DNA of 64,000 nucleotides from Candidatus Parcubacteria bacterium (GTDB lineage: Bacteria; Patescibacteriota; Minisyncoccia; Minisyncoccales; JAGLUP01): contig JAGLUP010000003.1 in NCBI GenBank assembly GCA_023134715.1, positions 118,909-182,908 on the forward strand. The letters are read 5' to 3'. Each line of letters begins with the position of its first letter. Within the stretch, counting starts at the first letter, position 1. Both the position numbers and the translations under genes were made by a program. This document shows positions 1 to 64,000 of this stretch, piece by piece. The notes under the pieces are model-generated. The model did no database searches, was not told the origin of the DNA, and saw only the letters and a program-made list of their open reading frames with translations.

Positions 1-2
1 AC

Positions 3-707
3 GCTTTTGACCCTATAATTAACGAAGCGGCAAATTGGCATTATATGTCTGGAGGAAAATCCTGCGCGCCTGTTGTTTTTTGGGGAATTATTAACAGAGG
101 AGGAGAACAGGCGGCGCAGCATTCTCAGGCGCTGCAATCCTTATTTGCTCATATTCCTGGATTGAAAGTAGTCGCGCCCTCTACGCCTTATGACGCTAAG
201 GGTTTGATGCTTGCGGCTATTAAAGATGATAATCCGGTAATTTATATTGACGACCGCTGGCTTTATGGAGTTGAGGGAGATGTGCCAGAGGAAATATACG
301 CAGTTCCAATTGGAAAAGGAATTGTCAGAAAACAAGGCAAGGATGTTACTATTGTCGCGGCTTCTTATATGGCTCAGGAAGCGATTAAAGCTAATGAATT
401 TTTAGAAAAACAGGGGATTAGCGCGGAAATAATTGACTTGCGTTCTTTAAAGCCGATTGACGAGGAACTTTTATTTGAATCAGTTAAAAAAACAGGCAAA
501 TTAGTTATTGCGGACGGCACCTGGAAAAGCTACGGTGTATCAGCTGAAATTTCCGCTTTAGTTTCAGAAAATATTTTTAAATATCTAAAAGCGCCGGTAC
601 AAAGAGTGGCGCTTCCGGATTGCCCTGCTCCAGCCAATCAAGTTTTAGAAAAAGCGTATTATCCAACCAAAGACAACATCATTGAAGCCGTAAAAAAAAT
701 AATTTAA
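3..707 (+). CDS. 2-oxoacid dehydrogenase E1 beta / transketolase C-terminal subunit (5' truncated)
   Basis: The reading frame is open from base 3, before the first ATG at 45, so the gene begins outside the window and only the C-terminal part (about 234 residues) is present. The visible part contains the end of the pyrimidine-binding domain (HYMSGG, then a GGEQAAQHSQ stretch as in E1-beta/transketolase) and the transketolase C-terminal domain (IDLRSLKPID, LVIADGTWKSYG). The family is the beta half of a thiamine-diphosphate enzyme that decarboxylates a 2-oxoacid or moves two-carbon units. Such split genes occur both in central metabolism and in sugar clusters; the alpha half would lie upstream. 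The exact substrate cannot be decided. A terminator follows at once. Confidence 0.8.
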   Translation, partial: AFDPIINEAANWHYMSGGKSCAPVVFWGIINRGGEQAAQHSQALQSLFAHIPGLKVVAPSTPYDAKGLMLAAIKDDNPVIYIDDRWLYGVEGDVPEEIYAVPIGKGIVRKQGKDVTIVAASYMAQEAIKANEFLEKQGISAEIIDLRSLKPIDEELLFESVKKTGKLVIADGTWKSYGVSAEISALVSENIFKYLKAPVQRVALPDCPAPANQVLEKAYYPTKDNIIEAVKKII

Positions 708-716
708 TAAAAAAAT

Positions 717-741
717 CCTTATCATTTTGATAAGGTTTTTT
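717..741 (+). terminator. rho-independent terminator between convergent genes
   Basis: An 8-bp perfect stem (CCTTATCA at 717-724, TGATAAGG at 728-735) with a 3-nt loop is followed by six T. A-runs lie on the left side, so it can also act for the minus-strand gene ending at 750. Confidence 0.85.
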
Positions 742-749
742 AAAATTTT

Positions 750-1643
750 TTAAAATTCTATTGCAATCGCTGTAGCTTCTGCAAAGTCCATATAATTTAA
801 TTCTTTTGCGGCTTTTTCTGTCTTTCTTGCTTCATTAAGAATTTTTTGCAGTCCGCCATTTAGGTGCAGATAGTAAATTTTTTCTGCCAATACCAGCTCA
901 TTGCTATTTTTCATTATTTCCCAAGGTATTATGCCGTCTGAGAAAAGAAGAAGTAGTTTGATCTCTGAGCGAGGCAAAGACATCTGTTTCCACATCTGAC
1001 TTGACGCTTCCTGACCGTTTAAAATGCCATAACCGCGGCGGCTTTTGGGATTATTTACATCCTGTTGCCGAGCTTTGCAAAGTTTGAAATAAAATCTATT
1101 CCACATTTCTCCGCGAATTTCTTCTTTTTCTTTTTCTGTTGCTTTTTTGGAGTCAATACCTTTTTCTTTTGCAATTTTTTTTAACAGCCGGTTGACAATA
1201 TTATTCATTTCTGTTTCGTGCTGATAGACCTGATTTTTGGTAATATTGATATTACCATTTTTTGTCACGCAAAGCGCAAAACAATCGCCTGCTTGAATAA
1301 TGTCAATATGCTTCTTATTAATTTTCGCTACTGCAAAACAAGCACCTGCTAATTTATCAGCCCTGTTTAATGGATTCTTGTATTCTCTCTGTTTATCAGC
1401 TACACGGTTGTTCGCTCTAAGAAGCACTCCTTCAAGTAGTTCTTTAGAACAAGCAGAGTTAAAAATTTCTGTAATTGTTTTCACTATCGCCTCTCCATCA
1501 AAGGGTCCTATTGGATTATTAGGACCATAAGGACTGCTCACTCCGTCAAATACTCCAAAAAATGGTGGATTTACAACAAATCCATCTTCTATATGCTTTG
1601 CCGTTCCTCGGTCATAAATCGCTTCAATCCTTTTTATTTTCAT
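750..1643 (-). CDS. PP2C-like (PPM family) Ser/Thr protein phosphatase
   Basis: This 297-residue protein shows the scattered PPM metal-site motifs in order: EDGFVV near residue 19, FGVFDGVS near 29 (the DG pair of motif II), a G-D-C-F segment near 118 (as in GDS of the family), LLLFSDGI near 232 and a terminal DFAEATAIAI (DNAT-like). The family hydrolyses phosphoserine/phosphothreonine with two Mn or Mg ions in the cytoplasm. A lysine-rich insertion near 140-200 is unusual. No partner kinase is visible in the window. Translation should be strong: GAGGTGAT lies 4 nt before the ATG. A TATAAT on the minus strand at 1700-1695 could start its own transcript. The target is unknown. Confidence 0.72.
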   Translation of the reverse strand: MKIKRIEAIYDRGTAKHIEDGFVVNPPFFGVFDGVSSPYGPNNPIGPFDGEAIVKTITEIFNSACSKELLEGVLLRANNRVADKQREYKNPLNRADKLAGACFAVAKINKKHIDIIQAGDCFALCVTKNGNINITKNQVYQHETEMNNIVNRLLKKIAKEKGIDSKKATEKEKEEIRGEMWNRFYFKLCKARQQDVNNPKSRRGYGILNGQEASSQMWKQMSLPRSEIKLLLLFSDGIIPWEIMKNSNELVLAEKIYYLHLNGGLQKILNEARKTEKAAKELNYMDFAEATAIAIEF

Positions 1644-1703
1644 TCACATCACCTCGTTTTTATTAAAAAATATTTTGTATTTTCAAATTAAGAAATTATA
1701 TAA

Positions 1704-1943
1704 CTAACCACACCATAAAGGCGGTTTTTTGTCAGAAAGCAAAATATCAAGGAACATTCCTATGAGCGAAATTGTTCCTCCTATAGCTCCTAAAATTCCC
1801 ATAAATCCTATAATAAGAATCATAGGAATAGGAATAATTATAAAACACCGGAGCATAGTAAATAACAAAAATAATATCATTGTTGAAAAACATATCTTTC
1901 CGCCCCAAATTACTCCCATTATTCCTATTTCTTCTTTTTTCAT
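1704..1943 (-). CDS. small membrane protein of unknown function
   Basis: The 79-residue start at 1943 is preferred over a longer frame opening at 2015, because AAGGTGAT stands 3 nt before this ATG and the promoter for the unit overlaps the longer frame. The protein is almost entirely hydrophobic, with about two or three predicted helices (residues 10-32, 36-52, 52-72), and ends in a short polar tail (SDKKPPLWCG). I do not recognise the family. It is divergent from the polysaccharide locus and lies upstream of the PP2C-like gene in the same direction, so the two may share a transcript. Confidence 0.6.
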   Translation of the reverse strand: MKKEEIGIMGVIWGGKICFSTMILFLLFTMLRCFIIIPIPMILIIGFMGILGAIGGTISLIGMFLDILLSDKKPPLWCG

Positions 1944-1983
1944 TTTATCACCTTTTTCAGTATATTTTTTTGTTAAAGAATAA

Positions 1984-2015
1984 ATTATAGTAGCAATTTT
2001 AAGCACTTTTGTCAA
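1984..2015 (-). promoter_or_regulatory. promoter for the minus-strand small membrane protein
   Basis: On the minus strand TTGACA (2015-2010) is followed after 17 nt by TACTAT (1992-1987), overlapped by TATAAT (1989-1984). The -35 sits inside a TTGTCAA heptamer shared with the opposite strand. Confidence 0.7.
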
Positions 2016-2023
2016 TTTAAAAT

Positions 2024-2052
2024 TTGATTTTTTAGAAAATATCGTTTAAACT
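2024..2052 (+). promoter_or_regulatory. promoter of the polysaccharide locus, leaderless type
   Basis: TTGATT (2024-2029), a 17-nt spacer and TAAACT (2047-2052) place the transcription start at or next to the ATG at 2061, so the first gene is probably read from a leaderless mRNA. No Shine-Dalgarno is visible. TTGTCA at 2009-2014 is an alternative -35 with a poorer -10. Confidence 0.55.
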
Positions 2053-2060
2053 AAATCAAT

Positions 2061-3164
2061 ATGAAAAATAAGGTTGGATTTGTAAATTATCCATTGCAGT
2101 ATCGGAATATAAAAGAAGAAATAGATGCTGCTATGCAGGATGTGCTTGCTCGGGGCGACTTGATTAACCGTTCAGATGTTGAAGATTTTGAGCAAAGCAT
2201 TTCCTCTTTTGTAGGAACAAAATACGCTGTTTCTCTTAATAGCGGAACAGACGCTTTGATTTTTTCCTTAAAAGCCGCAGGTATCGGATCAGGAGATGAA
2301 GTGATAACTGTCTCCCATACTTTTGTTGCCAGTATCGCCTCTATTATTCACTGCGGCGCTGTTCCTATTTTAGTAGATGTTGGACAAGATTTTTTAATGG
2401 CTCTGGATAAAGTAGAGCAGGCAATAACTCCTAAAACAAAAGCAATTATTCCCATTTATCTTAATGGCCGTGTTTGCGATATGGATAAAATAATCACGAT
2501 TGCTGAAAAATATAATTTAGCAATAATCGAGGATGCGGCTCAAGCGTTGGGAGCTAAATTTAATAATAAAATGGCCGGAAACTTTGGTTTGACAGGATGT
2601 TTTAGCTTTTATCCGGCAAAAATTTTAGGTTGTTTTGGTGATGGAGGGATGTTAACAACAAATGATGAAAATATAGCAGAAAAAGTTTATCTTTTAAGAG
2701 ACCATGGTCAAAAAACCAGGACAGATATTCGTTGCTATGGTTTTACGAGCCGATTGGATAATCTTCAGGCAGCAGTATTAAATGTAAAATTAAAATATTT
2801 GCCAGAATGGGTTAAGAGAAGAAGAGAAATAGCCAAAATTTATGATAAAGAACTTTCTAATATTGAAGGGATAAAGCTTCCCCCTGCTCCAGATTCAGAT
2901 AATGAGCATTTTGATGTTTATCAAAATTATGTTTTACGAGTTCAAAAAAGAGATGAATTATTTGAATTTTTAAAAGAGCGGGGAGTGGAAACCTTGATTA
3001 AAGACCCGATTCCCAATCATTATCATAAAGGACTTGATATTTCTCATTTTTCTCTTCCCTATACAGAACAGCTTGCCAAAGAAGTAATTTCTCTGCCAAT
3101 GTATCCGGAATTAACCAACGAGCAAGTGCAATATGTGATAGATTGTGTCTGCAAATTTTACTGA
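2061..3164 (+). CDS. DegT/DnrJ/EryC1/StrS family PLP aminotransferase
   Basis: This 367-residue fold-type I PLP enzyme transfers an amino group, usually from glutamate, to a keto-sugar nucleotide. Visible motifs are LNSGTDAL (residues 59-66, phosphate binding), EDAAQALGA (157-165, ring stacking and Asp to pyridine N) and FSFYPAKILG (181-190), where K187 is the PLP Schiff-base lysine. The lysine means it is a real aminotransferase, not a dehydrase of the RfbH/ColD type. It opens the surface-polysaccharide locus just before a FlaA1/CapD-type 4,6-dehydratase, whose 4-keto product is a natural substrate; UDP-4-keto-6-deoxy-HexNAc is therefore a reasonable guess. The substrate is inferred from context only. 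Confidence 0.88.
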   Translation: MKNKVGFVNYPLQYRNIKEEIDAAMQDVLARGDLINRSDVEDFEQSISSFVGTKYAVSLNSGTDALIFSLKAAGIGSGDEVITVSHTFVASIASIIHCGAVPILVDVGQDFLMALDKVEQAITPKTKAIIPIYLNGRVCDMDKIITIAEKYNLAIIEDAAQALGAKFNNKMAGNFGLTGCFSFYPAKILGCFGDGGMLTTNDENIAEKVYLLRDHGQKTRTDIRCYGFTSRLDNLQAAVLNVKLKYLPEWVKRRREIAKIYDKELSNIEGIKLPPAPDSDNEHFDVYQNYVLRVQKRDELFEFLKERGVETLIKDPIPNHYHKGLDISHFSLPYTEQLAKEVISLPMYPELTNEQVQYVIDCVCKFY

Positions 3165-3177
3165 ATCGCAAAAACTC

Positions 3178-3262
3178 CGAAAACTAAATTTTGAAATCGC
3201 TTATCCCTACCCTCGCTTCGCTCGGGCGCTCGCCCACACCTACGATTTCAAAATTTGTTTTC
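3178..3262. repeat. large intergenic palindrome with nested GC-rich core
   Basis: Left arm 3178-3199 and right arm 3243-3262 form a stem of about 20 bp, with one bulged T, around AAATTTTGAAATCG / CGATTTCAAAATTT. The 43-nt interior is GC-rich and itself palindromic (CGGGCG / CGCCC; CTCGCTTCGCTCG). There is no T-run, so it is not a simple terminator. It lies between two same-strand genes and resembles a small repetitive palindromic element. Confidence 0.8.
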
Positions 3263-3278
3263 TGCGTTTTCTATAACA

Positions 3279-5177
3279 ATGTTTAAAGATTTTCTTAAAA
3301 TTATTCCTAAAACGTCGGAAACCAGAGCTCTGTTTTTTGTTGTGAGCGATATAGTTTTAATTTCTCTTTCGGTCTATTTGGCTTTTGTTTTAAGGTTTGA
3401 CGGGAAAATTCCCAGCCAGTATCTTGTCAAACTTGATTCTTTTAGCTGTGTTGAAACAGTAATTATTTTAAGTTTAGTTTTTTATTTATTTGCTTTTTAT
3501 TTTTTTAAACTTTATTTTTTTTCCTGGTCTTATGTCAGTGTTCAAGAGTTAATTTCCTTAATCAAAGCAGCTTCTTTAGGATTTTTATTTTTAATTATTT
3601 CTTTTTATATTTTTAAAAAAGAACTGATTTTTCAGAGTTTTCCCCGTTCCACTTTTTTTATTAGTTATTTTTTAATTCTTTTGTTCTGCGGAGGGCTTCG
3701 TTTTTCCAAAAGGATTTATTTGCAGTTTTTTCAAGAGCGGGCTCAAAAAGAAAAAAATCCAACTTTGATTATCGGAGCCGGTGATGCAGGGGAGCAGATT
3801 TTAAGAAGCATTTTAAGCTCTCCCTTGAGTCCTTACTCGCCCGTTGGATTTATTGATGATGATAAGCTTAAACAAGGGAGTTTAATTCACGGCATAAAGG
3901 TCTTAGGCGGGATTGAAGAGATTCCTCAAGTAGTAAGTAATTATAAAGTTGAGGAGATGATTATTGCTTTGCCTTCAGCAGGGCGCGGCTTAATTAAAAA
4001 AGCGGTTGAGATTGGAAGACAAGCTGGTTTAAAGAAAATTAAAATTATTCCTTCAATTACAGAAATTATCAATGGTCAAGTTTCTGTTAAAAATATTAGA
4101 GAAGTTCAAGTGGAGGATTTGCTTGGCAGAGAGCAGGTTTCTTTGGATACAGCATTAATTAGAAATTTTGTTCAAGATAAACGAGTTTTAGTTACCGGAG
4201 CCGCAGGTTCAATTGGTTCAGAGCTTTGCCAACAGATTGCTAAGTTTAATCCATCTCTGCTTTTAATTTTAGACCAAGATGAAACAGGAATTTTTAATAT
4301 CTCTCAAAAATTAAAAAATAAATTTCCTCAATTAAATTTTGTTTGGAAAATTGGCAGTATTTGTAATAAATTAAAAATAGACAGAATTTTTGAAGAATTT
4401 AAGCCAGAGATTGTTTTTCACGCGGCAGCTTATAAGCATGTTCCGTTAATGGAAGAAGAAGCAGAAGAGGCAGTAATGAATAATATTTTTGGAACAAAGA
4501 TTTTAGCGGAAAAAGCTTTAAATCAAGGGATAGAAAAGTTTATTTTTATTTCTACAGATAAAGCGATAAATCCTACGTCTGTAATGGGCGCGACAAAAAG
4601 AGCAGGAGAAATGATTTGTCAAACCTTGAATAAAAAAAGCCCTACTAATTTTATTTCTTTGCGATTTGGCAATGTTTTAAACAGCAGGGGAAGCGTAATA
4701 CCAATTTTTAGAAAGCAAATAAAAAAAGGCGGACCAGTTGAGATTACTCATCCAGAAATGAAAAGATATTTTATGATTACATCAGAGGCCTGTCTTTTGG
4801 TAATGCAGGCAGGAGCGATGGGTCAAGGGGGCGAAGTATTTGTTTTAGATATGGGAAAGCCAGTTAAGATTGTAGATTTAGCAGGGGAAATGATTCGGCT
4901 TTCCGGATTTGAGCCAGATAAAGATATTCCCGTTGTATTTACAGGAATAAGGCAGGGAGAAAAACTTTTTGAAGAAATTTTAACAGTTGAAGAGGGAACT
5001 ACAGCCACACAAAATCAAAAAATTTTTATGGCAAAACTTTCTGATATTGATGAAAAAAAGCTAAATTTTAATTTAGAAAAATTAAAAATAGCCGTGGATA
5101 ATTCAGACAAGCAGGAAATAAAAGCGATTCTTAAAGACCTTATTCCTTCTTATGGTCCTCATATTTTCCAAACTTAA
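3279..5177 (+). CDS. membrane-anchored UDP-HexNAc 4,6-dehydratase (CapD/PglF/FlaA1 family)
   Basis: The ATG at 3279 is preferred; a TTG eight codons earlier lies inside the palindrome. The 632-residue protein has four N-terminal membrane helices (about 18-40, 58-80, 92-112, 125-141), a first Rossmann unit (GAGDAG, 166-171), and a C-terminal short-chain dehydrogenase domain with GAAGSIG (307-313) and TDKAINPTSVMGATKR (426-441). The usual Tyr of the Y-x3-K pair is Met436, with Lys440 kept, as is typical of FlaA1/CapD-like enzymes. They make a UDP-4-keto-6-deoxy-N-acetylhexosamine, the first step to bacillosamine, QuiNAc or FucNAc. The neighbouring aminotransferase at 2061 could act on the product. 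Confidence 0.9.
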   Translation: MFKDFLKIIPKTSETRALFFVVSDIVLISLSVYLAFVLRFDGKIPSQYLVKLDSFSCVETVIILSLVFYLFAFYFFKLYFFSWSYVSVQELISLIKAASLGFLFLIISFYIFKKELIFQSFPRSTFFISYFLILLFCGGLRFSKRIYLQFFQERAQKEKNPTLIIGAGDAGEQILRSILSSPLSPYSPVGFIDDDKLKQGSLIHGIKVLGGIEEIPQVVSNYKVEEMIIALPSAGRGLIKKAVEIGRQAGLKKIKIIPSITEIINGQVSVKNIREVQVEDLLGREQVSLDTALIRNFVQDKRVLVTGAAGSIGSELCQQIAKFNPSLLLILDQDETGIFNISQKLKNKFPQLNFVWKIGSICNKLKIDRIFEEFKPEIVFHAAAYKHVPLMEEEAEEAVMNNIFGTKILAEKALNQGIEKFIFISTDKAINPTSVMGATKRAGEMICQTLNKKSPTNFISLRFGNVLNSRGSVIPIFRKQIKKGGPVEITHPEMKRYFMITSEACLLVMQAGAMGQGGEVFVLDMGKPVKIVDLAGEMIRLSGFEPDKDIPVVFTGIRQGEKLFEEILTVEEGTTATQNQKIFMAKLSDIDEKKLNFNLEKLKIAVDNSDKQEIKAILKDLIPSYGPHIFQT

Positions 5178-5184
5178 ATTATTT

Positions 5185-5193
5185 TGCTATACT
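5185..5193 (+). promoter_or_regulatory. extended -10 promoter
   Basis: TGCTATACT (5185-5193) is an extended -10 element 31 nt before the metalloprotease start; the region where a -35 would fall (about 5165-5170) is weak. Confidence 0.4.
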
Positions 5194-5223
5194 AATAGTA
5201 ATTTATATTAATTTCAAAAAAAG

Positions 5224-6942
5224 ATGGATATAGCAAATCACACAAAAATTAATAAGCGAATAAAACGCGGGATAAATTTTTTTTTGGCTTTAGTTATATT
5301 TTTAAGTATTCCCTTTTTTGTCTCAGCTGATTCTTTGGGAGAGAAAACAAATTTTTTTATTGCTTCTCCTTATGACGCTCAAAGCAGAGATAATATAGGC
5401 GCCACCTTGCAAGCAAAAAACAGCAAGCTCTATTTTTATATTGATGATAATTGGTGGGATAAATTTGGAACAGCCCAAGAACAGGAGATTAAAGCGGCTT
5501 TAAGCTCTCTTTCCAGTGCGTTTGAAGAAGAAATTTATCCTGTTCTGACTTCAACCTTTGGTTCAGAATGGAATCCAGGAATTGACAAAGACAGCAGAAT
5601 TACGGTTTTAATTCATCCAATGCCTGAAGAGGTTGGAGGTTATGTTAGGACAGAAGACGAATATCCTGAAATTCAAGCGCCTTGTTCCAACACAAGAGAA
5701 ATGCTTTATCTTAACGTTGATTATATAACCGAATCTTTAGCAAAATCTCTTTTAGCTCATGAGTTTATGCATTTAATCACTTTTAATCAAAAAGAAAGAA
5801 GATACGAAATAGAAGAAGAAATTTGGCTGAATGAGGCCAGGAGCGAATACGCGCCGACATTGATGGGATATGATAATGTTTTTCAGGAAAGCAATCTTGA
5901 AAATAGAGTTCAGATTTTTTTAGCAAATCCTAATGACTCAATCACAGAGTGGAAAAACAAAAAAGCTGATTACGGCGCGTTAAATCTTTTTATACAATAT
6001 TTAGTTGACCATTACGGCAAAGAAATTTTAAGCGATTCTTTGCATTGTCCCGAGACAGGAATTAAAAGTATAAATTACGCGCTTGAAAAAAATGGGCATA
6101 ATATAGAATTTTCTCAAGTTTTTTGGGACTGGGTTCTTACCGCTTTTATTAATGATTGCGCTTTGGGCGAGAATTATTGTTATTTGAATGAAAATTTAAA
6201 AGATTTTCATATTGTTCCTTCTTTAAACTTTCTTCCCTTTACAGGGAAGAGCAGTTTGACTATTGAGGATTCTGTTAAAGATTGGTCTGGCCGTTGGTAT
6301 AAAATTATGGGAGGCAAGGGAGATTTAAAATTAGAGTTTGACGGCGCGGATGAGTCCGAATTTAAAACCTCTTATTTTGTTTGCGACCTGTTTGGTAATT
6401 GTTTTTTGAAATCTTTAATTCTTGACCAAAATCAAGATGCCAGTATTATTTTTTCTGACTTTAATAATAAATATGCTTTTTTGACTATTGTTATATCTTC
6501 TCAGAATAAAATAGCAAAATTTAGCGAGTCAGAACCGGCTCATTCGTTTATTTTAAAAGCCACCACTATTCAAGAAGACGAAACAATCAAAAATTTGTTG
6601 CTTCAGATTGCGGCTTTAAAGCAGGAAATAGCTCGGCTTCAAGCGCAAATTCAAATAATTTTAGAAAAAAAAGTTTCCTGTAAGAAATTTGAGAATAATC
6701 TTTATTATGGTTTGAACAATGATGAGGTTCGCAATCTTCAGGAATTTTTTAAAAAACAAGGAAGCGATATTTATCCCGAAGCCATTGTTTCCGGCTGGTT
6801 CGGGCCGTTAACCCAATCCGCTGTAATTCGCTTTCAAGAAAAATACTCTAATGAAATTCTTGAACCGCTGGGAATGAGCAGGGGCACTGGTTTTGTGGGC
6901 AGCAGCACTCGCGCAAAAATCAACCAGCTTTTAGCAAAATAA
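5224..6942 (+). CDS. exported zinc metalloprotease with C-terminal peptidoglycan-binding domain
   Basis: The 572-residue protein has a basic start and hydrophobic helix at about 17-36 ending VSADS, so it is exported. A metalloprotease domain carries HEFMH (179-183, two zinc His and the catalytic Glu) and NEARSEY about 20 residues on, whose Glu204 suits the third ligand of a gluzincin; the look is of the M30 / immune-inhibitor-A type. A coiled coil follows (about 455-490, ALKQEIARLQAQIQ), then a peptidoglycan-binding domain (about 493-570, ending GTGFVGSSTRAKINQLL). The same C-terminal domain occurs in the Fn3 protein at 42,925. It probably acts on extracellular protein while held at the wall. 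The substrate is unknown. Confidence 0.8.
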   Translation: MDIANHTKINKRIKRGINFFLALVIFLSIPFFVSADSLGEKTNFFIASPYDAQSRDNIGATLQAKNSKLYFYIDDNWWDKFGTAQEQEIKAALSSLSSAFEEEIYPVLTSTFGSEWNPGIDKDSRITVLIHPMPEEVGGYVRTEDEYPEIQAPCSNTREMLYLNVDYITESLAKSLLAHEFMHLITFNQKERRYEIEEEIWLNEARSEYAPTLMGYDNVFQESNLENRVQIFLANPNDSITEWKNKKADYGALNLFIQYLVDHYGKEILSDSLHCPETGIKSINYALEKNGHNIEFSQVFWDWVLTAFINDCALGENYCYLNENLKDFHIVPSLNFLPFTGKSSLTIEDSVKDWSGRWYKIMGGKGDLKLEFDGADESEFKTSYFVCDLFGNCFLKSLILDQNQDASIIFSDFNNKYAFLTIVISSQNKIAKFSESEPAHSFILKATTIQEDETIKNLLLQIAALKQEIARLQAQIQIILEKKVSCKKFENNLYYGLNNDEVRNLQEFFKKQGSDIYPEAIVSGWFGPLTQSAVIRFQEKYSNEILEPLGMSRGTGFVGSSTRAKINQLLAK

Positions 6943-7025
6943 AATTTATCAAACAAAAAATAGACAAGGCCCGTCCTCGTCTGTTTATTATGAGGTTTTT
7001 CTTTTCTTTTCCACATTCATGATTA

Positions 7026-7054
7026 TTGAAGAATTTGCCGATCAATGATAAGAT
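7026..7054 (+). promoter_or_regulatory. promoter, leaderless type
   Basis: TTGAAG (7026-7031), 17 nt, TAAGAT (7049-7054). The -10 ends 7 nt before the ATG at 7061, so the transcript should begin at the start codon. Confidence 0.6.
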
Positions 7055-7060
7055 AATAAA

Positions 7061-8008
7061 ATGGAAATAGAGGAAGAGGAAAAGAAAAAAGTGTTAGTTG
7101 CTGGTGGAGCCGGTTTTATCGGCTCTCATTTATGTAGAAGGTTGTTGAAAGAAGGCAATAAGGTAATTTGTCTTGATAATTTCTATACAGGAAACAAGGA
7201 AAATATAAAAGAGCTGGCTGATAATAAAAATTTTAAACTAATAGAGCATAATATTATTGAACCAATATCATTAGAGATTGACCAGATATATAATTTAGCT
7301 TGCCCTGCTTCTCCTGTTCATTATCAAAAAGACCCGATTTTTACTATCCGTACCAACGTATGGGGCATTTGGAATATGTTAGAGTTGGCAAAAAGAAATA
7401 ACGCAAGATTACTTCATACTTCAACCTCTGAAGTTTATGGCGATCCAAAAGAGCATCCTCAAAAAGAAACATATTGGGGGAATGTGAATCCAATTGGCAT
7501 TAGGGCAAATTATGACGAAGGTAAGAGATGCGCTGAAACCTTAATAATGGATTATTATCGCCAAAATAAAACAGATATTAAAATCGTTAGAATTTTTAAT
7601 ACTTATGGTCCTAATATGGACCCTGATGACGGCAGAGTTGTTTCTAATTTTGTCACTCAAGCGTTAAGAAATGAAGATTTGACTGTATATGGCAATGGCG
7701 AGCAAACCCGTTCTTTTTGTTATATTGACGATATGGTTGATGGATTGTATAAGATGATGGAGAGTTCAGAAGATTTTATCGGTCCGGTTAATATGGGAAA
7801 TCCTGACGAGTTCACTATTAAGCAGTTAGCAGAAATGGTTTTAGAGATGATGCCAGAAAGTAAAAGCGAGATTATTTATAAGCCCTTGCCTCAAGACGAC
7901 CCCAAACAGCGATGTCCGGACATTACTTTAGCCAAAGAAAAACTTAATTGGCAGCCGAAAATAGAGCTTAGACAAGGGTTGATTAAGACAATAAATTATT
8001 TTAAATGA
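7061..8008 (+). CDS. UDP-glucuronate decarboxylase (UDP-xylose synthase) type NAD-dependent epimerase
   Basis: The 315-residue extended short-chain dehydrogenase has GGAGFIG (15-21), the UXS-like [12 protein letters not shown] (78-89), [10 protein letters not shown] (120-129) and the catalytic Y151-D-E-G-K155. The ACPASP segment and the [19 protein letters not shown] stretch are typical of UXS rather than of RmlB or GalE. The enzyme oxidises UDP-glucuronate at C4, loses CO2 and reduces the intermediate to UDP-xylose, using bound NAD. UDP-glucose dehydrogenase, which would supply UDP-glucuronate, is not seen in the window. The next gene overlaps by 4 nt. Confidence 0.85.
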
Positions 8009-9270
8009 TTACTAAAACTGTAAACAAAATAAAAAACGATAAGTTTTTAACTAACAGTTCTATTTTTTTTGTTGGAAGTTTTTTAGCCAGTTTTGGTAAT
8101 TATATTTTCCATTTTTTAATGGCGAGGATGCTCACTATTGAGAGCTATGGGGAGCTTCAATCTCTATTGGCTCTTTCTGTTATTGTGGGCATCCCTGGCG
8201 GTGTTCTTTCAACTGTTTTAGTCAAGTACGCAGCCGCTTTTAAAGCAAAAAAGCAGTTTAATAAAATTTACAGCTTATTTTCTTTTTTTACTAAAAAAGT
8301 TCTATTTGCGTCAATAATATTTTTTATTTTTTTTATTTTTTTAAGCGGATATATTGCGAATTTTTTAAATTTAACTTCAAGTTTGCCTGTAATAATTTTA
8401 GGAACCAGTTTTTTGGTTGTTTTTTTACAATCTATTAATAGCGGAATTCTTCAGGGTTTGCAAAAATTTAAAGATATATCAATAATTTCAGTTATTTCTG
8501 CGCTTTTTAAAATATTATTAGCAGTTTTATTAGTTAAATTAGGGTTTGAGATTAACGGAGCAATGGGCGCTATTGTTTTAGCCAGCTTAATTGCGTATCT
8601 TATCTCCTTTCTACCTATAAAATTTTTATTCAAACAACAGAAAGAAAAAATAGAAATAAAGGAAATTTTTCAATATTCTTTCCCGGTTTTTTTTGCGCTT
8701 TTATTTATGGCTTTGCTTTATAATATAGATGTTATTTTGGTTAAGCATTTTTTCTCTCCTGAAATTGCTGGGCAATATGGCGCTTTAGCAGTAATTGGCC
8801 ACATTATTTTTTTTATTGGAGGGCCTGTAGTAGCAGTAATGTTTCCTATGACAGCTACTGCTCACACTAACAATAGCAATCCTGCTCAGATATTTAAAAA
8901 AACCATTTTTTTAGTCGGCTTAGTCGGTTTGGGAATTTTATTTTTTTATTTCTTTTTTCCAAACCTTATAATCAAAATTTTAGTAGGCGCTAAATTTTTA
9001 TCTATCAGTAAATTTTTGGGCTGGTTTAGTTTTGCTATGTTTCTCTACGCTTTTATTAATTTATTTTTACAATATTTTCTTTCTATTCACAAAACTAAAT
9101 GCGTTTATTTAGCGGGTATAGGGGTATTACTGCAGATTATTTTAATTTCTGTTTGGCATAATAGTTTGTGGCAAATTATCTGGATAATGAATGTCGTGAT
9201 GGGTTTAGTATTGGCTTCGCTTGTGATTTATTATTTAAAAATCAAAAAAACTTATGAGTCCAATTTTTGA
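8005..9270 (+). CDS. Wzx-like polysaccharide flippase (MATE/MOP superfamily)
   Basis: This 421-residue protein has about 12 hydrophobic helices and the N-terminal pattern of polysaccharide exporters ([17 protein letters not shown], then [14 protein letters not shown] near residues 41-54, the fold's conserved loop). It should flip lipid-linked oligosaccharide across the cytoplasmic membrane. It is translationally coupled to the UXS gene (4-nt overlap) and to the next glycosyltransferase (17-nt overlap). It is the only flippase seen in the locus. Confidence 0.85.
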
Positions 9271-10072
9271 TTTACACAAAGATAAAAATCTGTCAGTGAT
9301 AGTTCCTTTTTATAAGGAAGCAGGGCGTGTTAAAGAAAATATCGGGATGTTAGAAAAAGAATTAAGTCAATATTTTTCCAATTATGAAATTATTGCTGTG
9401 GCAGATAATGGAAAAGATGAGACATATCAAAAAATTTTGGATTTAGAAAATGTTTATCCCAATCTTAAGGTATGCGAATATGGCTCTAATCAAGGCAAGG
9501 GTTTTGCTTTAAAATATGGCTTTGAAAAATCAAGAGGAGCTTATGTTATTTTTATTGACGGCGATTTAAATTTACATCCAAAAGATATTAAAGTATTTTT
9601 GGGGTTAATGGATATTTATGATATTGATATAGTCATTGGTTCTAAAAGACATCCTCAGTCAGAAATTTATTATCCTCTTTTGAGAAGGGTGTTAAGTAGG
9701 GGATATCAGCTTTTAACAAGAGCATTTTTAGATGTGAATGTAAAAGATACCCAAGTAGGATTGAAATTATTTAAAAGGCAGGTATTAGAAGATTCCTTGC
9801 CCCGGGTTTTAGTTAAAAAATACGCTTTTGATTTAGAATTATTAACTGTTGCCAATCGTTTAGGGTATAAAAAAATTTTAGAAGCGCCCATAAAACTAAA
9901 TTATTCTAATAGCGCTCAAGATGATAAGATTTTTTGGTTAAAAGATCTTATTCATATTTCAAAAGTTACCTGGCCTATGCTTGTGGATACTTTAGCTATT
10001 ATTTACCGTTTAAGAATTTTAAAACATTATGACAAAATACCAGCCAAGGGTTTCAATCATTATTCCAGTTAA
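9254..10072 (+). CDS. GT2 glycosyltransferase, dolichyl/undecaprenyl-phosphate sugar synthase-like
   Basis: The 272-residue GT-A protein has SVIVPFYKEAGRV at the start, VADNGKDET (49-57), and the metal-binding DGD (102-104) inside YVIFIDGDLNLHPKD. The order NQGKGFALKYGF, DGD and KDTQVGLKLF matches the ALG5/DPM1-like subgroup that moves a sugar from a nucleotide to a polyprenyl phosphate. No membrane helix is visible. The product could feed the GT-C-type membrane transferases at 32.8 and 41.1 kb; that link is inference. Confidence 0.82.
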   Translation: MSPIFDLHKDKNLSVIVPFYKEAGRVKENIGMLEKELSQYFSNYEIIAVADNGKDETYQKILDLENVYPNLKVCEYGSNQGKGFALKYGFEKSRGAYVIFIDGDLNLHPKDIKVFLGLMDIYDIDIVIGSKRHPQSEIYYPLLRRVLSRGYQLLTRAFLDVNVKDTQVGLKLFKRQVLEDSLPRVLVKKYAFDLELLTVANRLGYKKILEAPIKLNYSNSAQDDKIFWLKDLIHISKVTWPMLVDTLAIIYRLRILKHYDKIPAKGFNHYSS

Positions 10073-11009
10073 ACAAATTAATGATTATATCAGAGAATCA
10101 GTTTCTCATATTTTAAATTTAGATTATGAAAATTTTGAGATTTTGATTTTTCCTGATGTTGGGAGCAAAGAGAATTTTCCAAAAACAAAAATTATTCCCA
10201 CAGGAGAGATAGGGCCGGCAGAAAAAAGGGATTTGGCTTTAAAATACGCTGATGGCGAAATTTTAGCTTTTTTAGACGATGACGCCTATCCTCGCCAGGA
10301 TTGGCTTAAAAACGCGGTCGAACACTTTGAAAATCTAAATATAGCTGCGGTAGGAGGTCCTGCGGTAACCCCGGATAGTGATTCTTTCGGCCAAAAAGTT
10401 TCAGGCGCTGTTTTTTTAAGCAGATTATCAGGCGGCAACCCTGAAAGATATTGGCCAACAGGAGAAGCGAGAGAAGTTGATGATTGGCCATCAGTTAATT
10501 TATTAGTAAGAAAATCAGATTTTTCAGCTGTTAATGGTTTTGACTCCACTTATTGGCCTGGAGAAGATACAAAATTGTGTTTAGATTTAATAAAAAACCT
10601 GAATAAAAAAATTATTTATGACCCAGAGGTTTTTGTTTGGCATCACCGCCGTTCCGGCTTAATAAAACATTTAAAGCAGATAGGTAATTACGGCATTCAT
10701 CGCGGTTTTTTTGCCAAAAAGTATCCAGAGAACTCGTTTAAATTAAAATATTTTATCCCATCTTTGTTTTTTATTTTCGTATCAATGGGATGGATTTTAT
10801 TATTCCTGCCTTTTTCTTTTAAATTAATATATTTAAATATTTGGCTGTTTTATATTTTAGCTTTATTAATATCAATTTTTAGCATTTATTTTAAAATCAA
10901 AGATTTAAAAGTGAGCTTGGCAGTTATCCCATATATTTTTTTGACCCATATTTATTACGGTTTGAAATTTATTCATGGCTTTGTATTTACAAGAAATTTA
11001 AAAAGTTGA
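10029..11009 (+). CDS. GT2 glycosyltransferase with C-terminal membrane helices
   Basis: Of 326 residues, the first 230 form a GT-A domain: RVSIIIPVKQIN (7-18), FLDDDAYPR (81-89, metal-binding DDD 83-85) and WPGEDTKLCLDL near 182, the usual ED acid motif. Two or three membrane helices follow (about 245-265, 268-287, 293-315). It overlaps the preceding gene by 44 nt, a long overlap, but this ATG keeps the full GT2 N-terminus. It ends the first run of plus-strand glycan genes. Confidence 0.85.
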   Translation: MTKYQPRVSIIIPVKQINDYIRESVSHILNLDYENFEILIFPDVGSKENFPKTKIIPTGEIGPAEKRDLALKYADGEILAFLDDDAYPRQDWLKNAVEHFENLNIAAVGGPAVTPDSDSFGQKVSGAVFLSRLSGGNPERYWPTGEAREVDDWPSVNLLVRKSDFSAVNGFDSTYWPGEDTKLCLDLIKNLNKKIIYDPEVFVWHHRRSGLIKHLKQIGNYGIHRGFFAKKYPENSFKLKYFIPSLFFIFVSMGWILLFLPFSFKLIYLNIWLFYILALLISIFSIYFKIKDLKVSLAVIPYIFLTHIYYGLKFIHGFVFTRNLKS

Positions 11010-11020
11010 AAGTTAAAAAA

Positions 11021-11047
11021 GAACCGCTTCATTATAAAGAAGGGTTC
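11021..11047 (-). terminator. terminator of the minus-strand TIM-barrel gene
   Basis: GAACC and CTTC at 11021-11030 pair with GAAG and GGTTC at 11039-11047. On the minus strand the hairpin is followed by six T (complement of 11015-11020). It overlaps the last codons of the minus gene. Confidence 0.75.
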
Positions 11048-11844
11048 GTTACTAAATTTCGTACTGCCCGGAGCATTTTGCGGAGCCGGAAAATATTCCA
11101 ACTTTTGGTTCTCAAGGTAGCTTCCACTAAATAGGGACCAGAGTAGCCAATATCGTCTATTATGTCCAGCATATTCTTTATTTCATTTTCTTCTCCTCGT
11201 AATATTTTTTCCGCCTCATTATCTTTCATGTAAGGTTGAACATGGATAAGAGATGTGTAGGGCAGAAGCAAGGGAAGCGATTTTTGCCAGTGTCCGAGAA
11301 GCGATTTCTTCTTTCCATTTTCCGATATCCAAAATTTTTCCCTAAGATGACAAAGATCTATTACCAGAGATTTTCTGTATTTTTGCGCAGTTTCTACAAT
11401 TTCTTCTGGTGTCATTCCCAGTCCAGGAGAAACCTCCAACAACCTTCCTTCAGATAAATCTTTAAAAGAATGGCAAACAATCGTGGCCTGATATTGGGAT
11501 AAAATCCAGTGAAAAAGGCATTCCGCTTTTGCTATTCCTGGAAAAAATAACCAATCCCAGAGTTGAGGCACTAACTTTTCTTCTTTGGTCGGTTTCTTGA
11601 AGATTATCGGAATTAAACTATCTACTGGATTCCATGCTTTCTCTGCGAAAAGAACAGGAAGCTCTGGTCTACTTAATCTTTTTATTTCCCTAAAAGGCAA
11701 AACGCCTAAAAAACAAAATCCATCTTCTTCGGCCCATCTTGCAGTTGTTTCCGGCCAGTAAGCCGACCATGGCAGGTAGGACGCAAGAGAAACTCCAATT
11801 TTTACATTTTTATCTTCACTCTTTCCATTTTTCATTCTTTCCAT
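11032..11844 (-). CDS. sugar-phosphate isomerase/epimerase-like TIM barrel protein
   Basis: The 270-residue protein resembles the xylose-isomerase-like TIM barrel family (AP endonuclease 2 superfamily). Spaced acidic and His residues fit the metal site: LLEVSPG near 135, LVIDLCHL near 165, LIHVQPY near 199 and YLVEATLR near 239. There is no signal peptide. It is the only inverted gene inside the first part of the polysaccharide locus, has its own promoter and terminator, and has a richer, less AT-biased codon look than its neighbours. A weak GAGGG lies before the ATG. The substrate is unknown and the family call rests on weak motifs. Confidence 0.5.
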   Translation of the reverse strand: MERMKNGKSEDKNVKIGVSLASYLPWSAYWPETTARWAEEDGFCFLGVLPFREIKRLSRPELPVLFAEKAWNPVDSLIPIIFKKPTKEEKLVPQLWDWLFFPGIAKAECLFHWILSQYQATIVCHSFKDLSEGRLLEVSPGLGMTPEEIVETAQKYRKSLVIDLCHLREKFWISENGKKKSLLGHWQKSLPLLLPYTSLIHVQPYMKDNEAEKILRGEENEIKNMLDIIDDIGYSGPYLVEATLRTKSWNIFRLRKMLRAVRNLVTNPSL

Positions 11845-11916
11845 CTTTTTCCCTCATTTTTTAAAAATTGACAAAGAACTATTTTTTAATTAAAATTAAA
11901 CTGTTTAACAATTTAA

Positions 11917-11945
11917 ATTTTAACACATTTTTTTAATTTTGTCAA
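11917..11945 (-). promoter_or_regulatory. promoter of the minus-strand TIM-barrel gene
   Basis: TTGACA (11945-11940 on the minus strand), 17 nt, TAAAAT (11922-11917). The -35 overlaps the -35 of the opposite promoter. Confidence 0.7.
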
Positions 11946-11966
11946 TTTTTTAATTGACTCTAATTT
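11939..11966 (+). promoter_or_regulatory. divergent promoter of the radical SAM gene, leaderless type
   Basis: TTGTCA (11939-11944), 16 nt, TAATTT (11961-11966); the -10 ends 8 nt before the ATG at 11974. Confidence 0.5.
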
Positions 11967-11973
11967 TTCATCT

Positions 11974-13431
11974 ATGCTTAAGGTTTCTATATCATATCCT
12001 CCGCTTGAGAGTAAAAAAGGTATTCCTTTATTAGCGCAGAATCGGCAATTTCAGTGGTTTAATTCTCCAACATATATTTATCCAATGGTTCCCGCTTACG
12101 CGGCTTCTTTGCTTAAAGAAAATAACTATGATGTGTTCTGGGATGATGCCATTGCCGAAAAATTAACTTATCAGCAGTGGAAACAAAGATTAATAAAAGA
12201 AAAACCAGGTTTGATTGCCATAGAAACAAAAACACCAGTGGTTAAAAAACATTGGCAGATAATTAATGAGTTGAAAGTTGAAAATCCAAACCTAAAAATT
12301 GTTTTAATGGGTGACCATGTTACTGCTTTGCCGGAAGAATCATTAAAAAACAGCAGAGTTGATTATGTTTTGACTGGCGGGGATTATGATTTTATGCTGT
12401 TAAACTTAGCCAATCATTTAACAAAGAGTGAAGCTCTTGAGCAGGGTTGGTATTTTCGAGACGAAAATAACGAAATAAAAAATACAGGACATTTTCAATT
12501 AAATCATAATTTAGACGATTTGCCCTTTATTGACAGAGAATTGACCAAATGGAAGCTATACGCTTATGACAATGGCGATTTTAAATATTTACCGGGAAGC
12601 TATTTAATGTCTGGTCGCGATTGTTGGTGGGCAAAATGCAGTTTTTGTTCTTGGACTACTTTGTTTCCTGAAAAACATTATAGAGCTCGTTCGGCCCAAA
12701 AAGCGTTAGATGAGGTAGAGATATTGATTAATTTAGGAGTAAAAGAAATTATGGAGGATTCCGGCACTTTGCCGATTGGAGATTGGTTAAAAGAATTTTG
12801 TCAAGGAATGATTGATAGAGGATATAATAAAAAAATTGCGCTTAGCTGTAATATGCGGATTAACGGCATCAAAGATTTAGAAACCTGGAAATTGATGAAA
12901 AAAGCAGGATTTAGAATGATATTATTCGGATTGGAATCAATCAATCAAGGGACATTAGATAGAATTAATAAAGGTTTAGGAGTAGAAGAAATAGAACCTT
13001 GTTTGAGAATGTGCAAGCAAGCTGGATTAGAGCCGCATATTACCACAATGATGGGCTTTCCATGGGAGACAAAAGCAGACGCCCAAGCAACAATTAATTT
13101 AGCCAAAAGATTATTTAAAAAGGGTTATGTGGATACTTTGCAAGCAACTATAATTATTCCATATCCGGAAACTCCTCTTTACAAGTATTGCAAAGAGAAT
13201 GATTTATTAAGATTTGATGATTATGACAGATTTGACCAAAGAGAGCAGGTTATGAAAAGCGAGCTTACAACTGAAGATGTAAAAGAATTGACTCAAAGTT
13301 TATATAAATCTTTTATCAGTCCTCAATTTATCGCAAGGAAAATAATAAGCATACGCAATTTGGATGATATTAAATTTTTATTCAGGGCTGGAATAAAACT
13401 ATTGGGCCATTTAACAGATTTTGGAAAATGA
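11974..13431 (+). CDS. radical SAM enzyme with N-terminal B12-binding-like domain
   Basis: The 485-residue protein has an N-terminal Rossmann-like region (about 30-150, with FWDDAIAEKLTYQQW, KIVLMGDHVTALPEE and DYVLTGGDYD) as in cobalamin-binding B12-rSAM enzymes, then a radical SAM domain with GRDCWWAKCSFCSW. The cluster cysteines are C217, C222 and C225, a C-x4-C-x2-C spacing rather than the usual C-x3-C-x2-C. FGLESINQGTLDRINKG (about 325-342) and TTMMGFPWET (about 357-366) are normal Elp3/rSAM landmarks. Such enzymes methylate or rearrange unactivated carbons. In this place a glycan or lipid-carrier substrate is plausible but not shown. Confidence 0.85.
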   Translation: MLKVSISYPPLESKKGIPLLAQNRQFQWFNSPTYIYPMVPAYAASLLKENNYDVFWDDAIAEKLTYQQWKQRLIKEKPGLIAIETKTPVVKKHWQIINELKVENPNLKIVLMGDHVTALPEESLKNSRVDYVLTGGDYDFMLLNLANHLTKSEALEQGWYFRDENNEIKNTGHFQLNHNLDDLPFIDRELTKWKLYAYDNGDFKYLPGSYLMSGRDCWWAKCSFCSWTTLFPEKHYRARSAQKALDEVEILINLGVKEIMEDSGTLPIGDWLKEFCQGMIDRGYNKKIALSCNMRINGIKDLETWKLMKKAGFRMILFGLESINQGTLDRINKGLGVEEIEPCLRMCKQAGLEPHITTMMGFPWETKADAQATINLAKRLFKKGYVDTLQATIIIPYPETPLYKYCKENDLLRFDDYDRFDQREQVMKSELTTEDVKELTQSLYKSFISPQFIARKIISIRNLDDIKFLFRAGIKLLGHLTDFGK

Positions 13432-13477
13432 GTTAAAACTTTCAACTTTATAAACTTTGTAATTTTGTTGTTTTTGT

Positions 13478-13546
13478 GATAAGATAGAGATAATCGTAGT
13501 GGATGATAATTTTATTGACAAGACCAAAGAAATTGCAAAAATTGAG
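13478..13546 (+). pseudogene. remnant of a GT2 glycosyltransferase (23 codons)
   Basis: Read in frame from 13478, this stretch encodes [20 protein letters not shown] and three more residues. It matches [20 protein letters not shown] in the GT2 gene at 18371 (codons from 18470) at about 16 of 20 positions, while the DNA differs at many third positions. There is no GT2 N-terminus or downstream domain and no start codon. It is therefore a decayed or truncated relative, not a recent copy. Confidence 0.7.
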
Positions 13547-13548
13547 TT

Positions 13549-13929
13549 ATGGAAAATAAAAAATTTTATATTGGTAGTTATCAAAAAAATGCTAAAAAAC
13601 GTCGAGGTTGGATTGTCGGTCATTTTATGAGCGGACTCTGTAAAACCGATCGGGTAGAGATTAAGTATTGGAGATTTAAAAAAGGAGAGGTGGTAAAAAA
13701 GGAATATAAAACTCAATGTTGTTCTGTTGAAGTTACTATTATATTGCAAGGAAAGATAGATGGAGAAGTTGATGGTCGGGAGATTAATCTTAAAGCGGGT
13801 GAATATATTATTATACCTCCTGGCGTAGCAAATGCCTTTCCAGTGAATGTTTATGAAGATGTTGAAGGGTTGACCATTAAATCTCCGAGTATCCCGGAAG
13901 ATAAAATAATATCTTTGAGTATTCATTGA
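13549..13929 (+). CDS. cupin-domain protein without the metal HxH
   Basis: The 126-residue single-domain protein has a clear cupin core: SVEVTIILQGKIDGEVDGREINLKAGEYIIIPPGVANAF split over residues 62-100, with the turn Gly residues and the IPPG strand in place. The N-terminal metal motif is KTQCCSVEV, so the usual His-x-His is absent, and the second-motif His is replaced (VANAF). It is probably a non-metal cupin, perhaps a sugar-nucleotide isomerase or a binding protein. It starts a run with RmlC-like, RmlD-like, RfbH, RmlB and RmlA genes. TTGTAA-N17-TAAGAT at 13457-13485 could be its promoter. No enzyme role can be assigned. Confidence 0.65.
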   Translation: MENKKFYIGSYQKNAKKRRGWIVGHFMSGLCKTDRVEIKYWRFKKGEVVKKEYKTQCCSVEVTIILQGKIDGEVDGREINLKAGEYIIIPPGVANAFPVNVYEDVEGLTIKSPSIPEDKIISLSIH

Positions 13930-13962
13930 CATTATTTGTCAAATTACTTATATATTAGAAAT

Positions 13963-14412
13963 ATGATAAACGGTGTTTTGATACTACCATTAAAACAAAT
14001 ACCCGATGAGCGGGGAAAGATAATGCTTATGTTAAAAGCCAACGACCCGTATTTTGAGAAATTCGGGCAGGTTTATTTTTCCTTTGTTTATCCCAATGTA
14101 ATTAAAGGTTGGCATCTTCATAAGAAAATGACTTTAAATTATGCTGTTATTAGTGGAATGATTAAATTGGTTCTTTATGACCAGAGAAAGGAATCGTCCA
14201 CCAAGGGAGAGCTGATAGAGCTTTTTATAGGGGAGGATAATTATGTTTTGGTTCAGATACCACCTGGCATAGTCAATGGGTTTAAGGGTATCGGCGTTAA
14301 ACCATCAATTGTGGTTAATTGTCCTACTATGGACTATGATACTGATGAAATAATTAGAATTGATCCTTTTGAAAATGACATTCCTTATAATTGGAAATTA
14401 AAACATTGTTGA
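13963..14412 (+). CDS. RmlC-like dTDP-4-dehydro-6-deoxyhexose epimerase family protein
   Basis: The 149-residue frame from the ATG at 13963 is preferred to a TTG nine codons upstream. The sequence has the RmlC layout: LPLKQIPDERGKIMLMLKAN, then VIKGWHLHKKMTLNYAVISG with the His pair at the active-site strand, KLVLYDQR, and VQIPPGIVNGFKGIG. RmlC epimerises C3 and C5 of dTDP-4-keto-6-deoxyglucose. This protein is shorter than typical RmlC (about 180) and the GLH-x-Q core is GWHLH, so it may epimerise one centre or act on a 3-deoxy intermediate. It lies 5 nt before the RmlD-like gene. Confidence 0.7.
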   Translation: MINGVLILPLKQIPDERGKIMLMLKANDPYFEKFGQVYFSFVYPNVIKGWHLHKKMTLNYAVISGMIKLVLYDQRKESSTKGELIELFIGEDNYVLVQIPPGIVNGFKGIGVKPSIVVNCPTMDYDTDEIIRIDPFENDIPYNWKLKHC

Positions 14413-14417
14413 ATAAA

Positions 14418-15296
14418 ATGAATATTTTAATCATCGGCAGCGCCGGACAAGTGGGAGGGGCTTTGGCGGATATTTTGAAGAGAAATAAAAATTTTAAAGT
14501 TATAGCTGCTGATAAGGTAATTTCAAAAGGTAGGGTTTTTTTAGATATTACGGACAGAAAACAAGCGCTTCGCTTTATTGATAAAGTCAAGCCCTCGGTT
14601 ATAATTCTGCCTGCGGCCATCACTAATGTTGATTTTTGCGAAGATCAACAAAGAGTTGCCTACAAAGTAAATGTTAAAGGGGTGAAAAACATAGTTCAGG
14701 CGGCTAAAAAAAATTTAAGCAAGTTTATTTATATTTCCACAGCATATGTTTTTAATGGTAGAAAGGGAAATTACAAAGAAAATGATAAACCTTGTCCGAT
14801 TAACTACTATGCCCAAACCAAGTTGGAAGCAGAAAGGATTGTCCAGAATGAACTTAACGACTACCTAATAATAAGAACAAACTGGGTTTTTGACTTGGGT
14901 TACGATCAAAAAAATTTTATAGTTCGACTTCTTAATGCTTTGAAGAACGAAGAATTAGTAAAGGTGCCTAATGATCAATACGGGAATCCCACTTTAGCTA
15001 GAAATATTGCGTGGGCTACGGAGGAATTAATTAAGAAAAACAAAAAAGGTATTTATCATATTGTCGGACGGGACAAGATGAGCAAATATCAGTGGGCTTT
15101 GAAAACGGCAAGATATTTTAATTTAGATCCTAGATTAGTTACCCCTGTTTCAACTAATAACCTGAAGCAAAGAGCTATGCGGCCGAAAAAAGATGACTTA
15201 AATATTTATAAAGCCCAGAAAGAGCTTAAGACAAAGATGTTTTCGCTTAACGAATCCTTGAATTTTTTTAAGGCCCGAAATAGAAAAATTTACTAA
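14418..15296 (+). CDS. RmlD-like NAD(P)-dependent sugar-nucleotide reductase
   Basis: The ATG at 14418, 5 nt after the previous stop, gives 292 residues and begins directly with the dinucleotide-binding strand MNILIIGSAGQVGGAL; a TTG 27 nt earlier would only add residues overlapping the previous gene. The catalytic Y-x3-K is in YYAQTKLEAE near 139, preceded by STAYVFNG. RTNWVFD and YGNPTLA match RmlD (dTDP-4-dehydrorhamnose reductase). The family reduces the C4 keto group of a 6-deoxy sugar nucleotide. With RfbH next door, the substrate may be a 3,6-dideoxy-4-keto sugar. Confidence 0.8.
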   Translation: MNILIIGSAGQVGGALADILKRNKNFKVIAADKVISKGRVFLDITDRKQALRFIDKVKPSVIILPAAITNVDFCEDQQRVAYKVNVKGVKNIVQAAKKNLSKFIYISTAYVFNGRKGNYKENDKPCPINYYAQTKLEAERIVQNELNDYLIIRTNWVFDLGYDQKNFIVRLLNALKNEELVKVPNDQYGNPTLARNIAWATEELIKKNKKGIYHIVGRDKMSKYQWALKTARYFNLDPRLVTPVSTNNLKQRAMRPKKDDLNIYKAQKELKTKMFSLNESLNFFKARNRKIY

Positions 15297-15298
15297 AA

Positions 15299-16618
15299 AT
15301 GACCCAAGAACAATTAAAAAAAGAAATTTTTTGGAAGGTTCAAAAATATCATAAAATAGTATCCAAGAGAAAAACTTTTATTCCCGGCAAGAATTTTATC
15401 CCAGCTTCTGGCGCGGTTTTTAATGAAAAAGAGATGATTTCTCTAGTAAACGTGGCTTTAGATCGCTGGTTTACCGAAGGAAAATTTGCTAAGAAATTTG
15501 AGCAGAAATTTTCAAAATTTCTAAACGTACCCCACACTATTTTAACAAATTCTGGTTCTTCGGCTAATTTGTTGGCTTTTTCAGCCCTTTTTTCACCGCA
15601 ATTGGGCGAGAAAAGGATAAGGCAGGGCGATGAGGTAATAACAGTTGCTGCAGCTTTTCCTACTACAATAAATCCTATAATTCAGAATGGATGCATTCCA
15701 GTATTTTTAGATATTGATTTAGAAACTTTGAATGTTGATTTATCGAAAATTGAAAAAGCAATAACTAAAAAAACTAAAGTTATTTTTTTAGCTCATAATT
15801 TGGGCAATCCTTTTGACCTAAAAACTGTAATAAGGATTGCTAAAAAATATAATTTGTTTGTTATTGAAGATGCTTGCGATGCTCTTGGATCAACTTATGA
15901 TCATCAGTTAGTCGGTACTTTTGGTGATATTAGTACATTTAGTTTTTATCCTGCTCATCATATTACTATGGGAGAGGGAGGAGCTTTGATTACTAGAAAT
16001 TCCCAATTAAACCGAATTATCAGGTCTTTAAAAGATTGGGGTCGACATTGTTGGTGTCCTACGGGAAAAGATAATACTTGTAATAGAAGATTTAAGTGGC
16101 AACTTGGTAAATTGCCCTATGGATATGATCATAAATATACCTATTCTCATATAGGATATAATTTAAAATTAACTGATATGCAGGCTGCTATTGGAGTTTC
16201 CCAGATGGGTAAATTGAGATATTTCATCAAAAGAAGAAAAGAGAATTTTAATTATTTATATAATAAATTAAAAGAATTTGAAAAATATTTTATTTTCTCA
16301 AAAGCCACCAAAAATAGTAATCCAAGTTGGTTCGGTTTTGCATTTACCATCAAAGATCCAAAAAAAATAAATAGAAGAAGATTTATGGAATACTTAAATT
16401 CAAAGGGAATCGGGACAAGATTATTGTTTGGAGGAAATATTACCAAACAGCCATACTTTATTGATTACAAAATCAGATATAGACAGATAGGCAATTTAGA
16501 AAATACAGACAAGGTTATGAATAGTACTTTTTGGATAGGGTTATATCCTGGTCTTAATAAACAACATTTTGATTACATATCGGGTGTATTTAAGGATTTT
16601 TTGTCTCAAATAAAATAA
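15299..16618 (+). CDS. rfbH: RfbH/AscC-type [2Fe-2S], PMP-dependent 4-keto-6-deoxyhexose 3-dehydrase (E1)
   Basis: The 439-residue protein has a DegT-like fold but the PLP lysine is replaced by His220 in FYPAHHITMGEGG (216-228). The cluster cysteines are C193, C251, C253 and C261, i.e. C-x57-C-x-C-x7-C, the signature known for the Yersinia CDP-6-deoxy-glucoseen dehydrase E1. DWGRHCWCPTGKDNTC and GYDHKYTYSHIGYNLK are hallmark stretches. E1 removes the C3 hydroxyl on the way to 3,6-dideoxyhexoses and normally needs a reductase partner (E3) and a CDP-sugar. Neither an E3 nor a CDP-glucose pathway is seen; the gene is flanked by dTDP-sugar genes. Confidence 0.92.
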   Translation: MTQEQLKKEIFWKVQKYHKIVSKRKTFIPGKNFIPASGAVFNEKEMISLVNVALDRWFTEGKFAKKFEQKFSKFLNVPHTILTNSGSSANLLAFSALFSPQLGEKRIRQGDEVITVAAAFPTTINPIIQNGCIPVFLDIDLETLNVDLSKIEKAITKKTKVIFLAHNLGNPFDLKTVIRIAKKYNLFVIEDACDALGSTYDHQLVGTFGDISTFSFYPAHHITMGEGGALITRNSQLNRIIRSLKDWGRHCWCPTGKDNTCNRRFKWQLGKLPYGYDHKYTYSHIGYNLKLTDMQAAIGVSQMGKLRYFIKRRKENFNYLYNKLKEFEKYFIFSKATKNSNPSWFGFAFTIKDPKKINRRRFMEYLNSKGIGTRLLFGGNITKQPYFIDYKIRYRQIGNLENTDKVMNSTFWIGLYPGLNKQHFDYISGVFKDFLSQIK

Positions 16619-16619
16619 T

Positions 16620-17624
16620 ATGAAGCTTTTAATTACTGGCGGGGCCGGTTTTATCGGTTCTAATTTTATCCGCTATATTTTAAATAAATATTCAGATTAT
16701 TGGATTATTAATTTTGATATTGTTAGCTATTGCGCTAATTTTGAAAACTTAAAAGATATTGAAAAGAATCCAAGATATAAATTTATCAAAGGAGATATTT
16801 GCGATGAAAAATTAGTTAATAAAATTTTTCAAAAAGAAAAACCTGATTTTGTGGTAAATTTTGCCGCAGAAAGTCATGTAGACCGTTCAATTTTAGAGCC
16901 GAAGAAGTTCACAAGGACAAATATTTTAGGAACCCATACCTTGCTTGAAACAGCTAGAAAATATGGCGTTAAAAAATTTGAGCATATTTCAACAGATGAA
17001 GTATACGGAACTATTAAAAAAGAAGAATTTAAAGAAACAGATGTTTTGTTGCCAAACAGCCCTTATGCCGTTTCAAAGGCAGGCGCGGATTTATTGGCAA
17101 GGGCATATTATAAAACCTTTGGACTGCCTGTTCTAATCACTCGTTCTTCAAATAATTTTGGTCCATATCAATTTCCAGAAAAGCTAATCTCCCTTTTCAT
17201 AACCAATCTTTTGGAAAACAAAAAAGTTCCTTTGTATGGAAAAGGATTAAATATTCGCGACTGGATTTATGTTTTGGACAATTGTTCTGGAATTGACACT
17301 GTTCTGCACAAAGGAGAGATTGGCGAGATTTATAATATAGGCGGAGGAAACGAGTTCACAAATTTAGAAATTGCGAAATTTATTTTAAAAGAATTGAGTA
17401 AGGACGAGTCATTTATTGAATATATCAAAGACAGACCGGGACATGATTTTCGTTATGCTCTTGATACGAGAAAAATTAAAAAACTTGGCTGGAAACCAGA
17501 ACATAAATTTGGAGAAGCAATTAGAAAAACCGCAAAGTGGTATAAAGAAAATGCAAGCTGGTGGGAAAAAATAAAATCAGGAGAATATCTTAAATATTAT
17601 AAAAAACAATACAAAAATCTATGA
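16620..17624 (+). CDS. rmlB: dTDP-glucose 4,6-dehydratase (RmlB)
   Basis: The 334-residue extended SDR has GGAGFIG (7-13), FAAESHVDRSI (81-91, the RmlB signature), STDEVYGTI (124-132, catalytic Asp126 and Glu127) and Y149-AVS-K153. SSNNFGPYQFPEKLI and GKGLNIRDWIYV are also RmlB hallmarks. It converts dTDP-glucose to dTDP-4-keto-6-deoxyglucose with bound NAD. It starts 1 nt after the rfbH stop and overlaps rmlA by 4 nt, so the 13.5-18.3 kb block should be co-expressed. Confidence 0.93.
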   Translation: MKLLITGGAGFIGSNFIRYILNKYSDYWIINFDIVSYCANFENLKDIEKNPRYKFIKGDICDEKLVNKIFQKEKPDFVVNFAAESHVDRSILEPKKFTRTNILGTHTLLETARKYGVKKFEHISTDEVYGTIKKEEFKETDVLLPNSPYAVSKAGADLLARAYYKTFGLPVLITRSSNNFGPYQFPEKLISLFITNLLENKKVPLYGKGLNIRDWIYVLDNCSGIDTVLHKGEIGEIYNIGGGNEFTNLEIAKFILKELSKDESFIEYIKDRPGHDFRYALDTRKIKKLGWKPEHKFGEAIRKTAKWYKENASWWEKIKSGEYLKYYKKQYKNL

Positions 17625-18349
17625 AAGGAATAATTTTAGCGGGCGGCAAAGGGACACGACTTTCCCCCTGTACTCGCATTACAAACAAACATCTACTTCC
17701 GGTTTACAATAAACCGATGATTTATTATCCATTGGAGACATTGGTTTCAGCCGGAATAGAGGAAATTCTTTTGGTAACTGGAGGAAATAGCGCCGGCGAT
17801 TTTTTAAAACTTTTAAGGAATGGAAAAGAATTTGGATTAAAAGAAATTCATTATACTTACCAGGAAGGAGCAGGAGGAATTGCGGAGGCGTTAGGATTAG
17901 CTGAAGATTTTGCCGATGAGGAAAAAATCGTGGTTATATTAGGTGATAATATTATAGAAGATAATATAGAAAAATATGTCGAAGATTTTAAAAAACAAGA
18001 GAAAGGAGCAAAAATATTTTTAAAAGAAATTCCAGATCCAGAACGTTTTGGAGTAGCAGAAATAAAAGATGGAAAAATCATTGGTATTGAAGAAAAGCCA
18101 AAGCATCCAAAATCTAACTTTATCACAGCTGGGCTTTATATGTATGACAATCAAGTTTTTGATATGATTAAAAAATTAGAACCTTCTGAAAGAGGAGAAT
18201 TAGAAATTACTGATGTTAATAATTTTTATATAAATCAAGACACAGCGACTTATGAAATTTTAAAAGGATTTTGGAGTGATGCTGGTAAATTTGAATCATT
18301 ATTTAAAGCATCAGAATTTATTAAAAAAAGAAACAAAGAAACTTTATAA
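17621..18349 (+). CDS. rmlA: glucose-1-phosphate thymidylyltransferase (RmlA, short form)
   Basis: The 242-residue protein has LAGGKGTRLSP (6-16, nucleotide-binding loop), HLLPVYNKPMIYYPLETL, VILGDNI near 106-112 (catalytic Asp), and RFGVAEIKDGKIIGIEEKP. The sequence and the roughly 240-residue length fit the short RmlA form, which makes dTDP-glucose from dTTP and glucose-1-phosphate, rather than the CDP-glucose enzyme RfbF. This is why the dehydrase next door is thought to act on a dTDP sugar. Confidence 0.9.
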   Translation: MKGIILAGGKGTRLSPCTRITNKHLLPVYNKPMIYYPLETLVSAGIEEILLVTGGNSAGDFLKLLRNGKEFGLKEIHYTYQEGAGGIAEALGLAEDFADEEKIVVILGDNIIEDNIEKYVEDFKKQEKGAKIFLKEIPDPERFGVAEIKDGKIIGIEEKPKHPKSNFITAGLYMYDNQVFDMIKKLEPSERGELEITDVNNFYINQDTATYEILKGFWSDAGKFESLFKASEFIKKRNKETL

Positions 18350-18370
18350 ACTTTCTGACATTATAACTTT

Positions 18371-19201
18371 ATGGATTTTCCATTAGTATCAGTGGTCATT
18401 ACAACAAAAAACGAGGAAAAAAATATAGAGAATTGTTTGAAGTCGATTTTGCAACAGAATTACTTGTATGATAAAATAGAAATAATTGTTGTTGACAATG
18501 ATTCAGGCGATAAAACTAAAGAAATAGCCAAAAGACATACTGACAAGGTTTTTAACAAGGGACCGGAAAGAAGCGCTCAAAGGAATTTTGGAGCAAATAA
18601 GGCGCAGGGCAAATATTATTTGTACTTAGACGCTGATATGATTTTAAGCAAGAATGTAGTGGAAGAATGTGTTGATAAATTGGAGCGAGACAAAGATATT
18701 ATCGCCCTTTACATTCCAGAAATTATAATTGGAGATGGTTTTTGGCCTAAAGTTCGCTGTTTTGAAAGAAGCTTTTATAACGCTACAGTTATAGATTGCG
18801 TTCGTTTTATTAGAATCAAAGATTTTTTAATTGTTCAAGGTTTTGACGAATCAATGTCAGGTCCCGAGGATTGGGATTTTGACAAAAAAATTAGAAACAG
18901 AGGAAAAGTAGATATTGCCAAATCAGTGATTTATCACAACGAGGGAGAATTCAATTTAAGAAATTATCTAAAAAAGAAAGCGTACTATATCCAGAGTTTT
19001 GATAAATATATTGCTAAATGGGGCAAAAATGATAGAGATATAAAAAAACAATTAGGGTTTTATTATCGTTTTTTCGGCATTTTTATAGAAGATGGAAAAT
19101 GGAAAAAATTGTTAGCACGCCCAATTTTAACTCTTGGAATGCTCGCTCTTAGATTTATGGTAGGAGTTAATTATTTACTAAATAAAAACAAAAATTTATG
19201 A
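18371..19201 (+). CDS. GT2 glycosyltransferase
   Basis: The 276-residue GT-A protein has [19 protein letters not shown] (5-23), [12 protein letters not shown] (38-49), [12 protein letters not shown] near 68, LDADMILSK near 87 (metal-binding DAD), and [12 protein letters not shown] near 168 (the ED acid motif). A helix near residues 252-268 may hold it to the membrane. The next gene (gmd) overlaps by 4 nt. A 23-codon relative of its DKIEIIVVD region survives at 13,478, and both places are preceded by AACTTT-type repeats. Confidence 0.88.
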
Positions 19202-20229
19202 AAAAAGCGTTAATAACAGGCGCTACAGGCCAAGACGGCTCATATTTAGCTGAATTACTTTTAGAAAAAGGATATAAGGTTTATGGTATTCAAAGACGCG
19301 CTAGTACTTTTAACACTAATCGCATTAATCACTTATACGATAGACCCGAATATCCAAATTTTGAGACCTTTTATGGCGATTTAACCGACACAGGCAATAT
19401 TATTAAACTTATAAATCAAATTAAGCCCGATGAAATTTATCACTTAGCAGCTCAAAGTCATGTTCGAGTTAGTTTTGATATGCCGGAATATACAGCCAAT
19501 ACTGATGCCTTAGGGACTCTACGGATTCTTGAAGCAATAAAAAACTCTGGCCGACCCATAAAATTTTATCAGGCCTCGTCTAGCGAAATGTTTGGCACTT
19601 CTCCACCGCCTCAAAATGAAAAAACTCCTTTTCATCCAAGAAGTCCTTATGCGGTTTCAAAAGTTTTCGCTTATCATATAACTCGGCTTTATAGAGAAGC
19701 ATATGGAATTTTTGCGTGTAATGGAATTTTGTTTAATCATGAAAGTGAGCGTCGAGGCGAGACCTTTGTCACCCGTAAAATAACAAGAGGATTAGTCAGA
19801 ATAAAATTAGGTATAGATGATAAATTGTATTTAGGGAATTTAAATGCAAAGAGAGATTGGGGTTATGCAGAAGAATATGTTGAATGCATGTGGCGTATGC
19901 TCCAACAAGACAAAGCAGATGATTGTGTTATTGCTACTGGTGAGTCGCATTCAGTAAGAGAATTTACTGAAGAAGCGGCAAAGCTTTTAGGATTTAATTT
20001 GGCGTGGCAGGGAGCCGATTTGAAAGAAAAAGGGATTGATAGAAAGACAAGTAAAACAATTATTGAAATTGACCCGGTTTACTTTCGGCCAGCCGAAGTG
20101 GAGGTTTTGATAGGTGATGCCTCTAAAGCAAAAGAAAAATTAGGATGGATGCCTAAGACAAAATTTAAAGAATTGACAAGAATTATGATTGAGGCCGATT
20201 ACAATAATGAAAAAAGGAACTTAAAATGA
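19198..20229 (+). CDS. gmd: GDP-mannose 4,6-dehydratase
   Basis: The 343-residue extended SDR has [11 protein letters not shown] (7-17) and [15 protein letters not shown] (33-47), both diagnostic of Gmd, then [26 protein letters not shown] (127-133) and Y151-AVS-K155. [16 protein letters not shown] is also typical. It converts GDP-mannose to GDP-4-keto-6-deoxymannose, the precursor of GDP-fucose, GDP-rhamnose, GDP-perosamine and GDP-colitose. It overlaps both neighbours by 4 nt. Confidence 0.95.
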
Positions 20230-21173
20230 TTAATTTTAAAAATAAAAAAATTTTTGTGGCTGGAGGTACAGGATTTTTGGGAAAAAGGATTGTTAAAAGA
20301 TTAAAAGAAGAGAGAATGGATTTCGTAACTACTTCCCTAAGTATGGGAGTTGATTTTCGGGATAAAAGACAAATAGAAAAGTTTTTTGAGAAAGAAAGAC
20401 CTGAAATTATTATCAATTGTGCCGCTTATGTTGGGGGTATAAAATTTGGCTTAGAGCACGAAGGAGAGATTTTTTATAATAATGCTTTAATAAATACAAA
20501 TTTAATTGAATGTGCAAGGAAATATAATATAAAGAGATATATTAATCCTATTTCTAATTGCTCTTATCCGGATGTAGTTCAAAAGGATTTTAAAGAAGAG
20601 GAATGGTGGGATGGTCCCTTGCATCCATCTGTTTTAGTTTATGGTTTTATCAAAAAAGCCACCTGGGTACAATCTTATGCCTATCATAATCAATATAAAA
20701 TGGATTTTATTAATTTTTTAGTTCCCAATATGTATGGACCCAATGACCATTTTAATGAAGTAAGGTCGCATGCATTAGGAGCTTTGGTTATGAAAGTTGT
20801 TAAAGCTGAAGAAGAAAATTTACCAGAAGTAATTATTTGGGGAACAGGCGAACCAATTAGAGAATGGCTCTATATTGATGATTGCGTGGAGGCGTTTATC
20901 AGAGCATTAGAGATTCCGTCCGCGATAGAGCTCATTAATATTGGTCAAGGTAAGGGAATATCAATCGGAGAATTAGCAAAGATGATAAAGGAAATCGTTG
21001 GTTACAAGGGTAAATTAGTTTTTGATATCTCCAAGCCAGATGGCGCTCCTTATAAAGTAATGAATGTTGAGCGAATGGAAAAAATATTTAATTGGCTGCC
21101 TCCAACAAAATTAGAGAACGGGATTAAAAAAACAGTAGATTGGTATTACAAAAACATAATTAATAATAATTAA
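20226..21173 (+). CDS. GDP-L-fucose synthase-like NAD-dependent epimerase/reductase
   Basis: The 315-residue SDR has GGTGFLG (13-19), NCAAYVGGI (64-72, the Fcl/WcaG signature), SNCSYP (110-115, in place of SSCIYP), Y139-GFI-K143 and [20 protein letters not shown] split around 172-191. GDP-fucose synthase epimerises C3/C5 and reduces C4 of GDP-4-keto-6-deoxymannose. The motif order fits, but the YGFIK site and the aminotransferase two genes on leave open a related 4-reductase role. Confidence 0.8.
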
Positions 21174-21179
21174 TACACT

Positions 21180-21590
21180 ATGAATCAAGAATTAATTAAG
21201 GATGGTGATTTATTAATAGCTAAAATAATAAAAAATCAGGAATGGCCAAAAAACTTACAATTTTATTCCGAAGACAAAGATTTTTTGCAAGTTGCTACTT
21301 GGAACTATAATACAGGAAAACATTTAAAAGCTCACGGTCATAAAATCTGCCAAAGAATTTCAAATAGAACTAATGAGATATTATTTATTAAAAGCGGTAG
21401 AGTTAAGGCTTATTTTTATAGTGAAGAAGATGAATTAATTACTGAGAAAGAACTAAATAAAGGCGATATAGCAATAATTTATGCCGGCGGCCACGCTTAT
21501 GACATCTTAGAAAATAAAACCCAGGTTTTAGAAATTAAAAACGGTCCCTATCTGGGCTTAGAAAAAGATAAAAAAATCATTGAAAAATAA
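21180..21590 (+). CDS. metal-binding cupin protein, unknown role in sugar-nucleotide pathway
   Basis: The 136-residue protein has a full cupin pattern: GKHLKAHGHKI with the HxH pair (about 51-53), TNEILFIKSGRVKAYFY with the conserved Glu, and KGDIAIIYAGGHAY with the second-motif His. It is therefore a metal cupin, unlike the one at 13,549. It lies 6 nt after the Fcl-like gene and 6 nt before a DegT aminotransferase, so it belongs to the GDP-sugar block. The size is like FdtA-type ketoisomerases, but their diagnostic motifs are not evident. Function not assigned. Confidence 0.7.
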   Translation: MNQELIKDGDLLIAKIIKNQEWPKNLQFYSEDKDFLQVATWNYNTGKHLKAHGHKICQRISNRTNEILFIKSGRVKAYFYSEEDELITEKELNKGDIAIIYAGGHAYDILENKTQVLEIKNGPYLGLEKDKKIIEK

Positions 21591-21596
21591 AAACAT

Positions 21597-22712
21597 ATGC
21601 CAAAACAAAAATTTATCAGCCAAATGGAGCCTTGGTATGACGATAATGAAATAGAAGCAGTCACAGAATATTTAAAAAGCGGTGGCTGGATTACAGAATT
21701 TAAAAAGACCAGAGAATTGGAACAAATGATAGCAGAATATGTAGGAGCTAAATTTTGCTCCATTCTTCCTAATGGAACCTTAACATTGTGGGCTGCCTTA
21801 GCTGTTTTAGGTATAAGTAAAGGAGACGAAGTTATTGTGCCAGATTATACTATGGTAGCTACGGTCAATGCCGTTGTTTTAACTGGCGCAAGGCCTGTTT
21901 TTGTTGATATTGATAGAAAAAATTTATGCTTGGACTTTGATTTAACCAAAAAAGCTATTATTCCTAAAACAAAAGCTATAATACTGGTAACCATTAACGG
22001 GCGTTATCCGAAAATTGAGCGATTTGTAAAATTGGCTGAAGAAAATAATTTGTATTTAATTGAAGATGCGGCTCAGTCATTTGGTTCTGCCTATAAAGGG
22101 AAACATCTAGGCACTTTTGGAATTATGGGCAGTTACTCCTTTAGCATGCCCAAGATTATAACTATGGGGCAGGGGGGAGCTTTAGTGACGGATAACGAAC
22201 AAGCATACAAGAAGCTTTTAAAATTTAAAGATTTTGGCAGGAGTGGTGGAGGGTCTGATGATTATGAAATTTTAGGTTGTAATTTAAAATTTACAGATTT
22301 ACAAGCTGTTTTTGGGATAGAACAAATGAAAAAATTAGAATGGCGAGTTAAACGTAAAAAAGAAATATATAAATTATATCAGGAAGGATTGAAAGATATA
22401 AAAGAAGTAGAATTTATTCCTACTAATTTAGAAGATACCACTCCTTGGTTTATTGATATTTTAGTTCCAGACTCAGATGATTTAGCAGAATATCTAAAGG
22501 AGAACAATATTGGCAGTCGAAAATTTTATCCAGCCCTTCATAATTTGCCTTTTTATAATATTGAAGGTGATTTTCCAATTACTGCTTACATTTCTGAACA
22601 CGGTTTATGGTTACCTTCATCAAGCAAATTACAAGATGAAGAGGTAAAATATATTTGTGATAAAATAAAAAACTACTTCTATCTTAAATCAACCAACAAT
22701 AAAAATGGATAA
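21597..22712 (+). CDS. DegT/DnrJ/EryC1 family aminotransferase (GDP-perosamine synthase-like)
   Basis: The 371-residue protein has LPNGTLTLWAAL (57-68, in place of NSGTxAL), IEDAAQSFGSA (155-165) and SYSFSMPKIITMGQGGAL (179-196) with PLP lysine K186. Keeping the lysine separates it from the His-bearing ColD dehydrase that also acts on GDP-4-keto-6-deoxymannose. Following gmd, an Fcl-like gene and a cupin, it is probably a GDP-4-keto-6-deoxymannose 4-aminotransferase, but only context supports the substrate. The next gene overlaps by 8 nt. Confidence 0.85.
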   Translation: MPKQKFISQMEPWYDDNEIEAVTEYLKSGGWITEFKKTRELEQMIAEYVGAKFCSILPNGTLTLWAALAVLGISKGDEVIVPDYTMVATVNAVVLTGARPVFVDIDRKNLCLDFDLTKKAIIPKTKAIILVTINGRYPKIERFVKLAEENNLYLIEDAAQSFGSAYKGKHLGTFGIMGSYSFSMPKIITMGQGGALVTDNEQAYKKLLKFKDFGRSGGGSDDYEILGCNLKFTDLQAVFGIEQMKKLEWRVKRKKEIYKLYQEGLKDIKEVEFIPTNLEDTTPWFIDILVPDSDDLAEYLKENNIGSRKFYPALHNLPFYNIEGDFPITAYISEHGLWLPSSSKLQDEEVKYICDKIKNYFYLKSTNNKNG

Positions 22713-23886
22713 TCAAAAAGATAAGAATTTTTCGGAGTCTAAGTTTTTAATAATTACTCATACATTTGCCACGGGCCCTGCTCAGGAGTTAAGAGATTTT
22801 TTTATTAAAAATAAAATATCTTTTTCTTTTTTGGAGCACCCTTTTTCTTTTAATAAAAATCAGCGTCGATCAAAAATAACATTTTTTAAAAAAGGAAAAG
22901 AAAAATTTTTTTTTGAAGGAATAAAGATAAATGGTCCAGATTTATTTCACTTTGTTAAAGATTTTTTTTATACGATTTATTTTATTTTTAAAACAAGAGA
23001 AAAATATAATATTTGTGTTGCCGCCGATAATTTGAATACGTTTTCTGCATGGTTTCTAAAGAAATTTGGTTATATTGATAAACTGATTTATTGGACAATA
23101 GACTATACTCCCAAAAGATTTGAGAATAAATTTTTTAATGAAACTTACCACTGGATGGACAGATTCTGTTGTTATAGGGCTTACCTTACTTGGAATAGCT
23201 CCAAAAGAATGAAAGAAGCAAGAAGAAAGAATGGGGTTGATATTAAAAGATGTGCAGAAGAAATAATTGTTCAAGACGGCTGTCATTTTGAAGAGATAGA
23301 AAGAATATCAAACGAAAAGGCAAATAGATTTAAATTGGTATTTATGGGACATTTGGCAGAGAACAAAGGAATTGATTTGATTATTAAATCTATGCCTGAT
23401 TTATTGAAGGAATATCGCCGAATAACACTAACCATTATTGGGACAGGACCTGAAGAGAAGAATCTGAAAGATTTGGTTCAAGGATTAAACATTCAGGACA
23501 GGGTTTCCTTTACCGGTTTTATAAAAGACCACAAAGAATTGGAAAAAATAATTGCTTCTTGCGGAATTGCTTTAGCCCCCTATCTCCCTGACCCAAACAG
23601 TTATACTTTTTTTTCTGATGTTGGGAAGGTAAAGATTTATTTAGCCTGTGGCCTACCTGTTTTGATAACAGATGTGCCCGAGGTTGCTCAAGAGTTACAG
23701 AGAGAAAAAGCAGGTTTAATCTTTGATTATAGCAAAGAAGACTTAAGCAAAAAGGTTGGTTATTTATTAGAGAATAAGGGTATATATTTTCAATATAGGG
23801 CCAACGCAATTAAATTTGCTCAGGGTTCAAGCTGGGATAGAGTTTTTAGCGATGCTTTAAATAAAACATTTAACATAATTTATTAA
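22705..23886 (+). CDS. GT4-type glycosyltransferase (GT-B fold)
   Basis: The 393-residue protein has a divergent N-terminal half and a clear C-terminal GT-B donor domain: KLVFMGHLAENKGIDLII near 210-227, LTIIGTGPEEKNL near 237-249, RVSFTGFI near 262, then IYLACGLPVLITDVPEVAQEL (split, about 311-331) corresponding to the E-x7-E region. It should be a retaining transferase using a nucleotide sugar at the membrane face. The TTGPAQ-like start (THTFATGPAQELRDFF) shows the N-terminal glycine loop. Acceptor and donor are unknown. Confidence 0.82.
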   Translation: MDNQKDKNFSESKFLIITHTFATGPAQELRDFFIKNKISFSFLEHPFSFNKNQRRSKITFFKKGKEKFFFEGIKINGPDLFHFVKDFFYTIYFIFKTREKYNICVAADNLNTFSAWFLKKFGYIDKLIYWTIDYTPKRFENKFFNETYHWMDRFCCYRAYLTWNSSKRMKEARRKNGVDIKRCAEEIIVQDGCHFEEIERISNEKANRFKLVFMGHLAENKGIDLIIKSMPDLLKEYRRITLTIIGTGPEEKNLKDLVQGLNIQDRVSFTGFIKDHKELEKIIASCGIALAPYLPDPNSYTFFSDVGKVKIYLACGLPVLITDVPEVAQELQREKAGLIFDYSKEDLSKKVGYLLENKGIYFQYRANAIKFAQGSSWDRVFSDALNKTFNIIY

Positions 23887-23888
23887 AT

Positions 23889-24824
23889 ATGATAAATCAG
23901 GAATTATTACAATATCTTTGTTGTCCGAGATGTAAGTCTGCCTTGACAGAACAGGATATTTTTTTGGTTTGCGAGAAATGTGGGCAAAAATATGAAATAA
24001 TAGACGAAAATATTGTTAAAATTATTCCTAATTTAACTCAGGACTTAGAATTATCAATTCAAAAATGGGATGAGTTTTATCAGAAACAATTAAGAGATAA
24101 GTCTTGCTTTAAAGAAAGAGAGGACTATTTAGATAATTTTTTTGAAGACGAATACCGACAAATAAACGAGTATAAAAAAATTAATAACGACTTGGTGTTT
24201 TTAGAAGTAGGTTGCGGTCCAATGATTTTCGGACAGAAAATAGCTAATCAATGCCGCTTAGTAATTGGTATTGATTTTAGTCCTACTGCTCTAAAAATTG
24301 CTAAAAGAATGTTGGAAGCCAAAGGCATAAAAAATTACCTATTAATACAAGGAGATATTCTGAATATGCCGATTAAAACAAACACAGTTGATTTAATATA
24401 TGGTGGCGGAGTAATAGAACATTTTAAAAATACACAAACTTGTATTAATGAATTATACAGAGTTCTAAAAGAAGACGGAGTGAGCTTTAATACTGTTCCG
24501 TATTTGAATCTCGGTTCATTAACTTATAGACAGATTTGGGGAAATATTCCTAATTTTCCAGTTTTAAAACAGTTAGCTGAATTTATCCATATAAAATTAT
24601 TAAAAAAGCGGCATATGATTTTTGGCTACGAGTTATCTTTTTTAGGTTCTACTCTTAAAAAAATGCACAGAAAAGTTGGATTTAAAGAAATCTATGTTGA
24701 TAAATTTAAAGTAAAATTATCTTTCGATTTTATTCCTACTGAATTTTTAAAGAAAATTTGTATTAAAATAGCTAATAACAGCAGGTTGTTTTGGCCGATG
24801 ATAAAAGTTATAGCTAAAAAATAA
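23889..24824 (+). CDS. SAM-dependent methyltransferase with N-terminal zinc ribbon
   Basis: The 311-residue protein starts with a Trm112-like ribbon, CCPRCK (11-16) and CEKCG (28-32). A class I methyltransferase domain follows: VFLEVGCGPMIFG (103-115, motif I), VIGIDFSPTALKIA near 125-138 (motif II acidic residue), LIQGDILNMP near 152-161 and IYGGGVIEHF near 171 (motif IV region). It probably O- or N-methylates a sugar or caps a glycan chain. It is packed 2 nt after and 5 nt before glycan genes. Confidence 0.82.
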   Translation: MINQELLQYLCCPRCKSALTEQDIFLVCEKCGQKYEIIDENIVKIIPNLTQDLELSIQKWDEFYQKQLRDKSCFKEREDYLDNFFEDEYRQINEYKKINNDLVFLEVGCGPMIFGQKIANQCRLVIGIDFSPTALKIAKRMLEAKGIKNYLLIQGDILNMPIKTNTVDLIYGGGVIEHFKNTQTCINELYRVLKEDGVSFNTVPYLNLGSLTYRQIWGNIPNFPVLKQLAEFIHIKLLKKRHMIFGYELSFLGSTLKKMHRKVGFKEIYVDKFKVKLSFDFIPTEFLKKICIKIANNSRLFWPMIKVIAKK

Positions 24825-24829
24825 TAAAA

Positions 24830-25930
24830 ATGGGTATTCCTATTGTTAAACCAATAATTAAAGAAGAGGAAATTAGAGCAGTGGAGGAAGTTTTAAGCTC
24901 TGGAATAATTGCTCAAGGACCAAAAGTTGCTGAATTTGAAAAAAAATTTGCTGATTTTTGTGGAACGAAATATGCTGTTGCGGTTAATAGCGGAACAGCT
25001 GCCTTGCACTGCGCAATGCGCGCTTGCGGCATTAAAAAAGGTGATGAGATTATTACTACTCCGTTTACCTTTGTGGCTACTGCTAATTCTATTATAATGC
25101 AAGACGCAAGACCTGTTTTTGTTGATATATACTTAGATACTTTTAATATTGATTCAGCTAAAATAGAAAAAAAAATTACTAAAAAAACTAAAGCGATTTT
25201 GTCGGTTGATTTGTATGGACAGATTTACAATGTAAACGTTATAAAGAAAATAGCAGAAAAATACAATTTAAAAATTATTGAGGATGCGTGTCAGGCCGTA
25301 GGAGGAGAATTTAATCACAAGAAAGCAGGCAGTTTTGGAGACGCAGGAGTTTTTTCTTTTTATGCTACTAAAAGTATGACGACTGGAGAAGGCGGGATGT
25401 TGGCTACTAATAACGAAAGCATTGCGGAATTAGCAAAGAGATTCAGACATCATGGCCAATCAGAACAAACTCGGTATCAGTATTTTGATTTAGGATTTAA
25501 TTATCGTATGACAGACATAGCTGCCGCTATAGGCATAGAACAGCTTAAAAAAATAGATGATTTTAATGAAAAAAGGATTAAGAACGCAAAAATATTAACA
25601 GAGGGGTTGAGGAATATTAAGGGATTAATAACTCCAACAGTAAAGGATAACTATAAACATGTTTTTCATCAATATACGATTAGGGTAGCTGATGAATTTA
25701 AATTAAGCAGAGATGAGCTTTCTCGATATTTTAAAGAAAAAGGCATTGGAAGCGCAATTTTTTATCCTAAACCATTACATCTTTATCCTTATTTTGAAAA
25801 GTTTGGCTATAAAGAAGGCGATTTTCCTATAGCAGAAAAAGCCAGCAGAGAGGTTTTATCTTTACCTGTTCACCCTCTTGTTTCTGAGGAAGATATAAGA
25901 TTTATTATTAAAACAATACAAGAAATTTAA
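24830..25930 (+). CDS. DegT/DnrJ/EryC1 aminotransferase, WbpE/GnnB-like
   Basis: The 366-residue PLP enzyme has VNSGTAALHCAMRACGI (52-68), IIEDACQAVGGE (149-160) and VFSFYATKSMTTGEGGML (174-191), where K181 forms the Schiff base. KSMTTGEGG is the form found in 3-amino-sugar transaminases of the WbpE/WlbC/GnnB group. Its partner 2 nt downstream is a Gfo/Idh-type oxidoreductase, and such pairs oxidise C3 of UDP-GlcNAc or its uronate and then aminate it. It therefore probably makes a UDP-2-acetamido-3-amino sugar. The substrate is inferred from the pair. Confidence 0.85.
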   Translation: MGIPIVKPIIKEEEIRAVEEVLSSGIIAQGPKVAEFEKKFADFCGTKYAVAVNSGTAALHCAMRACGIKKGDEIITTPFTFVATANSIIMQDARPVFVDIYLDTFNIDSAKIEKKITKKTKAILSVDLYGQIYNVNVIKKIAEKYNLKIIEDACQAVGGEFNHKKAGSFGDAGVFSFYATKSMTTGEGGMLATNNESIAELAKRFRHHGQSEQTRYQYFDLGFNYRMTDIAAAIGIEQLKKIDDFNEKRIKNAKILTEGLRNIKGLITPTVKDNYKHVFHQYTIRVADEFKLSRDELSRYFKEKGIGSAIFYPKPLHLYPYFEKFGYKEGDFPIAEKASREVLSLPVHPLVSEEDIRFIIKTIQEI

Positions 25931-25932
25931 AT

Positions 25933-26892
25933 ATGTCTAAATTAAATGTTGCGGTTATTGGAGTCGGCAATATGGGGAAAAATCATGTGCGGGCGTATTC
26001 TGAAATTTCCAAAGTGCGGTTAGTGGCTATTTCAGACCTGAATGAAATGTTGGGCAATACTTTATCTAACGAGTTTAATGTGAAATATTATAAAAATTAC
26101 AAAAAAATGCTTGATGTAAAAAATCCTGATATTGTTTCGGTTTGCGTTCCAACTTCGCTGCACTATGGAATTGCTAAAGAATGCGTTAAAATGGGAGTTA
26201 ATGTGTTGTTGGAAAAGCCAATCGCAATGGATATATCTGATGCTGAAAAACTTTTAAAATTGGTTGAAGAGAATAACATAAAATTTTTAGTAGGACACAT
26301 AGAAAGATATAATCCAGTAGTTAAGAAAACAAAAGAAATTATTGAGAGAGGAGATTTGGGTAAAATTACTGCGATTATAGCTCGTAGAGTTGGCGGTTTT
26401 CCTCCACAAATTAAAGATGCTAATATCGCTGTGGATTTAGCAATTCATGACATTGATATTATAAATTATTTATTAGATGATTTGCCGGTTGAGTCATTAG
26501 TGAATAAACAAAAGAATCATATCAAAAAAAGAGAGGATTCTGTTGAGTTTTTCTTAAAATATAAACAATCTTCAGCATATATTCAAGCAAACTGGATTAC
26601 TCCAGTAAAAATAAGAAAATTAAACATTACTGGTTCTGAAGGATATTTAGAAATGGACTATATTAATCAACAGATAGAATTTTATAAAAGCAATTATGAT
26701 AAATTTAAAGAAACATCTATGGATTTTTCCGATTATATCTTGCGTTTTTCGGCTCCTGATAAAATAAATATTTCTGTTGCGAAAAAAGAACCGTTAAAAG
26801 AAGAAATTTTATATTTTATCAATTGCGTTGAAAATAATATTAAAATTGATTCAAGGTTTGCGCTTGAAGCCCTGAGAATAGCGTTAACCTAA
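25933..26892 (+). CDS. Gfo/Idh/MocA oxidoreductase, UDP-GlcNAc 3-dehydrogenase-like
   Basis: The 319-residue protein has the Rossmann motif VIGVGNMGKNHVRAY (8-22), the family signature EKPIAMD (94-100) with the catalytic-site Lys95, HIERYNP (122-128) and the D168-x3-H172 pair in VDLAIHDIDI. IERYNP and ARRVGGFPP closely recall the archaeal UDP-N-acetylglucosamine 3-dehydrogenase and GnnA. It would produce UDP-3-keto-GlcNAc for the transaminase just upstream. It has no membrane helices and uses NAD(P). Confidence 0.85.
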   Translation: MSKLNVAVIGVGNMGKNHVRAYSEISKVRLVAISDLNEMLGNTLSNEFNVKYYKNYKKMLDVKNPDIVSVCVPTSLHYGIAKECVKMGVNVLLEKPIAMDISDAEKLLKLVEENNIKFLVGHIERYNPVVKKTKEIIERGDLGKITAIIARRVGGFPPQIKDANIAVDLAIHDIDIINYLLDDLPVESLVNKQKNHIKKREDSVEFFLKYKQSSAYIQANWITPVKIRKLNITGSEGYLEMDYINQQIEFYKSNYDKFKETSMDFSDYILRFSAPDKINISVAKKEPLKEEILYFINCVENNIKIDSRFALEALRIALT

Positions 26893-26900
26893 TTAAATTT

Positions 26901-27968
26901 ATGAAAAGAATACTTACTACAGGAGCTGGTGGTTCCCCGTCCACAAATTTTATAAGATCTATTCGCGCAATGAACAAAAAAATTTTCATTATTGGCACAG
27001 ATTCAAATGAATTTTATTTAAACAGGTCAGAGGCGGATAAATCTTATTTGGCCCCATTTTGTAATTCTGAAAAATATTTTGATTTTCTAAATTATTTAAT
27101 TGAAAAGCATAATTTAGAATTTATGCACATTCAGAATGATAGCGAGATGGAAGTGGTATCGAAATTTCGAGAAAAATTGAATATTAAATTGTTTTTACCA
27201 TCAAAAGAAACAGTTGCTTGTTGTATGAATAAATATGAAACATACAAAAAATGGCTGGAAAACGGAATAAAAGTCCCTAAAACTTATTTTTTAAACAACG
27301 TAGATGATTTAAAGAATGCTTATAAGCTTTTAGGAAATAAAATTTGGCTGAGAGAAATATCAGGCGCTGGAGGAAAAGGTTCTTTGGCTCCAAAAAATTT
27401 CAATCAAGCTAAAATATGGATTGATTTTAAAGAAGGTTGGGGGAAATTTACCGCAGCCGAACTTTTAACTTCGAATTCTATTACATGGATGTCTATTTGG
27501 AATAAGGGAGAGTTAGTTGTGGCGCAGGGACGAAAACGATTATATTGGGAATTAGGAAAGGTTTCTCCTTCTGGCATTAGTGGAGTAACTGGGGCTGGAA
27601 TAACTGTTAGCGATTCCGAGTTGGATAGGCTTGCTATTAAAAGTATAAAGAGTATTGATTCTATTCCGGATGGAATTTTTTCTGTTGATTTTACTTATGA
27701 TTTTTCAAAAATTCCTAATCCAACAGAAATTAATATAGGGCGTTTTTTTACAACTCATGAATTTTTTACAAAAGCAGGATTAAACATGCCAGAGATATAT
27801 ATTAAATTAGCCTATGGGGAACCTCTACCCAAGATTTCTAAAAAAATTAATCCCCTTGAAAATGGATTAATTTGGATTAGAGGAGTAGATTTTTTGCCAG
27901 TTTTGACAAGAAAGTCAAAATTAGAAAAAGATCGCAAAATAATGAATAATATTTTAAAGGAATTATAA
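26901..27968 (+). CDS. ATP-grasp enzyme of unknown substrate
   Basis: The 355-residue protein has the layout of carbamoyl-phosphate-synthase-like ATP-grasp ligases: an N-terminal pre-ATP domain (RILTTGAGGSPSTNFIRSI, 3-21), a central KIWLREISGAGGKGSLAP stretch near 147-164 (Lys/Arg and the glycine-rich loop), and a metal-site region GIFSVDFTYDFSKIPNPTEIN (split, about 258-278) where Asp and Glu-x-Asn are expected. Such enzymes join a carboxylate to an amine or hydroxyl through an acyl phosphate. Between sugar-nucleotide genes it may attach an amino acid or other acid to an amino sugar. The substrate is not shown. Confidence 0.75.
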   Translation: MKRILTTGAGGSPSTNFIRSIRAMNKKIFIIGTDSNEFYLNRSEADKSYLAPFCNSEKYFDFLNYLIEKHNLEFMHIQNDSEMEVVSKFREKLNIKLFLPSKETVACCMNKYETYKKWLENGIKVPKTYFLNNVDDLKNAYKLLGNKIWLREISGAGGKGSLAPKNFNQAKIWIDFKEGWGKFTAAELLTSNSITWMSIWNKGELVVAQGRKRLYWELGKVSPSGISGVTGAGITVSDSELDRLAIKSIKSIDSIPDGIFSVDFTYDFSKIPNPTEINIGRFFTTHEFFTKAGLNMPEIYIKLAYGEPLPKISKKINPLENGLIWIRGVDFLPVLTRKSKLEKDRKIMNNILKEL

Positions 27969-27970
27969 TT

Positions 27971-28876
27971 ATGAATATTTTAATAACAGGGGGCAATGGG
28001 CATCTTGGAAGAGTATTATTAAAAAAAATTTCAAATAGAAATTATAATATTTTTGTTTTAGACAAAGAAAAATCGATAAAGCAAGTTAAAAATATAAAAT
28101 ATATCCAAGCAGATATTTCTCAGAAGAGAGAGTTGTATAAATATAAAAATCTATTTAAGAAAATAGATGTTCTCATGCATTTGGCTGCTTATGTTCCCAA
28201 AGAACAAAAACTTGATGATATTTATAAAAGTATAGATATTAACCTAAGAGGATCAATAAATTTAATTAATTTATTGAAAGAAAAGAGTAAATTTATTTAT
28301 GCCAATACTTTGGAAATTTATACAGTTTTTAGTAAACATATCATAGATGAAAATTTGTCCAACGAACCTCCTTCTTATTATGCGATTAGTAAATTATTTG
28401 CTGAAAGATATTTAGAAATTATTTGTAAGAAAAAAAATATTAAATTTGTTTCTCTAAGATTTGGTAGCATCTATGGACCAGGAGAAAAAATTCAGAGAGC
28501 AATTCCTAATTTTATTAAATCAGGAATAAGAAATGATGATATTATAATATTTGGAAATGGACAAGAAAAGAGACAGTTTTTATATATAGAAGACGCAGCT
28601 CGATCAATAATTAAAGCAATTAAGTATAGGAAAAGTAATATCTTTAATATTTCTTCAGAAGAAAATATTAATATTTTAAATTTAGCTAAGTTGATAATAA
28701 AAATTTCTAAATCTAAATCAAGAATTATTTTTAAACCAAGAGTTAAAGAAAAAAGAGATTTAGTTTTTAGTATAAGAAAAGCAGAAAGAGAATTAAAATT
28801 TCATCCTATTTTTAAGTTAAACCAAGGATTAGAAAAAGAAATAGAATATTTTAAAAAATGTTTAGATTTAATATAA
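27971..28876 (+). CDS. NAD-dependent epimerase/dehydratase family protein
   Basis: The 301-residue extended SDR has TGGNGHLGRVLL (6-17), LMHLAAYVP near 73 and SYYAISKLFAERY near 136-148 with Tyr and Lys in the Y-x3-K spacing, and RFGSIYGPGE near 163. The usual Ser/Thr site is NTLEIY, which lacks the STSE form. It is AT-rich and Lys-rich. It overlaps the HAD gene by 19 nt and follows the ATP-grasp gene by 2 nt, so the three form a tight unit. The substrate is unknown. Confidence 0.8.
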   Translation: MNILITGGNGHLGRVLLKKISNRNYNIFVLDKEKSIKQVKNIKYIQADISQKRELYKYKNLFKKIDVLMHLAAYVPKEQKLDDIYKSIDINLRGSINLINLLKEKSKFIYANTLEIYTVFSKHIIDENLSNEPPSYYAISKLFAERYLEIICKKKNIKFVSLRFGSIYGPGEKIQRAIPNFIKSGIRNDDIIIFGNGQEKRQFLYIEDAARSIIKAIKYRKSNIFNISSEENINILNLAKLIIKISKSKSRIIFKPRVKEKRDLVFSIRKAERELKFHPIFKLNQGLEKEIEYFKKCLDLI

Positions 28877-29481
28877 TTTTTGATTTAGACGGAACTTTGA
28901 TTGATATTGATGACCGTTGGTATAGCCTGCACTTTGATTTATCTAAAATTTATAAGTATAAACCGTTGCCTAAAAGAAAGTATATTGAATTAAAAAGAAA
29001 CAAAATAAGCGAGAGAAATATAATAAAGAAAACGAATATTTCTCCTGGAAAAATGAACAGTTATCTTATAGAAAGGATCAATCTTATTGAAACAAGAAAA
29101 TATTTAAGAAAAGATAAATTAAAACCAAAAGTAGACGCATTATTAAAGAAGTTAAGTCAATCCTATATTTTAATATTATTAACCAAGAGAAGAAAACAGA
29201 GAAATTGTCAAGAAGAGATTAATCATTTGGGTATAAGAAAATATTTTTTAAAAATTATAGTTGCTAGTTCAATATCAAAAGATCAAGCTGTTAGAAAATT
29301 TTTGGGCAAATCATTTTATAAAAAATCTTTACTGATAGGCGATACAGAAGAAGATTTTGCCGCCGCAGAGAAACTGGGAATAAAGTGCATATTAGTTTGC
29401 GACGGTAGCCGCAGTAGAGAATATTTGCTTAGCTTAAAGCCCGATTATATATTTAATAAGATTAATCAGATTAATTTTTGA
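28858..29481 (+). CDS. HAD-superfamily hydrolase
   Basis: The 207-residue protein has the four HAD motifs: FDLDGTLID (8-16, nucleophile Asp9 and acid Asp11), LILLTKRRK near 103-111 (motif II Thr), a Lys near 141 (SKDQAVRKF) and LIGDTEEDFAAA near 160-171 (motif IV acids). The small helical cap suits a phosphatase acting on a sugar phosphate or similar. Its start overlaps the previous gene by 19 nt. It may dephosphorylate the product of the ATP-grasp/epimerase genes, by context only. Confidence 0.82.
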   Translation: MFRFNIIFDLDGTLIDIDDRWYSLHFDLSKIYKYKPLPKRKYIELKRNKISERNIIKKTNISPGKMNSYLIERINLIETRKYLRKDKLKPKVDALLKKLSQSYILILLTKRRKQRNCQEEINHLGIRKYFLKIIVASSISKDQAVRKFLGKSFYKKSLLIGDTEEDFAAAEKLGIKCILVCDGSRSREYLLSLKPDYIFNKINQINF

Positions 29482-29507
29482 ATAACAAAATATTTTTTTA
29501 AGCAATA

Positions 29508-30644
29508 ATGTCTAAAAGAAAAAAAAGAATTATAGTCGCAACTCCTACTCTTTGCGGAGGCAGCTGGCTTTATATAGAAAGAATTTTAGAAAAATTATCT
29601 TCAGATAACTGCCAAATTTTTATTATTGGACTGGGTAAGAATTTTCATAAACATAAAAATTTCTCTTATTTTTCTATTCCTTATCCGCGTTATGATAAAT
29701 GGGGCTTTATCCCGGGCATTAATCCTATAATTGCTTTTTTTTGGATTTTACCTCTTTTTTTTGTTACTATTTTTTTCTTGATTATTTTACGGCCTTCCCT
29801 TGTAATTAGTAATGGCTGCACTTCTGGAATGATTATTGCTCCTTTTGTTAAACTTTTTAAAAAGCCCTTTGTATTAATGTATCATACTGGCATATATAAA
29901 AGCATTGGAGAGATATCGAGAAAGACACTTAAGACACTAAGTAGATTTATAGATTTGGCAGTGGTTAATTCTAAAGGAAGCTTTCAGGATATTCTTCCAA
30001 TTATGCCATCTAATAAAGTGATTGTAAGTGAGTTATGGGCTGATAATCTTTTTTTTGAAAGTCCGATAAAAGACACTTTAAATCAGGCGCTTACTATTTT
30101 ATTTGTAGGAAGATTAGATAAAGATAAATTATGCCTTCCTTTAATTAAAATAGCCGAAAAATTAAAAAACGACAAAAAATTTCTTTTTCTTTTTGCCGGC
30201 GTTGGAGAATATGCTTCCTTATTAAGTGATTTTTCAAAAAAATATGATAATATTAAGTATCTCGGCTATATTACAAATAGAGAAAGATTAAGAGATTTGT
30301 ATCAATCTTCTGATTTATTATGGGCTTTTGCCGATGAGACATATTTAGCAATTCCCGCATTAGAAGCATTAGCTTGCGGTACGCCGATATTGGTGCCGGA
30401 AAAATCTGCTATTTTAGAAAAAGCTCAAGATGGTATTAAAATAAACCATAATCTTGTTCCTTCTGAAATAGGATGGATTATTGATACTGATAATTTAGAT
30501 AGTATTATCAATCTTATTTTTAAAATAAAATCCAAAGGTATTAGTATGAAAATAAAGCAAGGGTGCCGCAGATATGCTCAAGAGAAATACTCTGAAAAAA
30601 ATTTAGAAAAAACAGTTAAAATAATAAACAAGATATTAAATTAA
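29508..30644 (+). CDS. GT4-type glycosyltransferase
   Basis: The 378-residue GT-B protein has IVATPTLCGGSWLYIERIL near 9-27 (N-terminal glycine loop), a hydrophobic segment near 75-102 that should lie on the membrane, ILFVGRLDKDKLCLPLI near 198-214, FLFAGVGEY near 227 and PALEALACGTPILVPEKSAI split around 283-302, the donor E-x7-E region. A retaining transferase of the WbuB/capsule type. Donor sugar unknown. It lies 26 nt after the HAD gene and 14 nt before wecB. Confidence 0.85.
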   Translation: MSKRKKRIIVATPTLCGGSWLYIERILEKLSSDNCQIFIIGLGKNFHKHKNFSYFSIPYPRYDKWGFIPGINPIIAFFWILPLFFVTIFFLIILRPSLVISNGCTSGMIIAPFVKLFKKPFVLMYHTGIYKSIGEISRKTLKTLSRFIDLAVVNSKGSFQDILPIMPSNKVIVSELWADNLFFESPIKDTLNQALTILFVGRLDKDKLCLPLIKIAEKLKNDKKFLFLFAGVGEYASLLSDFSKKYDNIKYLGYITNRERLRDLYQSSDLLWAFADETYLAIPALEALACGTPILVPEKSAILEKAQDGIKINHNLVPSEIGWIIDTDNLDSIINLIFKIKSKGISMKIKQGCRRYAQEKYSEKNLEKTVKIINKILN

Positions 30645-30658
30645 GAATTACAAAATTT

Positions 30659-31741
30659 ATGAAAAAAGCTTGTATCATCCTTGGCACTCGGCCAGAAATA
30701 ATAAAATTTTCTTCGATTATTCGGGAATTTATAAAAAAAAGATTTCATTTTTTTATTTTGCATACAAATCAGCATTATTCAGAAAAATTAGATAAAATAT
30801 TTTTTAAGGAATTGGAATTGCCTCAGCCGAAATATAATTTAAAAATAGGTTCAGGGACCCACGCTGAAAGCACGGCTAAGATGTTGATTGGGATTGAGAA
30901 AGTATTATTTAGAGAGAAACCAGATATAGTTTTAGTGTTAGGAGACACAAATACTACGTTAGCCGGAGCTTTGGCGGCTGTTAAGATTCATATTAAAATT
31001 GGACACATAGAAGCAGGGCCAAGATCATATTCTAAAGAGATGCCCGAAGAAATCAACAGAATAATAGTGGATCATATTTCTGATTACTTATTTACTTCGG
31101 TAAAAAGAGAGAAAGACATTTTAATTAAAGAGGGAATACCGAAAGGAAAGATTTTTATTGCAGGAAACCCTATTGTTGACGCTGTTTATCAAAATTTAAA
31201 AATAGCAGAAAAGAAATCAAAAATTTTTAAAAAATTACATTTGGAAAAGGAGAAATATTTTTTAGTAACCGCTCACCGCCAAGAGAATGTTGACAAAAAA
31301 GAAAAATTACAAGGAATTTTAGAGGGGTTAAAATTGATACACCAAGAATTTGAATTGCCAATAATTTACCCTATTCATCCAAGAACGCAAAAACGATTAA
31401 AAGATTTCAAATTATTAGTTCCAGAAGAGATAAAGTTAATCCCTCCTTTAGGATATTTGGCATTTCTGGATTTAGAGTCAAACGCCCTTTTGACGCTTAC
31501 TGATTCGGGAGGAGTTCAAGAAGAGAGCTGCATTTTGAATGTTCCATGTGTGTCTTTTCGGGAAAATACTGAATGGCCGGAGACGTTGGAGAACGGAAGC
31601 AATACTCTTGCAGGCGTAAACCCAAGAAAGATTCTTAATGGAGCTAAGAAATTACTCGACGAAAAGAAAAATTGGAAAAATCCTTTTGGAAATGGCAAGT
31701 CTGGAAAAACTATAATGGATATAGTCGGAAAAATTATCTAA
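30659..31741 (+). CDS. wecB: non-hydrolysing UDP-N-acetylglucosamine 2-epimerase
   Basis: The 360-residue GT-B-like enzyme has LGTRPEIIKFSSII (7-20), HTNQHYSEKLDKIFF (36-50), VLVLGDTNTTLAGALAA near 95-111, HIEAGPRSYSKEMPEEINR split around 119-137, VTAHRQENVD near 201 and LTDSGGVQEE near 280-289. These are the full WecB/MnaA set. It interconverts UDP-GlcNAc and UDP-ManNAc. HIEAGPRS replaces the more common HVEAGLRS. It supplies a ManNAc-derived residue to the glycan. Confidence 0.95.
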   Translation: MKKACIILGTRPEIIKFSSIIREFIKKRFHFFILHTNQHYSEKLDKIFFKELELPQPKYNLKIGSGTHAESTAKMLIGIEKVLFREKPDIVLVLGDTNTTLAGALAAVKIHIKIGHIEAGPRSYSKEMPEEINRIIVDHISDYLFTSVKREKDILIKEGIPKGKIFIAGNPIVDAVYQNLKIAEKKSKIFKKLHLEKEKYFLVTAHRQENVDKKEKLQGILEGLKLIHQEFELPIIYPIHPRTQKRLKDFKLLVPEEIKLIPPLGYLAFLDLESNALLTLTDSGGVQEESCILNVPCVSFRENTEWPETLENGSNTLAGVNPRKILNGAKKLLDEKKNWKNPFGNGKSGKTIMDIVGKII

Positions 31742-31787
31742 AGAGTTTTCTTAATAAAACATGAAGAGCTCTGTGGAGAAATAAAGC

Positions 31788-32771
31788 ATGATTTCTATAA
31801 TAATAGTTAATTATAACGGAAAAAAATGGCTGAAAAAGTGCCTTGATTCTTTGTTTTCTCAAACATATAAGAATTTTGAAATTGTTTTTGTTGATAATGA
31901 CTCCAGCGATGACAGCGTAGATTTCATTAAGAAAAATTATCCTAAGGTAAGGATTGTGCAAAGTGATAGAAATCTTGGGTTTGCCGGAGGAAACAATCTT
32001 GGCATAAGTGAATCGAAAGGAGATATTATTCTATTGCTTAGCAATGACACTTGGGTAGAGAATGATTTTTTAAAGAACATACTATCTTATTTTGAAGAGC
32101 ATAATTTTGATGTAGTAGGCGTTTTACAATCAGAGTATGAAAGGAAAGAAATAAAAATAAGGAATTCTTGTAGTAGGATTGATCCGACCGGAGCTTCCGT
32201 GGTCCTGCCCAAAAAAGACAATGAAGAGCATTTCAGCGCGTGCGGTTGCTGTTTACTATTTAAGAAAAATTTGTATGAAAAAACAAGGGGGCTGGACGGA
32301 AGGTTTTTTATGTATTTTGAAGAGACTGATTGGTGCTGGAGGCTACACCTTTTTGGAAAAAAAGTTGGTATAGCGGAGAATACTTTTATTTATCATGCAA
32401 GTTCAGGGAGCACCGGACCAGGACTGAAATATCTTACTTTTTTATGGCGAAATCAAAACATACCCCAAATGCTTTTAAAAAATTATTCTTGGTACAATTT
32501 GCTGTGGACATTGCCTTTGTATGTAATACAAAATATTTTTGAAATTATATTTTTTTTAGTAAACCTCAAATTTAAAATTGCCTGGTCATATTTTGAAGGA
32601 TGGGTATTTATTGTGAAGAATTTCAAAGGAATTATGAAAGAAAGGGAGTGGGTGCAAAGGAATAGAAAGGTGAGTGATTACGAAATAATGAAGAAATTTT
32701 TTTACTGGGGACCCGCAAAGCTTCACTTTTTAATATCGTTTTATAAAGAGAAGAAAAAATTATGGCTCTAA
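31788..32771 (+). CDS. GT2 glycosyltransferase, rhamnosyltransferase-like
   Basis: The 327-residue protein has ISIIIVNYNGKKWLKKCLDSL (2-22), VDNDSSDDSVDFI (43-55), NLGFAGGNNLGI near 65-76, LLSNDTWVEN near 84 (the metal-binding pair in NDT) and FFMYFEETDWCWRL near 178-191, all typical of the WbbL-like GT2 subgroup. A hydrophobic stretch near 240-280 may anchor it. A GGAG 9 nt before the ATG supports the start. Confidence 0.88.
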   Translation: MISIIIVNYNGKKWLKKCLDSLFSQTYKNFEIVFVDNDSSDDSVDFIKKNYPKVRIVQSDRNLGFAGGNNLGISESKGDIILLLSNDTWVENDFLKNILSYFEEHNFDVVGVLQSEYERKEIKIRNSCSRIDPTGASVVLPKKDNEEHFSACGCCLLFKKNLYEKTRGLDGRFFMYFEETDWCWRLHLFGKKVGIAENTFIYHASSGSTGPGLKYLTFLWRNQNIPQMLLKNYSWYNLLWTLPLYVIQNIFEIIFFLVNLKFKIAWSYFEGWVFIVKNFKGIMKEREWVQRNRKVSDYEIMKKFFYWGPAKLHFLISFYKEKKKLWL

Positions 32772-32802
32772 TTTAGCTAAATATTCAGTATACGGAATTA
32801 TT

Positions 32803-35487
32803 ATGTTATCTTTTTTAAAAGGAAAATTGAATATTGAACATTTGTATATTTTCTTAATTTTTCTGTCTTGTCTTGTTTTTTTGTTTTGGGTAGAGCCTGG
32901 TTACATACTTCGGGGCGGCGATGTGAGTCTGAGCATAAACCCTTCCTATGATTTGAGGCATTTGTCTACTTGGATAGAAGATAATGGCGGGAGATATATT
33001 ATTTTAAACCGTCACTATTTTGTGTTATTTTTCTACTTTTTAAAATCAGCTGGTGTTCCTTTATTTTTTATTACTGGGCTGTATCTTTTTTTTCATCATT
33101 TAATTGCTGGTCTGGGGATGTATTATCTGAGCAGGTTGCTGTTTAGCGAAGAAAAAAATAAAACGCTGATTAGTTTTTTAGCCAGTATTTTTTACCTTTT
33201 TTCTCCGGCCTGCCTTAATCTTTATTATGCTTTTGCGCCTTATTATTTTTTGCCTTTATTATTAGCTCTTTTTATCGACGGATTTCGTAAAGGAAAGTTT
33301 TTTATGTATTCGGTGCTGTTTGCGGTTTGTCTTTATCCTGGCATTATTCATGCTCTTCCCAATCCCAAGTCCTTTGTTTTTATTTTTTCTTTGGTTGGTT
33401 TTACCTCTCTCCACTTGATTTTTTTTGAGAAAGCTAAAATAAAAAAACTATTTTTATATCTGCTTTTTATCTTAGTTTCCTGTCTGGCTTTAAATGCTTG
33501 GTTTTTCCTGCCCTATCTTGTAAATATATTTAAATCTGATTACGTTTCTTTTTTGATTAGAAGTAATCCACTCTGGGGAGACCCGACCAAGGGATTGGTA
33601 GGGGGCGAGGGTTACTGTACTATTTTGAGTACCTTGAGATTATTTTTTGGCATGAACGTTCCAGTGCTTAAGGAAAAATATTATTTATCACTTGACCTTA
33701 TCAAGATAACAAATTACATTTATCCATTTCTTGCTTTTCTTTCTATTTTTTTTGTGAGCCGTATTAAAAAAATCACTGCTAAAAGAGTGCTTTTACTGTT
33801 TTTCATCGCCTTATTCTTTATGTTTATTGCCAAAGGTCCCAATCCTCCCCTTGGAGCTATAAATAAGAACTTATTATTACATGTTCCTTTGTATAAAATG
33901 TTTAGAAGCACAGGCGAAGTTTTGGTGATTTTAGCTATTTGTTTTGCCTTACTGACTGGTTTTACCTTAGGAGCGATGTTGATGAGAATCAAAAACAAAA
34001 TTGGCAAAGCAATGTTGGTAGCCATGGCGTTTGTTTTCCTTTTTGTTAATTCATACCCTCTCTTTTTGGGTTATATTACGCTTAATCGGGGCAGGTTTCC
34101 CAACTCTGACCCCACAAAACACGGGATAAAAATACCGGAGAGTTATTATGCGGTCGGCAATTACTTAAAAAGCAAAGAAGACAATGATAAAGTTTTACTT
34201 TTACCCTTAAGGGATTACGAAGTAACAAAATGGGGATTTTTCGGCCCCACCATTTTGCCTAGTCTTCTTGAGAGGCCCACGCTTTTCTCCCTCGGTCCAA
34301 TTTCGCAAGTTGGATTAGATGACTGGCGGGCATTTTTAAGCTCAACTATTAATCAGGGTGATCCGTACAGCCAGCAGCTTTTAGGTTTGTCTAATATCAG
34401 ATATGTTTTAGTGCAAATGGATTTGGCGGAAGGTGATCCTGCTATATATCAAAAGAATGCGCAAGCTGTATTTAATTTAATTAAGTCTACAGGCGATTTA
34501 TATCTATACGAAATTAATGACAGCTATTATTTGCCGCGTATCTATGTTCCGGAAGTTTCCTATATTTTAGAGGGCGAAAAACGTAATATTGTTGACATTA
34601 TGAAATTTAATAGTGATACTAAAAAAGCGGCAATGGTTTATCAAAATTGTAATAGTTGCAATACAGGACCAGAAAATGAGCATATTATCAAAAACGCTAA
34701 GAGTATTTTCATTTTTCCCAGATCTAATATAAGCGCTGTTCGCCGTTTTAATCCCGGAGATAAATTAAAGGAGGTAGATAGCAGTTTGGTTTATTTAGAT
34801 AAGAAAAATACATTTTTTGCGCCTATGAAAGGTAACTATGTTTTGTATATAAAAAAAGACAGCATTTTAGGTCAAACCAATGGCGTCTCTGTAGTAGTTG
34901 ATGGTAAAGAAATCATTTACAAGAATAATGAAACAACGGCAGGCAATAATAACTGGCATCAAACAGGGGAAATAAAACTGGATAAGGGTGAGCATTTCTT
35001 TAATTTAAAATTTGGAAATGAAGATATAAACATAATAAAGTCAGGTGATTTTTTATTTAAATTAGATAATTCACAGTATGATCAATTTAGCAATATTCCG
35101 AAAATTAGTTTTCAAAAAATTAATTCAACAAAATATAAGATTAAAGTTGATAATGCTGTAGCCCCTTTTTATTTGGTCTTTTCCGAAAATTTTCATGGCG
35201 GATGGGAAGCATATTTTACTAATGGAAAGAATGATTCTTTTTTTAGAGATGCTTGGTTTAAAAAAAATGTTCCATCTGATAATCACTTTTTAGTAAATGG
35301 TTTTGCCAACGGATGGTATATCGTGCCTCCTGAAAACAATTTCAATATTACCGTAGAATATTCCTTTCAGAAATTATTATATTTCGGTTATTGTATCAGT
35401 GGTTTATATCTTTTTTCTTTTTTCATTTATCTGTTCTTAAGGACCAATAAAGAGAGAAAAAAAGAAGATAATTTAATTAAAGATTAA
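32803..35487 (+). CDS. large multi-spanning membrane protein, GT-C-like glycosyltransferase
   Basis: The 894-residue protein has about 11-12 membrane helices in its first 430 residues, a large soluble C-terminal region (about 440-855), and a final helix at about 862-880. The first outside loop carries RGGDVSLSINPSYD near 36-49, an acidic loop as in GT-C enzymes that use polyprenyl-phosphate sugars. NFHGGWEAYF near 795 recalls YfhO-type membrane proteins. It probably moves sugars from a lipid carrier on the outer face. The protein at 41,067 is a smaller relative in layout. The family call is by architecture, not by a decisive motif. Confidence 0.65.
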   Translation: MLSFLKGKLNIEHLYIFLIFLSCLVFLFWVEPGYILRGGDVSLSINPSYDLRHLSTWIEDNGGRYIILNRHYFVLFFYFLKSAGVPLFFITGLYLFFHHLIAGLGMYYLSRLLFSEEKNKTLISFLASIFYLFSPACLNLYYAFAPYYFLPLLLALFIDGFRKGKFFMYSVLFAVCLYPGIIHALPNPKSFVFIFSLVGFTSLHLIFFEKAKIKKLFLYLLFILVSCLALNAWFFLPYLVNIFKSDYVSFLIRSNPLWGDPTKGLVGGEGYCTILSTLRLFFGMNVPVLKEKYYLSLDLIKITNYIYPFLAFLSIFFVSRIKKITAKRVLLLFFIALFFMFIAKGPNPPLGAINKNLLLHVPLYKMFRSTGEVLVILAICFALLTGFTLGAMLMRIKNKIGKAMLVAMAFVFLFVNSYPLFLGYITLNRGRFPNSDPTKHGIKIPESYYAVGNYLKSKEDNDKVLLLPLRDYEVTKWGFFGPTILPSLLERPTLFSLGPISQVGLDDWRAFLSSTINQGDPYSQQLLGLSNIRYVLVQMDLAEGDPAIYQKNAQAVFNLIKSTGDLYLYEINDSYYLPRIYVPEVSYILEGEKRNIVDIMKFNSDTKKAAMVYQNCNSCNTGPENEHIIKNAKSIFIFPRSNISAVRRFNPGDKLKEVDSSLVYLDKKNTFFAPMKGNYVLYIKKDSILGQTNGVSVVVDGKEIIYKNNETTAGNNNWHQTGEIKLDKGEHFFNLKFGNEDINIIKSGDFLFKLDNSQYDQFSNIPKISFQKINSTKYKIKVDNAVAPFYLVFSENFHGGWEAYFTNGKNDSFFRDAWFKKNVPSDNHFLVNGFANGWYIVPPENNFNITVEYSFQKLLYFGYCISGLYLFSFFIYLFLRTNKERKKEDNLIKD

Positions 35488-35496
35488 AATATTAAT

Positions 35497-36684
35497 ATGA
35501 CAATAAAAGATTTTATTATTAGATTAGCATTAAATATCTTCTATATTCCCTTGTTTTTTATTTTCTCTTATCTTATTCCGAAAGATAAAAAGTTAATTTT
35601 AATTGGCTCTGGCTTTGGACACAGAATTATGGGTAATCCAAGATATTTTTATTTATGGCTTTGCCAACAGCAAAAAGTATTTTTTAAGTTTTCATGGATT
35701 ACTCGAAATAAAGAGCTTTTTCGTAAATTAAGGAAAGACGGCATACCTGTAGTGTTCCTTTATTCTCTAAAAGGAATGTGGTATATTATTAGAGCCAATT
35801 ATTTTATAATTGAACAATCTAGCCAAGATATTACAGGACGCACTTTTCTTTTAGGAAATTTTAACATTATAAATACTTGGCACGGAACATTTGTAAAGAA
35901 TGATTCGTTTGAAAAACTCAAGAAAAAAAGCTTGGGAAACAAATTATTCCATTCCTTAATGAAAAAGGAAAAAAAAAATTACAAACTAATTTTAGCTTGT
36001 TCAAAAAGCGCAGCATTAAATTTGCAGTTTGCTTTATTCAATAAAAATATCAAAATAACTGGCTATCCCCGCAATGATATATTTTTTAATAGAAATTTAA
36101 GTTTTAGAAATTATAGAAAAGAATTAAATTTAGATAAATACAGTAAAGTTTTGTTATACGCGCCGACTTTTAGAGACGGACAGAACTTAACAAGTCCTTT
36201 TTCAGAGGAATTTTCTATTGAGTTAAATAATCATCTCAAGAAAAATAATTATGTTTTTTTAATAAAAAATCATCCTTCTTTTGAGCACAAGATAAAAGTT
36301 TTTGAACTTAGCAATATATTGAATATTTCTAATTCTATTGACGACATTCAGGAGATTTTAATACATGCAGATGTTTTAATAACAGATTATTCAAGTATGT
36401 TTTTTGAATTTTGCTTAACTAATCGGCCAATCATTTTTTACCCTTATGATTATGACAGTTATCTAAAGAATTGTAGAGAAATGTACTATGATTATTACAA
36501 AGAGATGCCTGGGCCTTTCGCCAACAATCAAGAAGAGTTGCTTGATTTAATTAAGAGTGTCAATCAGTGGTCAAGAGACGAAGATTATAAAAGGCGTTAT
36601 GAATTATTTAAGAATAGATTTAATCAATACCAAGATGGAAAATCTTGTGAAAGATTATATGGTTTGATTAGGGAAATATTGTGA
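35497..36684 (+). CDS. CDP-glycerol glycerophosphotransferase family (TagB/TagF-like)
   Basis: The 395-residue protein has one N-terminal helix (about 10-28), then a GT-B-like domain with the TagF hallmarks NTWHGTFVKNDSF (about 127-139), GYPRNDIFF near 189-197, VLLYAPTFRDG near 219-229, LIKNHPSF near 257-264 and VLITDYSSMFFEF near 295-307. Members join poly(glycerol-phosphate) or related phosphate-linked polymers to a carrier. No CDP-glycerol synthetase (TagD) is visible, so the donor could be another CDP-polyol or sugar phosphate. Confidence 0.88.
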   Translation: MTIKDFIIRLALNIFYIPLFFIFSYLIPKDKKLILIGSGFGHRIMGNPRYFYLWLCQQQKVFFKFSWITRNKELFRKLRKDGIPVVFLYSLKGMWYIIRANYFIIEQSSQDITGRTFLLGNFNIINTWHGTFVKNDSFEKLKKKSLGNKLFHSLMKKEKKNYKLILACSKSAALNLQFALFNKNIKITGYPRNDIFFNRNLSFRNYRKELNLDKYSKVLLYAPTFRDGQNLTSPFSEEFSIELNNHLKKNNYVFLIKNHPSFEHKIKVFELSNILNISNSIDDIQEILIHADVLITDYSSMFFEFCLTNRPIIFYPYDYDSYLKNCREMYYDYYKEMPGPFANNQEELLDLIKSVNQWSRDEDYKRRYELFKNRFNQYQDGKSCERLYGLIREIL

Positions 36685-36727
36685 TTTATAGTTTATAGTT
36701 ATTTATCATTTTTCTGTAATTTCAATT

Positions 36728-38137
36728 ATGAAAAAATTTTCTAAAACAAAAATAATTACCACCATCGGTCCCAGAACAGCAAATGAAAAGGATATTAAAA
36801 GATTAGTTGATTCAGGGATTAGCATGTTCCGATTGAATGCGTCTCATAATACATTGAAATGGCATCAAAAAGTCATAGAATTGATAAGAAAGAATGCTTT
36901 TAATATACCGATATTACTGGATATTCCTGGTAAAAAAGTAAGAGTGTCTCAAATTAAAGTACCCAAAAAATTAAAGATTGGCGAACCTTTTATCTTTACT
37001 GCCTCACCTAATATAGACGAAGAGAATAGAATTTCGGTTGATTATGATTTTTTGCATAAGGATGTAAAGCCCAATGACATAATTTTAGCTGATGATGGGA
37101 CATTAAAGTTTTATGTTCTAAAGATTGTTGATAATAATATACATACACGAATAGAGGCGGAAGGTATTTTATGCAGCCGTAAAGGGATTAATGTGCCTTA
37201 TAGAAAATTGAACAATTCTTTGATTAATTATAATGATAAGGTTTTATTAAATTTTTCAAGAGAAAATAAAGTTGACTATATAGGCGTTTCATTTGCAGAA
37301 AGCGGAGAATATATTCAAAAAATTAGAAAATATTTAAAAAGTTTAGATATCGGAATTATTGCCAAAATAGAAAATATTTTTGGATTAAATAATTTAGAAA
37401 ATATTATTAGAGAAAGCGATGGTATTATGATAGATAGAGGGGACTTGGGCGCAGAAACAAAGATTGAACATTTATCTATTCTTCAAAAAAGAATTATCAA
37501 AAAAACTAATCAATTTGGCAAGCCGGTAATTGTGGCTACTGAAATGATGGATAGTATGATTGAAAAATCTACTCCCACAAAAGCTGAAGTTTCTGATATT
37601 TCAAACGCTATCTTAGACGGCACGAGCTGTATTATGCTTTCGGGTGAAACAGCAATTGGTAGATTTCCAGAGAAATGCGTAGAAATTATGCAAAATATTG
37701 CTAAAGAAGTAGAGGGTTCAGTTTATCTTGATTATCCACGGATTAAAGTTAAAAAAAATGAATTACATAATATTTTTGGAAAAGCAATATCAGATATTAC
37801 TAATATTTATCCCGTAGATTATATTATTTGCATAACTAAAACAGGATTTGCTGTAAGCGTGGTTTCTAAATTTAAGCCGAGAATTCCCATTATAGTTGTT
37901 ACTGACAATATAACAACATATAGAAAATTAAATATTATATGGGGCGTTTTTCCTTTTTTATATCCAAAGGAATTTTCTTTGAAGTCAGATGAATATATGT
38001 ATCATGTGATAAGATTGTTAATCAAGAATAGAATAATAGACAGAAAAGACAAAATATTGATAACTTATGTAAAAAATCCTGTTTTTAGCGAAAAAATGAA
38101 TACAATTGAGGTGCATACTGCCAATAAATTTTTATAA
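36728..38137 (+). CDS. divergent pyruvate kinase paralogue
   Basis: The 469-residue protein keeps the pyruvate kinase fold order: TKIITTIGPRT (7-17), FRLNASHNT (34-42), a B domain, IIAKIENIFGLNN near 209-221 (active-site Lys), SDGIMIDRGDLGAE near 229-242, VATEMMDSM near 269-277 and GTSCIMLSGETA near 298-309. The active-site strand usually reading DTKGPEIR is DIPGKKVR, ARGD is DRGD, and TQM is TEM. So the phosphoryl-transfer core is mostly kept while the nucleotide/PEP entrance has changed. It lies 5 nt before ATP sulfurylase inside a polysaccharide locus, not in a glycolytic operon. It may be a specialised or repurposed kinase. Confidence 0.85.
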   Translation: MKKFSKTKIITTIGPRTANEKDIKRLVDSGISMFRLNASHNTLKWHQKVIELIRKNAFNIPILLDIPGKKVRVSQIKVPKKLKIGEPFIFTASPNIDEENRISVDYDFLHKDVKPNDIILADDGTLKFYVLKIVDNNIHTRIEAEGILCSRKGINVPYRKLNNSLINYNDKVLLNFSRENKVDYIGVSFAESGEYIQKIRKYLKSLDIGIIAKIENIFGLNNLENIIRESDGIMIDRGDLGAETKIEHLSILQKRIIKKTNQFGKPVIVATEMMDSMIEKSTPTKAEVSDISNAILDGTSCIMLSGETAIGRFPEKCVEIMQNIAKEVEGSVYLDYPRIKVKKNELHNIFGKAISDITNIYPVDYIICITKTGFAVSVVSKFKPRIPIIVVTDNITTYRKLNIIWGVFPFLYPKEFSLKSDEYMYHVIRLLIKNRIIDRKDKILITYVKNPVFSEKMNTIEVHTANKFL

Positions 38138-38142
38138 TAATT

Positions 38143-39213
38143 ATGAAGTCATTCGTGGTGAACAACGAAATATTAATGGATTTGGATAAAATTGCTAATA
38201 ATGCTTATCATCCTTTAAAAGGTTTTTTAAATAAAGATGATTTATTATCTGTAATAGAAAAATATCGTTTGACCAATGGGGAATGCTGGCCTATGCCTAT
38301 TATTTTAGATTTTGATAAAGAAGATATTAAAAGTTTTAAAATGGGCAGTGATATAATATTAAAAGAAAGTAGCGGGAAAGATATTGCTGAATTAAAAATT
38401 GAAGATATTTATCAGGTGAACAAAAAAAAATTAGCTAAAGATATATTTCTAACAAACGATGAAAATCATCCTGGCGTGAGATGGTGGCTTGGTTTAAAAG
38501 ATTTTTTTGTTGGCGGGAAAATTAAATTAATAAATAAGCCAATATTTTTTAACGCAGAAGATGAATTAAGTCCGCAAGAAGTAAAACATATTATTAAAAA
38601 TAATGGTTTTAAAACAATAGTTGGTTTTCATACTAGAAATCCTATTCATCGCGCTCATGAATATTTACAGCGATGTGCTTTGGAAATAACAGACTGTTTA
38701 GTTATTCATCCAGTAGTCGGTAAGAAGAAAAAAGGAGATTTTACAGCAGGAGCGATTCGGGCAAGTTATAATGCTATGCTGGAAAGTTATTATCCAAAAA
38801 ATAGAATAATTTTCAGTGTTTTGTCAACATATTCTCGATATGCCGGACCAAGAGAAGCATTATTTACAGCAATTATTAGAAGAAATTATGGCTGTACCCA
38901 TTTTATTGTTGGTCGTGACCATACGGGCGTAGCAAATTATTATGGCAGATATGATTCTCATAAAATTTTTAATCAATTTTCAGATTTAGGCATTACTCCT
39001 TTAAAATTTTATGAACCTGTATACTGTAGACATTGTAATAATATTGTTACAGAAAAAACCTGTATTCACAAAAATGGTTTTATCAAAATTAGCGGAACTA
39101 AAATTAGAGAGCTAATAAGTAAAAGTTCTAATATAAAAGATATTTATTTAAGAAAGGAAGTTTTAGAAAGTATTTTAAATTATGGAAAGAATAATAAAAT
39201 ATTTGTGGATTGA
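38143..39213 (+). CDS. sat: sulfate adenylyltransferase (ATP sulfurylase)
   Basis: The 356-residue protein has the complete single-domain ATP sulfurylase set: GFHTRNPIHRAHEYLQR (165-181, the nucleotide-binding HxRN and HRAH), GPREALFTAIIRRNYG near 242-257, FIVGRDHTGV near 262-271, a zinc-binding YCRHCNNIVTEKTC near 294-307 and ISGTKIRELI near 316. It makes APS from sulfate and ATP. There is no APS kinase domain, and no APS kinase, PAPS reductase or sulfotransferase is seen in the window. It follows the pyruvate kinase paralogue by 5 nt. Its place suggests sulfation of the surface polymer. Confidence 0.92.
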   Translation: MKSFVVNNEILMDLDKIANNAYHPLKGFLNKDDLLSVIEKYRLTNGECWPMPIILDFDKEDIKSFKMGSDIILKESSGKDIAELKIEDIYQVNKKKLAKDIFLTNDENHPGVRWWLGLKDFFVGGKIKLINKPIFFNAEDELSPQEVKHIIKNNGFKTIVGFHTRNPIHRAHEYLQRCALEITDCLVIHPVVGKKKKGDFTAGAIRASYNAMLESYYPKNRIIFSVLSTYSRYAGPREALFTAIIRRNYGCTHFIVGRDHTGVANYYGRYDSHKIFNQFSDLGITPLKFYEPVYCRHCNNIVTEKTCIHKNGFIKISGTKIRELISKSSNIKDIYLRKEVLESILNYGKNNKIFVD

Positions 39214-39242
39214 GGTTATTTAGTTTTCCACAGTTATAATAT

Positions 39243-39271
39243 TTGACCGATACAGGCCTTTAATTTATAAT
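39243..39271 (+). promoter_or_regulatory. promoter of the anchored-protein unit
   Basis: TTGACC (39243-39248), 17 nt, TATAAT (39266-39271). The motif AGTTTTCCACAG lies just upstream (39222-39233); a near-identical 12-mer precedes a TTGACC at 42,752. Confidence 0.75.
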
Positions 39272-39305
39272 GTAAGAAAGGTTTATTATAATTAAATTTA
39301 AAACT

Positions 39306-40505
39306 ATGGATTTTTCAATTTTAAATAAAATTTCAAAAAATAAATATTTCACTCCTATTTTAATAGGAATAATAATTGCTTTAGCAGGAGTTTTAATAGG
39401 GTCGTCAATGAATAAAGAAAATAAGGAAGCTGGAGAAGAGGCAGAAAGCAAGACGGTAGAATTAAAAGAAAAAAAGAGTTTAAAGGGCTTATTATTTGGC
39501 CAAAAAGAATTTAGTTTAAAATATAATGATATGGATGGTTCTTTAGTGGAAAACATTAGTTTTTTTGAAGCCGGTGAAAACTGGCAGGGGCATGGATTTT
39601 TGGATTGGAGAACTTTTTATCAAGGGAAAAGCAGTATAGGGGCAACAAGCAACAATCATAGTAAAGAAATTATTTTTTTAGAAAAGGATTTAGATTTATC
39701 AAATTTAAAAATCATAGAATTTTATATATCTCTAAGCGACATTCAATCATTAGAGTCGGTTGTAATTAAACTTGGAGATTTATCATTGGCTAATTATTAT
39801 TTTTATTCTTTGTCAAATCTGCGGGATGGTTGGAATATTATCAGAGTTCCTCAAGACCAATTTATTCTTAACAAAGCCGTTCCAGAATTTAGCTGGAAAG
39901 ACATTAAAAAAATTCAATTTGAGGTTGTTTCTCGGCCAGGCACCACATTAGTGGCTAATTTTGATTATTTGACTGTTCAAAATGATATTAGCTATTTAGA
40001 TAAATGGAAGACTGTAGATGATAATTTTTTAAGTTTAGGCAAGCACGATAATAAAATATTTTTATTAGCTAGAAACGAAGGCGCTTTGCAGGCGACTTTA
40101 TCTGGAATAAGCGGAGATAATTTTAATTTTCAGGCAAGTTTTATTCCTAAAACAGGGGGGGCGATGGGATTGTTTTTTAGAGGTAATTATGGAAATAATA
40201 AGGGTTACTATTTATTAGCTGATGGTTTTAATACAAATTCCTGCACCTTAAAGAAATTAGGAGTTAAGGGATGGAAAGAGTTAGCCACTACTGATATAGC
40301 TAATTTTGTTTTTGAGAAAGATGAAAAATATTGGCTAAAAGTTGAGACAAAGGGCGAAAAAATAACTGGCTTTCTTTCTGTTGATGGTGAAAGCTTTACT
40401 GAATTATTTAGTGTAAGCGATAGTGAATTTTCTATTGGCGGAATGGGAATCTCTGTTTTTGGCAGAGGTTATGGTTTTTTTGACGATTTTAAGTTTAAGC
40501 AATAA
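39306..40505 (+). CDS. membrane-anchored extracellular protein with jelly-roll domains
   Basis: The 399-residue protein has one N-terminal signal-anchor helix (about 14-34), a short charged linker rich in Glu and Lys (35-62), and a soluble outer part. Residues about 70-225 look like a carbohydrate-binding beta-sandwich (SFFEAGENWQGHGFLDWRTF, then RDGWNIIRVP). Residues about 230-398 look like a LamG/DUF1080-type concanavalin fold (GAMGLFFRGNYGNNKGYYLLA, ending FDDFKFKQ). No catalytic residues are evident. It may bind the polysaccharide made by the locus. The domain calls are by pattern only. Confidence 0.6.
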   Translation: MDFSILNKISKNKYFTPILIGIIIALAGVLIGSSMNKENKEAGEEAESKTVELKEKKSLKGLLFGQKEFSLKYNDMDGSLVENISFFEAGENWQGHGFLDWRTFYQGKSSIGATSNNHSKEIIFLEKDLDLSNLKIIEFYISLSDIQSLESVVIKLGDLSLANYYFYSLSNLRDGWNIIRVPQDQFILNKAVPEFSWKDIKKIQFEVVSRPGTTLVANFDYLTVQNDISYLDKWKTVDDNFLSLGKHDNKIFLLARNEGALQATLSGISGDNFNFQASFIPKTGGAMGLFFRGNYGNNKGYYLLADGFNTNSCTLKKLGVKGWKELATTDIANFVFEKDEKYWLKVETKGEKITGFLSVDGESFTELFSVSDSEFSIGGMGISVFGRGYGFFDDFKFKQ

Positions 40506-40525
40506 ATCAGCAGAAATGAAAAGGA

Positions 40526-41053
40526 ATGAAAAATCAAAAATTATCGTTACAAAACGAATTAAGAAAATTTGTTAATTCAATAATAAACCATCCCTATAAA
40601 GCATTAGTGGTGGTTTTTATTTTTTGGTTTTTGGTGTGGCATTGGGGTTTTGAAGCGAGTTTTTTTATAACATTATTTTTTTTATTTTTATTATTAAGAT
40701 TAGATTGCAGGATTTTAATTTTTTTTGCTTTATTGTTTTTAATCAGCTGTCCTTTTTATTTAATTTTAGGAAAAGAATTCCGCGCCGAACAGATGGCGAT
40801 TTACGCTTATTATTTATTATTTATAGGAGTGATTTTGGCTCTGATTGAGTGTAAAAGACAACCAGAGGATTTTGAAGAGTTTGAGAAAATAGATAAAGAA
40901 AAGGCGAAAGCAGCAAGTAAAACAGAAATTAAAAAAAAGAAGAAAAAGAAGAAGGAAAAGGAAAAGAAACCCAAAGAATCAGTAAAAAAATCAACCCGCC
41001 GAAAGTCCTTCGGACAATCAGGCGGGCAAGAAAACTTCAAAAAAAGCGAATAG
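40526..41053 (+). CDS. membrane protein with highly basic C-terminal tail
   Basis: The 175-residue protein has three to four helices within residues 22-113, then a soluble tail (about 120-175) that is extremely Lys/Glu-rich (runs of KKKKKKK and KEKEK) and ends in RRKSFGQSGGQENFKKSE. The last part is encoded by a GC-rich palindrome (40995-41026) which appears to have been inserted near the 3' end. The basic tail may bind nucleic acid, lipid head groups or acidic glycan. No family recognised. Confidence 0.6.
   Translation: MKNQKLSLQNELRKFVNSIINHPYKALVVVFIFWFLVWHWGFEASFFITLFFLFLLLRLDCRILIFFALLFLISCPFYLILGKEFRAEQMAIYAYYLLFIGVILALIECKRQPEDFEEFEKIDKEKAKAASKTEIKKKKKKKKEKEKKPKESVKKSTRRKSFGQSGGQENFKKSE
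40995..41026. repeat. GC-capped palindromic element inside a coding sequence
   Basis: CCCGCC (40995-41000) pairs with GGCGGG (41021-41026), and inside it GTCC (41005-41008) pairs with GGAC (41012-41015). It is strikingly GC-rich against its surroundings and stays in frame with the host gene. A second element with the same CCCGCC/GGCGGG caps lies in pheT. Confidence 0.8.
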
Positions 41054-41066
41054 TGAAAAATAAATT

Positions 41067-42725
41067 ATGATTTTTGAAAAACTAATTTTTTGGTTTAAGA
41101 AAAGAAACAGAATTATTTATTTGACATATAGCGCTTTGGCGCTTATTGTTTTACTGCCCTTACTAAGGTCGGGCTATGTTTTTGCAATGGACATGGTTTT
41201 TGTGCCTCATTTAACTTGGCCAGAACCGTTTAATGCTCCTGGCTTTTTTTTATATTTGTTGAATTTTATTTTACCCAGCCAAATCATTCAAAAGATTATT
41301 CTTTTTTTGATTTTGTTTTTGTCTGGGGTCGGGATGCACAGATTGATTCCAGTCAAAAGCGAGTTGCCTAAATATTTTGCAGGCGTATTTTATATTTTTA
41401 ATCCCTTTGTTTACTCTCGTTTTCTTTTTGGGCATTTATGGCTGTTAGCGGTTTACGCCTTGATGCCTTTTGCGGTTAAGGCGATTTTTACTTTTTTAGA
41501 TAATATTAATCTTCGCAATGCTTTAAAATTAAGCTTATGGTTTACGTTTATTGGTTTTATTAGTAATCATTTTATTGTTTTCGCATTTTTGTTTTTTATA
41601 ATTGCTTTTTTATTTGAGCTTTGGAAAGAAAGGAGATATCGCAAAGAGATTTTTAAAATGTTTAAATACGCAATCCTTGTTGGTTTAATTTTTTTGATTT
41701 TGTCCGGCTGGTGGATTGCGCCATATTTTGATAAAACATTACCTCAAGGCCGGTATATTCAAGAAATTGTTGGGACAGGAGATTTAACAGTTTTCCAAAC
41801 AGAGTCAGATACTAAGTACGGTGTATTATGCAACGTAGCGGCTCTATATGGCTTCTGGGGCGATAGAATGGGGCAATACACGGTTCCCAAGGAGATAATG
41901 CCTCATTGGCCCTTATTGTTTTTAATCATTTTTAGCTTGGTGACTTTGGGGGCAATAAGCGCTTTTAGAAAAAATAAATTTAAAGCAGGGATATTTATAA
42001 TAATAGCAGGAGTAGCATTTGTCTTGTCCGTAGGTATGTCCTATCAATTTTTTGCTCCAATAATAGAATTTTTAAATGAAAAGATTTTTATTTTCAAGGG
42101 ATTCAGGGATTCTCAGAAATTCACCGCTCTTTTAGTTTTGACTTACGCTTATTTCGGCGCTTTAGGGATTAATAGCATACTTAAAAGTTCAAAGCTCAAA
42201 GTTCAAAGCTCAAAATTGATATTAACTGCTTTTTTAATAGCGCTTCCTGTCCTTTATTCGCCTTTAATGATTTGGGGATTCAGGGGTCAGCTTTGCGCTT
42301 CTCATTATCCTCAAGATTGGTTTGCAACAAATGAGTTTTTAAATCAAGACAAGGAAGATTTTAAGGTTTTGTTTTTCCCTTGGCATCAATATATGTCATT
42401 TGGTTTTACCAAGAATAGAGTAATAGCTAGCCCGGCTCCAAAATTTTTTGATAAACAAGTTATTGCCGGAGACAATATGGAAATAGGAAAAATTTATACT
42501 CACAGTCAAAGGCCTATTTCTCAATTTATTGAGAATCAGGTTTTAGCAAAGCGGCAAGAGATTGATAACTTAGGCGAGATTTTGGCGTCTTATAATCTCA
42601 AGTATATTATTTTAGCCAAAGAAGCTGACTGGCAGGAATATGATTTTTTAAACGTGCAGAAAGATTTAGAAATAATTAATGATTATGAGAACCTTATAAT
42701 TTATCAAAACAAAGTTTGGGAATAA
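41067..42725 (+). CDS. multi-spanning membrane protein, GT-C-like
   Basis: The 552-residue protein has about 10-12 helices up to residue 410 and a soluble C-terminal domain of about 140 residues. The first loop carries FAMDMVFVPHLTWPEPF near 34-50, an acidic loop as in GT-C transferases. VLLPLLRSGYVF and FKGFRDSQKF give the same layout as the 894-residue protein at 32,803. A heptamer repeat (42186-42213) encodes KSSKLKVQSSKL in a loop, which looks like an insertion. It should act at the outer membrane face on lipid-linked sugars. The specificity is unknown. Confidence 0.6.
   Translation: MIFEKLIFWFKKRNRIIYLTYSALALIVLLPLLRSGYVFAMDMVFVPHLTWPEPFNAPGFFLYLLNFILPSQIIQKIILFLILFLSGVGMHRLIPVKSELPKYFAGVFYIFNPFVYSRFLFGHLWLLAVYALMPFAVKAIFTFLDNINLRNALKLSLWFTFIGFISNHFIVFAFLFFIIAFLFELWKERRYRKEIFKMFKYAILVGLIFLILSGWWIAPYFDKTLPQGRYIQEIVGTGDLTVFQTESDTKYGVLCNVAALYGFWGDRMGQYTVPKEIMPHWPLLFLIIFSLVTLGAISAFRKNKFKAGIFIIIAGVAFVLSVGMSYQFFAPIIEFLNEKIFIFKGFRDSQKFTALLVLTYAYFGALGINSILKSSKLKVQSSKLILTAFLIALPVLYSPLMIWGFRGQLCASHYPQDWFATNEFLNQDKEDFKVLFFPWHQYMSFGFTKNRVIASPAPKFFDKQVIAGDNMEIGKIYTHSQRPISQFIENQVLAKRQEIDNLGEILASYNLKYIILAKEADWQEYDFLNVQKDLEIINDYENLIIYQNKVWE
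42186..42213. repeat. heptamer tandem repeat inside a coding sequence
   Basis: Two exact 14-bp units AGTTCAAAGCTCAA, each made of the heptamers AGTTCAA and AGCTCAA, span codons 374-383 of the membrane protein at 41,067. Confidence 0.85.
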
Positions 42726-42740
42726 ATTTAGATAAAAGAG

Positions 42741-42788
42741 TTATCCACAGTTTGACCTGTTGTTTTGCTTTTAGATTTTTATTATACT
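42741..42788 (+). promoter_or_regulatory. probable promoter region with TTATCCACA (DnaA-box-like) motif
   Basis: TTATCCACA (42741-42749) equals the DnaA-box consensus and is followed by TTGACC (42752-42757). A workable promoter is TTGTTT (42760-42765), 17 nt, TATACT (42783-42788). Confidence 0.4.
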
Positions 42789-42818
42789 AAATAATAGCTG
42801 CAGAATATTTTGATAAAA

Positions 42819-42861
42819 GTTTTTTCTCAGTTGGGCCCTTTCTTAAGGTCTGAGAAAAAAC
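42819..42861 (+). other. long RNA hairpin in the 5' leader of the Fn3/peptidoglycan-binding protein
   Basis: GTTTTTTCTCAG (42819-42830) pairs perfectly over 12 bp with CTGAGAAAAAAC (42850-42861); the 19-nt loop contains the palindrome GGGCCC. No T-run follows, so it is not a terminator. It may stabilise the mRNA of a highly expressed surface protein. Confidence 0.65.
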
Positions 42862-42924
42862 CTTTAATTTTTCGGTCGACTGTGGTTTTTATAAATTTGA
42901 AATATTATACTTATGGAGGAACAA

Positions 42925-43824
42925 ATGAAAAATTCTAAAAAATGGCAAACAGCAACAGGAGTTTTAATTGTTGCTGGATTTGTTGCTGTTAGCTTATTAA
43001 GCGTGCCTGTCTTGTCTTTAGTAAGCGTAGCTTTTGGTTACGGCGGAGGTGGAGGCGCTGCCGGTGATACTATGGCGCCTATAATCAGCAATATTGAAGC
43101 TGTGGTCAGCGACAATGACGCTGTTATTACATGGGGCACCCATGAATCATCTATTTCTTGGGTGGTTTATGGAACAGACACTGATTATGGTTCAGAGGTA
43201 AAAACAACCAGTTATACAGTTTCTCATTCGGTAACCTTGGGAGACCTTGTTTCTGGAACAACCTATCACTATCAGGTGAAATCAAAAGATAGTTCAGGAA
43301 ACATAGGAACTTATACTGATAAAACATTTACTACTACAGGTGAAGCCGGAGAAGTAGTAGAAGAAGATGAGGAAGAAGGTGAAGCCGGAGAGGAAGAAGG
43401 TGAAGGCGATGGCGAAGCAGAAGAGGAGAAACCAATTTCAGAAATGACTATCCCAGAACTTCAGGCAAAAATTGTTGAAATAACAGCTCTTATTGCTCAA
43501 CTTCAAGCGCAATTAGCAGGAACAACTGTTGCTGGTTGTACGATTACCAGCTTTGATAGAAATTTGAGCCAAGGAATGGCTGGCGACGATGTTAAATGTC
43601 TGCAGATTGTGTTAAACACTGCTTCTGATACTCAAATAGCTGATTCAGGCGTAGGTTCTCCTGGAAGCGAAACCACTTACTTTGGTCCATTGACTAAAGC
43701 AGGCGTTATTAAGTTTCAGGAAAAATACGCTGATGAAATTTTAGCTTCTTGGGGATTAACTTCAGGAACAGGTCTTGTTGGTTCTACCACGAGAGCTAAG
43801 CTTAATCAGATTTTAGCGGAATAG
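42925..43824 (+). CDS. exported Fn3-domain protein with C-terminal peptidoglycan-binding domain
   Basis: The ATG at 42925 is chosen because GGAGG (42915-42919) lies 5 nt before it; an ATG at 42913 would swallow that site. The 299-residue protein has a signal peptide (about 1-36), a glycine run, a fibronectin type III/purple-phosphatase-like domain (about 45-138: APIISNIEAVVSDNDAVITW split, then TTYHYQVKSKDSSGN), an acidic linker of Glu/Gly/Ala (about 139-175), a short coiled coil (180-200) and a peptidoglycan-binding domain (about 205-298, ending GTGLVGSTTRAKLNQIL). The last domain matches that of the protease at 5,224. Strong signals and a terminator suggest an abundant wall protein. Confidence 0.8.
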   Translation: MKNSKKWQTATGVLIVAGFVAVSLLSVPVLSLVSVAFGYGGGGGAAGDTMAPIISNIEAVVSDNDAVITWGTHESSISWVVYGTDTDYGSEVKTTSYTVSHSVTLGDLVSGTTYHYQVKSKDSSGNIGTYTDKTFTTTGEAGEVVEEDEEEGEAGEEEGEGDGEAEEEKPISEMTIPELQAKIVEITALIAQLQAQLAGTTVAGCTITSFDRNLSQGMAGDDVKCLQIVLNTASDTQIADSGVGSPGSETTYFGPLTKAGVIKFQEKYADEILASWGLTSGTGLVGSTTRAKLNQILAE

Positions 43825-43844
43825 ATTTTATTGTAATAAAAAAA

Positions 43845-43871
43845 CTGCCAGAGGATTTCTGGCAGTTTTTT
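43845..43871. terminator. bidirectional rho-independent terminator
   Basis: CTGCCAG (43845-43851) pairs with CTGGCAG (43859-43865); the stem is flanked by A-run and T-run on both sides and separates two convergent genes. Confidence 0.92.
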
Positions 43872-45015
43872 AGTTAATCAAAAGTTTTAATTTGTTAATT
43901 ATGTTTTCAATGTCTTTTTTATTGTAATGGCTTTGGAGAGGGAAGTTAATAATTCGTTGAGCTATTTCTATAGTATTTGGAAATTCAGCGAGGTTAAGAT
44001 TATATTTCTTTTGAACTTCAGGATTTAAAATAATTGGCGTGTGCCAAATTCGGGTGCAGAAAATTTTATATTTTCTTAATTTTTTAACCAAGACATCTCT
44101 GTTTAAATTTTCAGGGACAAGAGCGGATAAATAACAAAAACTGTTATTTTGAGAATTTTGGATTTCAAATCCTAATTTTTTGAGCTCATTTTGGAAAAAT
44201 AAACCCAATTTAATCCTTTTTTCTAAGTTTTTTTGCTCATTTTCTAAAAAATACTGAAAAAGGTTTAGAGAAACTTTGTTTATTCGTGAGGGTTGGAAAG
44301 ATTTTTCTTTTTTAATCATTTTTTGGGCAGTAGAACCGCCGACAGCAGAACTGCCAAAGCTTTTGAATAAAAAAGCAAACAAGGAGAAACAGTTTAAAAA
44401 AGAAATAAAATCCCGAGAACTAAATCTGGTTTTAGGCAGGTCAACAGTGTTTTGAACGGGCAGGACAATCATTCCACCGCGGCAGGTTGGAAAAATTTTA
44501 TATAAGCTGAAAAGAGCTGCGTCGCCAAAATTTCCAAGATATTTATTATTATATTTATGGTCAAAACTATGAGCGCAATCTTCTATTATTTTTAAATTAT
44601 ATTTTTGAGCCAGAAGTGATATTTTTTCCATATCATTAGAGAGCCCATAGATATGAGGAATTAAAATTGACTTGATGGCAGGGTTTATTTTTTGCTCAAT
44701 TTCTTCAATTTTAATGTTAAAAGTTTTAATATTAATATCCAGGAAAATCGGCTGGATATTATATTTCTTGAAGATAGGAAAAAAAATATCGCAGATATAA
44801 GCGGGAACAAGCATTTGTGTGTTTCTAAGGTTTAATTTTTCCACAATAATTTGAAAAGCCGACCTTCCCATATCAGTGAAAATAATTTTTTTATTTGGAA
44901 AATAAAAAGCAAGTTTATCTTCTAAACTTTCTAAATCAGGAGTTTTTAAAAAACAATTAAATATTGGCTTTAAATTTTTTGTATTAAGTTTTATTTGAGG
45001 ATGAACAAAATACAT
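43870..45015 (-). CDS. divergent DegT/DnrJ/EryC1 family aminotransferase
   Basis: The 381-residue protein keeps the fold-type I order but with drifted motifs: TDMGRSAFQIIVEKL near 47-61 in place of NSGTxAL, KIIEDCAHSFDHKY near 141-154 (Asp to the pyridine N) and ALFSLYKIFPTCRGGMIV near 166-183, where the Lys in LYK is the likely Schiff base. SLYKxFPT is the form in a subgroup of DegT proteins of unknown substrate. It is convergent with the Fn3 protein and divergent from the WaaL-like gene, so it is separately controlled. Confidence 0.78.
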   Translation of the reverse strand: MYFVHPQIKLNTKNLKPIFNCFLKTPDLESLEDKLAFYFPNKKIIFTDMGRSAFQIIVEKLNLRNTQMLVPAYICDIFFPIFKKYNIQPIFLDINIKTFNIKIEEIEQKINPAIKSILIPHIYGLSNDMEKISLLAQKYNLKIIEDCAHSFDHKYNNKYLGNFGDAALFSLYKIFPTCRGGMIVLPVQNTVDLPKTRFSSRDFISFLNCFSLFAFLFKSFGSSAVGGSTAQKMIKKEKSFQPSRINKVSLNLFQYFLENEQKNLEKRIKLGLFFQNELKKLGFEIQNSQNNSFCYLSALVPENLNRDVLVKKLRKYKIFCTRIWHTPIILNPEVQKKYNLNLAEFPNTIEIAQRIINFPLQSHYNKKDIENIINKLKLLIN

Positions 45016-45068
45016 AATATGATACGGATATATGAATATACGAATACATTATTATGATAGCAGATTAG

Positions 45069-45096
45069 TTGATTTTTTTCAAAATTAGATTAAAAT
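45069..45096 (+). promoter_or_regulatory. promoter, leaderless type
   Basis: TTGATT (45069-45074), 16 nt, TAAAAT (45091-45096), ending 7 nt before the ATG at 45103. Confidence 0.5.
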
Positions 45097-45102
45097 AAAA
45101 TA

Positions 45103-47133
45103 ATGGGCAAGAAATCAAGAGAAAAACAATTAAGAAAATTAGAAGGATACGAGAAAGAAAAGAATTATAAAGAAAGTAAAACAGACCCTTTTTATTTAAG
45201 GATTATTTGCTGGGCGGTTTATTTGATTTTATTTACCCCTCTTATTATTAGCGGCAAATTTTTCTTTCCTTATGTTGGGCTTAAAAGTTTGTATTTTATG
45301 GCTTTGGCGGAAATAATGTTTGTCGCTTATCTTTTTTTAGCTTTTTCTTGTTCTAAATATCGGCCAAAGCCAAATATTCTTTTGTTCGCGCTAATTTTAT
45401 TTGTGTGTTTTTCAATTTTAAGTTCTGTTTTTGGCGCTGATTTTTCTAATAGTTTTTGGTCAAAGTATGAAAGGATGACAGGGCTTTTAATGTGGTTTCA
45501 TCTTCTTGCTTTTTTTGTGGTTATTTCCTCTGTTTTTAGAAAAAAACAGGATTGGTATAAAATTTTTGGAGTTTCTATTTTTGTGGCTATTTTAATAGGC
45601 ATAATGAGTTTGCTCGCTAAAATTGGTCCGCCAGACGCAAGCATTTCTATGCGTGGAGGAGCGACTATTGGCAATAGTTCTTTTTTAGCCACTTATTTAT
45701 TGTTTAATGTATTTTTAGCGTTTTATTTATCTTTAAAAACTAAGAATAATTTTAGAATTTATTCAGGAGGAGCCTTGGCTTTTCTTGTTTTGGCTTTGCT
45801 TTTAAGCACTGGTCGCGCGGCTATTTTGTCCTTTTTGGGAGGAATAGCATTATTGTTTCTTCTTTATTTAGCTTTTGTTCCCTTAAAACGTTTTTTAAAT
45901 ATTCTTGGAAAAGCGCTTCTTTCTATTTCTTTAATAATTTTTCTTTTTTCTGTTTTTTTGCTTTTTCAACAGGAAAGTTTTGTCCAGCAAAAATTTACAG
46001 AAAGAGCTGGCGTTGACCGTATAATAGTTTGGGATATGGCATGGAAAGCGTGGCAGGAAAAACCTTTGTTCGGTTGGGGGCCTGAAAATTTTAATTTAGT
46101 ATTTACCAAACATTTTGATCCTTGTTTGCCTTCGCCTAAGTGCGGCGGAGAAATGTGGTTTGACAGGGCTCATAATATTATATTTGATACATTAGTTACC
46201 GCAGGGATTATTGGTTTTTTAAGTTATTTGAGTATTTTTGTCTCTGCTTTTTATCTTTTGTGGAAAAGATATTTTAAAGAAAAGCTTGATTTTTGGACAG
46301 CTGGAATTTTTTCTGTTCTTTTTATCTCTTATTTTGTCCAAAACCTTACTGTTTTTGATATGGTAAACAGTTATATAATGTTGTTTTTGGTCTTAGGATT
46401 TATTGGTTTTATTACACGAAATCAAGAAAATAATTATAATGAAAATAATTTTTCTAATAAAAAATGGTTAGGAATAATAATTTTAATTTGTTTTATTTTT
46501 TCTTTTTCTAAATTTATAATCCAACCGTTAAAAACTGATTATTATGTAATTAAAGTTTTCCACGCCCGTACTTTTGACGAGAAAATGAATTTTTATAAAA
46601 AAACATTGGAAAGTTCTCCAATGGGAAAATATCAAATAAGAGAATTTTTTGCTGACCAGTTGATAAGGTTTACTCAAAGCGAAGCGGCAAAGCAGATTCC
46701 TAAAGAAAAATTTAAACAGGAGTTTGATTTTGTGAGTCAGGAGTTAGAAAAAAGCATTGTTGAGTCGCCTTTAAACTTCAGGAGCCATCTTAAATTAGGA
46801 CAGATTTATAACACCTATGCTCTAATTGATTCTTCAAAGCTTTTTAGAGCCCAGCAGGTTTTAGAAAAAGCAATGGAACTTAGCCCTACTAATCAGCAGG
46901 GATATTGGGCTTTGGCGCAAACAAAACTTCATCAAGGAGATTATGAAACAGCTCTTTCCTTGGCGCAGCAAGCGTTAGATTTAGAACCGAGAGTAGTAAA
47001 ATCTCATTTAGTGCTCATTGATATTGCTCAAAAAACAGGGGATAAAGATTTGGCCAGAAAACACGCTCAAGAAGCAATTAAATTAGACGCTTCATTAGAA
47101 CCAAAACTCCAGCAATTTTTATCTGAAGATTAA
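45103..47133 (+). CDS. O-antigen ligase/polymerase (WaaL/Wzy_C) with C-terminal TPR repeats
   Basis: The 676-residue protein starts with a basic stretch, then has about 12 helices (about 28-460). The Wzy_C region between helices has STGRAAILSFLGG near 231-243, AGVDRIIVWDMAWKAW near 303-318 and PLFGWGPENFNLVF near 322-335, ending with a loop DRAHNIIFDTLVTAGIIG near 353-370; these are the WaaL/Wzy landmarks. Residues about 490-670 form TPR helices (LKLGQIYNTYALID, GYWALAQTKLHQGDYETAL). It should polymerise the glycan or join it to its anchor outside the membrane. It closes the polysaccharide locus. Confidence 0.88.
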   Translation: MGKKSREKQLRKLEGYEKEKNYKESKTDPFYLRIICWAVYLILFTPLIISGKFFFPYVGLKSLYFMALAEIMFVAYLFLAFSCSKYRPKPNILLFALILFVCFSILSSVFGADFSNSFWSKYERMTGLLMWFHLLAFFVVISSVFRKKQDWYKIFGVSIFVAILIGIMSLLAKIGPPDASISMRGGATIGNSSFLATYLLFNVFLAFYLSLKTKNNFRIYSGGALAFLVLALLLSTGRAAILSFLGGIALLFLLYLAFVPLKRFLNILGKALLSISLIIFLFSVFLLFQQESFVQQKFTERAGVDRIIVWDMAWKAWQEKPLFGWGPENFNLVFTKHFDPCLPSPKCGGEMWFDRAHNIIFDTLVTAGIIGFLSYLSIFVSAFYLLWKRYFKEKLDFWTAGIFSVLFISYFVQNLTVFDMVNSYIMLFLVLGFIGFITRNQENNYNENNFSNKKWLGIIILICFIFSFSKFIIQPLKTDYYVIKVFHARTFDEKMNFYKKTLESSPMGKYQIREFFADQLIRFTQSEAAKQIPKEKFKQEFDFVSQELEKSIVESPLNFRSHLKLGQIYNTYALIDSSKLFRAQQVLEKAMELSPTNQQGYWALAQTKLHQGDYETALSLAQQALDLEPRVVKSHLVLIDIAQKTGDKDLARKHAQEAIKLDASLEPKLQQFLSED

Positions 47134-47140
47134 TATCAGT

Positions 47141-47188
47141 AAAAAGCGTAACAAATCTCGCCGATCGACCTAGTTTGTTACGCTTTTT
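47141..47188 (+). terminator. strong rho-independent terminator closing the polysaccharide locus
   Basis: A perfect 15-bp stem (47141-47155 with 47174-47188, AAAAAGCGTAACAAA / TTTGTTACGCTTTTT) with an 18-nt loop; A-run and T-run form its base, so it can work on both strands. Confidence 0.93.
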
Positions 47189-47189
47189 A

Positions 47190-47218
47190 TTGACAAATTA
47201 GGCAAAAAATGGTATGGT
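47190..47218 (+). promoter_or_regulatory. strong promoter of the DHH-protein unit
   Basis: TTGACA (47190-47195), 17 nt, TATGGT (47213-47218), directly after the terminator. Confidence 0.82.
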
Positions 47219-47222
47219 AAAA

Positions 47223-47270
47223 ATGTTAAATGCTAAGGTAATTCTTAGCATTTTTAAAAAGAAAAAATAG
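47223..47270 (+). CDS. putative 15-residue leader peptide
   Basis: An ATG 5 nt after the -10 box opens a 15-codon frame, MLNAKVILSIFKKKK, ending TAG at 47268-47270. A 10-bp hairpin (AAATGCTAAG 47228-47237 with CTTAGCATTT 47244-47253) lies within it, so a translating ribosome would melt the hairpin. There is no Shine-Dalgarno; it would be a leaderless start. A similar 15-codon frame lies before the 23S gene. It could be chance; no homologue is known to me. Confidence 0.4.
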   Translation: MLNAKVILSIFKKKK

Positions 47271-47300
47271 GACGGCACTTTGAAAAATCAATAACAAGTT

Positions 47301-47353
47301 CCAGACAGCCGAATTGCTTATAAAGCATTTTCGTAAGCAATTCGGCTGCCTGG
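47301..47353 (+). other. long 5'-leader hairpin of the DHH gene
   Basis: CCAG-A-CAGCCGAATTGCTTA (47301-47320) pairs with 47334-47353 over 20 bp with a single mismatch and a 13-nt loop. It lies in the 140-nt untranslated stretch between the small leader frame and the DHH gene, followed by a GA-rich segment. No T-run follows. It is likely a structured RNA element; no known riboswitch class recognised. Confidence 0.7.
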
Positions 47354-47414
47354 AGCGAGATGAAGACCTCATTGATGAACGGAGAAAGGCGGTACGAAAA
47401 AATTGGTGATTTAA

Positions 47415-48917
47415 ATGGAAGGAACTACTTTAAATAATGGAACTATTATTATTGGACATTATAGACCTGATATGGACTGCGCAATGGGAATAGCATTATA
47501 TAAAGCAATGATTGACGAGACAGCTACTATAAGATTTTTCGATAAGAATCGGAAAATTGATATTCCCAAAGGTACGAAGAAAATAGTTTTTATAGACACA
47601 ACCCCAAATCAGGAATTTCTTTCTAATCTTAATGAAAGATTTCTTGTGGAAGTATTTGACCACCATGAGAGGGGGAAGGAAAGTGATACTGCTACGAGCT
47701 TAGTAGTTGAAAGGATAAAAGAGATAACAGGGAAAACAATAAAGATAGAAAGAGAGGGATTTTCGCCATTAATAGTGAGATCGGCTCCATACGAGTTGTC
47801 GTTAGAGAGAATAGAGCGATTGAGTGTAGTGGTGGATAAAGAAGGAACATCCGATGATATAGATATTGCGAGAGTGATAGGGGGTATGCATGGAATTTTT
47901 AGTGAGATAGAGATATATGAGTGGGGCGAGAAAGCAGTGCTAAGCGAGTTAGCAGTTGGAAGAGATCGTGTTTCAAAAATGAAATGCGCTGAATTTTTTA
48001 GAAACTGTTTATTAGGGTTTTTAAAGAAAAAAAATGATACCATAAAAGCAGATTTTGCAAGGACATTAGAGAGGCTAAATAGCCCCGAAGTTCTTGAAAA
48101 TCAAATGAGCTTGGTTGCAGTTTCGGGAAAAGTTGTGGGTATTTATGGAGAAAAAGATGCTAAGGAGTGGATGGTTGCTGCCTTCAAGGTTATTGAAGCG
48201 CAGAAAAAAGCTTTCAGAGAGCAATTCGGAAAAGTGAAATATGGTATTATTGTGCCAAATCCAAAAAATCCGAATTTGGTGATTGCGACAGGAGAGTCCG
48301 AATCTCAGGTATTTGGCAAAGTAGTAAGAACGCAAGTGCAGGAAGCGATGAAAAAGCGACATGGGCGGATAATTACTCCGATTATCGTGCAGTGGCAAGC
48401 TGAGAAAAAGAATGGCGGCCTAAAGGGCTTCCAAATTTATAGCAATGGACATAACGATCTCGGAGAGGTGGTCAAAGCTGTAAGAGCGGAGCTCCTTAGG
48501 AAGAGAGGAATCAAGAGAAATTGTTATTGGAAAGAGTTAGTGGCACGCGGCGAAATGAAGGGAGCTGATCCGTTGTTTTATAACAGTGGCGTCAGATATC
48601 CTGGAGTTTTTTGGGGGACTTTGAAGCATCCCAAGAAAGAAATCCCTCCATTTTCAGTGCAAGAATTGGTTGATATAATAGTGAAAGCATTGGACCGTTA
48701 TTTTCCGGAAGAATGTAAAAAGAGTGATAAGTGTCGCGGAAGAGAGTGTCCATATTTTTTATGGAAACTATTTCGCTGCAAGAGTAAACAGCACGAATGG
48801 AAGAACAGCAAAGTTGGACATAGTGACATAGGAGAATCTGAAGAGACTGTAATAGAGAAAGAAGCGAGAGAAAATGGCATAAAAATAAGAGAAAAGAGAG
48901 AAAAAAAGAAGACGTGA
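47415..48917 (+). CDS. DHH-family phosphoesterase-like protein with novel C-terminal region
   Basis: The 500-residue protein begins with a DHH domain: IIIGHYRPDMDCAMGIAL (11-28, with H15, D19, D21 for motif I), VFIDTTPNQ (58-66, D61) and EVFDHHERG (79-87, the D82-H83-H84 signature). A KEGTSDD near 142-148 suits motif IV. DHH enzymes split phosphodiesters or polyphosphate with Mn. The last 250 residues match nothing I know and include a Cys-rich patch (CKKSDKCRGRECPYF near 439-453, C-terminal CKSKQHEW) that may bind zinc, then a charged tail. GGTGAT lies 4 nt before the ATG. Codon use is less AT-rich than in the neighbours, which may mean transfer. Confidence 0.72.
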   Translation: MEGTTLNNGTIIIGHYRPDMDCAMGIALYKAMIDETATIRFFDKNRKIDIPKGTKKIVFIDTTPNQEFLSNLNERFLVEVFDHHERGKESDTATSLVVERIKEITGKTIKIEREGFSPLIVRSAPYELSLERIERLSVVVDKEGTSDDIDIARVIGGMHGIFSEIEIYEWGEKAVLSELAVGRDRVSKMKCAEFFRNCLLGFLKKKNDTIKADFARTLERLNSPEVLENQMSLVAVSGKVVGIYGEKDAKEWMVAAFKVIEAQKKAFREQFGKVKYGIIVPNPKNPNLVIATGESESQVFGKVVRTQVQEAMKKRHGRIITPIIVQWQAEKKNGGLKGFQIYSNGHNDLGEVVKAVRAELLRKRGIKRNCYWKELVARGEMKGADPLFYNSGVRYPGVFWGTLKHPKKEIPPFSVQELVDIIVKALDRYFPEECKKSDKCRGRECPYFLWKLFRCKSKQHEWKNSKVGHSDIGESEETVIEKEARENGIKIREKREKKKT

Positions 48918-48949
48918 AAAGGAGGTCTAAATAAATTTTTTGAATTTTA

Positions 48950-48999
48950 TGCGCGGAAGGAAGTCCGATAAGGATAATCCATTCGCGCTTATTTTTTTT
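48950..48999 (+). terminator. probable terminator of the DHH gene
   Basis: GCGCG (48951-48955) pairs with CGCGC (48984-48988), followed by A and eight T (48992-48999); the interior can form weaker GGA/TCC pairs. GGAGGT at 48921-48926 upstream has no nearby start codon. Confidence 0.55.
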
Positions 49000-49020
49000 A
49001 TCTTATTCACATTTTGGGGC

Positions 49021-49049
49021 TTGAATAAAGGTTGAAATTAAGGTAAAAT
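49021..49049 (+). promoter_or_regulatory. promoter of pheS, leaderless type
   Basis: TTGAAT (49021-49026), 17 nt, TAAAAT (49044-49049), ending 8 nt before the ATG at 49058. Confidence 0.6.
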
Positions 49050-49057
49050 GATAATAT

Positions 49058-50080
49058 ATGAGCAGTTGTTCAGAAATAAAAAAACAAGCTCTTAAGAAAG
49101 TAAAAGGAGCTAAAAATTTAAAAGAATTAGACAGGGTTTATAAAAGATATCTGGGCGGGAAAGGAGAGGTTTTTTTGGTTTTGAAGAATTTAAAAGATTT
49201 TTCAGAAAACAAAAGAAAAGAAATAGGCAAAGAAATAAATTTGGTTAAAAAAGATATTGAAGAAGCAATTAAAGAAAAACAGGAGGCGCTAAAAGAAATA
49301 GCGATAAATGAGATTATTGAAAAGGATAAATTAGACATAACTATTCCAGGTAAGAAAATTAAAAAGGGTCATCTGCATCCAATTACTTTAACCTTAAGGA
49401 AAATACAGGAAATTTTTCAAAATATGGGCTTTTCCATAATTGAAGGTCCCGAAGTAGAAACAGAATGGTATAATTTTGACGCTTTGAATATTCCCAAAGA
49501 TCATCCAGCGCGAGACGCGTGGGATACATTCTGGTTGCAAGGTAACGAAAAATTACTTTTAAGAACCCACACAAGTCCGGTACAGATTAGGTATATGGAA
49601 AAGAATCAGCCGCCTTTTCGAATTATCGTGCCAGGTAGAGTTTTTCGTCATGAAGCAACAGACGCTTCTCATGAAATTAATTTTTACCATCTTGAAGGAT
49701 TAATGATTGATAAACAAATATCAATGGCAAATTTTAAAGCAGTAATGGAGCATTTTTTAAAAAGTTTTTTTGGAAAAAAAATAAAAATGCGCTTAAGGCC
49801 TTCATTTTTTCCTTTTACTGAGCCAAGTTTTGAGATTGATATTAGTTGCGTTGCCTGTGGAGGGAAAGGATGTTCGGTTTGTAAAAAAACTGGCTGGCTT
49901 GAGACAATGGGAGCAGGGATGGTCCATCCAAATGTATTAAAAGCCGGCGGTTTAAATCCAAAAGATTGGCAGGGATTTGCTTTTGGAATGGGCGTTGACC
50001 GTTTAATAATGATGAAGCATAAAATTAATGACATTCGCTTGTTTTATAACAACGATTTAAGATTTTTAAAACAGTTTTAA
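49058..50080 (+). CDS. pheS: phenylalanyl-tRNA synthetase alpha subunit
   Basis: The 340-residue protein has an N-terminal coiled coil (about 1-90) for tRNA contact and the class II catalytic core: GPEVETEWYNFDALNIP near 130-146, LLLRTHTSPVQIRYM near 168-182 (motif 2 side), GRVFRHEATDASHEINFYHLEG split around 192-213, and GMGVDRLIM near 317-325 (motif 3). The CVACGGKGCSVCKKTGW segment near 265-281 is common in bacterial PheS. Length is normal. It is 1 nt from pheT, with which it forms the alpha2-beta2 enzyme. Confidence 0.96.
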   Translation: MSSCSEIKKQALKKVKGAKNLKELDRVYKRYLGGKGEVFLVLKNLKDFSENKRKEIGKEINLVKKDIEEAIKEKQEALKEIAINEIIEKDKLDITIPGKKIKKGHLHPITLTLRKIQEIFQNMGFSIIEGPEVETEWYNFDALNIPKDHPARDAWDTFWLQGNEKLLLRTHTSPVQIRYMEKNQPPFRIIVPGRVFRHEATDASHEINFYHLEGLMIDKQISMANFKAVMEHFLKSFFGKKIKMRLRPSFFPFTEPSFEIDISCVACGGKGCSVCKKTGWLETMGAGMVHPNVLKAGGLNPKDWQGFAFGMGVDRLIMMKHKINDIRLFYNNDLRFLKQF

Positions 50081-50081
50081 T

Positions 50082-52109
50082 ATGAAATTTTCGTATAATT
50101 GGTTACAATCTTTTTTTAAGAAAAAATTACCAAAGCCGGGAGAACTGGCCGAGCTTTTGACAATGCATAGCTTTGAGGTGGAAGGCATAGAAAAAAAGGG
50201 CAAGGATTGGGTTTTAGATATTGATGTTTTGTCAAATAGAGGGCATGATTGTTTATCGCATATTGGCATTTGTCGAGAAATCAGCGCGATAACAGGATTA
50301 AAATTCACCCGCCCAAATTTTGCTGAAAGCAAAAATTGTGGCGGGCAAGAACCCCAAACAAAAGATTTTATTAAGATAGAGGTTAAAGATAAAAATTTGT
50401 GTTCAAGATATACGGCAAGAGTCATCGCTGATGTTAAAGTTGGCGTTTCTCCGAAATGGATTCAGGAGCGTTTAATTGTCTGCGGGTTGCGGCCAATTAA
50501 TAATATTGTTGACGCTGCGAATTATGTGATGTTAGAAATAGGACAACCATTGCACGCTTTTGACTTTGATAAGGTTTTAGGCAAGAAAATTATTGTCCGA
50601 AGAGCAAAGAAAGGAGAAAAGATTGTTAGCTTGGATGATGAAAAATATGATTTAGACGAAAGTATTTTGATTATTGCTGACAATAAAGATCCTTTAGCTA
50701 TTGCCGGGATAAAAGGAGGAAAAAAAGCAGAAATTACCCAATCAACAAAAACAATAGTTTTGGAATCAGCTAATTTTGAATCTAAGACAATTCGTCTGGC
50801 GCGGCAAAAATTGGGATTACAGACAGATGCTTCTTTGCGGTTTGAACATCAGCCAGATCCGAATTTAACTCTTTCAGCGATTAATAGAGTCGCAGAGCTT
50901 ATTCAGGAAATCACAGGAGGCAAAATAGCGAAAGAAGTTGCTGATTTTTATCCTAAAAAAAATATCCCTAAAAGAATAAAATTAGAATTAGATTATGTTG
51001 AAAGATTATTAGGAATAAAAATTTCCAAAAAAGATATTATTAGTATCTTAAAATCTCTCGGGCTTAATGTAAAAGAAAAAAAACAAGTTTTAGAAATAGA
51101 AGTTCCGACTTTTCGTCAGGATATTTCTATTCAGGAAGATTTAATTGAAGAAATCGGAAGAATTTATGGTTATGAAAAAATTTCGGCAATCCTTCCTCTA
51201 AGTTCTTTAATTCCGCCTAAAAGAAATCTTCAGCTTTTTTGGGAAGATATTTGTAAAAACATTTTAAAAGAATTAGGATTTTCAGAGGTTTATAACTATT
51301 CATTTGTTTCTGGAAAACAACTTTCCACCTTCCACTTTCCACCTTCCAATTCAGTTAAAATTGAAAATCCGGTTAGCGTCAAGCAAGAATATTTACGGCC
51401 AAGTTTGATTTTTAATTTATTAAAAAATGCAAAAGAGAATTCTAAAAATTTTAAAGAGATTAGAATTTTTGAGCTTGGAAAAATTTTCAAGAAAGGCAAG
51501 GAGAAAAAAATGTTAGCCGGAGCTGCGACTAATGAATTTTATGAGTTGAAAGGAGTTATTGATTCTTTGCTTAATGGTTTGGGAATAAGCAATATATGGT
51601 ATGATGAGTATAAACCGACTCCAGAGGATAGCAAAATAGCTATCTGGCATCCTAATAAATGCGCTGAAATTAAAATAGATAATTCAGAAATAGGATTTTT
51701 AGGAGAAATTCATCCTAAGATTGTTGAAAGTTTAGGTATTAAGAATAGAGTAGTTGTTTTTGATATTGATTTTGAAAAGCTGACAAGATTTTCTTCAGAG
51801 GAGCACGAATATCAGCCAATATCCTTTCATCCAGCCGCAGTGAGAGATTTAGCTATTTTAGTTCCATTAGATGTTAAAGTTGTAGAAATTTTAAATAAAA
51901 TAAATATCGCTGGAGGCAAACTTGTTCGAGATGTTGATTTATTTGATATTTATGAAGGCGAAGAGCTTCCAGATGGAAAGAAAAATTTAGCTTTTCACAT
52001 AATTTATCAGAGCGAAGAAAAAACTTTGCCAACAAAAGAAATTGATAAACTTCACCAAGAAATTATTAATGTTTTAGAGCAAGACCCGGAATGGGAAGTA
52101 AGAAAATGA
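50082..52109 (+). CDS. pheT: phenylalanyl-tRNA synthetase beta subunit
   Basis: The 675-residue protein covers MKFSYNWLQSFF at the start, the B3/B4 domain (GLRPINNIVDAANYVMLEIGQPLHAFDFDK, split around 137-166), the B5 domain, the catalytic-like core and the C-terminal anticodon-binding B8 domain (FHPAAVRDLAILV near 583-595). It is shorter than the common 790-residue form because the EMAP-II-like tRNA-binding B2 domain is absent at the start. Two foreign-looking DNA pieces lie in frame: a palindrome over codons 76-88 and a heptamer repeat over codons 414-423. It overlaps gyrB by 4 nt. Confidence 0.95.
   Translation: MKFSYNWLQSFFKKKLPKPGELAELLTMHSFEVEGIEKKGKDWVLDIDVLSNRGHDCLSHIGICREISAITGLKFTRPNFAESKNCGGQEPQTKDFIKIEVKDKNLCSRYTARVIADVKVGVSPKWIQERLIVCGLRPINNIVDAANYVMLEIGQPLHAFDFDKVLGKKIIVRRAKKGEKIVSLDDEKYDLDESILIIADNKDPLAIAGIKGGKKAEITQSTKTIVLESANFESKTIRLARQKLGLQTDASLRFEHQPDPNLTLSAINRVAELIQEITGGKIAKEVADFYPKKNIPKRIKLELDYVERLLGIKISKKDIISILKSLGLNVKEKKQVLEIEVPTFRQDISIQEDLIEEIGRIYGYEKISAILPLSSLIPPKRNLQLFWEDICKNILKELGFSEVYNYSFVSGKQLSTFHFPPSNSVKIENPVSVKQEYLRPSLIFNLLKNAKENSKNFKEIRIFELGKIFKKGKEKKMLAGAATNEFYELKGVIDSLLNGLGISNIWYDEYKPTPEDSKIAIWHPNKCAEIKIDNSEIGFLGEIHPKIVESLGIKNRVVVFDIDFEKLTRFSSEEHEYQPISFHPAAVRDLAILVPLDVKVVEILNKINIAGGKLVRDVDLFDIYEGEELPDGKKNLAFHIIYQSEEKTLPTKEIDKLHQEIINVLEQDPEWEVRK
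50308..50345. repeat. GC-capped palindromic element inside pheT
   Basis: CCCGCC (50308-50313) pairs with GGCGGG (50340-50345). The inner arms CAAATTTTGCT and AGCAAAAATTG continue the stem with one mismatch, one bulged T and a 3-nt loop. It encodes the segment around RPNFAESKNCGGQEP in a loop between GLKF and FIKIEV. It shares its caps with the element at 40,995. Confidence 0.82.
51321..51348. repeat. heptamer tandem repeat inside pheT
   Basis: Two exact 14-bp units CTTTCCACCTTCCA (heptamers CTTTCCA and CCTTCCA alternating), encoding STFHFPPS in a loop of the catalytic-like core. Confidence 0.88.
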
Positions 52110-54043
52110 AAAAAACAACGAAGAAACAAAATAAAAAAACAGGGTATACTGCCGATGATATTTATGTATTAGAAGGATTAGAACCTGTGCGTCAAAGGCC
52201 TGGGATGTATATTGGTTCTACTGGGCCTGATGGGCTTCATCATTTGATTTGGGAGGTGCTTGATAACAGCTTTGATGAGTGCTTGGCTGGTTACGCAAAT
52301 GAAATTAAGCTCACATTGCTTCCAGAAAATAGAATTAAGTGCGAAGATAATGGCCGCGGAATTCCAGTAGACAAGCATGCAAAAACAAAAAAATCAGCGC
52401 TGGAAACAGTAATGACTACTTTGCATGCTGGAGGAAAATTTGGAAGCGAAGCGTATCAGGTAGCAGGAGGTCTTCACGGAGTAGGTGTTTCAGTTGTTTG
52501 CGCTTTGTCTAAATATCTGCGCGCAGAGGTTTGCAGGGACGGTTTTAAATATTGTCAGGAATATGCGAAAGGGAAGCCGAAAACAAAAGTAAAAAAAATT
52601 GGCAAATGCAGGCAGACAGGAACTGTAATTATTTTTGAAGCAGATCCAGAAATTTTTGAAGAGATTAAATTTAATTCAAAGAAAATTTTTAATCATCTCC
52701 GCCAGCAGGCGTATTTAACAAAAGGCGTAAAGATAACCATAAAAGACGAAAGATCTTCTCCTGCCGAGAGTTATTCTTTTTATTTTGAAGGAGGCATTGC
52801 TTCTTATGTAAAATATTTAGTTAGAGGAAGAACGGCTATTCATTCCAACGGTTTTTATGTTTCTGCGGAAAAAGCTCATATTTTGACCGAGGTTGCTTTT
52901 CAATACACTGAAGAGATAGAAAGCATGGAAGAAGGTTTTGCTAATAATATTTATACAGGAGAAGGCGGGACGCATCTTACTGGATTTAGAACAGCTTTAA
53001 CTCGCACACTTAATGATTATGCCCGCAAGCAAGGTCTTCTTAAAGAAAGCGATTCAAATTTAAGCGGAGAAGATATGAGAGAAGGTTTGACAGTTGTGGT
53101 TTCTGTTAAATTAAGAAATCCTCAATTTGAAGGGCAAACAAAAGCTAAACTTGGAAATGTAGAAGCTAAAGCTGCTGTTGACGGTGTTGTTTCAGAGGCC
53201 CTTACTGATTTTTTAGAAAGAAATCCTCAAGACGCGCGGATAATTATTGAAAAATGCGTTTTATCAGCTAAAGCTAGAAAAGCCGCTAAAGCGGCTCGGC
53301 AGACTGTTTTAAGAAAAGGAATTTTAGGCGGACTTACTTTGCCTGGGAAATTAGCTGATTGTTCTTCTCGCAACCCAGAAGAGTCAGAAATTTATATTGT
53401 AGAGGGGGATTCAGCAGCTGGTTCAAGCAAGCAGGGGAGAGATAGAAGATTTCAGGCGATTCTGCCATTAAGAGGAAAAATTTTAAATATTGAACGGGCA
53501 CGGCTTGACAAGATTCTTTCTTCAAAAGAAATTAAATCTTTAATTATTGCCATGGGAACTGCTATTGCGGATGATTTTAATTTAGATAAATTAAGGTATC
53601 AGCGAATTGTGATTATGACAGATGCGGATGTTGACGGTTCTCATATCAGAACATTGCTTTTAACACTTTTTTTCCGTTATTTTAAACCAATAATTGATAA
53701 GGGTTATTTGTATATAGCTCAGCCTCCTCTTTATAAGATTCAGCTGGGGAAAAGTATAGAATACGCTTATACTGACGGAGATAAAGTTGAGATTTTAAAC
53801 TCAATTAGCAAAAAAAATAAAATTGCTCCTTCTATTCAAATGTATAAAGGATTGGGAGAAATGAATCCAGATGAATTATGGAAAACAACAATGAATCCAG
53901 AAAACAGGATTTTATTACAGGTTAATGTTGAAGATGCGGCAGAGGCAGATAAAATTTTTGATACCTTAATGGGTCAAGAGGTTTTACCGCGCAAAAAATT
54001 TATTCAAACTCATGCTAAGAAAGTTAAAAACCTTGACATTTAA
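52106..54043 (+). CDS. gyrB: DNA gyrase subunit B
   Basis: The ATG at 52106, overlapping the pheT stop as ATGA, is preferred to one five codons upstream. The 645-residue protein has the GHKL ATPase (YIGSTGPDGLHHLIWEVLDNSFDE, split around 37-60, with Asn and Glu; KCEDNGRGIPVD; GGKFGSEAYQVAGGLHGVG split), the transducer domain, and the TOPRIM domain with YIVEGDSAAGSSKQGRDR split near 432-449 and TDADVDGSHIR near 509-519. The normal NSIDEA reads NSFDEC. It could in principle be ParE, but the motifs suit GyrB. No gyrA is nearby. Confidence 0.93.
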   Translation: MKKTTKKQNKKTGYTADDIYVLEGLEPVRQRPGMYIGSTGPDGLHHLIWEVLDNSFDECLAGYANEIKLTLLPENRIKCEDNGRGIPVDKHAKTKKSALETVMTTLHAGGKFGSEAYQVAGGLHGVGVSVVCALSKYLRAEVCRDGFKYCQEYAKGKPKTKVKKIGKCRQTGTVIIFEADPEIFEEIKFNSKKIFNHLRQQAYLTKGVKITIKDERSSPAESYSFYFEGGIASYVKYLVRGRTAIHSNGFYVSAEKAHILTEVAFQYTEEIESMEEGFANNIYTGEGGTHLTGFRTALTRTLNDYARKQGLLKESDSNLSGEDMREGLTVVVSVKLRNPQFEGQTKAKLGNVEAKAAVDGVVSEALTDFLERNPQDARIIIEKCVLSAKARKAAKAARQTVLRKGILGGLTLPGKLADCSSRNPEESEIYIVEGDSAAGSSKQGRDRRFQAILPLRGKILNIERARLDKILSSKEIKSLIIAMGTAIADDFNLDKLRYQRIVIMTDADVDGSHIRTLLLTLFFRYFKPIIDKGYLYIAQPPLYKIQLGKSIEYAYTDGDKVEILNSISKKNKIAPSIQMYKGLGEMNPDELWKTTMNPENRILLQVNVEDAAEADKIFDTLMGQEVLPRKKFIQTHAKKVKNLDI

Positions 54044-54061
54044 GCACAGACGGCTTATTAT
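54033..54061 (+). promoter_or_regulatory. promoter of the secE-nusG-rplK unit
   Basis: TTGACA (54033-54038), 17 nt, TATTAT (54056-54061). The -35 lies in the last codons of gyrB. Confidence 0.85.
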
Positions 54062-54103
54062 AAAATTAAGCCTTTCAGGGCTGTTTTAAAACACAAAAAC
54101 AAT

Positions 54104-54304
54104 ATGAATGTTAAAGAATTTCCTCAAAAAATTATTATTTTTCTGAATGAGGTTAAAACAGAAATGAAGAAAGTTAATTGGCCAACAAACAAGGAAACCT
54201 TAAATTATACTTTAATTGTAGTCGTGGTTTGTTTGGCAGTGGCTGCGTTTTTGGGCGGTTTGGATTATATATTCACTACTTTGCTTAATAAATATATACT
54301 ATAA
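54104..54304 (+). CDS. secE: preprotein translocase subunit SecE
   Basis: The 66-residue protein has the short bacterial SecE form: an amphipathic start with FLNEVKTEMKKVNWPTNKET (12-31, the conserved KKVxWP hinge), then one membrane helix (about 35-57). It belongs to the SecYEG channel. It stands in the usual secE-nusG-rplK order and overlaps nusG by 1 nt. Confidence 0.96.
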   Translation: MNVKEFPQKIIIFLNEVKTEMKKVNWPTNKETLNYTLIVVVVCLAVAAFLGGLDYIFTTLLNKYIL

Positions 54305-54849
54305 TGCCAAAGCAACAAACTCAACAAGGTAAAAATTGGTATGCTTTACATACTTATTCTGGCTACGAGGATGCTGTGGCTAAGAATCTTAAACAAAGAA
54401 TAGAATCTTTGGGAATGGAGGATAAAATTTTTGACGTTTTGGTTCCGAAAGAAAAAAAGATTAAAATAAAAAATGGAAAGAGAAAAACAGTTGAGGAGAA
54501 AATTTATCCTGGATATGTATTGGTAGAAATGATAGTTACTGACGATTCTTGGTATGTGGTTAGAAATACGCCCAGGGTTACTGGTTTTATCGGAGCAGGC
54601 ACAGTGCCGGTTCCTATTTCTTTAAAAGAGATTGAGATTTTGAAAAAGAGAACGAGCGTAAAAGAACCTGAATTTAAGATTGATGTTGTAATAGATGATA
54701 TGGTTAAAATCACGGATGGTCCTTTTAAAGATTTTGAAGGAAAGGTTTCAGAAATTGATAAAGAGCGGGGAAAAATAAAAGTGCTTGTCAATATGTTTGG
54801 CCGCGATACGCCAGTAGAATTAGATTCTCTCCAAATTAAAAAACTATGA
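54304..54849 (+). CDS. nusG: transcription termination/antitermination factor NusG
   Basis: The 181-residue protein has the NGN domain ([19 protein letters not shown], 11-29; [11 protein letters not shown] near 64-74; [12 protein letters not shown] near 87-98) and the KOW domain ([21 protein letters not shown] split around 131-151). It binds RNA polymerase and, through KOW, ribosomal S10 or Rho. The length is normal and no insertion is seen. It overlaps rplK by 4 nt. Confidence 0.97.
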
Positions 54850-55265
54850 AGGAAATAAAAGCTATTATAAAACTTCAAATTCCTGCAGCGAAAGCCACTC
54901 CGGCGCCGCCTGTGGGGCCGGCTTTGGCTCAGCATGGATTAAATATTGCTGAATTTTGCCAGAAATTTAATGATGCTACAAAAGCTCACAGCGGTTTTAA
55001 AATTCCAGTAGAAATTATAGTTTATGAAGACAGAACTTATGATTTTAAGATAAAACAGCCGCTTGCTTCTGCTCTTCTTAAAAAAGCTGCTGGGATTGAA
55101 AAGGGTTCTGGCGAGCCAAATAAAACCAAGGTTGCTAAGATTACTAAAGCCCAACTTAAGGAAGTCGCCGAAAAGAAAATGGCTGATTTGAATGCTAATG
55201 ATATTGAAGCAGCGATGAAAATACTTGAAGGAACAGCCAAAAATATGGGAATAGAGATAAAGTAA
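54846..55265 (+). CDS. rplK: 50S ribosomal protein L11
   Basis: The 139-residue protein has the L11 N-terminal domain ([24 protein letters not shown] split, 7-30, the proline switch; [11 protein letters not shown]) and the C-terminal rRNA-binding domain ([22 protein letters not shown] split, around 75-96; AKNMGIEIK end). In most bacteria rplA (L1) follows at once; here a repeat-rich gap and a deaminase gene follow instead. Confidence 0.97.
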
Positions 55266-55274
55266 ACGAAAAAC

Positions 55275-55371
55275 TGAAAATGAAAAATGAAAAACGACAA
55301 AGAAAAATTAAAAAAGATAGAAATTTTAGATTTTAGAATATAATTTTTAACTTTTCATTTTTAACTTTTAA
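55275..55371. repeat. heptamer-repeat intergenic region downstream of rplK
   Basis: TGAAAAA twice and CGACAAA (55281-55301) on one side, and TTTTTAACTTTTCA followed by TTTTTAACTTTTAA (55344-55371) on the other, both with 7-base phasing. The two sides are roughly complementary and could fold into a long imperfect stem. The 123-nt gap (55266-55388) has no gene. Confidence 0.7.
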
Positions 55372-55388
55372 TTTGAGCGTAAGAGAAC

Positions 55389-55892
55389 ATGCGTCTTTCA
55401 AAAGACAAATATTATTTAAATATTGCTAAAGAGGTTGCCCAAAGGGCAACTTGTTTTAGAACTAAGATTGGGGCAATTATTGTTCGCGATGATCAAATCG
55501 TTGCTACTGGCTATAATGGAGCTCCCAGAAAAGTGAGAGATTGTTTTGAAAGAGGAAATTGCTTAAAAGATAAACTAAATGTTCCTTCTGGACAAGGGTA
55601 TGAACTTTGCCGAAGCGTGCACGCGGAACAAAATTGTTTTATTAACTCGGCCCGAGCAGGTGTGAGTTCATTGGGCGGAGATATGTATATTTGGGGAATG
55701 AATCCCAGGAATGATGAGGAAATAGACGCTCTTCCTTGTTTTATTTGCAAGAAAATGATTATTAATGCTGGCTTGACTCGCGTGATTTGTTCAATTAAAG
55801 ATGGAGATTTTGAAATTTTCAATATTTCTGATTGGATAAAGGACTGGCAGGAAAAAGACATTTTAGACGATAAACATCAGTACAAAGTTTAA
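55389..55892 (+). CDS. dCMP deaminase (ComEB-like)
   Basis: The 167-residue zinc deaminase has FRTKIGAIIVRDDQIVATGYNG split around 18-39, CRSVHAEQNCFINSAR (74-89) with the HAE zinc/proton-shuttle motif, and LPCFICKKMIINAG near 117-130 with the P-C-x2-C zinc pair. NGAPRKVRDCFERGNCLKDK is the dCMP-deaminase type insertion. It makes dUMP from dCMP, which the ThyX encoded next would methylate. It lies apart from thyX by a terminator, so it may be expressed separately. Confidence 0.93.
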   Translation: MRLSKDKYYLNIAKEVAQRATCFRTKIGAIIVRDDQIVATGYNGAPRKVRDCFERGNCLKDKLNVPSGQGYELCRSVHAEQNCFINSARAGVSSLGGDMYIWGMNPRNDEEIDALPCFICKKMIINAGLTRVICSIKDGDFEIFNISDWIKDWQEKDILDDKHQYKV

Positions 55893-55903
55893 GACCTGTA
55901 TTC

Positions 55904-55950
55904 CCACGGAGCTAAGCTCCGTGGATTAAAAGCGCGCTTGACGCTTTTTT
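55904..55950 (+). terminator. tandem hairpins with terminator between the dCMP deaminase gene and thyX
   Basis: A 9-bp perfect hairpin (CCACGGAGC 55904-55912 with GCTCCGTGG 55916-55924, 3-nt loop) is followed by AAAAGCG (55928-55934) pairing with CGCTTTT (55942-55948), merging into a six-T run. Confidence 0.82.
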
Positions 55951-56014
55951 ATTTTAGTGATATAAAAGAAGTATAGTTATTTGACATAAGAATATTAAAT
56001 ATGAGGTGATATGA

Positions 56015-56884
56015 ATGGTAAACATAGAAATTGTTAAACCGAAAATTTGGAACTTTAAAGTAGTTGGCGGACAAGATGCATGGAAAGAAGTAGTTTATTC
56101 GGCTCGAATGAGCGGAGTGCCGGAAGTAGTGAAAGACAAGGATGTTTTTAAAATGCTCGTTGAAAATGATTATGGTTCTGCTTTAGAACATATAATCATA
56201 AAATTTGACTTAAAAATGTCCAAAGGCAATGCTCCAGAGTTTTTAGAGCATAGAATAGTGAGTCATAGCGGATTTTCCACTAGATATATCAAAGTTGATG
56301 AGGGAATAGAAAAACAAAAGCCAATGTATGAGGTGATTTTACCACTGCATTTATTATCAGTTAGTCAACTTCAAGAAATAGTGGGCAACGATAAGCTTTT
56401 GAAAGGAGGAGTAGATGCAGCTATAAACAGATATCAAACATTATTAGATAGAAAGATTCCGAGAGAAATAGCCAGATATGTTCTGCCGTTTGCTCAAGCA
56501 GTGGGAATATATCATGTGACCATAAATCTGCGCTCTTTGTTGAATTTTCTTTCTCTGCGGCTTTGCGTTAGAGCTTCTCCAGAAATGCGTTGTCTTGCCA
56601 GCCAATTATACTTTTTGCTTTTGGGGCGATTGCCAGAAATACAAGGACTTGTGGGTTGCCGCGGGTTTATGAAAGGAGTTTGCCCAGAAAGTGGGGTTAC
56701 CGGAGTAAGAACAGGGCTGCAACATTGGTTTTATCCGGTCTGTCCATTTAAAAATAGAAAAACAGCGATTTGTATTCCCACCAAAAAAGAAATGAGAAAA
56801 GGTTTATCTCTTAAAGAATTTGATAAAGATATGGCCATGATTGTACAGGAGAAACTTTTTATGCAATGGGCAAGGTGGGAATAA
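56015..56884 (+). CDS. thyX: flavin-dependent thymidylate synthase ThyX, divergent
   Basis: The 289-residue protein has GSALEHIIIKFDL near 52-64, FLEHRIVSHSGFSTRYIK near 75-92 and NLRSLLNFLSLRLCVRASPEMR split near 170-191, the three ThyX landmarks. The RHR motif reads EHR, so the first Arg, which contacts flavin or dUMP, is Glu. The C-terminal part has extra cysteines (CRGFMKGVC near 215, CPFKNRKTAIC near 244) not usual in ThyX. It makes dTMP from dUMP using methylene-THF and FAD. GAGGTGAT lies 4 nt before the ATG. Dedicated terminators bound it on both sides. Confidence 0.88.
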   Translation: MVNIEIVKPKIWNFKVVGGQDAWKEVVYSARMSGVPEVVKDKDVFKMLVENDYGSALEHIIIKFDLKMSKGNAPEFLEHRIVSHSGFSTRYIKVDEGIEKQKPMYEVILPLHLLSVSQLQEIVGNDKLLKGGVDAAINRYQTLLDRKIPREIARYVLPFAQAVGIYHVTINLRSLLNFLSLRLCVRASPEMRCLASQLYFLLLGRLPEIQGLVGCRGFMKGVCPESGVTGVRTGLQHWFYPVCPFKNRKTAICIPTKKEMRKGLSLKEFDKDMAMIVQEKLFMQWARWE

Positions 56885-56899
56885 AGCAAGAATAAATAG

Positions 56900-56928
56900 G
56901 AGCTTTTTTAAAAGCTCTCTTTTTTTTG
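56900..56928 (+). terminator. rho-independent terminator after thyX
   Basis: GAGCTTTT (56900-56907) pairs with AAAAGCTC (56910-56917), followed by a T-rich run. Confidence 0.9.
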
Positions 56929-56962
56929 TTTTAGAGGTGTGATAAAATAAAGTAATTATATT

Positions 56963-57580
56963 ATGAAAAAGAATCCTTATCAAGGAAAATTCATTGTTTT
57001 TGAAGGAATAGACGGCTCGGGCCAGAGCACTCAGGCAGATAAATTAGTTGATTATTTAAGCAGACCCGAGCAAAAATTTCAATTAGGGAAACCTGGAGCT
57101 CATTTAACTAAAGAGCCGACCAATAATTTAATTGGGGGCCTTATTCGCGGACAGCTTACTCATAATTGGCAGACAAAACAAGAGTGCCTTCAGCTTCTTT
57201 TTGCCGCAGACAGGGCTCATCATTTAGAAAAAGAGATAATACCTTTGCTTGAGAAGGGCATTACTGTAGTTTGCGATCGTTATTTTTTTTCTACTATTGC
57301 TTACGGCGCTTTAGAAATAAAAGATTGGGATTGGCTTATTGAAATTAACAAACATTTTTTATCGCCTGATTTGACATTTTTACTTGAAGTTGAGCCAAAG
57401 ATTTGCCTTGAGCGGATTGAAAAAAATCGTTTTAGTATAGAACTTTTTGAAAAACAGAAAATTTTAGAAAAAGTTTGGCAGAATTATGAGAAATTAAGCA
57501 AAGAATTTAAAAATATCTATATTATTAATGGCGAACAATCGCCAGAAAATGTTTTTGAACAAATCAAAAAAATTATATGA
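56963..57580 (+). CDS. tmk: thymidylate kinase with altered P-loop
   Basis: The 205-residue protein has FEGIDGSGQSTQADKL (13-28), TKEPTNNLIGGLIRG near 49-63 (in place of TREPGGT), LLFAADRAHHLE near 76-87 and VVCDRYFFSTIAYGA near 99-113 (the DRY motif). The P-loop Lys is Gln21 (GSGQST). It phosphorylates dTMP to dTDP. It overlaps deoC by 4 nt. TAAAAT at 56943-56948 may be its -10. Confidence 0.9.
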   Translation: MKKNPYQGKFIVFEGIDGSGQSTQADKLVDYLSRPEQKFQLGKPGAHLTKEPTNNLIGGLIRGQLTHNWQTKQECLQLLFAADRAHHLEKEIIPLLEKGITVVCDRYFFSTIAYGALEIKDWDWLIEINKHFLSPDLTFLLEVEPKICLERIEKNRFSIELFEKQKILEKVWQNYEKLSKEFKNIYIINGEQSPENVFEQIKKII

Positions 57581-58245
57581 AAAATATAAAAAATATAGCA
57601 GAGATTATTGACCATACTAATATAAAGCCAGGGGCGACTGAAGATGATATAAAAAAAACCTGCGAACAAGCAAGAGAATATGGCTTTCGTGGGGTTTGCG
57701 TTAATCCTCAATGGGCGAAATTAGTCAAAGAGGAATTAAGAGAAACTGATGTCAAAGTTGTTGTTTTAATTGATCCGCCAATGGGAGTAAGTCCTCATCA
57801 AATTAGAGTTGACCAGTGCCAAAAAGCAAAAGATGATGGGGCAGATGAAATAGATATAGTAATGAATATTATTGATTTGAAATATAAAAAACATAATGAA
57901 GTTTTTAATAATTTTAAAGAAATTACCACAATTTTGCCAACAAAAATAATTATCGGCACTGGTTATTTAACTGATGAAGAGGTTGGGAAAGCATCTGGAT
58001 TAGCAAAGGCGGCAGGGGCATTTTGTGTTAAAACTTCTACTGAGAGAGATCCCTTGGATAATTTAGAGCTTAAGGAAAAAGCCAAACATTTAAGAATAAT
58101 GAAAGAATCAGCGTCTGGTTTAGTTGTTAAAGCAGCCGGCAATATTAAGACATTAAAAGATGTTGAAATGATGATTGAAGCCGGCGCTGATATTATCGGC
58201 ACAAGCAATGGAATTCAAATCATAGAGCAAGCTAAAAAAGTATGA
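57577..58245 (+). CDS. deoC: deoxyribose-phosphate aldolase
   Basis: The 222-residue TIM barrel has IIDHTNIKPGATEDDI (10-25), GFRGVCVNPQWA (36-47), DDGADEIDIVMNI (86-98, catalytic acid), IIGTGYLTDEE near 125-135, FCVKTSTERDP (149-159) with Schiff-base K152, and VVKAAGNIKT (183-192) with K185. These are the standard DERA sites. It interconverts deoxyribose-5-phosphate with acetaldehyde and glyceraldehyde-3-phosphate. It is coupled by 4-nt overlaps to tmk and gatB. Confidence 0.95.
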   Translation: MKNIKNIAEIIDHTNIKPGATEDDIKKTCEQAREYGFRGVCVNPQWAKLVKEELRETDVKVVVLIDPPMGVSPHQIRVDQCQKAKDDGADEIDIVMNIIDLKYKKHNEVFNNFKEITTILPTKIIIGTGYLTDEEVGKASGLAKAAGAFCVKTSTERDPLDNLELKEKAKHLRIMKESASGLVVKAAGNIKTLKDVEMMIEAGADIIGTSNGIQIIEQAKKV

Positions 58246-59705
58246 AATATCAACCTGTTATTGGATTAGAAATCCACGCAGAATTAAATACTGAAAGCAA
58301 AATGTTTTGTTCTTGTCTTAATAACCCTGATGAAAAGCAGGCAAATGTTAATATTTGCCCTGTTTGCATGGGACATCCGGGAACGCTTCCTGTGATTAAT
58401 AAAAGAGCCGTTGAATTAGTAATTAAAACAGGACTGGTTTTAAATTGTAAAATTTCCAAACAATCAAAATTTGACCGTAAAAATTATTTTTATCCCGATT
58501 TGCCAAAAGGTTATCAGATATCTCAATATGATAAGCCGCTTTGCGAAAAGGGCTGTTTAGAAATTAATAAAGAAAAAGTTAGAATTACCAGAGTTCATTT
58601 AGAGGAAGATACCGGGAAGTTGGTTCACCCGAAAGGCACGGATTATTCCTTGGTTGATTTTAATAGAGCTGGCGTTCCTTTAATGGAGCTTGTTACTGAA
58701 CCGGATTTAAGATCTAGGGAGGAAGCAAAGAGATTTGCTCAAGAATTTCAACTGATTTTAAGATATCTTAAGGTTTCAGAAGCGAATATGGAAAAAGGAC
58801 AGATGAGAGTGGAAGTAAACATTAGTTTATGCGAAAAGGACCAGAAATTAGGGACAAAAGTAGAAATTAAAAATCTTAATTCTTTTCGGGTAGTGGAAAG
58901 GGCAATTGATTATGAGATTAAGAGGCAGGCGAAAGTTTTAGAATCTGGTAAAAAAGTTATTCAAGAAACAAGAGGATGGCATGACGCAAAACAGATTACT
59001 ATAAGCCAGAGAGTAAAAGAGGAATCGCATGATTACCGCTATTTTCCAGAACCAGATTTGCCAATTTTGCGGACAAAGGTATCTGATATTAATAAAATAA
59101 AAGCGGAGATTCCCGAGCTTCCTCATCAGAGGAGATATCGATTTAAGCAAGAGTATAATCTTTTAGACAAAGATATTGAGATTTTTGTTCGAAATAAAGA
59201 GTTGGGAGAATATTTTGAAAAAACAGCATCAGAGGTTAGAAATTGGGCAAAAGAAATAGAGATTAAAAATAAGGTAGAAGCTCAAGAATTTGAGAGATTA
59301 ATAAAGCTTTCTGTAAATTATATTCTTACCGACTTGCAATGGCTCTTAAAAGGAAAAAAGGTTTCGGATATTTTAATTACTCCTGAAAATTTTGCTGAAT
59401 TTATTGTTTTAATTTATCAAGGCAAAATCTCAAGTAAAATTGCAAAACAAGTGTTAGGAGAAATGTTTAAAACAGGAGCTGACCCTTCGCATATTATTCA
59501 GGAACAGGATTTAGTTCAATTAACTGATACTACTGAAATTGAGAAGATTGTAAAACAAGTAATTTCCCAGAATCCAAAGCCGGTTGAGGATTACAGAAAG
59601 GGGAAACAGAATGCTTTGCAATTTTTAGTAGGCAAGGTAATGGCAGCGACCCGAGGCAAGGCAAGTCCAGAAACAGCAAATAAAATTTTAAAGAAATTAT
59701 TGTAA
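58242..59705 (+). CDS. gatB: Asp-tRNA(Asn)/Glu-tRNA(Gln) amidotransferase subunit B
   Basis: The 487-residue protein has the GatB cradle domain (VIGLEIHAELNTESKMFCSC split, 6-25; NICPVCMGHPGTLPVIN split, 37-53; FDRKNYFYPDLPKGYQISQYD split, 83-103; LEEDTGKLVH near 121) and the C-terminal helical/YqeY tail (GKVMAATRGKASPETANKIL, near 465-484). It recognises the tRNA and phosphorylates the misacylated residue. gatA and gatC are not in the window. The next gene starts 3 nt later. Confidence 0.96.
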   Translation: MKYQPVIGLEIHAELNTESKMFCSCLNNPDEKQANVNICPVCMGHPGTLPVINKRAVELVIKTGLVLNCKISKQSKFDRKNYFYPDLPKGYQISQYDKPLCEKGCLEINKEKVRITRVHLEEDTGKLVHPKGTDYSLVDFNRAGVPLMELVTEPDLRSREEAKRFAQEFQLILRYLKVSEANMEKGQMRVEVNISLCEKDQKLGTKVEIKNLNSFRVVERAIDYEIKRQAKVLESGKKVIQETRGWHDAKQITISQRVKEESHDYRYFPEPDLPILRTKVSDINKIKAEIPELPHQRRYRFKQEYNLLDKDIEIFVRNKELGEYFEKTASEVRNWAKEIEIKNKVEAQEFERLIKLSVNYILTDLQWLLKGKKVSDILITPENFAEFIVLIYQGKISSKIAKQVLGEMFKTGADPSHIIQEQDLVQLTDTTEIEKIVKQVISQNPKPVEDYRKGKQNALQFLVGKVMAATRGKASPETANKILKKLL

Positions 59706-59708
59706 TTT

Positions 59709-60809
59709 ATGGAAAAATCACCGATTAAAATAAAATCTAAAGGAATTATTGAATATATGGAAAAATTGAAGCCAGAAATTGATGAGATTATTGAGAAATA
59801 TATACCAAAACAAGCGACTGAGGAATGGCTGGAATTTACTTTTGGAAAACCTCGTTATACTTACAACCAAGCTGCGGCTCAAAAAGCAGTAATAGAGCCG
59901 ATTTGGGATTTTTTAGAAAGAGGAGGAAAAAGATGGAGGCCAATTTTATTTTTATTGATTGCAGAAGTAGTAGGCGGCGATAAAGAAAAGCTTAAGGATT
60001 TTGTTATTATTCCTGAGATTATTCATAATGGAACGATAATAATTGATGATATTGAAGATCAGGGAGAGTTAAGACGGGGTAGGCCTTGTTTGCATAAAAT
60101 TTTTGGCGTAGATATTGCTATAAACGCTGGAAATATTATGTATTTTTTACCGCTTTTAAGTTTAATTAAGAATAAAGATAAGTTTGAGCCAGAAATTTTA
60201 AATAGAGTGTATGAAATTTATATTCAGGAAATGGTAAATTTAAGTTTTGGGCAGGGAACAGATATTTATTGGCATAAAGGAGAAATTAATGAGATAGATG
60301 AAAAAGAATATTTACAAATGTGCGCTTTTAAAACCGGCTGTTTGGCTCGAATGACAGCAAAAATAGCAGTTATTCTTTCAGGAGGGGACGATGAACTTGT
60401 TGAAAAACTTGGCAGAGTCACTGAGGCCATAGGTGTTGGTTTTCAAATTCAGGATGATATTTTAGATATAAAATTACAAGGGGAAGAAAGAGAAAAATTT
60501 GGCAAGATATTTGGCAATGATATCAAAGAAGGAAAAAGAACTTTAATGGTGATTCACACTTTAGAAAAAGCGAACGAGCAAGACAAGAAACGATTAGTTG
60601 AGATTTTAGATATACATGCAGATAATAATGATTTGAAAAGGGAAGCCATAGAAATTATAAATAAATATGACAGCGTGAATTACGCAAAAAAAATTGCCTC
60701 CCAGATTATTGAAGAATCTTGGCTCGAGGCAAGTAAATTATTGACAGATTCTCCAGCTAAAAATCGTTTGAAAGAGTTTGTTTATTATTTAATTGAGAGA
60801 AAGGTATAA
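59709..60809 (+). CDS. polyprenyl diphosphate synthase (trans-isoprenyl type)
   Basis: The 366-residue all-helical enzyme has GGKRWRPILFLLIAE (72-86), HNGTIIIDDIEDQGELRRGRP split (106-126) with the first Asp motif D113-D114-x2-D117, and GVGFQIQDDILDIK near 241-254 with the second Asp motif. It condenses IPP with allylic diphosphates to make C15-C20 or longer chains, here perhaps for the undecaprenyl carrier or membrane lipids. It is somewhat longer than usual, with an extra N-terminal helix. Confidence 0.9.
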   Translation: MEKSPIKIKSKGIIEYMEKLKPEIDEIIEKYIPKQATEEWLEFTFGKPRYTYNQAAAQKAVIEPIWDFLERGGKRWRPILFLLIAEVVGGDKEKLKDFVIIPEIIHNGTIIIDDIEDQGELRRGRPCLHKIFGVDIAINAGNIMYFLPLLSLIKNKDKFEPEILNRVYEIYIQEMVNLSFGQGTDIYWHKGEINEIDEKEYLQMCAFKTGCLARMTAKIAVILSGGDDELVEKLGRVTEAIGVGFQIQDDILDIKLQGEEREKFGKIFGNDIKEGKRTLMVIHTLEKANEQDKKRLVEILDIHADNNDLKREAIEIINKYDSVNYAKKIASQIIEESWLEASKLLTDSPAKNRLKEFVYYLIERKV

Positions 60810-60813
60810 ATTA

Positions 60814-61437
60814 ATGGCTTATAATTTTAACTTTGATTTAAATAAGCTTCCTAAGGAATTTTTTAAAATATTAGCTGAGATTTCAGAAAAGCGGAAATTA
60901 CACAGAAAATTAGGAAAAGCTTCAAGAGAATTGGTTTCTAAATTTAAGATTAACGAAATTTTGGGAATTCAGGTTGATGATGCTATTTTCATTGTTGAGG
61001 ATTTAGCTGGTATCTATATCACTAATTTAATGGAAAAAGAAAATTTTTTTAAGGCAAAACAAAAAATTCTTTTACTACCTCACTGCTGTCGGAAATATAT
61101 GGATTCAAGGTGTAAAGCGACTTTTAATAAAAAATTTTCTGCTTATTTTTGCAATCATTGCTCAAAAAATTGCTTGGCTAGTCGGGCAACAGAACTCGCT
61201 AAGAGTCGTGGCTATAAGTCCTTTATTTTGCCTGGTGGCTCAGCTATGAAAAAGATTTTAACTTATACTGATTGCGATGCTATAATCGGAGTTGCTTGCG
61301 TTCAGGAGATAAGAATTGGAATAGAATATATAAAATCTCAAAATAAAAAAATATCTATTTTAGGAATTCCTTTAACAAAAAATGGTTGCTCAAACACAAA
61401 ATTTAATCTCAAGAGTTTAGAGGAAATGTTAATTTAA
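60814..61437 (+). CDS. DUF116 family protein
   Basis: The 207-residue frame from the ATG at 60814 is preferred; a TTG at 60793 would overlap the upstream gene. Cys-rich motifs give the family: ILLLPHCCRKYMDSRCKA split near 84-101, YFCNHCSKNCLA near 111-122, ILPGGSAMKKI near 139-149 and IIGVACVQEIRIGI near 159-172. DUF116 proteins are predicted metal- or cluster-binding proteins with no fixed function. Its 3' end overlaps the convergent miaA by 29 nt. It follows the polyprenyl synthase by 4 nt. Confidence 0.75.
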   Translation: MAYNFNFDLNKLPKEFFKILAEISEKRKLHRKLGKASRELVSKFKINEILGIQVDDAIFIVEDLAGIYITNLMEKENFFKAKQKILLLPHCCRKYMDSRCKATFNKKFSAYFCNHCSKNCLASRATELAKSRGYKSFILPGGSAMKKILTYTDCDAIIGVACVQEIRIGIEYIKSQNKKISILGIPLTKNGCSNTKFNLKSLEEMLI

Positions 61438-62329
61438 TAAATTTTTTGATTAATTTTTCTGCCTGTTTTTCATTTTTTATCCAATTTATTCTCGAGTCAG
61501 ATTTAAACCATGTCATTTGCCGTTTGGCAAATTGGCGGGTGTGAAGAGCTATAATTTGTTGTAGTTCTTTTTTTGTTATTTTCTTGTTAAAATATGGTTT
61601 CCATTCTTGATAGCCAATGGTTTGCATTGACCATGTTTTCCAACCATATTTTTCAGAAAGATTTTTTACTTCTTTTTCCAGTCCTTGTTTAAACATTTTG
61701 CCAATCCTATTTTCTATTTTGTTTTTTAGTTTTTCTTTTTCTATCTTTATCCCGATTTGTAAAACATCAAAGAGAGGATTCCCTTTTTTCCTTTGCTCCC
61801 AAAATGGTTTTTTTGTTGCTTTGCAAACTTCAATTGCTCGTATTAATCGCCTTTTGTTTTGTTTGTCAATAAGCTTGGCTCCCCTGAGGTCTAATTTTTT
61901 ATAAATTTTAAAAAGTTGCTCTGTTGTTTTATTTTCTAATTCTTTTCGTAATTTTTTTTGCGGTTTTATTTTTAGAAATTCAATATTATCAACTACTGCT
62001 TTAATATAAAGACCGGTTCCGCCAACTAAGAAGGGAATTTTTCCTTTTTTTTGAATATCTTTTATGGCCTTAACAGCCATTTTTTTATAGATAGTTACGT
62101 TAAATTCTTGGTCAGGATTAACAATATCTATAAGATGGTGAGGGACAATTTTCATTTGTTTTTTTGTGGCTTTTCCTGTTCCAATATCCATTCTTTTATA
62201 TATCTGTCTTGAGTCAGCTGAAACAATTTCACCGGAAAATTTCTTTGCTAATTTAATAGCTAATTCAGTTTTTCCTGAAGCAGTAGGCCCTAAAATTACA
62301 ATTAGCTTGTCGTTTCTATTTTGTTGCAT
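61409..62329 (-). CDS. miaA: tRNA dimethylallyltransferase MiaA
   Basis: The 306-residue protein has VILGPTASGKTELAIKLA (11-28, P-loop 14-21), EIVSADSRQIYKRMDIGTGK split (32-51), PHHLIDIVNPDQEF near 63-76 and FLVGGTGLYIKAVVDN near 99-114. These are the complete MiaA motifs. It adds an isoprenyl group to A37 of tRNAs reading U-starting codons; the polyprenyl synthase nearby uses the same precursor. Its start overlaps the Kazal gene by 14 nt, and its end overlaps the DUF116 gene tail to tail. Confidence 0.95.
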   Translation of the reverse strand: MQQNRNDKLIVILGPTASGKTELAIKLAKKFSGEIVSADSRQIYKRMDIGTGKATKKQMKIVPHHLIDIVNPDQEFNVTIYKKMAVKAIKDIQKKGKIPFLVGGTGLYIKAVVDNIEFLKIKPQKKLRKELENKTTEQLFKIYKKLDLRGAKLIDKQNKRRLIRAIEVCKATKKPFWEQRKKGNPLFDVLQIGIKIEKEKLKNKIENRIGKMFKQGLEKEVKNLSEKYGWKTWSMQTIGYQEWKPYFNKKITKKELQQIIALHTRQFAKRQMTWFKSDSRINWIKNEKQAEKLIKKFIKLTFPLNS

Positions 62330-63452
62330 TTTTGCAAACTCCTTTGTGTTTTATATCTACTCCAGCTACTTTAGCAAAACAGGCGTTGCTGTATGTTTTT
62401 CCATCAATTCCGCAAACCGGATCCCATTGTGTTGTACAAACTGTATTTTTTTCATTTATTTTTCTTATGCGTTTTAGGTATTCTTGCTTTTTTTCATCGT
62501 TTTTAAATTTTTCTAATTGTTTCTCAATTTTTTGCATTGCTTCTTTTTTTGAATTTTCAACTGTTTCTTTAAAATCTGATCCTAATTCTTTTTCTAATTT
62601 AGATATTATTTCTAAATGTCGCACTTCATTGCCTTGGATGCGTTTTAAATATTCTTCTAAAATAGGTTTTTCATCTTCTGGAATCTGTTCAAGATTATCA
62701 TGCAATCTTTTTAAAGCATTGGCCTGGGCTTTTCTGATTGCTTGTTTCGCTTGTTCAGGAATCCTTTCTTCAATTCGCATTAAAACCTCTAAATTTTTAA
62801 TATGTTTTAAGCGACTGCCTTCCTGCTCTTCAGTAATTTTTTCAATTCTTTCCTGGAATTTCTCAGCTGAAAATGTTTTTAACGCGGTTTCTGTAAAATT
62901 AGTTAAGACCCTTTCTTTAACTTCCTTAATATGTTCATATTTTTCAGCCGGAAATTTTTCTTCTAATTTTTCTAAAAGTTTTTGCTGTTTTAAACTTTTA
63001 TCAATATATTTATCTAAAAATTTTGCAACTTTTGTATCTTCAGCGCTTAAATTATTTTCTTCTATGAGTTTTTTAATTTCATCTAAATCGTTTTGATAGC
63101 TCGCTATAACTCTATTAGCAATTTCTGGCTTTTTTTCAACTAATCTTTCTGCTTCTATTATTTTTTCATTGGCAAATTTTAGTTTTAATTCTGCTTTTTT
63201 AACTGGGTCAAAAGCAAAAAAATAACGAACTCCGCGACTCCAATCTTTGAGAAAATAAAATGGGCTGTCAGGCAGAAGAGTTGGTTCTCCAACTTCTAAA
63301 TCCGCGGCAGTAATATTTTCATCCTGTTCAACCATTTGACCAGCTTTTATGGAAAGATTTTCAGAAAAATTTTCTTGAGCAGAAATAAATCCTACTCCTA
63401 TCATTGAAAAGCAAATAATGCTTAGTAAGAAAAATTTGTTTAAATTAGACAT
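62316..63452 (-). CDS. exported DUF5667-type protein with C-terminal Kazal domain
   Basis: The 378-residue protein has a signal peptide (about 1-26, ending SAQE), then TLLPDSPFYFLKDWSRGVRYFFAFDP split near 58-83, the start of a DUF5667-like helical domain rich in Lys/Glu (about 75-330), and ends with a Kazal-like domain: CTTQWDPVCGIDGKTYSNAC split near 338-357, with a last Cys near 372. Only four cysteines are present, as in reduced bacterial Kazal forms. It is probably a surface protein that may inhibit serine proteases of a host cell or a neighbour. A promoter lies at 63,555-63,582. Confidence 0.78.
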   Translation of the reverse strand: MSNLNKFFLLSIICFSMIGVGFISAQENFSENLSIKAGQMVEQDENITAADLEVGEPTLLPDSPFYFLKDWSRGVRYFFAFDPVKKAELKLKFANEKIIEAERLVEKKPEIANRVIASYQNDLDEIKKLIEENNLSAEDTKVAKFLDKYIDKSLKQQKLLEKLEEKFPAEKYEHIKEVKERVLTNFTETALKTFSAEKFQERIEKITEEQEGSRLKHIKNLEVLMRIEERIPEQAKQAIRKAQANALKRLHDNLEQIPEDEKPILEEYLKRIQGNEVRHLEIISKLEKELGSDFKETVENSKKEAMQKIEKQLEKFKNDEKKQEYLKRIRKINEKNTVCTTQWDPVCGIDGKTYSNACFAKVAGVDIKHKGVCKNATK

Positions 63453-63554
63453 AACTCACAGAATATAAAACATGGAACATAAAACAAAATATTTTCAGAG
63501 ATTTGTTAAATGTCGCTTGTTGTATATTTATAATTTTTTAATAACCCTTAAATG

Positions 63555-63582
63555 ATTATAGCAAATGAAGAGGGGTTGACAA
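63555..63582 (-). promoter_or_regulatory. promoter of the Kazal/miaA unit
   Basis: On the minus strand TTGTCA (63582-63577), 16 nt, TATAAT (63560-63555). The -35 overlaps the plus-strand -35 of the 23S unit base for base. Confidence 0.72.
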
Positions 63583-63608
63583 GTGTTTTTGATTTGTTAT
63601 TATATAAT
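63576..63608 (+). promoter_or_regulatory. promoter of the 23S rRNA unit
   Basis: TTGACA (63576-63581), 16 nt, TATTAT (63598-63603), overlapping TATAAT (63603-63608). Confidence 0.78.
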
Positions 63609-63614
63609 TAAGAT

Positions 63615-63662
63615 ATGAAAAGATTAAGACATATCCGAGATAAAAGAAGCGGCGCTTATTAG
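63615..63662 (+). CDS. putative 15-residue leader peptide before 23S rRNA
   Basis: ATG at 63615, 7 nt after TATAAT, opens MKRLRHIRDKRSGAY with stop TAG at 63660-63662. It has no Shine-Dalgarno and five Arg codons. Its last codons (63645-63653) form the left arm of the hairpin described next, so ribosome position on it would decide which hairpin forms. Coding status is inferred from position only. Confidence 0.45.
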   Translation: MKRLRHIRDKRSGAY

Positions 63663-63703
63663 CGTATTTTAGATTTTGATTTTTTGAAAGCCGCTTCTGA
63701 TAG
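63645..63703 (+). promoter_or_regulatory. attenuator-like pair of mutually exclusive hairpins
   Basis: AGAAGCGGC (63645-63653) pairs perfectly with GCCGCTTCT (63680-63688). The same right arm can instead pair as CCGC (63681-63684) with GCGG (63695-63698), extended by AAA/TTT pairs and followed by TTTTT (63699-63703), a terminator. The two folds exclude each other. Confidence 0.65.
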
Positions 63704-63798
63704 GGCGGTTTTTCTGTTATGTAAGTTATTTGAAAATTAAATAAGAAGACAATAACGTCGTAAAGTAAAAAAGTAAAACAATTGTGTGCTTTGCGGAG

Positions 63799-64000
63799 TA
63801 AAACATTCTTAAGAGCGGATGGTGGATGTCTTGGGTGGTCGAAGCGATGAAGGACGTGGCGTGACTGCGATAAGCTTCGGGGAGGTGTTTAGCAACCTTT
63901 GATCCGGAGATTTCCGAATAGGGAAACCTGTTCGGGTGATAAACCCGAACGGCTTAGTCATTTGACTGGGCAGCGAACCCGCTGAAGTGAAACATCTCAG
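63799..64000 (+). rRNA. 23S ribosomal RNA, 5' end (truncated by the window)
   Basis: The conserved 5' domain is readable: GGTGGATGTC (63821), GCGATGAAGGACGTG (63843), CTGCGATAAGC, GATTTCCGAATAGGGAAACC and GAAGTGAAACATCTCAG at the end, in the same order as in E. coli 23S. By alignment to E. coli position 1 the gene begins near 63799, within a few bases. Its leader has its own promoter, and the region upstream holds protein genes, so no 16S gene directly precedes it. Confidence 0.93.

Follow-up and report, generated by a model that had tools for sequence, protein, structure and literature searches.

A pyruvate kinase–ATP sulfurylase gene pair at the end of a glycan locus

The window, i.e., the whole 64,000-nucleotide stretch of a Candidatus Parcubacteria contig analyzed here, contains a long run of glycan genes that ends in genes for a pyruvate kinase (PK) and an ATP sulfurylase (Sat) on the same strand. 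The run includes genes for nucleotide-sugar enzymes, aminotransferases, glycosyltransferases, a UDP-GlcNAc 2-epimerase and a PF04464 protein. The ORF coordinates and the Pfam assignments of the neighbors agree with the first-pass annotation of this DNA, which had placed the pair, with its gap of 5 nt, among glycan genes. The features that matter here are:

35497..36684, forward strand: PF04464 glycerophosphotransferase-family gene upstream of the PK gene, given only as context of the glycan locus (Pfam)
36728..38137, forward strand: pyruvate kinase, barrel and C-terminal domain, 469 aa, sulfate-linked clade A (Pfam/NCBIfam, trees)
36920..36943, forward strand: DIPGKKVR motif of the PK, residues 65-72, with the Lys that is a marker of K+-independent PKs (alignment; PMC4284704)
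37433..37444, forward strand: DRGD of the PK, residues 236-239, where ordinary PKs have ARGD (alignment)
38143..39213, forward strand: ATP sulfurylase, 356 aa, with altered sulfate-pocket residues (Pfam/NCBIfam, alignment, Sat tree)
38629..38640, forward strand: HTRN of the Sat, residues 163-166, with His for the Gln of the sulfate-binding QxRN (alignment; PMC3779200)
38866..38868, forward strand: Thr242 in FTA of the Sat, where other Sats have FHA (alignment)
38911..38928, forward strand: GRDHTG of the Sat, with Thr261 for the Ala whose backbone NH binds sulfate (alignment; PMC3779200)

Both proteins are assigned to their families by full-length matches. The PK matches PF00224 (297 bits) and PF02887, i.e., PK_C (71.5 bits), beyond the curated cut-offs, and TIGR01064 (434 bits), again above cut-off; the Sat matches PF01747 (257 bits), PUA_2 (128 bits) and, above its cut-off, PRK04149 (416 bits), while it passes the TIGR00339 cut-off narrowly. 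Elsewhere in the window, two secreted-looking proteins (5224-6942 and 42913-43824) have in common a C-terminal peptidoglycan-binding-like repeat (FGPLT..AVIRFQEKY ... GSSTRAKINQLLA).

The genome from which the window comes (G000; 762 kb, 12 contigs, estimated to be 90% complete) has exactly one PK match in a genome-wide family search, namely the window PK, so that a glycolytic role for it is also possible, perhaps even as its chief one. The first-pass annotation had seen no partner for the pair. Genome-wide family searches, on which all absences from G000 given here are based, likewise returned no match to APS kinase (PF01583) and no sulfotransferase of PF00685, PF13469 or PF06990, and neither function was found near the pair, unlike in most relatives; a soluble pyrophosphatase, however, is encoded elsewhere in the genome, away from the pair. 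Since the assembly is only 90% complete, the APS kinase may simply be missing from it. An enolase match is also present (L230, G000:C3:4620-5456); it has one internal TAA stop, which could reflect an error in sequencing or the edge of the alignment.

A kinase signature tied to sulfate activation

The window PK retains the catalytic residues of the family, i.e., the Arg and Asn of RxNxSH, the Asp of the DTKG position, KxE, RGD and the Thr of ATxx, and the catalytic residues are invariant among the PK–Sat fusions described below. The motifs that had been read from the DNA in the first pass (RLNxSH, KIEN, MLSGE, DIPGKKVR and DRGD) are all present as claimed, while the divergence that they were taken to signal holds only in part. 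Much of the change from DTKGPEIR is ordinary: many PKs of Patescibacteria read DLQGPKIR or a close variant, and Lys at 117 without Thr at 113 marks a known K+-independent class (PMC4284704, PMC5501398). Thus, part of the claimed divergence was already known, and the notion that DIPGKKVR by itself denotes a new substrate is weakened. What is special in this motif is the Ile-Pro and the first Lys of GKK, the form DIPG(K/R)K(I/V)R being common to the window PK, a PK of the marine alphaproteobacterium MarineAlpha9 (L083) and PKs on Komagataeibacter plasmids.

In an alignment of 74 PKs, every one of the 15 with a Sat or sulfotransferase link has DRGD as the motif before the catalytic Asp, the rest having ARGD (58) or GRGD (1). 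With loci added later, DRGD occurs in 19 of 19 linked PKs, a count in which six sequences form three close pairs, so that the independent cases are fewer, and in which the sole neighbor of two viral members (L232 and L233) that hints at a link is a gene of no known class whose product has a sulfotransferase-like loop; it occurs in none of 77 distinct others, L214 being a repeat of L097. The residue after the catalytic Thr has also changed in the sulfate-linked PKs, which read ATE or ATN where others mostly read ATQ. The window PK, with DRGD and ATE, is accordingly missing both the Ala before RGD and the Gln after the catalytic Thr, residues that are conserved in ordinary PKs (ARGD almost universally, ATQ usually) and that are not known to be required for activity.

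In the trees, the window PK lies far from the ordinary PKs of its own phylum, in a clade (clade A, support 100/100) with the L083 PK and those of two Komagataeibacter plasmids (L158 and L234), which bears out the separation from glycolytic Pyk that the first pass had suggested looking for. The fused PKs, which are devoid of the C-terminal domain that the window PK keeps, form a second clade (clade B, 100/100) together with three viral PKs and one PK of a genome without Sat, next to a sulfotransferase (G274). The data do not reject a tree in which clades A and B are joined (p-AU 0.134), and in a wider tree they adjoin with weak support (80/57); hence, both one and two origins of DRGD are possible. 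When 379 genomes of the phylum were searched for further PKs of the window type, nothing apart from the window PK exceeded 274 bits and about 41% identity, and the 19 best of these matches all read ARGD; for comparison, the L083 PK scores 371 bits.

An altered sulfate pocket in the partner sulfurylase

The first-pass description of the ATP sulfurylase as intact stands for the family assignments and most motifs, including HxxH, GRDH, SGTxxR and the Zn-binding Cys/His; it calls for qualification at QxRN, which has lost its Gln to His (HTRN), and at GRDHA, which reads GRDHT. These two positions and the His of FHA, which is Thr here, are changed in the window Sat and in 12 PK-fused or broken-fusion Sats, and in 0 of 56 other Sats counted, that of L083 included. 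The replacement of Gln by His is uniform (13 of the 13 PK-linked Sats of the clade), and that of Ala is by Thr in 11 and by Ser in the two rhizobial ones. In the Allochromatium Sat, sulfate is bound by Gln199, Arg201 and the backbone NH of Ala299 (PMC3779200), and two of the three altered positions thus belong to the sulfate pocket.

A tree of the Sats unites the PK-fused ones in a single clade (98/93), to which the window Sat is sister (99/96). When the three pocket columns are left out, the window Sat lies within a 15-row set that holds the 12 PK-fused Sats and two others, where it meets the long branch of the L083 Sat and its exact place shifts. Taken together, the PK and Sat trees suggest that the window pair is best read as an unfused form of the partnership, with the exact branching uncertain.

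Fusions and linked loci across distant lineages

Sat is rare in this part of the bacterial tree, being found in 12 of 290 relatives and in 9 of 379 genomes drawn from the phylum as a whole, for a total of 20 genomes when that of the window is counted once. Eleven of these carry a Sat–APS kinase fusion, one (G127) has only a Sat fragment, and eight have a PK-linked Sat: the window pair, PK–Sat fusions in six relatives (G005, G112, G190, G205, G236 and G285), and a triple PK–Sat–APS kinase fusion of 916 aa in another member of Patescibacteria (G612, L138:364-3111). Beyond the sampled genomes, PK–Sat fusions are encoded by one contig each of Parcubacteria SURF_53 (L051) and Pacearchaeota (L031), as well as by plasmids of the rhizobia Ensifer adhaerens and Sinorhizobium chiapasense, whose fusions show 43% identity across 99% of the length; the double fusions from all these sources and the six relatives measure 726-752 aa. 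On a Nanoarchaeota contig (L062:1-1906), the PK–Sat looks broken, with a PK part that is without the DRGD stretch and a Sat that starts in a separate ORF.

Five relatives (G005, G190, G205, G236 and G285) have an APS kinase gene right after the fusion and a sulfotransferase gene after that, the latter recognized by a Pfam match in G190 and G285 and by similarity to the G190 gene in the other three; in G112, the APS kinase lies just past the fusion on the opposite strand, with a sulfotransferase nearby. An APS kinase also directly follows the fusion in SURF_53 and at the rhizobial loci (L159 and L160). The G612 locus, where it follows the triple fusion, and the G112 locus both have a nearby gene of the inositol-monophosphatase family, to which the PAP phosphatase CysQ belongs. 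The marine L083, which carries the closest PK to that of the window, keeps the genes apart: within a glycan locus of the sialic-acid type, APS kinase comes first, then Sat, a full-length PK and finally a gene that starts like a sulfotransferase but is not matched by Pfam. One of the rhizobial loci (L159:3421-14256) combines the fusion with genes for an O-antigen ligase-like protein, a PqqD-domain protein, an NTP_transf_5 nucleotidyltransferase and a Na/H exchanger, and has no obvious sulfotransferase.

Thus, the adjacency that the first pass had proposed to look for is found, as neighboring genes and as fusions, across phyla, and the pairing is not confined to one genome but recurs in relatives, rhizobia and Pacearchaeota. 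Chance adjacency is rejected, given that fusions recur in such distant lineages. The surroundings of 76 ordinary PK loci (424 kb) yielded neither Sat nor sulfotransferase, and only a single generic P-loop kinase; an APS-kinase-like gene beside an ordinary PK (L215) is matched better by other P-loop families. Among the relatives, there are also PKs for which the Pfam match leaves out the central part of the barrel model, i.e., the B-domain region (L186-L190), and, in several genomes, short PK-like ORFs of this kind with 226-232 aa (L191-L196).

DRGD kinases beside sulfotransferases

A further set of DRGD PKs adjoins sulfotransferases at loci devoid of Sat. In G274 (L135:8708-10649), the PK gene overlaps one for a Gal-3-O-sulfotransferase-like protein, and family searches of this 98% complete genome returned neither Sat nor APS kinase; a weak APS kinase match proved to be an adenylate-kinase-like gene beside methionine aminopeptidase-like and SecY-like genes. 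The two Komagataeibacter plasmids (L158:8118-9975 and L234:805-2644) carry a sulfotransferase–PK pair, with kinases that are 90% identical and with no Sat nearby. Viral contigs gave no match when searched with the window PK alone, while the fusion alignment retrieved three. One of them (L231:3842-5862), called a phage from a virion structural protein family encoded on it, has overlapping genes for a sulfotransferase, a DRGD PK and a 123-aa nucleotidyltransferase-like protein (HDGH ... ISATKIR), without any Sat. On the other two (L232:7995-9526 and L233:603-2131), the gene that comes shortly after the DRGD PK encodes a small protein containing a SAGRTAS loop, which has a sulfotransferase-like look and no Pfam or PHROG match.

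A proposed PEP-fed module for sulfate activation

APS formation is among the most unfavorable activation steps in biology, and the known ways of driving it involve APS kinase, a GTPase or the removal of pyrophosphate. The sequences themselves demonstrate a gene link between PK and Sat, fusions of the two (the triple one included), a conserved PK active site, clade-specific residues and, in relatives, the partners expected of sulfate activation. In light of this, we propose, at a probability of roughly 0.6, that the window pair is an unfused sulfate-activation module in which a dedicated, PEP-fed PK would supply the ATP for Sat; adjacency and fusions, the separate clade and the operon partners lend strong support to the earlier suggestion of a kinase dedicated to PEP-driven sulfate activation. 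The PK would make ATP from PEP and ADP beside Sat, which would use it with sulfate to form APS; in most relatives, APS kinase would then convert APS to PAPS and return ADP for recycling by the PK. PEP would thus pay for activation with no build-up of ADP, and the product would be used by sulfotransferases whose targets are surface glycans or the like. In the source genome, the last steps may rely on an APS kinase encoded in the tenth that the assembly does not cover, or else APS may donate its sulfuryl group directly, in which case adenylate kinase would turn AMP back into ADP. The PK and Sat activities, the hand-over of ATP and sulfation as the end use are what we infer from these patterns. 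A supply of PEP fits because enolase is encoded in G000, as removal of pyrophosphate does because of its pyrophosphatase. An in vitro parallel is human PAPSS1, with which near-absent PAPS gave way to clear production once PK and PEP were added (PMC9885120), by the same ADP-recycling logic.

Several observations sit uneasily with ATP supply: the lack of APS kinase and sulfotransferase matches in G000, the DRGD PKs beside sulfotransferases at loci without Sat, and the changes of the Sat pocket (Q to H, A to T), the last two being left unexplained by it. The lack of APS kinase might be accommodated by APS-dependent sulfation, in which sulfotransferases here use APS and release AMP, with adenylate kinase and PK restoring ATP; several sulfotransferases do accept APS as donor in vitro (PMC10638397), and the PK would still be required for recharging ADP. 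This is unlikely, considering that no sulfotransferase of the three families was found in G000, that relatives retain APS kinase, and that the incompleteness of the assembly might account for its absence here. The altered pocket could alternatively mean that the Sat of this clade activates another oxyanion, as the positions changed from Q and A hydrogen-bond sulfate in a known Sat (PMC3779200) and the other Sats compared keep both residues; yet the same operons hold APS kinase and Pfam-recognized sulfotransferases, L083 pairs an unchanged pocket with the same PK type, and the remaining catalytic motifs of Sat are intact, which makes a different oxyanion highly improbable.

As for the kinase, an ordinary glycolytic PK with Sat as an accidental neighbor in a glycan locus would agree with its standing as the sole PK of a genome that has enolase, and with its C-terminal domain and catalytic residues. 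The first pass had named as contrary to its idea a kinase that both groups within ordinary Pyk and is the only one of its genome; the window PK is indeed the only one, yet it does not group there. The recurrent fusions in distant lineages and the 100/100 clade with PKs beside Sat or sulfotransferases render a purely glycolytic enzyme quite unlikely, as does the fact that a PK match is missing altogether in 211 of 290 relatives, indicating that PK is no fixed part of their glycolysis. Two of the fusion-bearing relatives (G005 and G236) hold an additional ordinary PK, implying that the fused PK is not the glycolytic one there. The DRGD PKs might instead be a distinct kind of enzyme with a changed acceptor, which would use PEP to act on a sulfation nucleotide, making PAPS directly from APS or recharging a spent nucleotide beside the sulfotransferase, with no need of APS kinase. 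The A-to-D change beside the catalytic Asp in all sulfate-linked PKs, with ATE/ATN, the source genome with PK and Sat and no recognizable APS kinase, and the G274 PK beside a sulfotransferase without Sat or APS kinase would be in keeping with this; were it true, this organism, the Komagataeibacter plasmids and phages would have a PEP-driven sulfation pathway without APS kinase. However, the residues that act on ADP and PEP are unaltered, and a separate APS kinase accompanies the PK in fusion-bearing relatives and in L083 or is even fused to it in one chain in G612. The particular substrate change suggested in the first pass, phosphorylation of APS, is therefore unsupported, with PK active-site residues kept and a separate APS kinase in most homologous operons, and a changed acceptor of any kind, which the observations do not require, is distinctly improbable, being retained at low probability on account of the DRGD PKs beside sulfotransferases without Sat. 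The APS kinase and sulfotransferase genes for which the first pass had proposed a search are thus found in the homologous operons but not in the source genome, and the preferred reading remains that of a PK supplying ATP to Sat.

Relationship to known systems

The enzyme families are well known; their partnership, the fusions and the residue signature appear to be undescribed in the literature searched. No report of a PK–Sat fusion was found among 5.4 million open papers, where PK features with Sat or sulfate activation only in assays, in engineered systems or in passing. In archaea, a survey of fused proteins lists a single Sat fusion, with a histidine phosphatase as partner (PMC11237513). 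If the proposal is true, energy from PEP, brought on site and in some lineages within one polypeptide, would be another driver of APS formation, and would explain how ATP-poor cells with tiny genomes afford sulfated surface glycans. The combination of DRGD and HTRN separates this class from the ordinary enzymes of current annotation, and the G612 fusion is a natural one-chain candidate for a PEP-fed PAPS synthetase, with potential use in making sulfated sugars.

Several known systems come close. The Sat–APS kinase fusions of the Aquifex/fungal type (PRK05537), present in 11 Patescibacteria genomes, tie Sat to the following enzyme, which keeps activation running, and serve to supply PAPS, whereas the window and seven other genomes of Patescibacteria pair Sat with PK, their APS kinase being separate, added at the C-terminus or, for the window, not found. 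PAPS synthetase (PAPSS, APS kinase–Sat) makes PAPS in a single chain, and the same two activities are predicted in the G612 fusion, which differs in domain order and adds an N-terminal, PEP-using source of ATP. CysDN with its GTPase and the associations of Sat with APS kinase and pyrophosphatase are likewise ways of pushing an uphill reaction; in the PK–Sat system, the candidate driver is PEP via PK, with no CysN GTPase alongside and the pyrophosphatase elsewhere in the genome. The K+-independent PKs of the Lys117 class have in common with the window PK the full fold, the catalytic residues and Lys at 117, whereas the sulfate-linked PKs are set apart by DRGD, ATE/ATN, the link to Sat or sulfotransferases and, in the fused ones, the lack of the C-terminal domain. 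Finally, in laboratory PAPS systems with PK and PEP, the PK recycles the ADP from APS kinase and the yield of PAPS is much higher (PMC9885120); what there is a man-made mixture has its counterpart here, as known from sequence, in a natural gene association and fusion.
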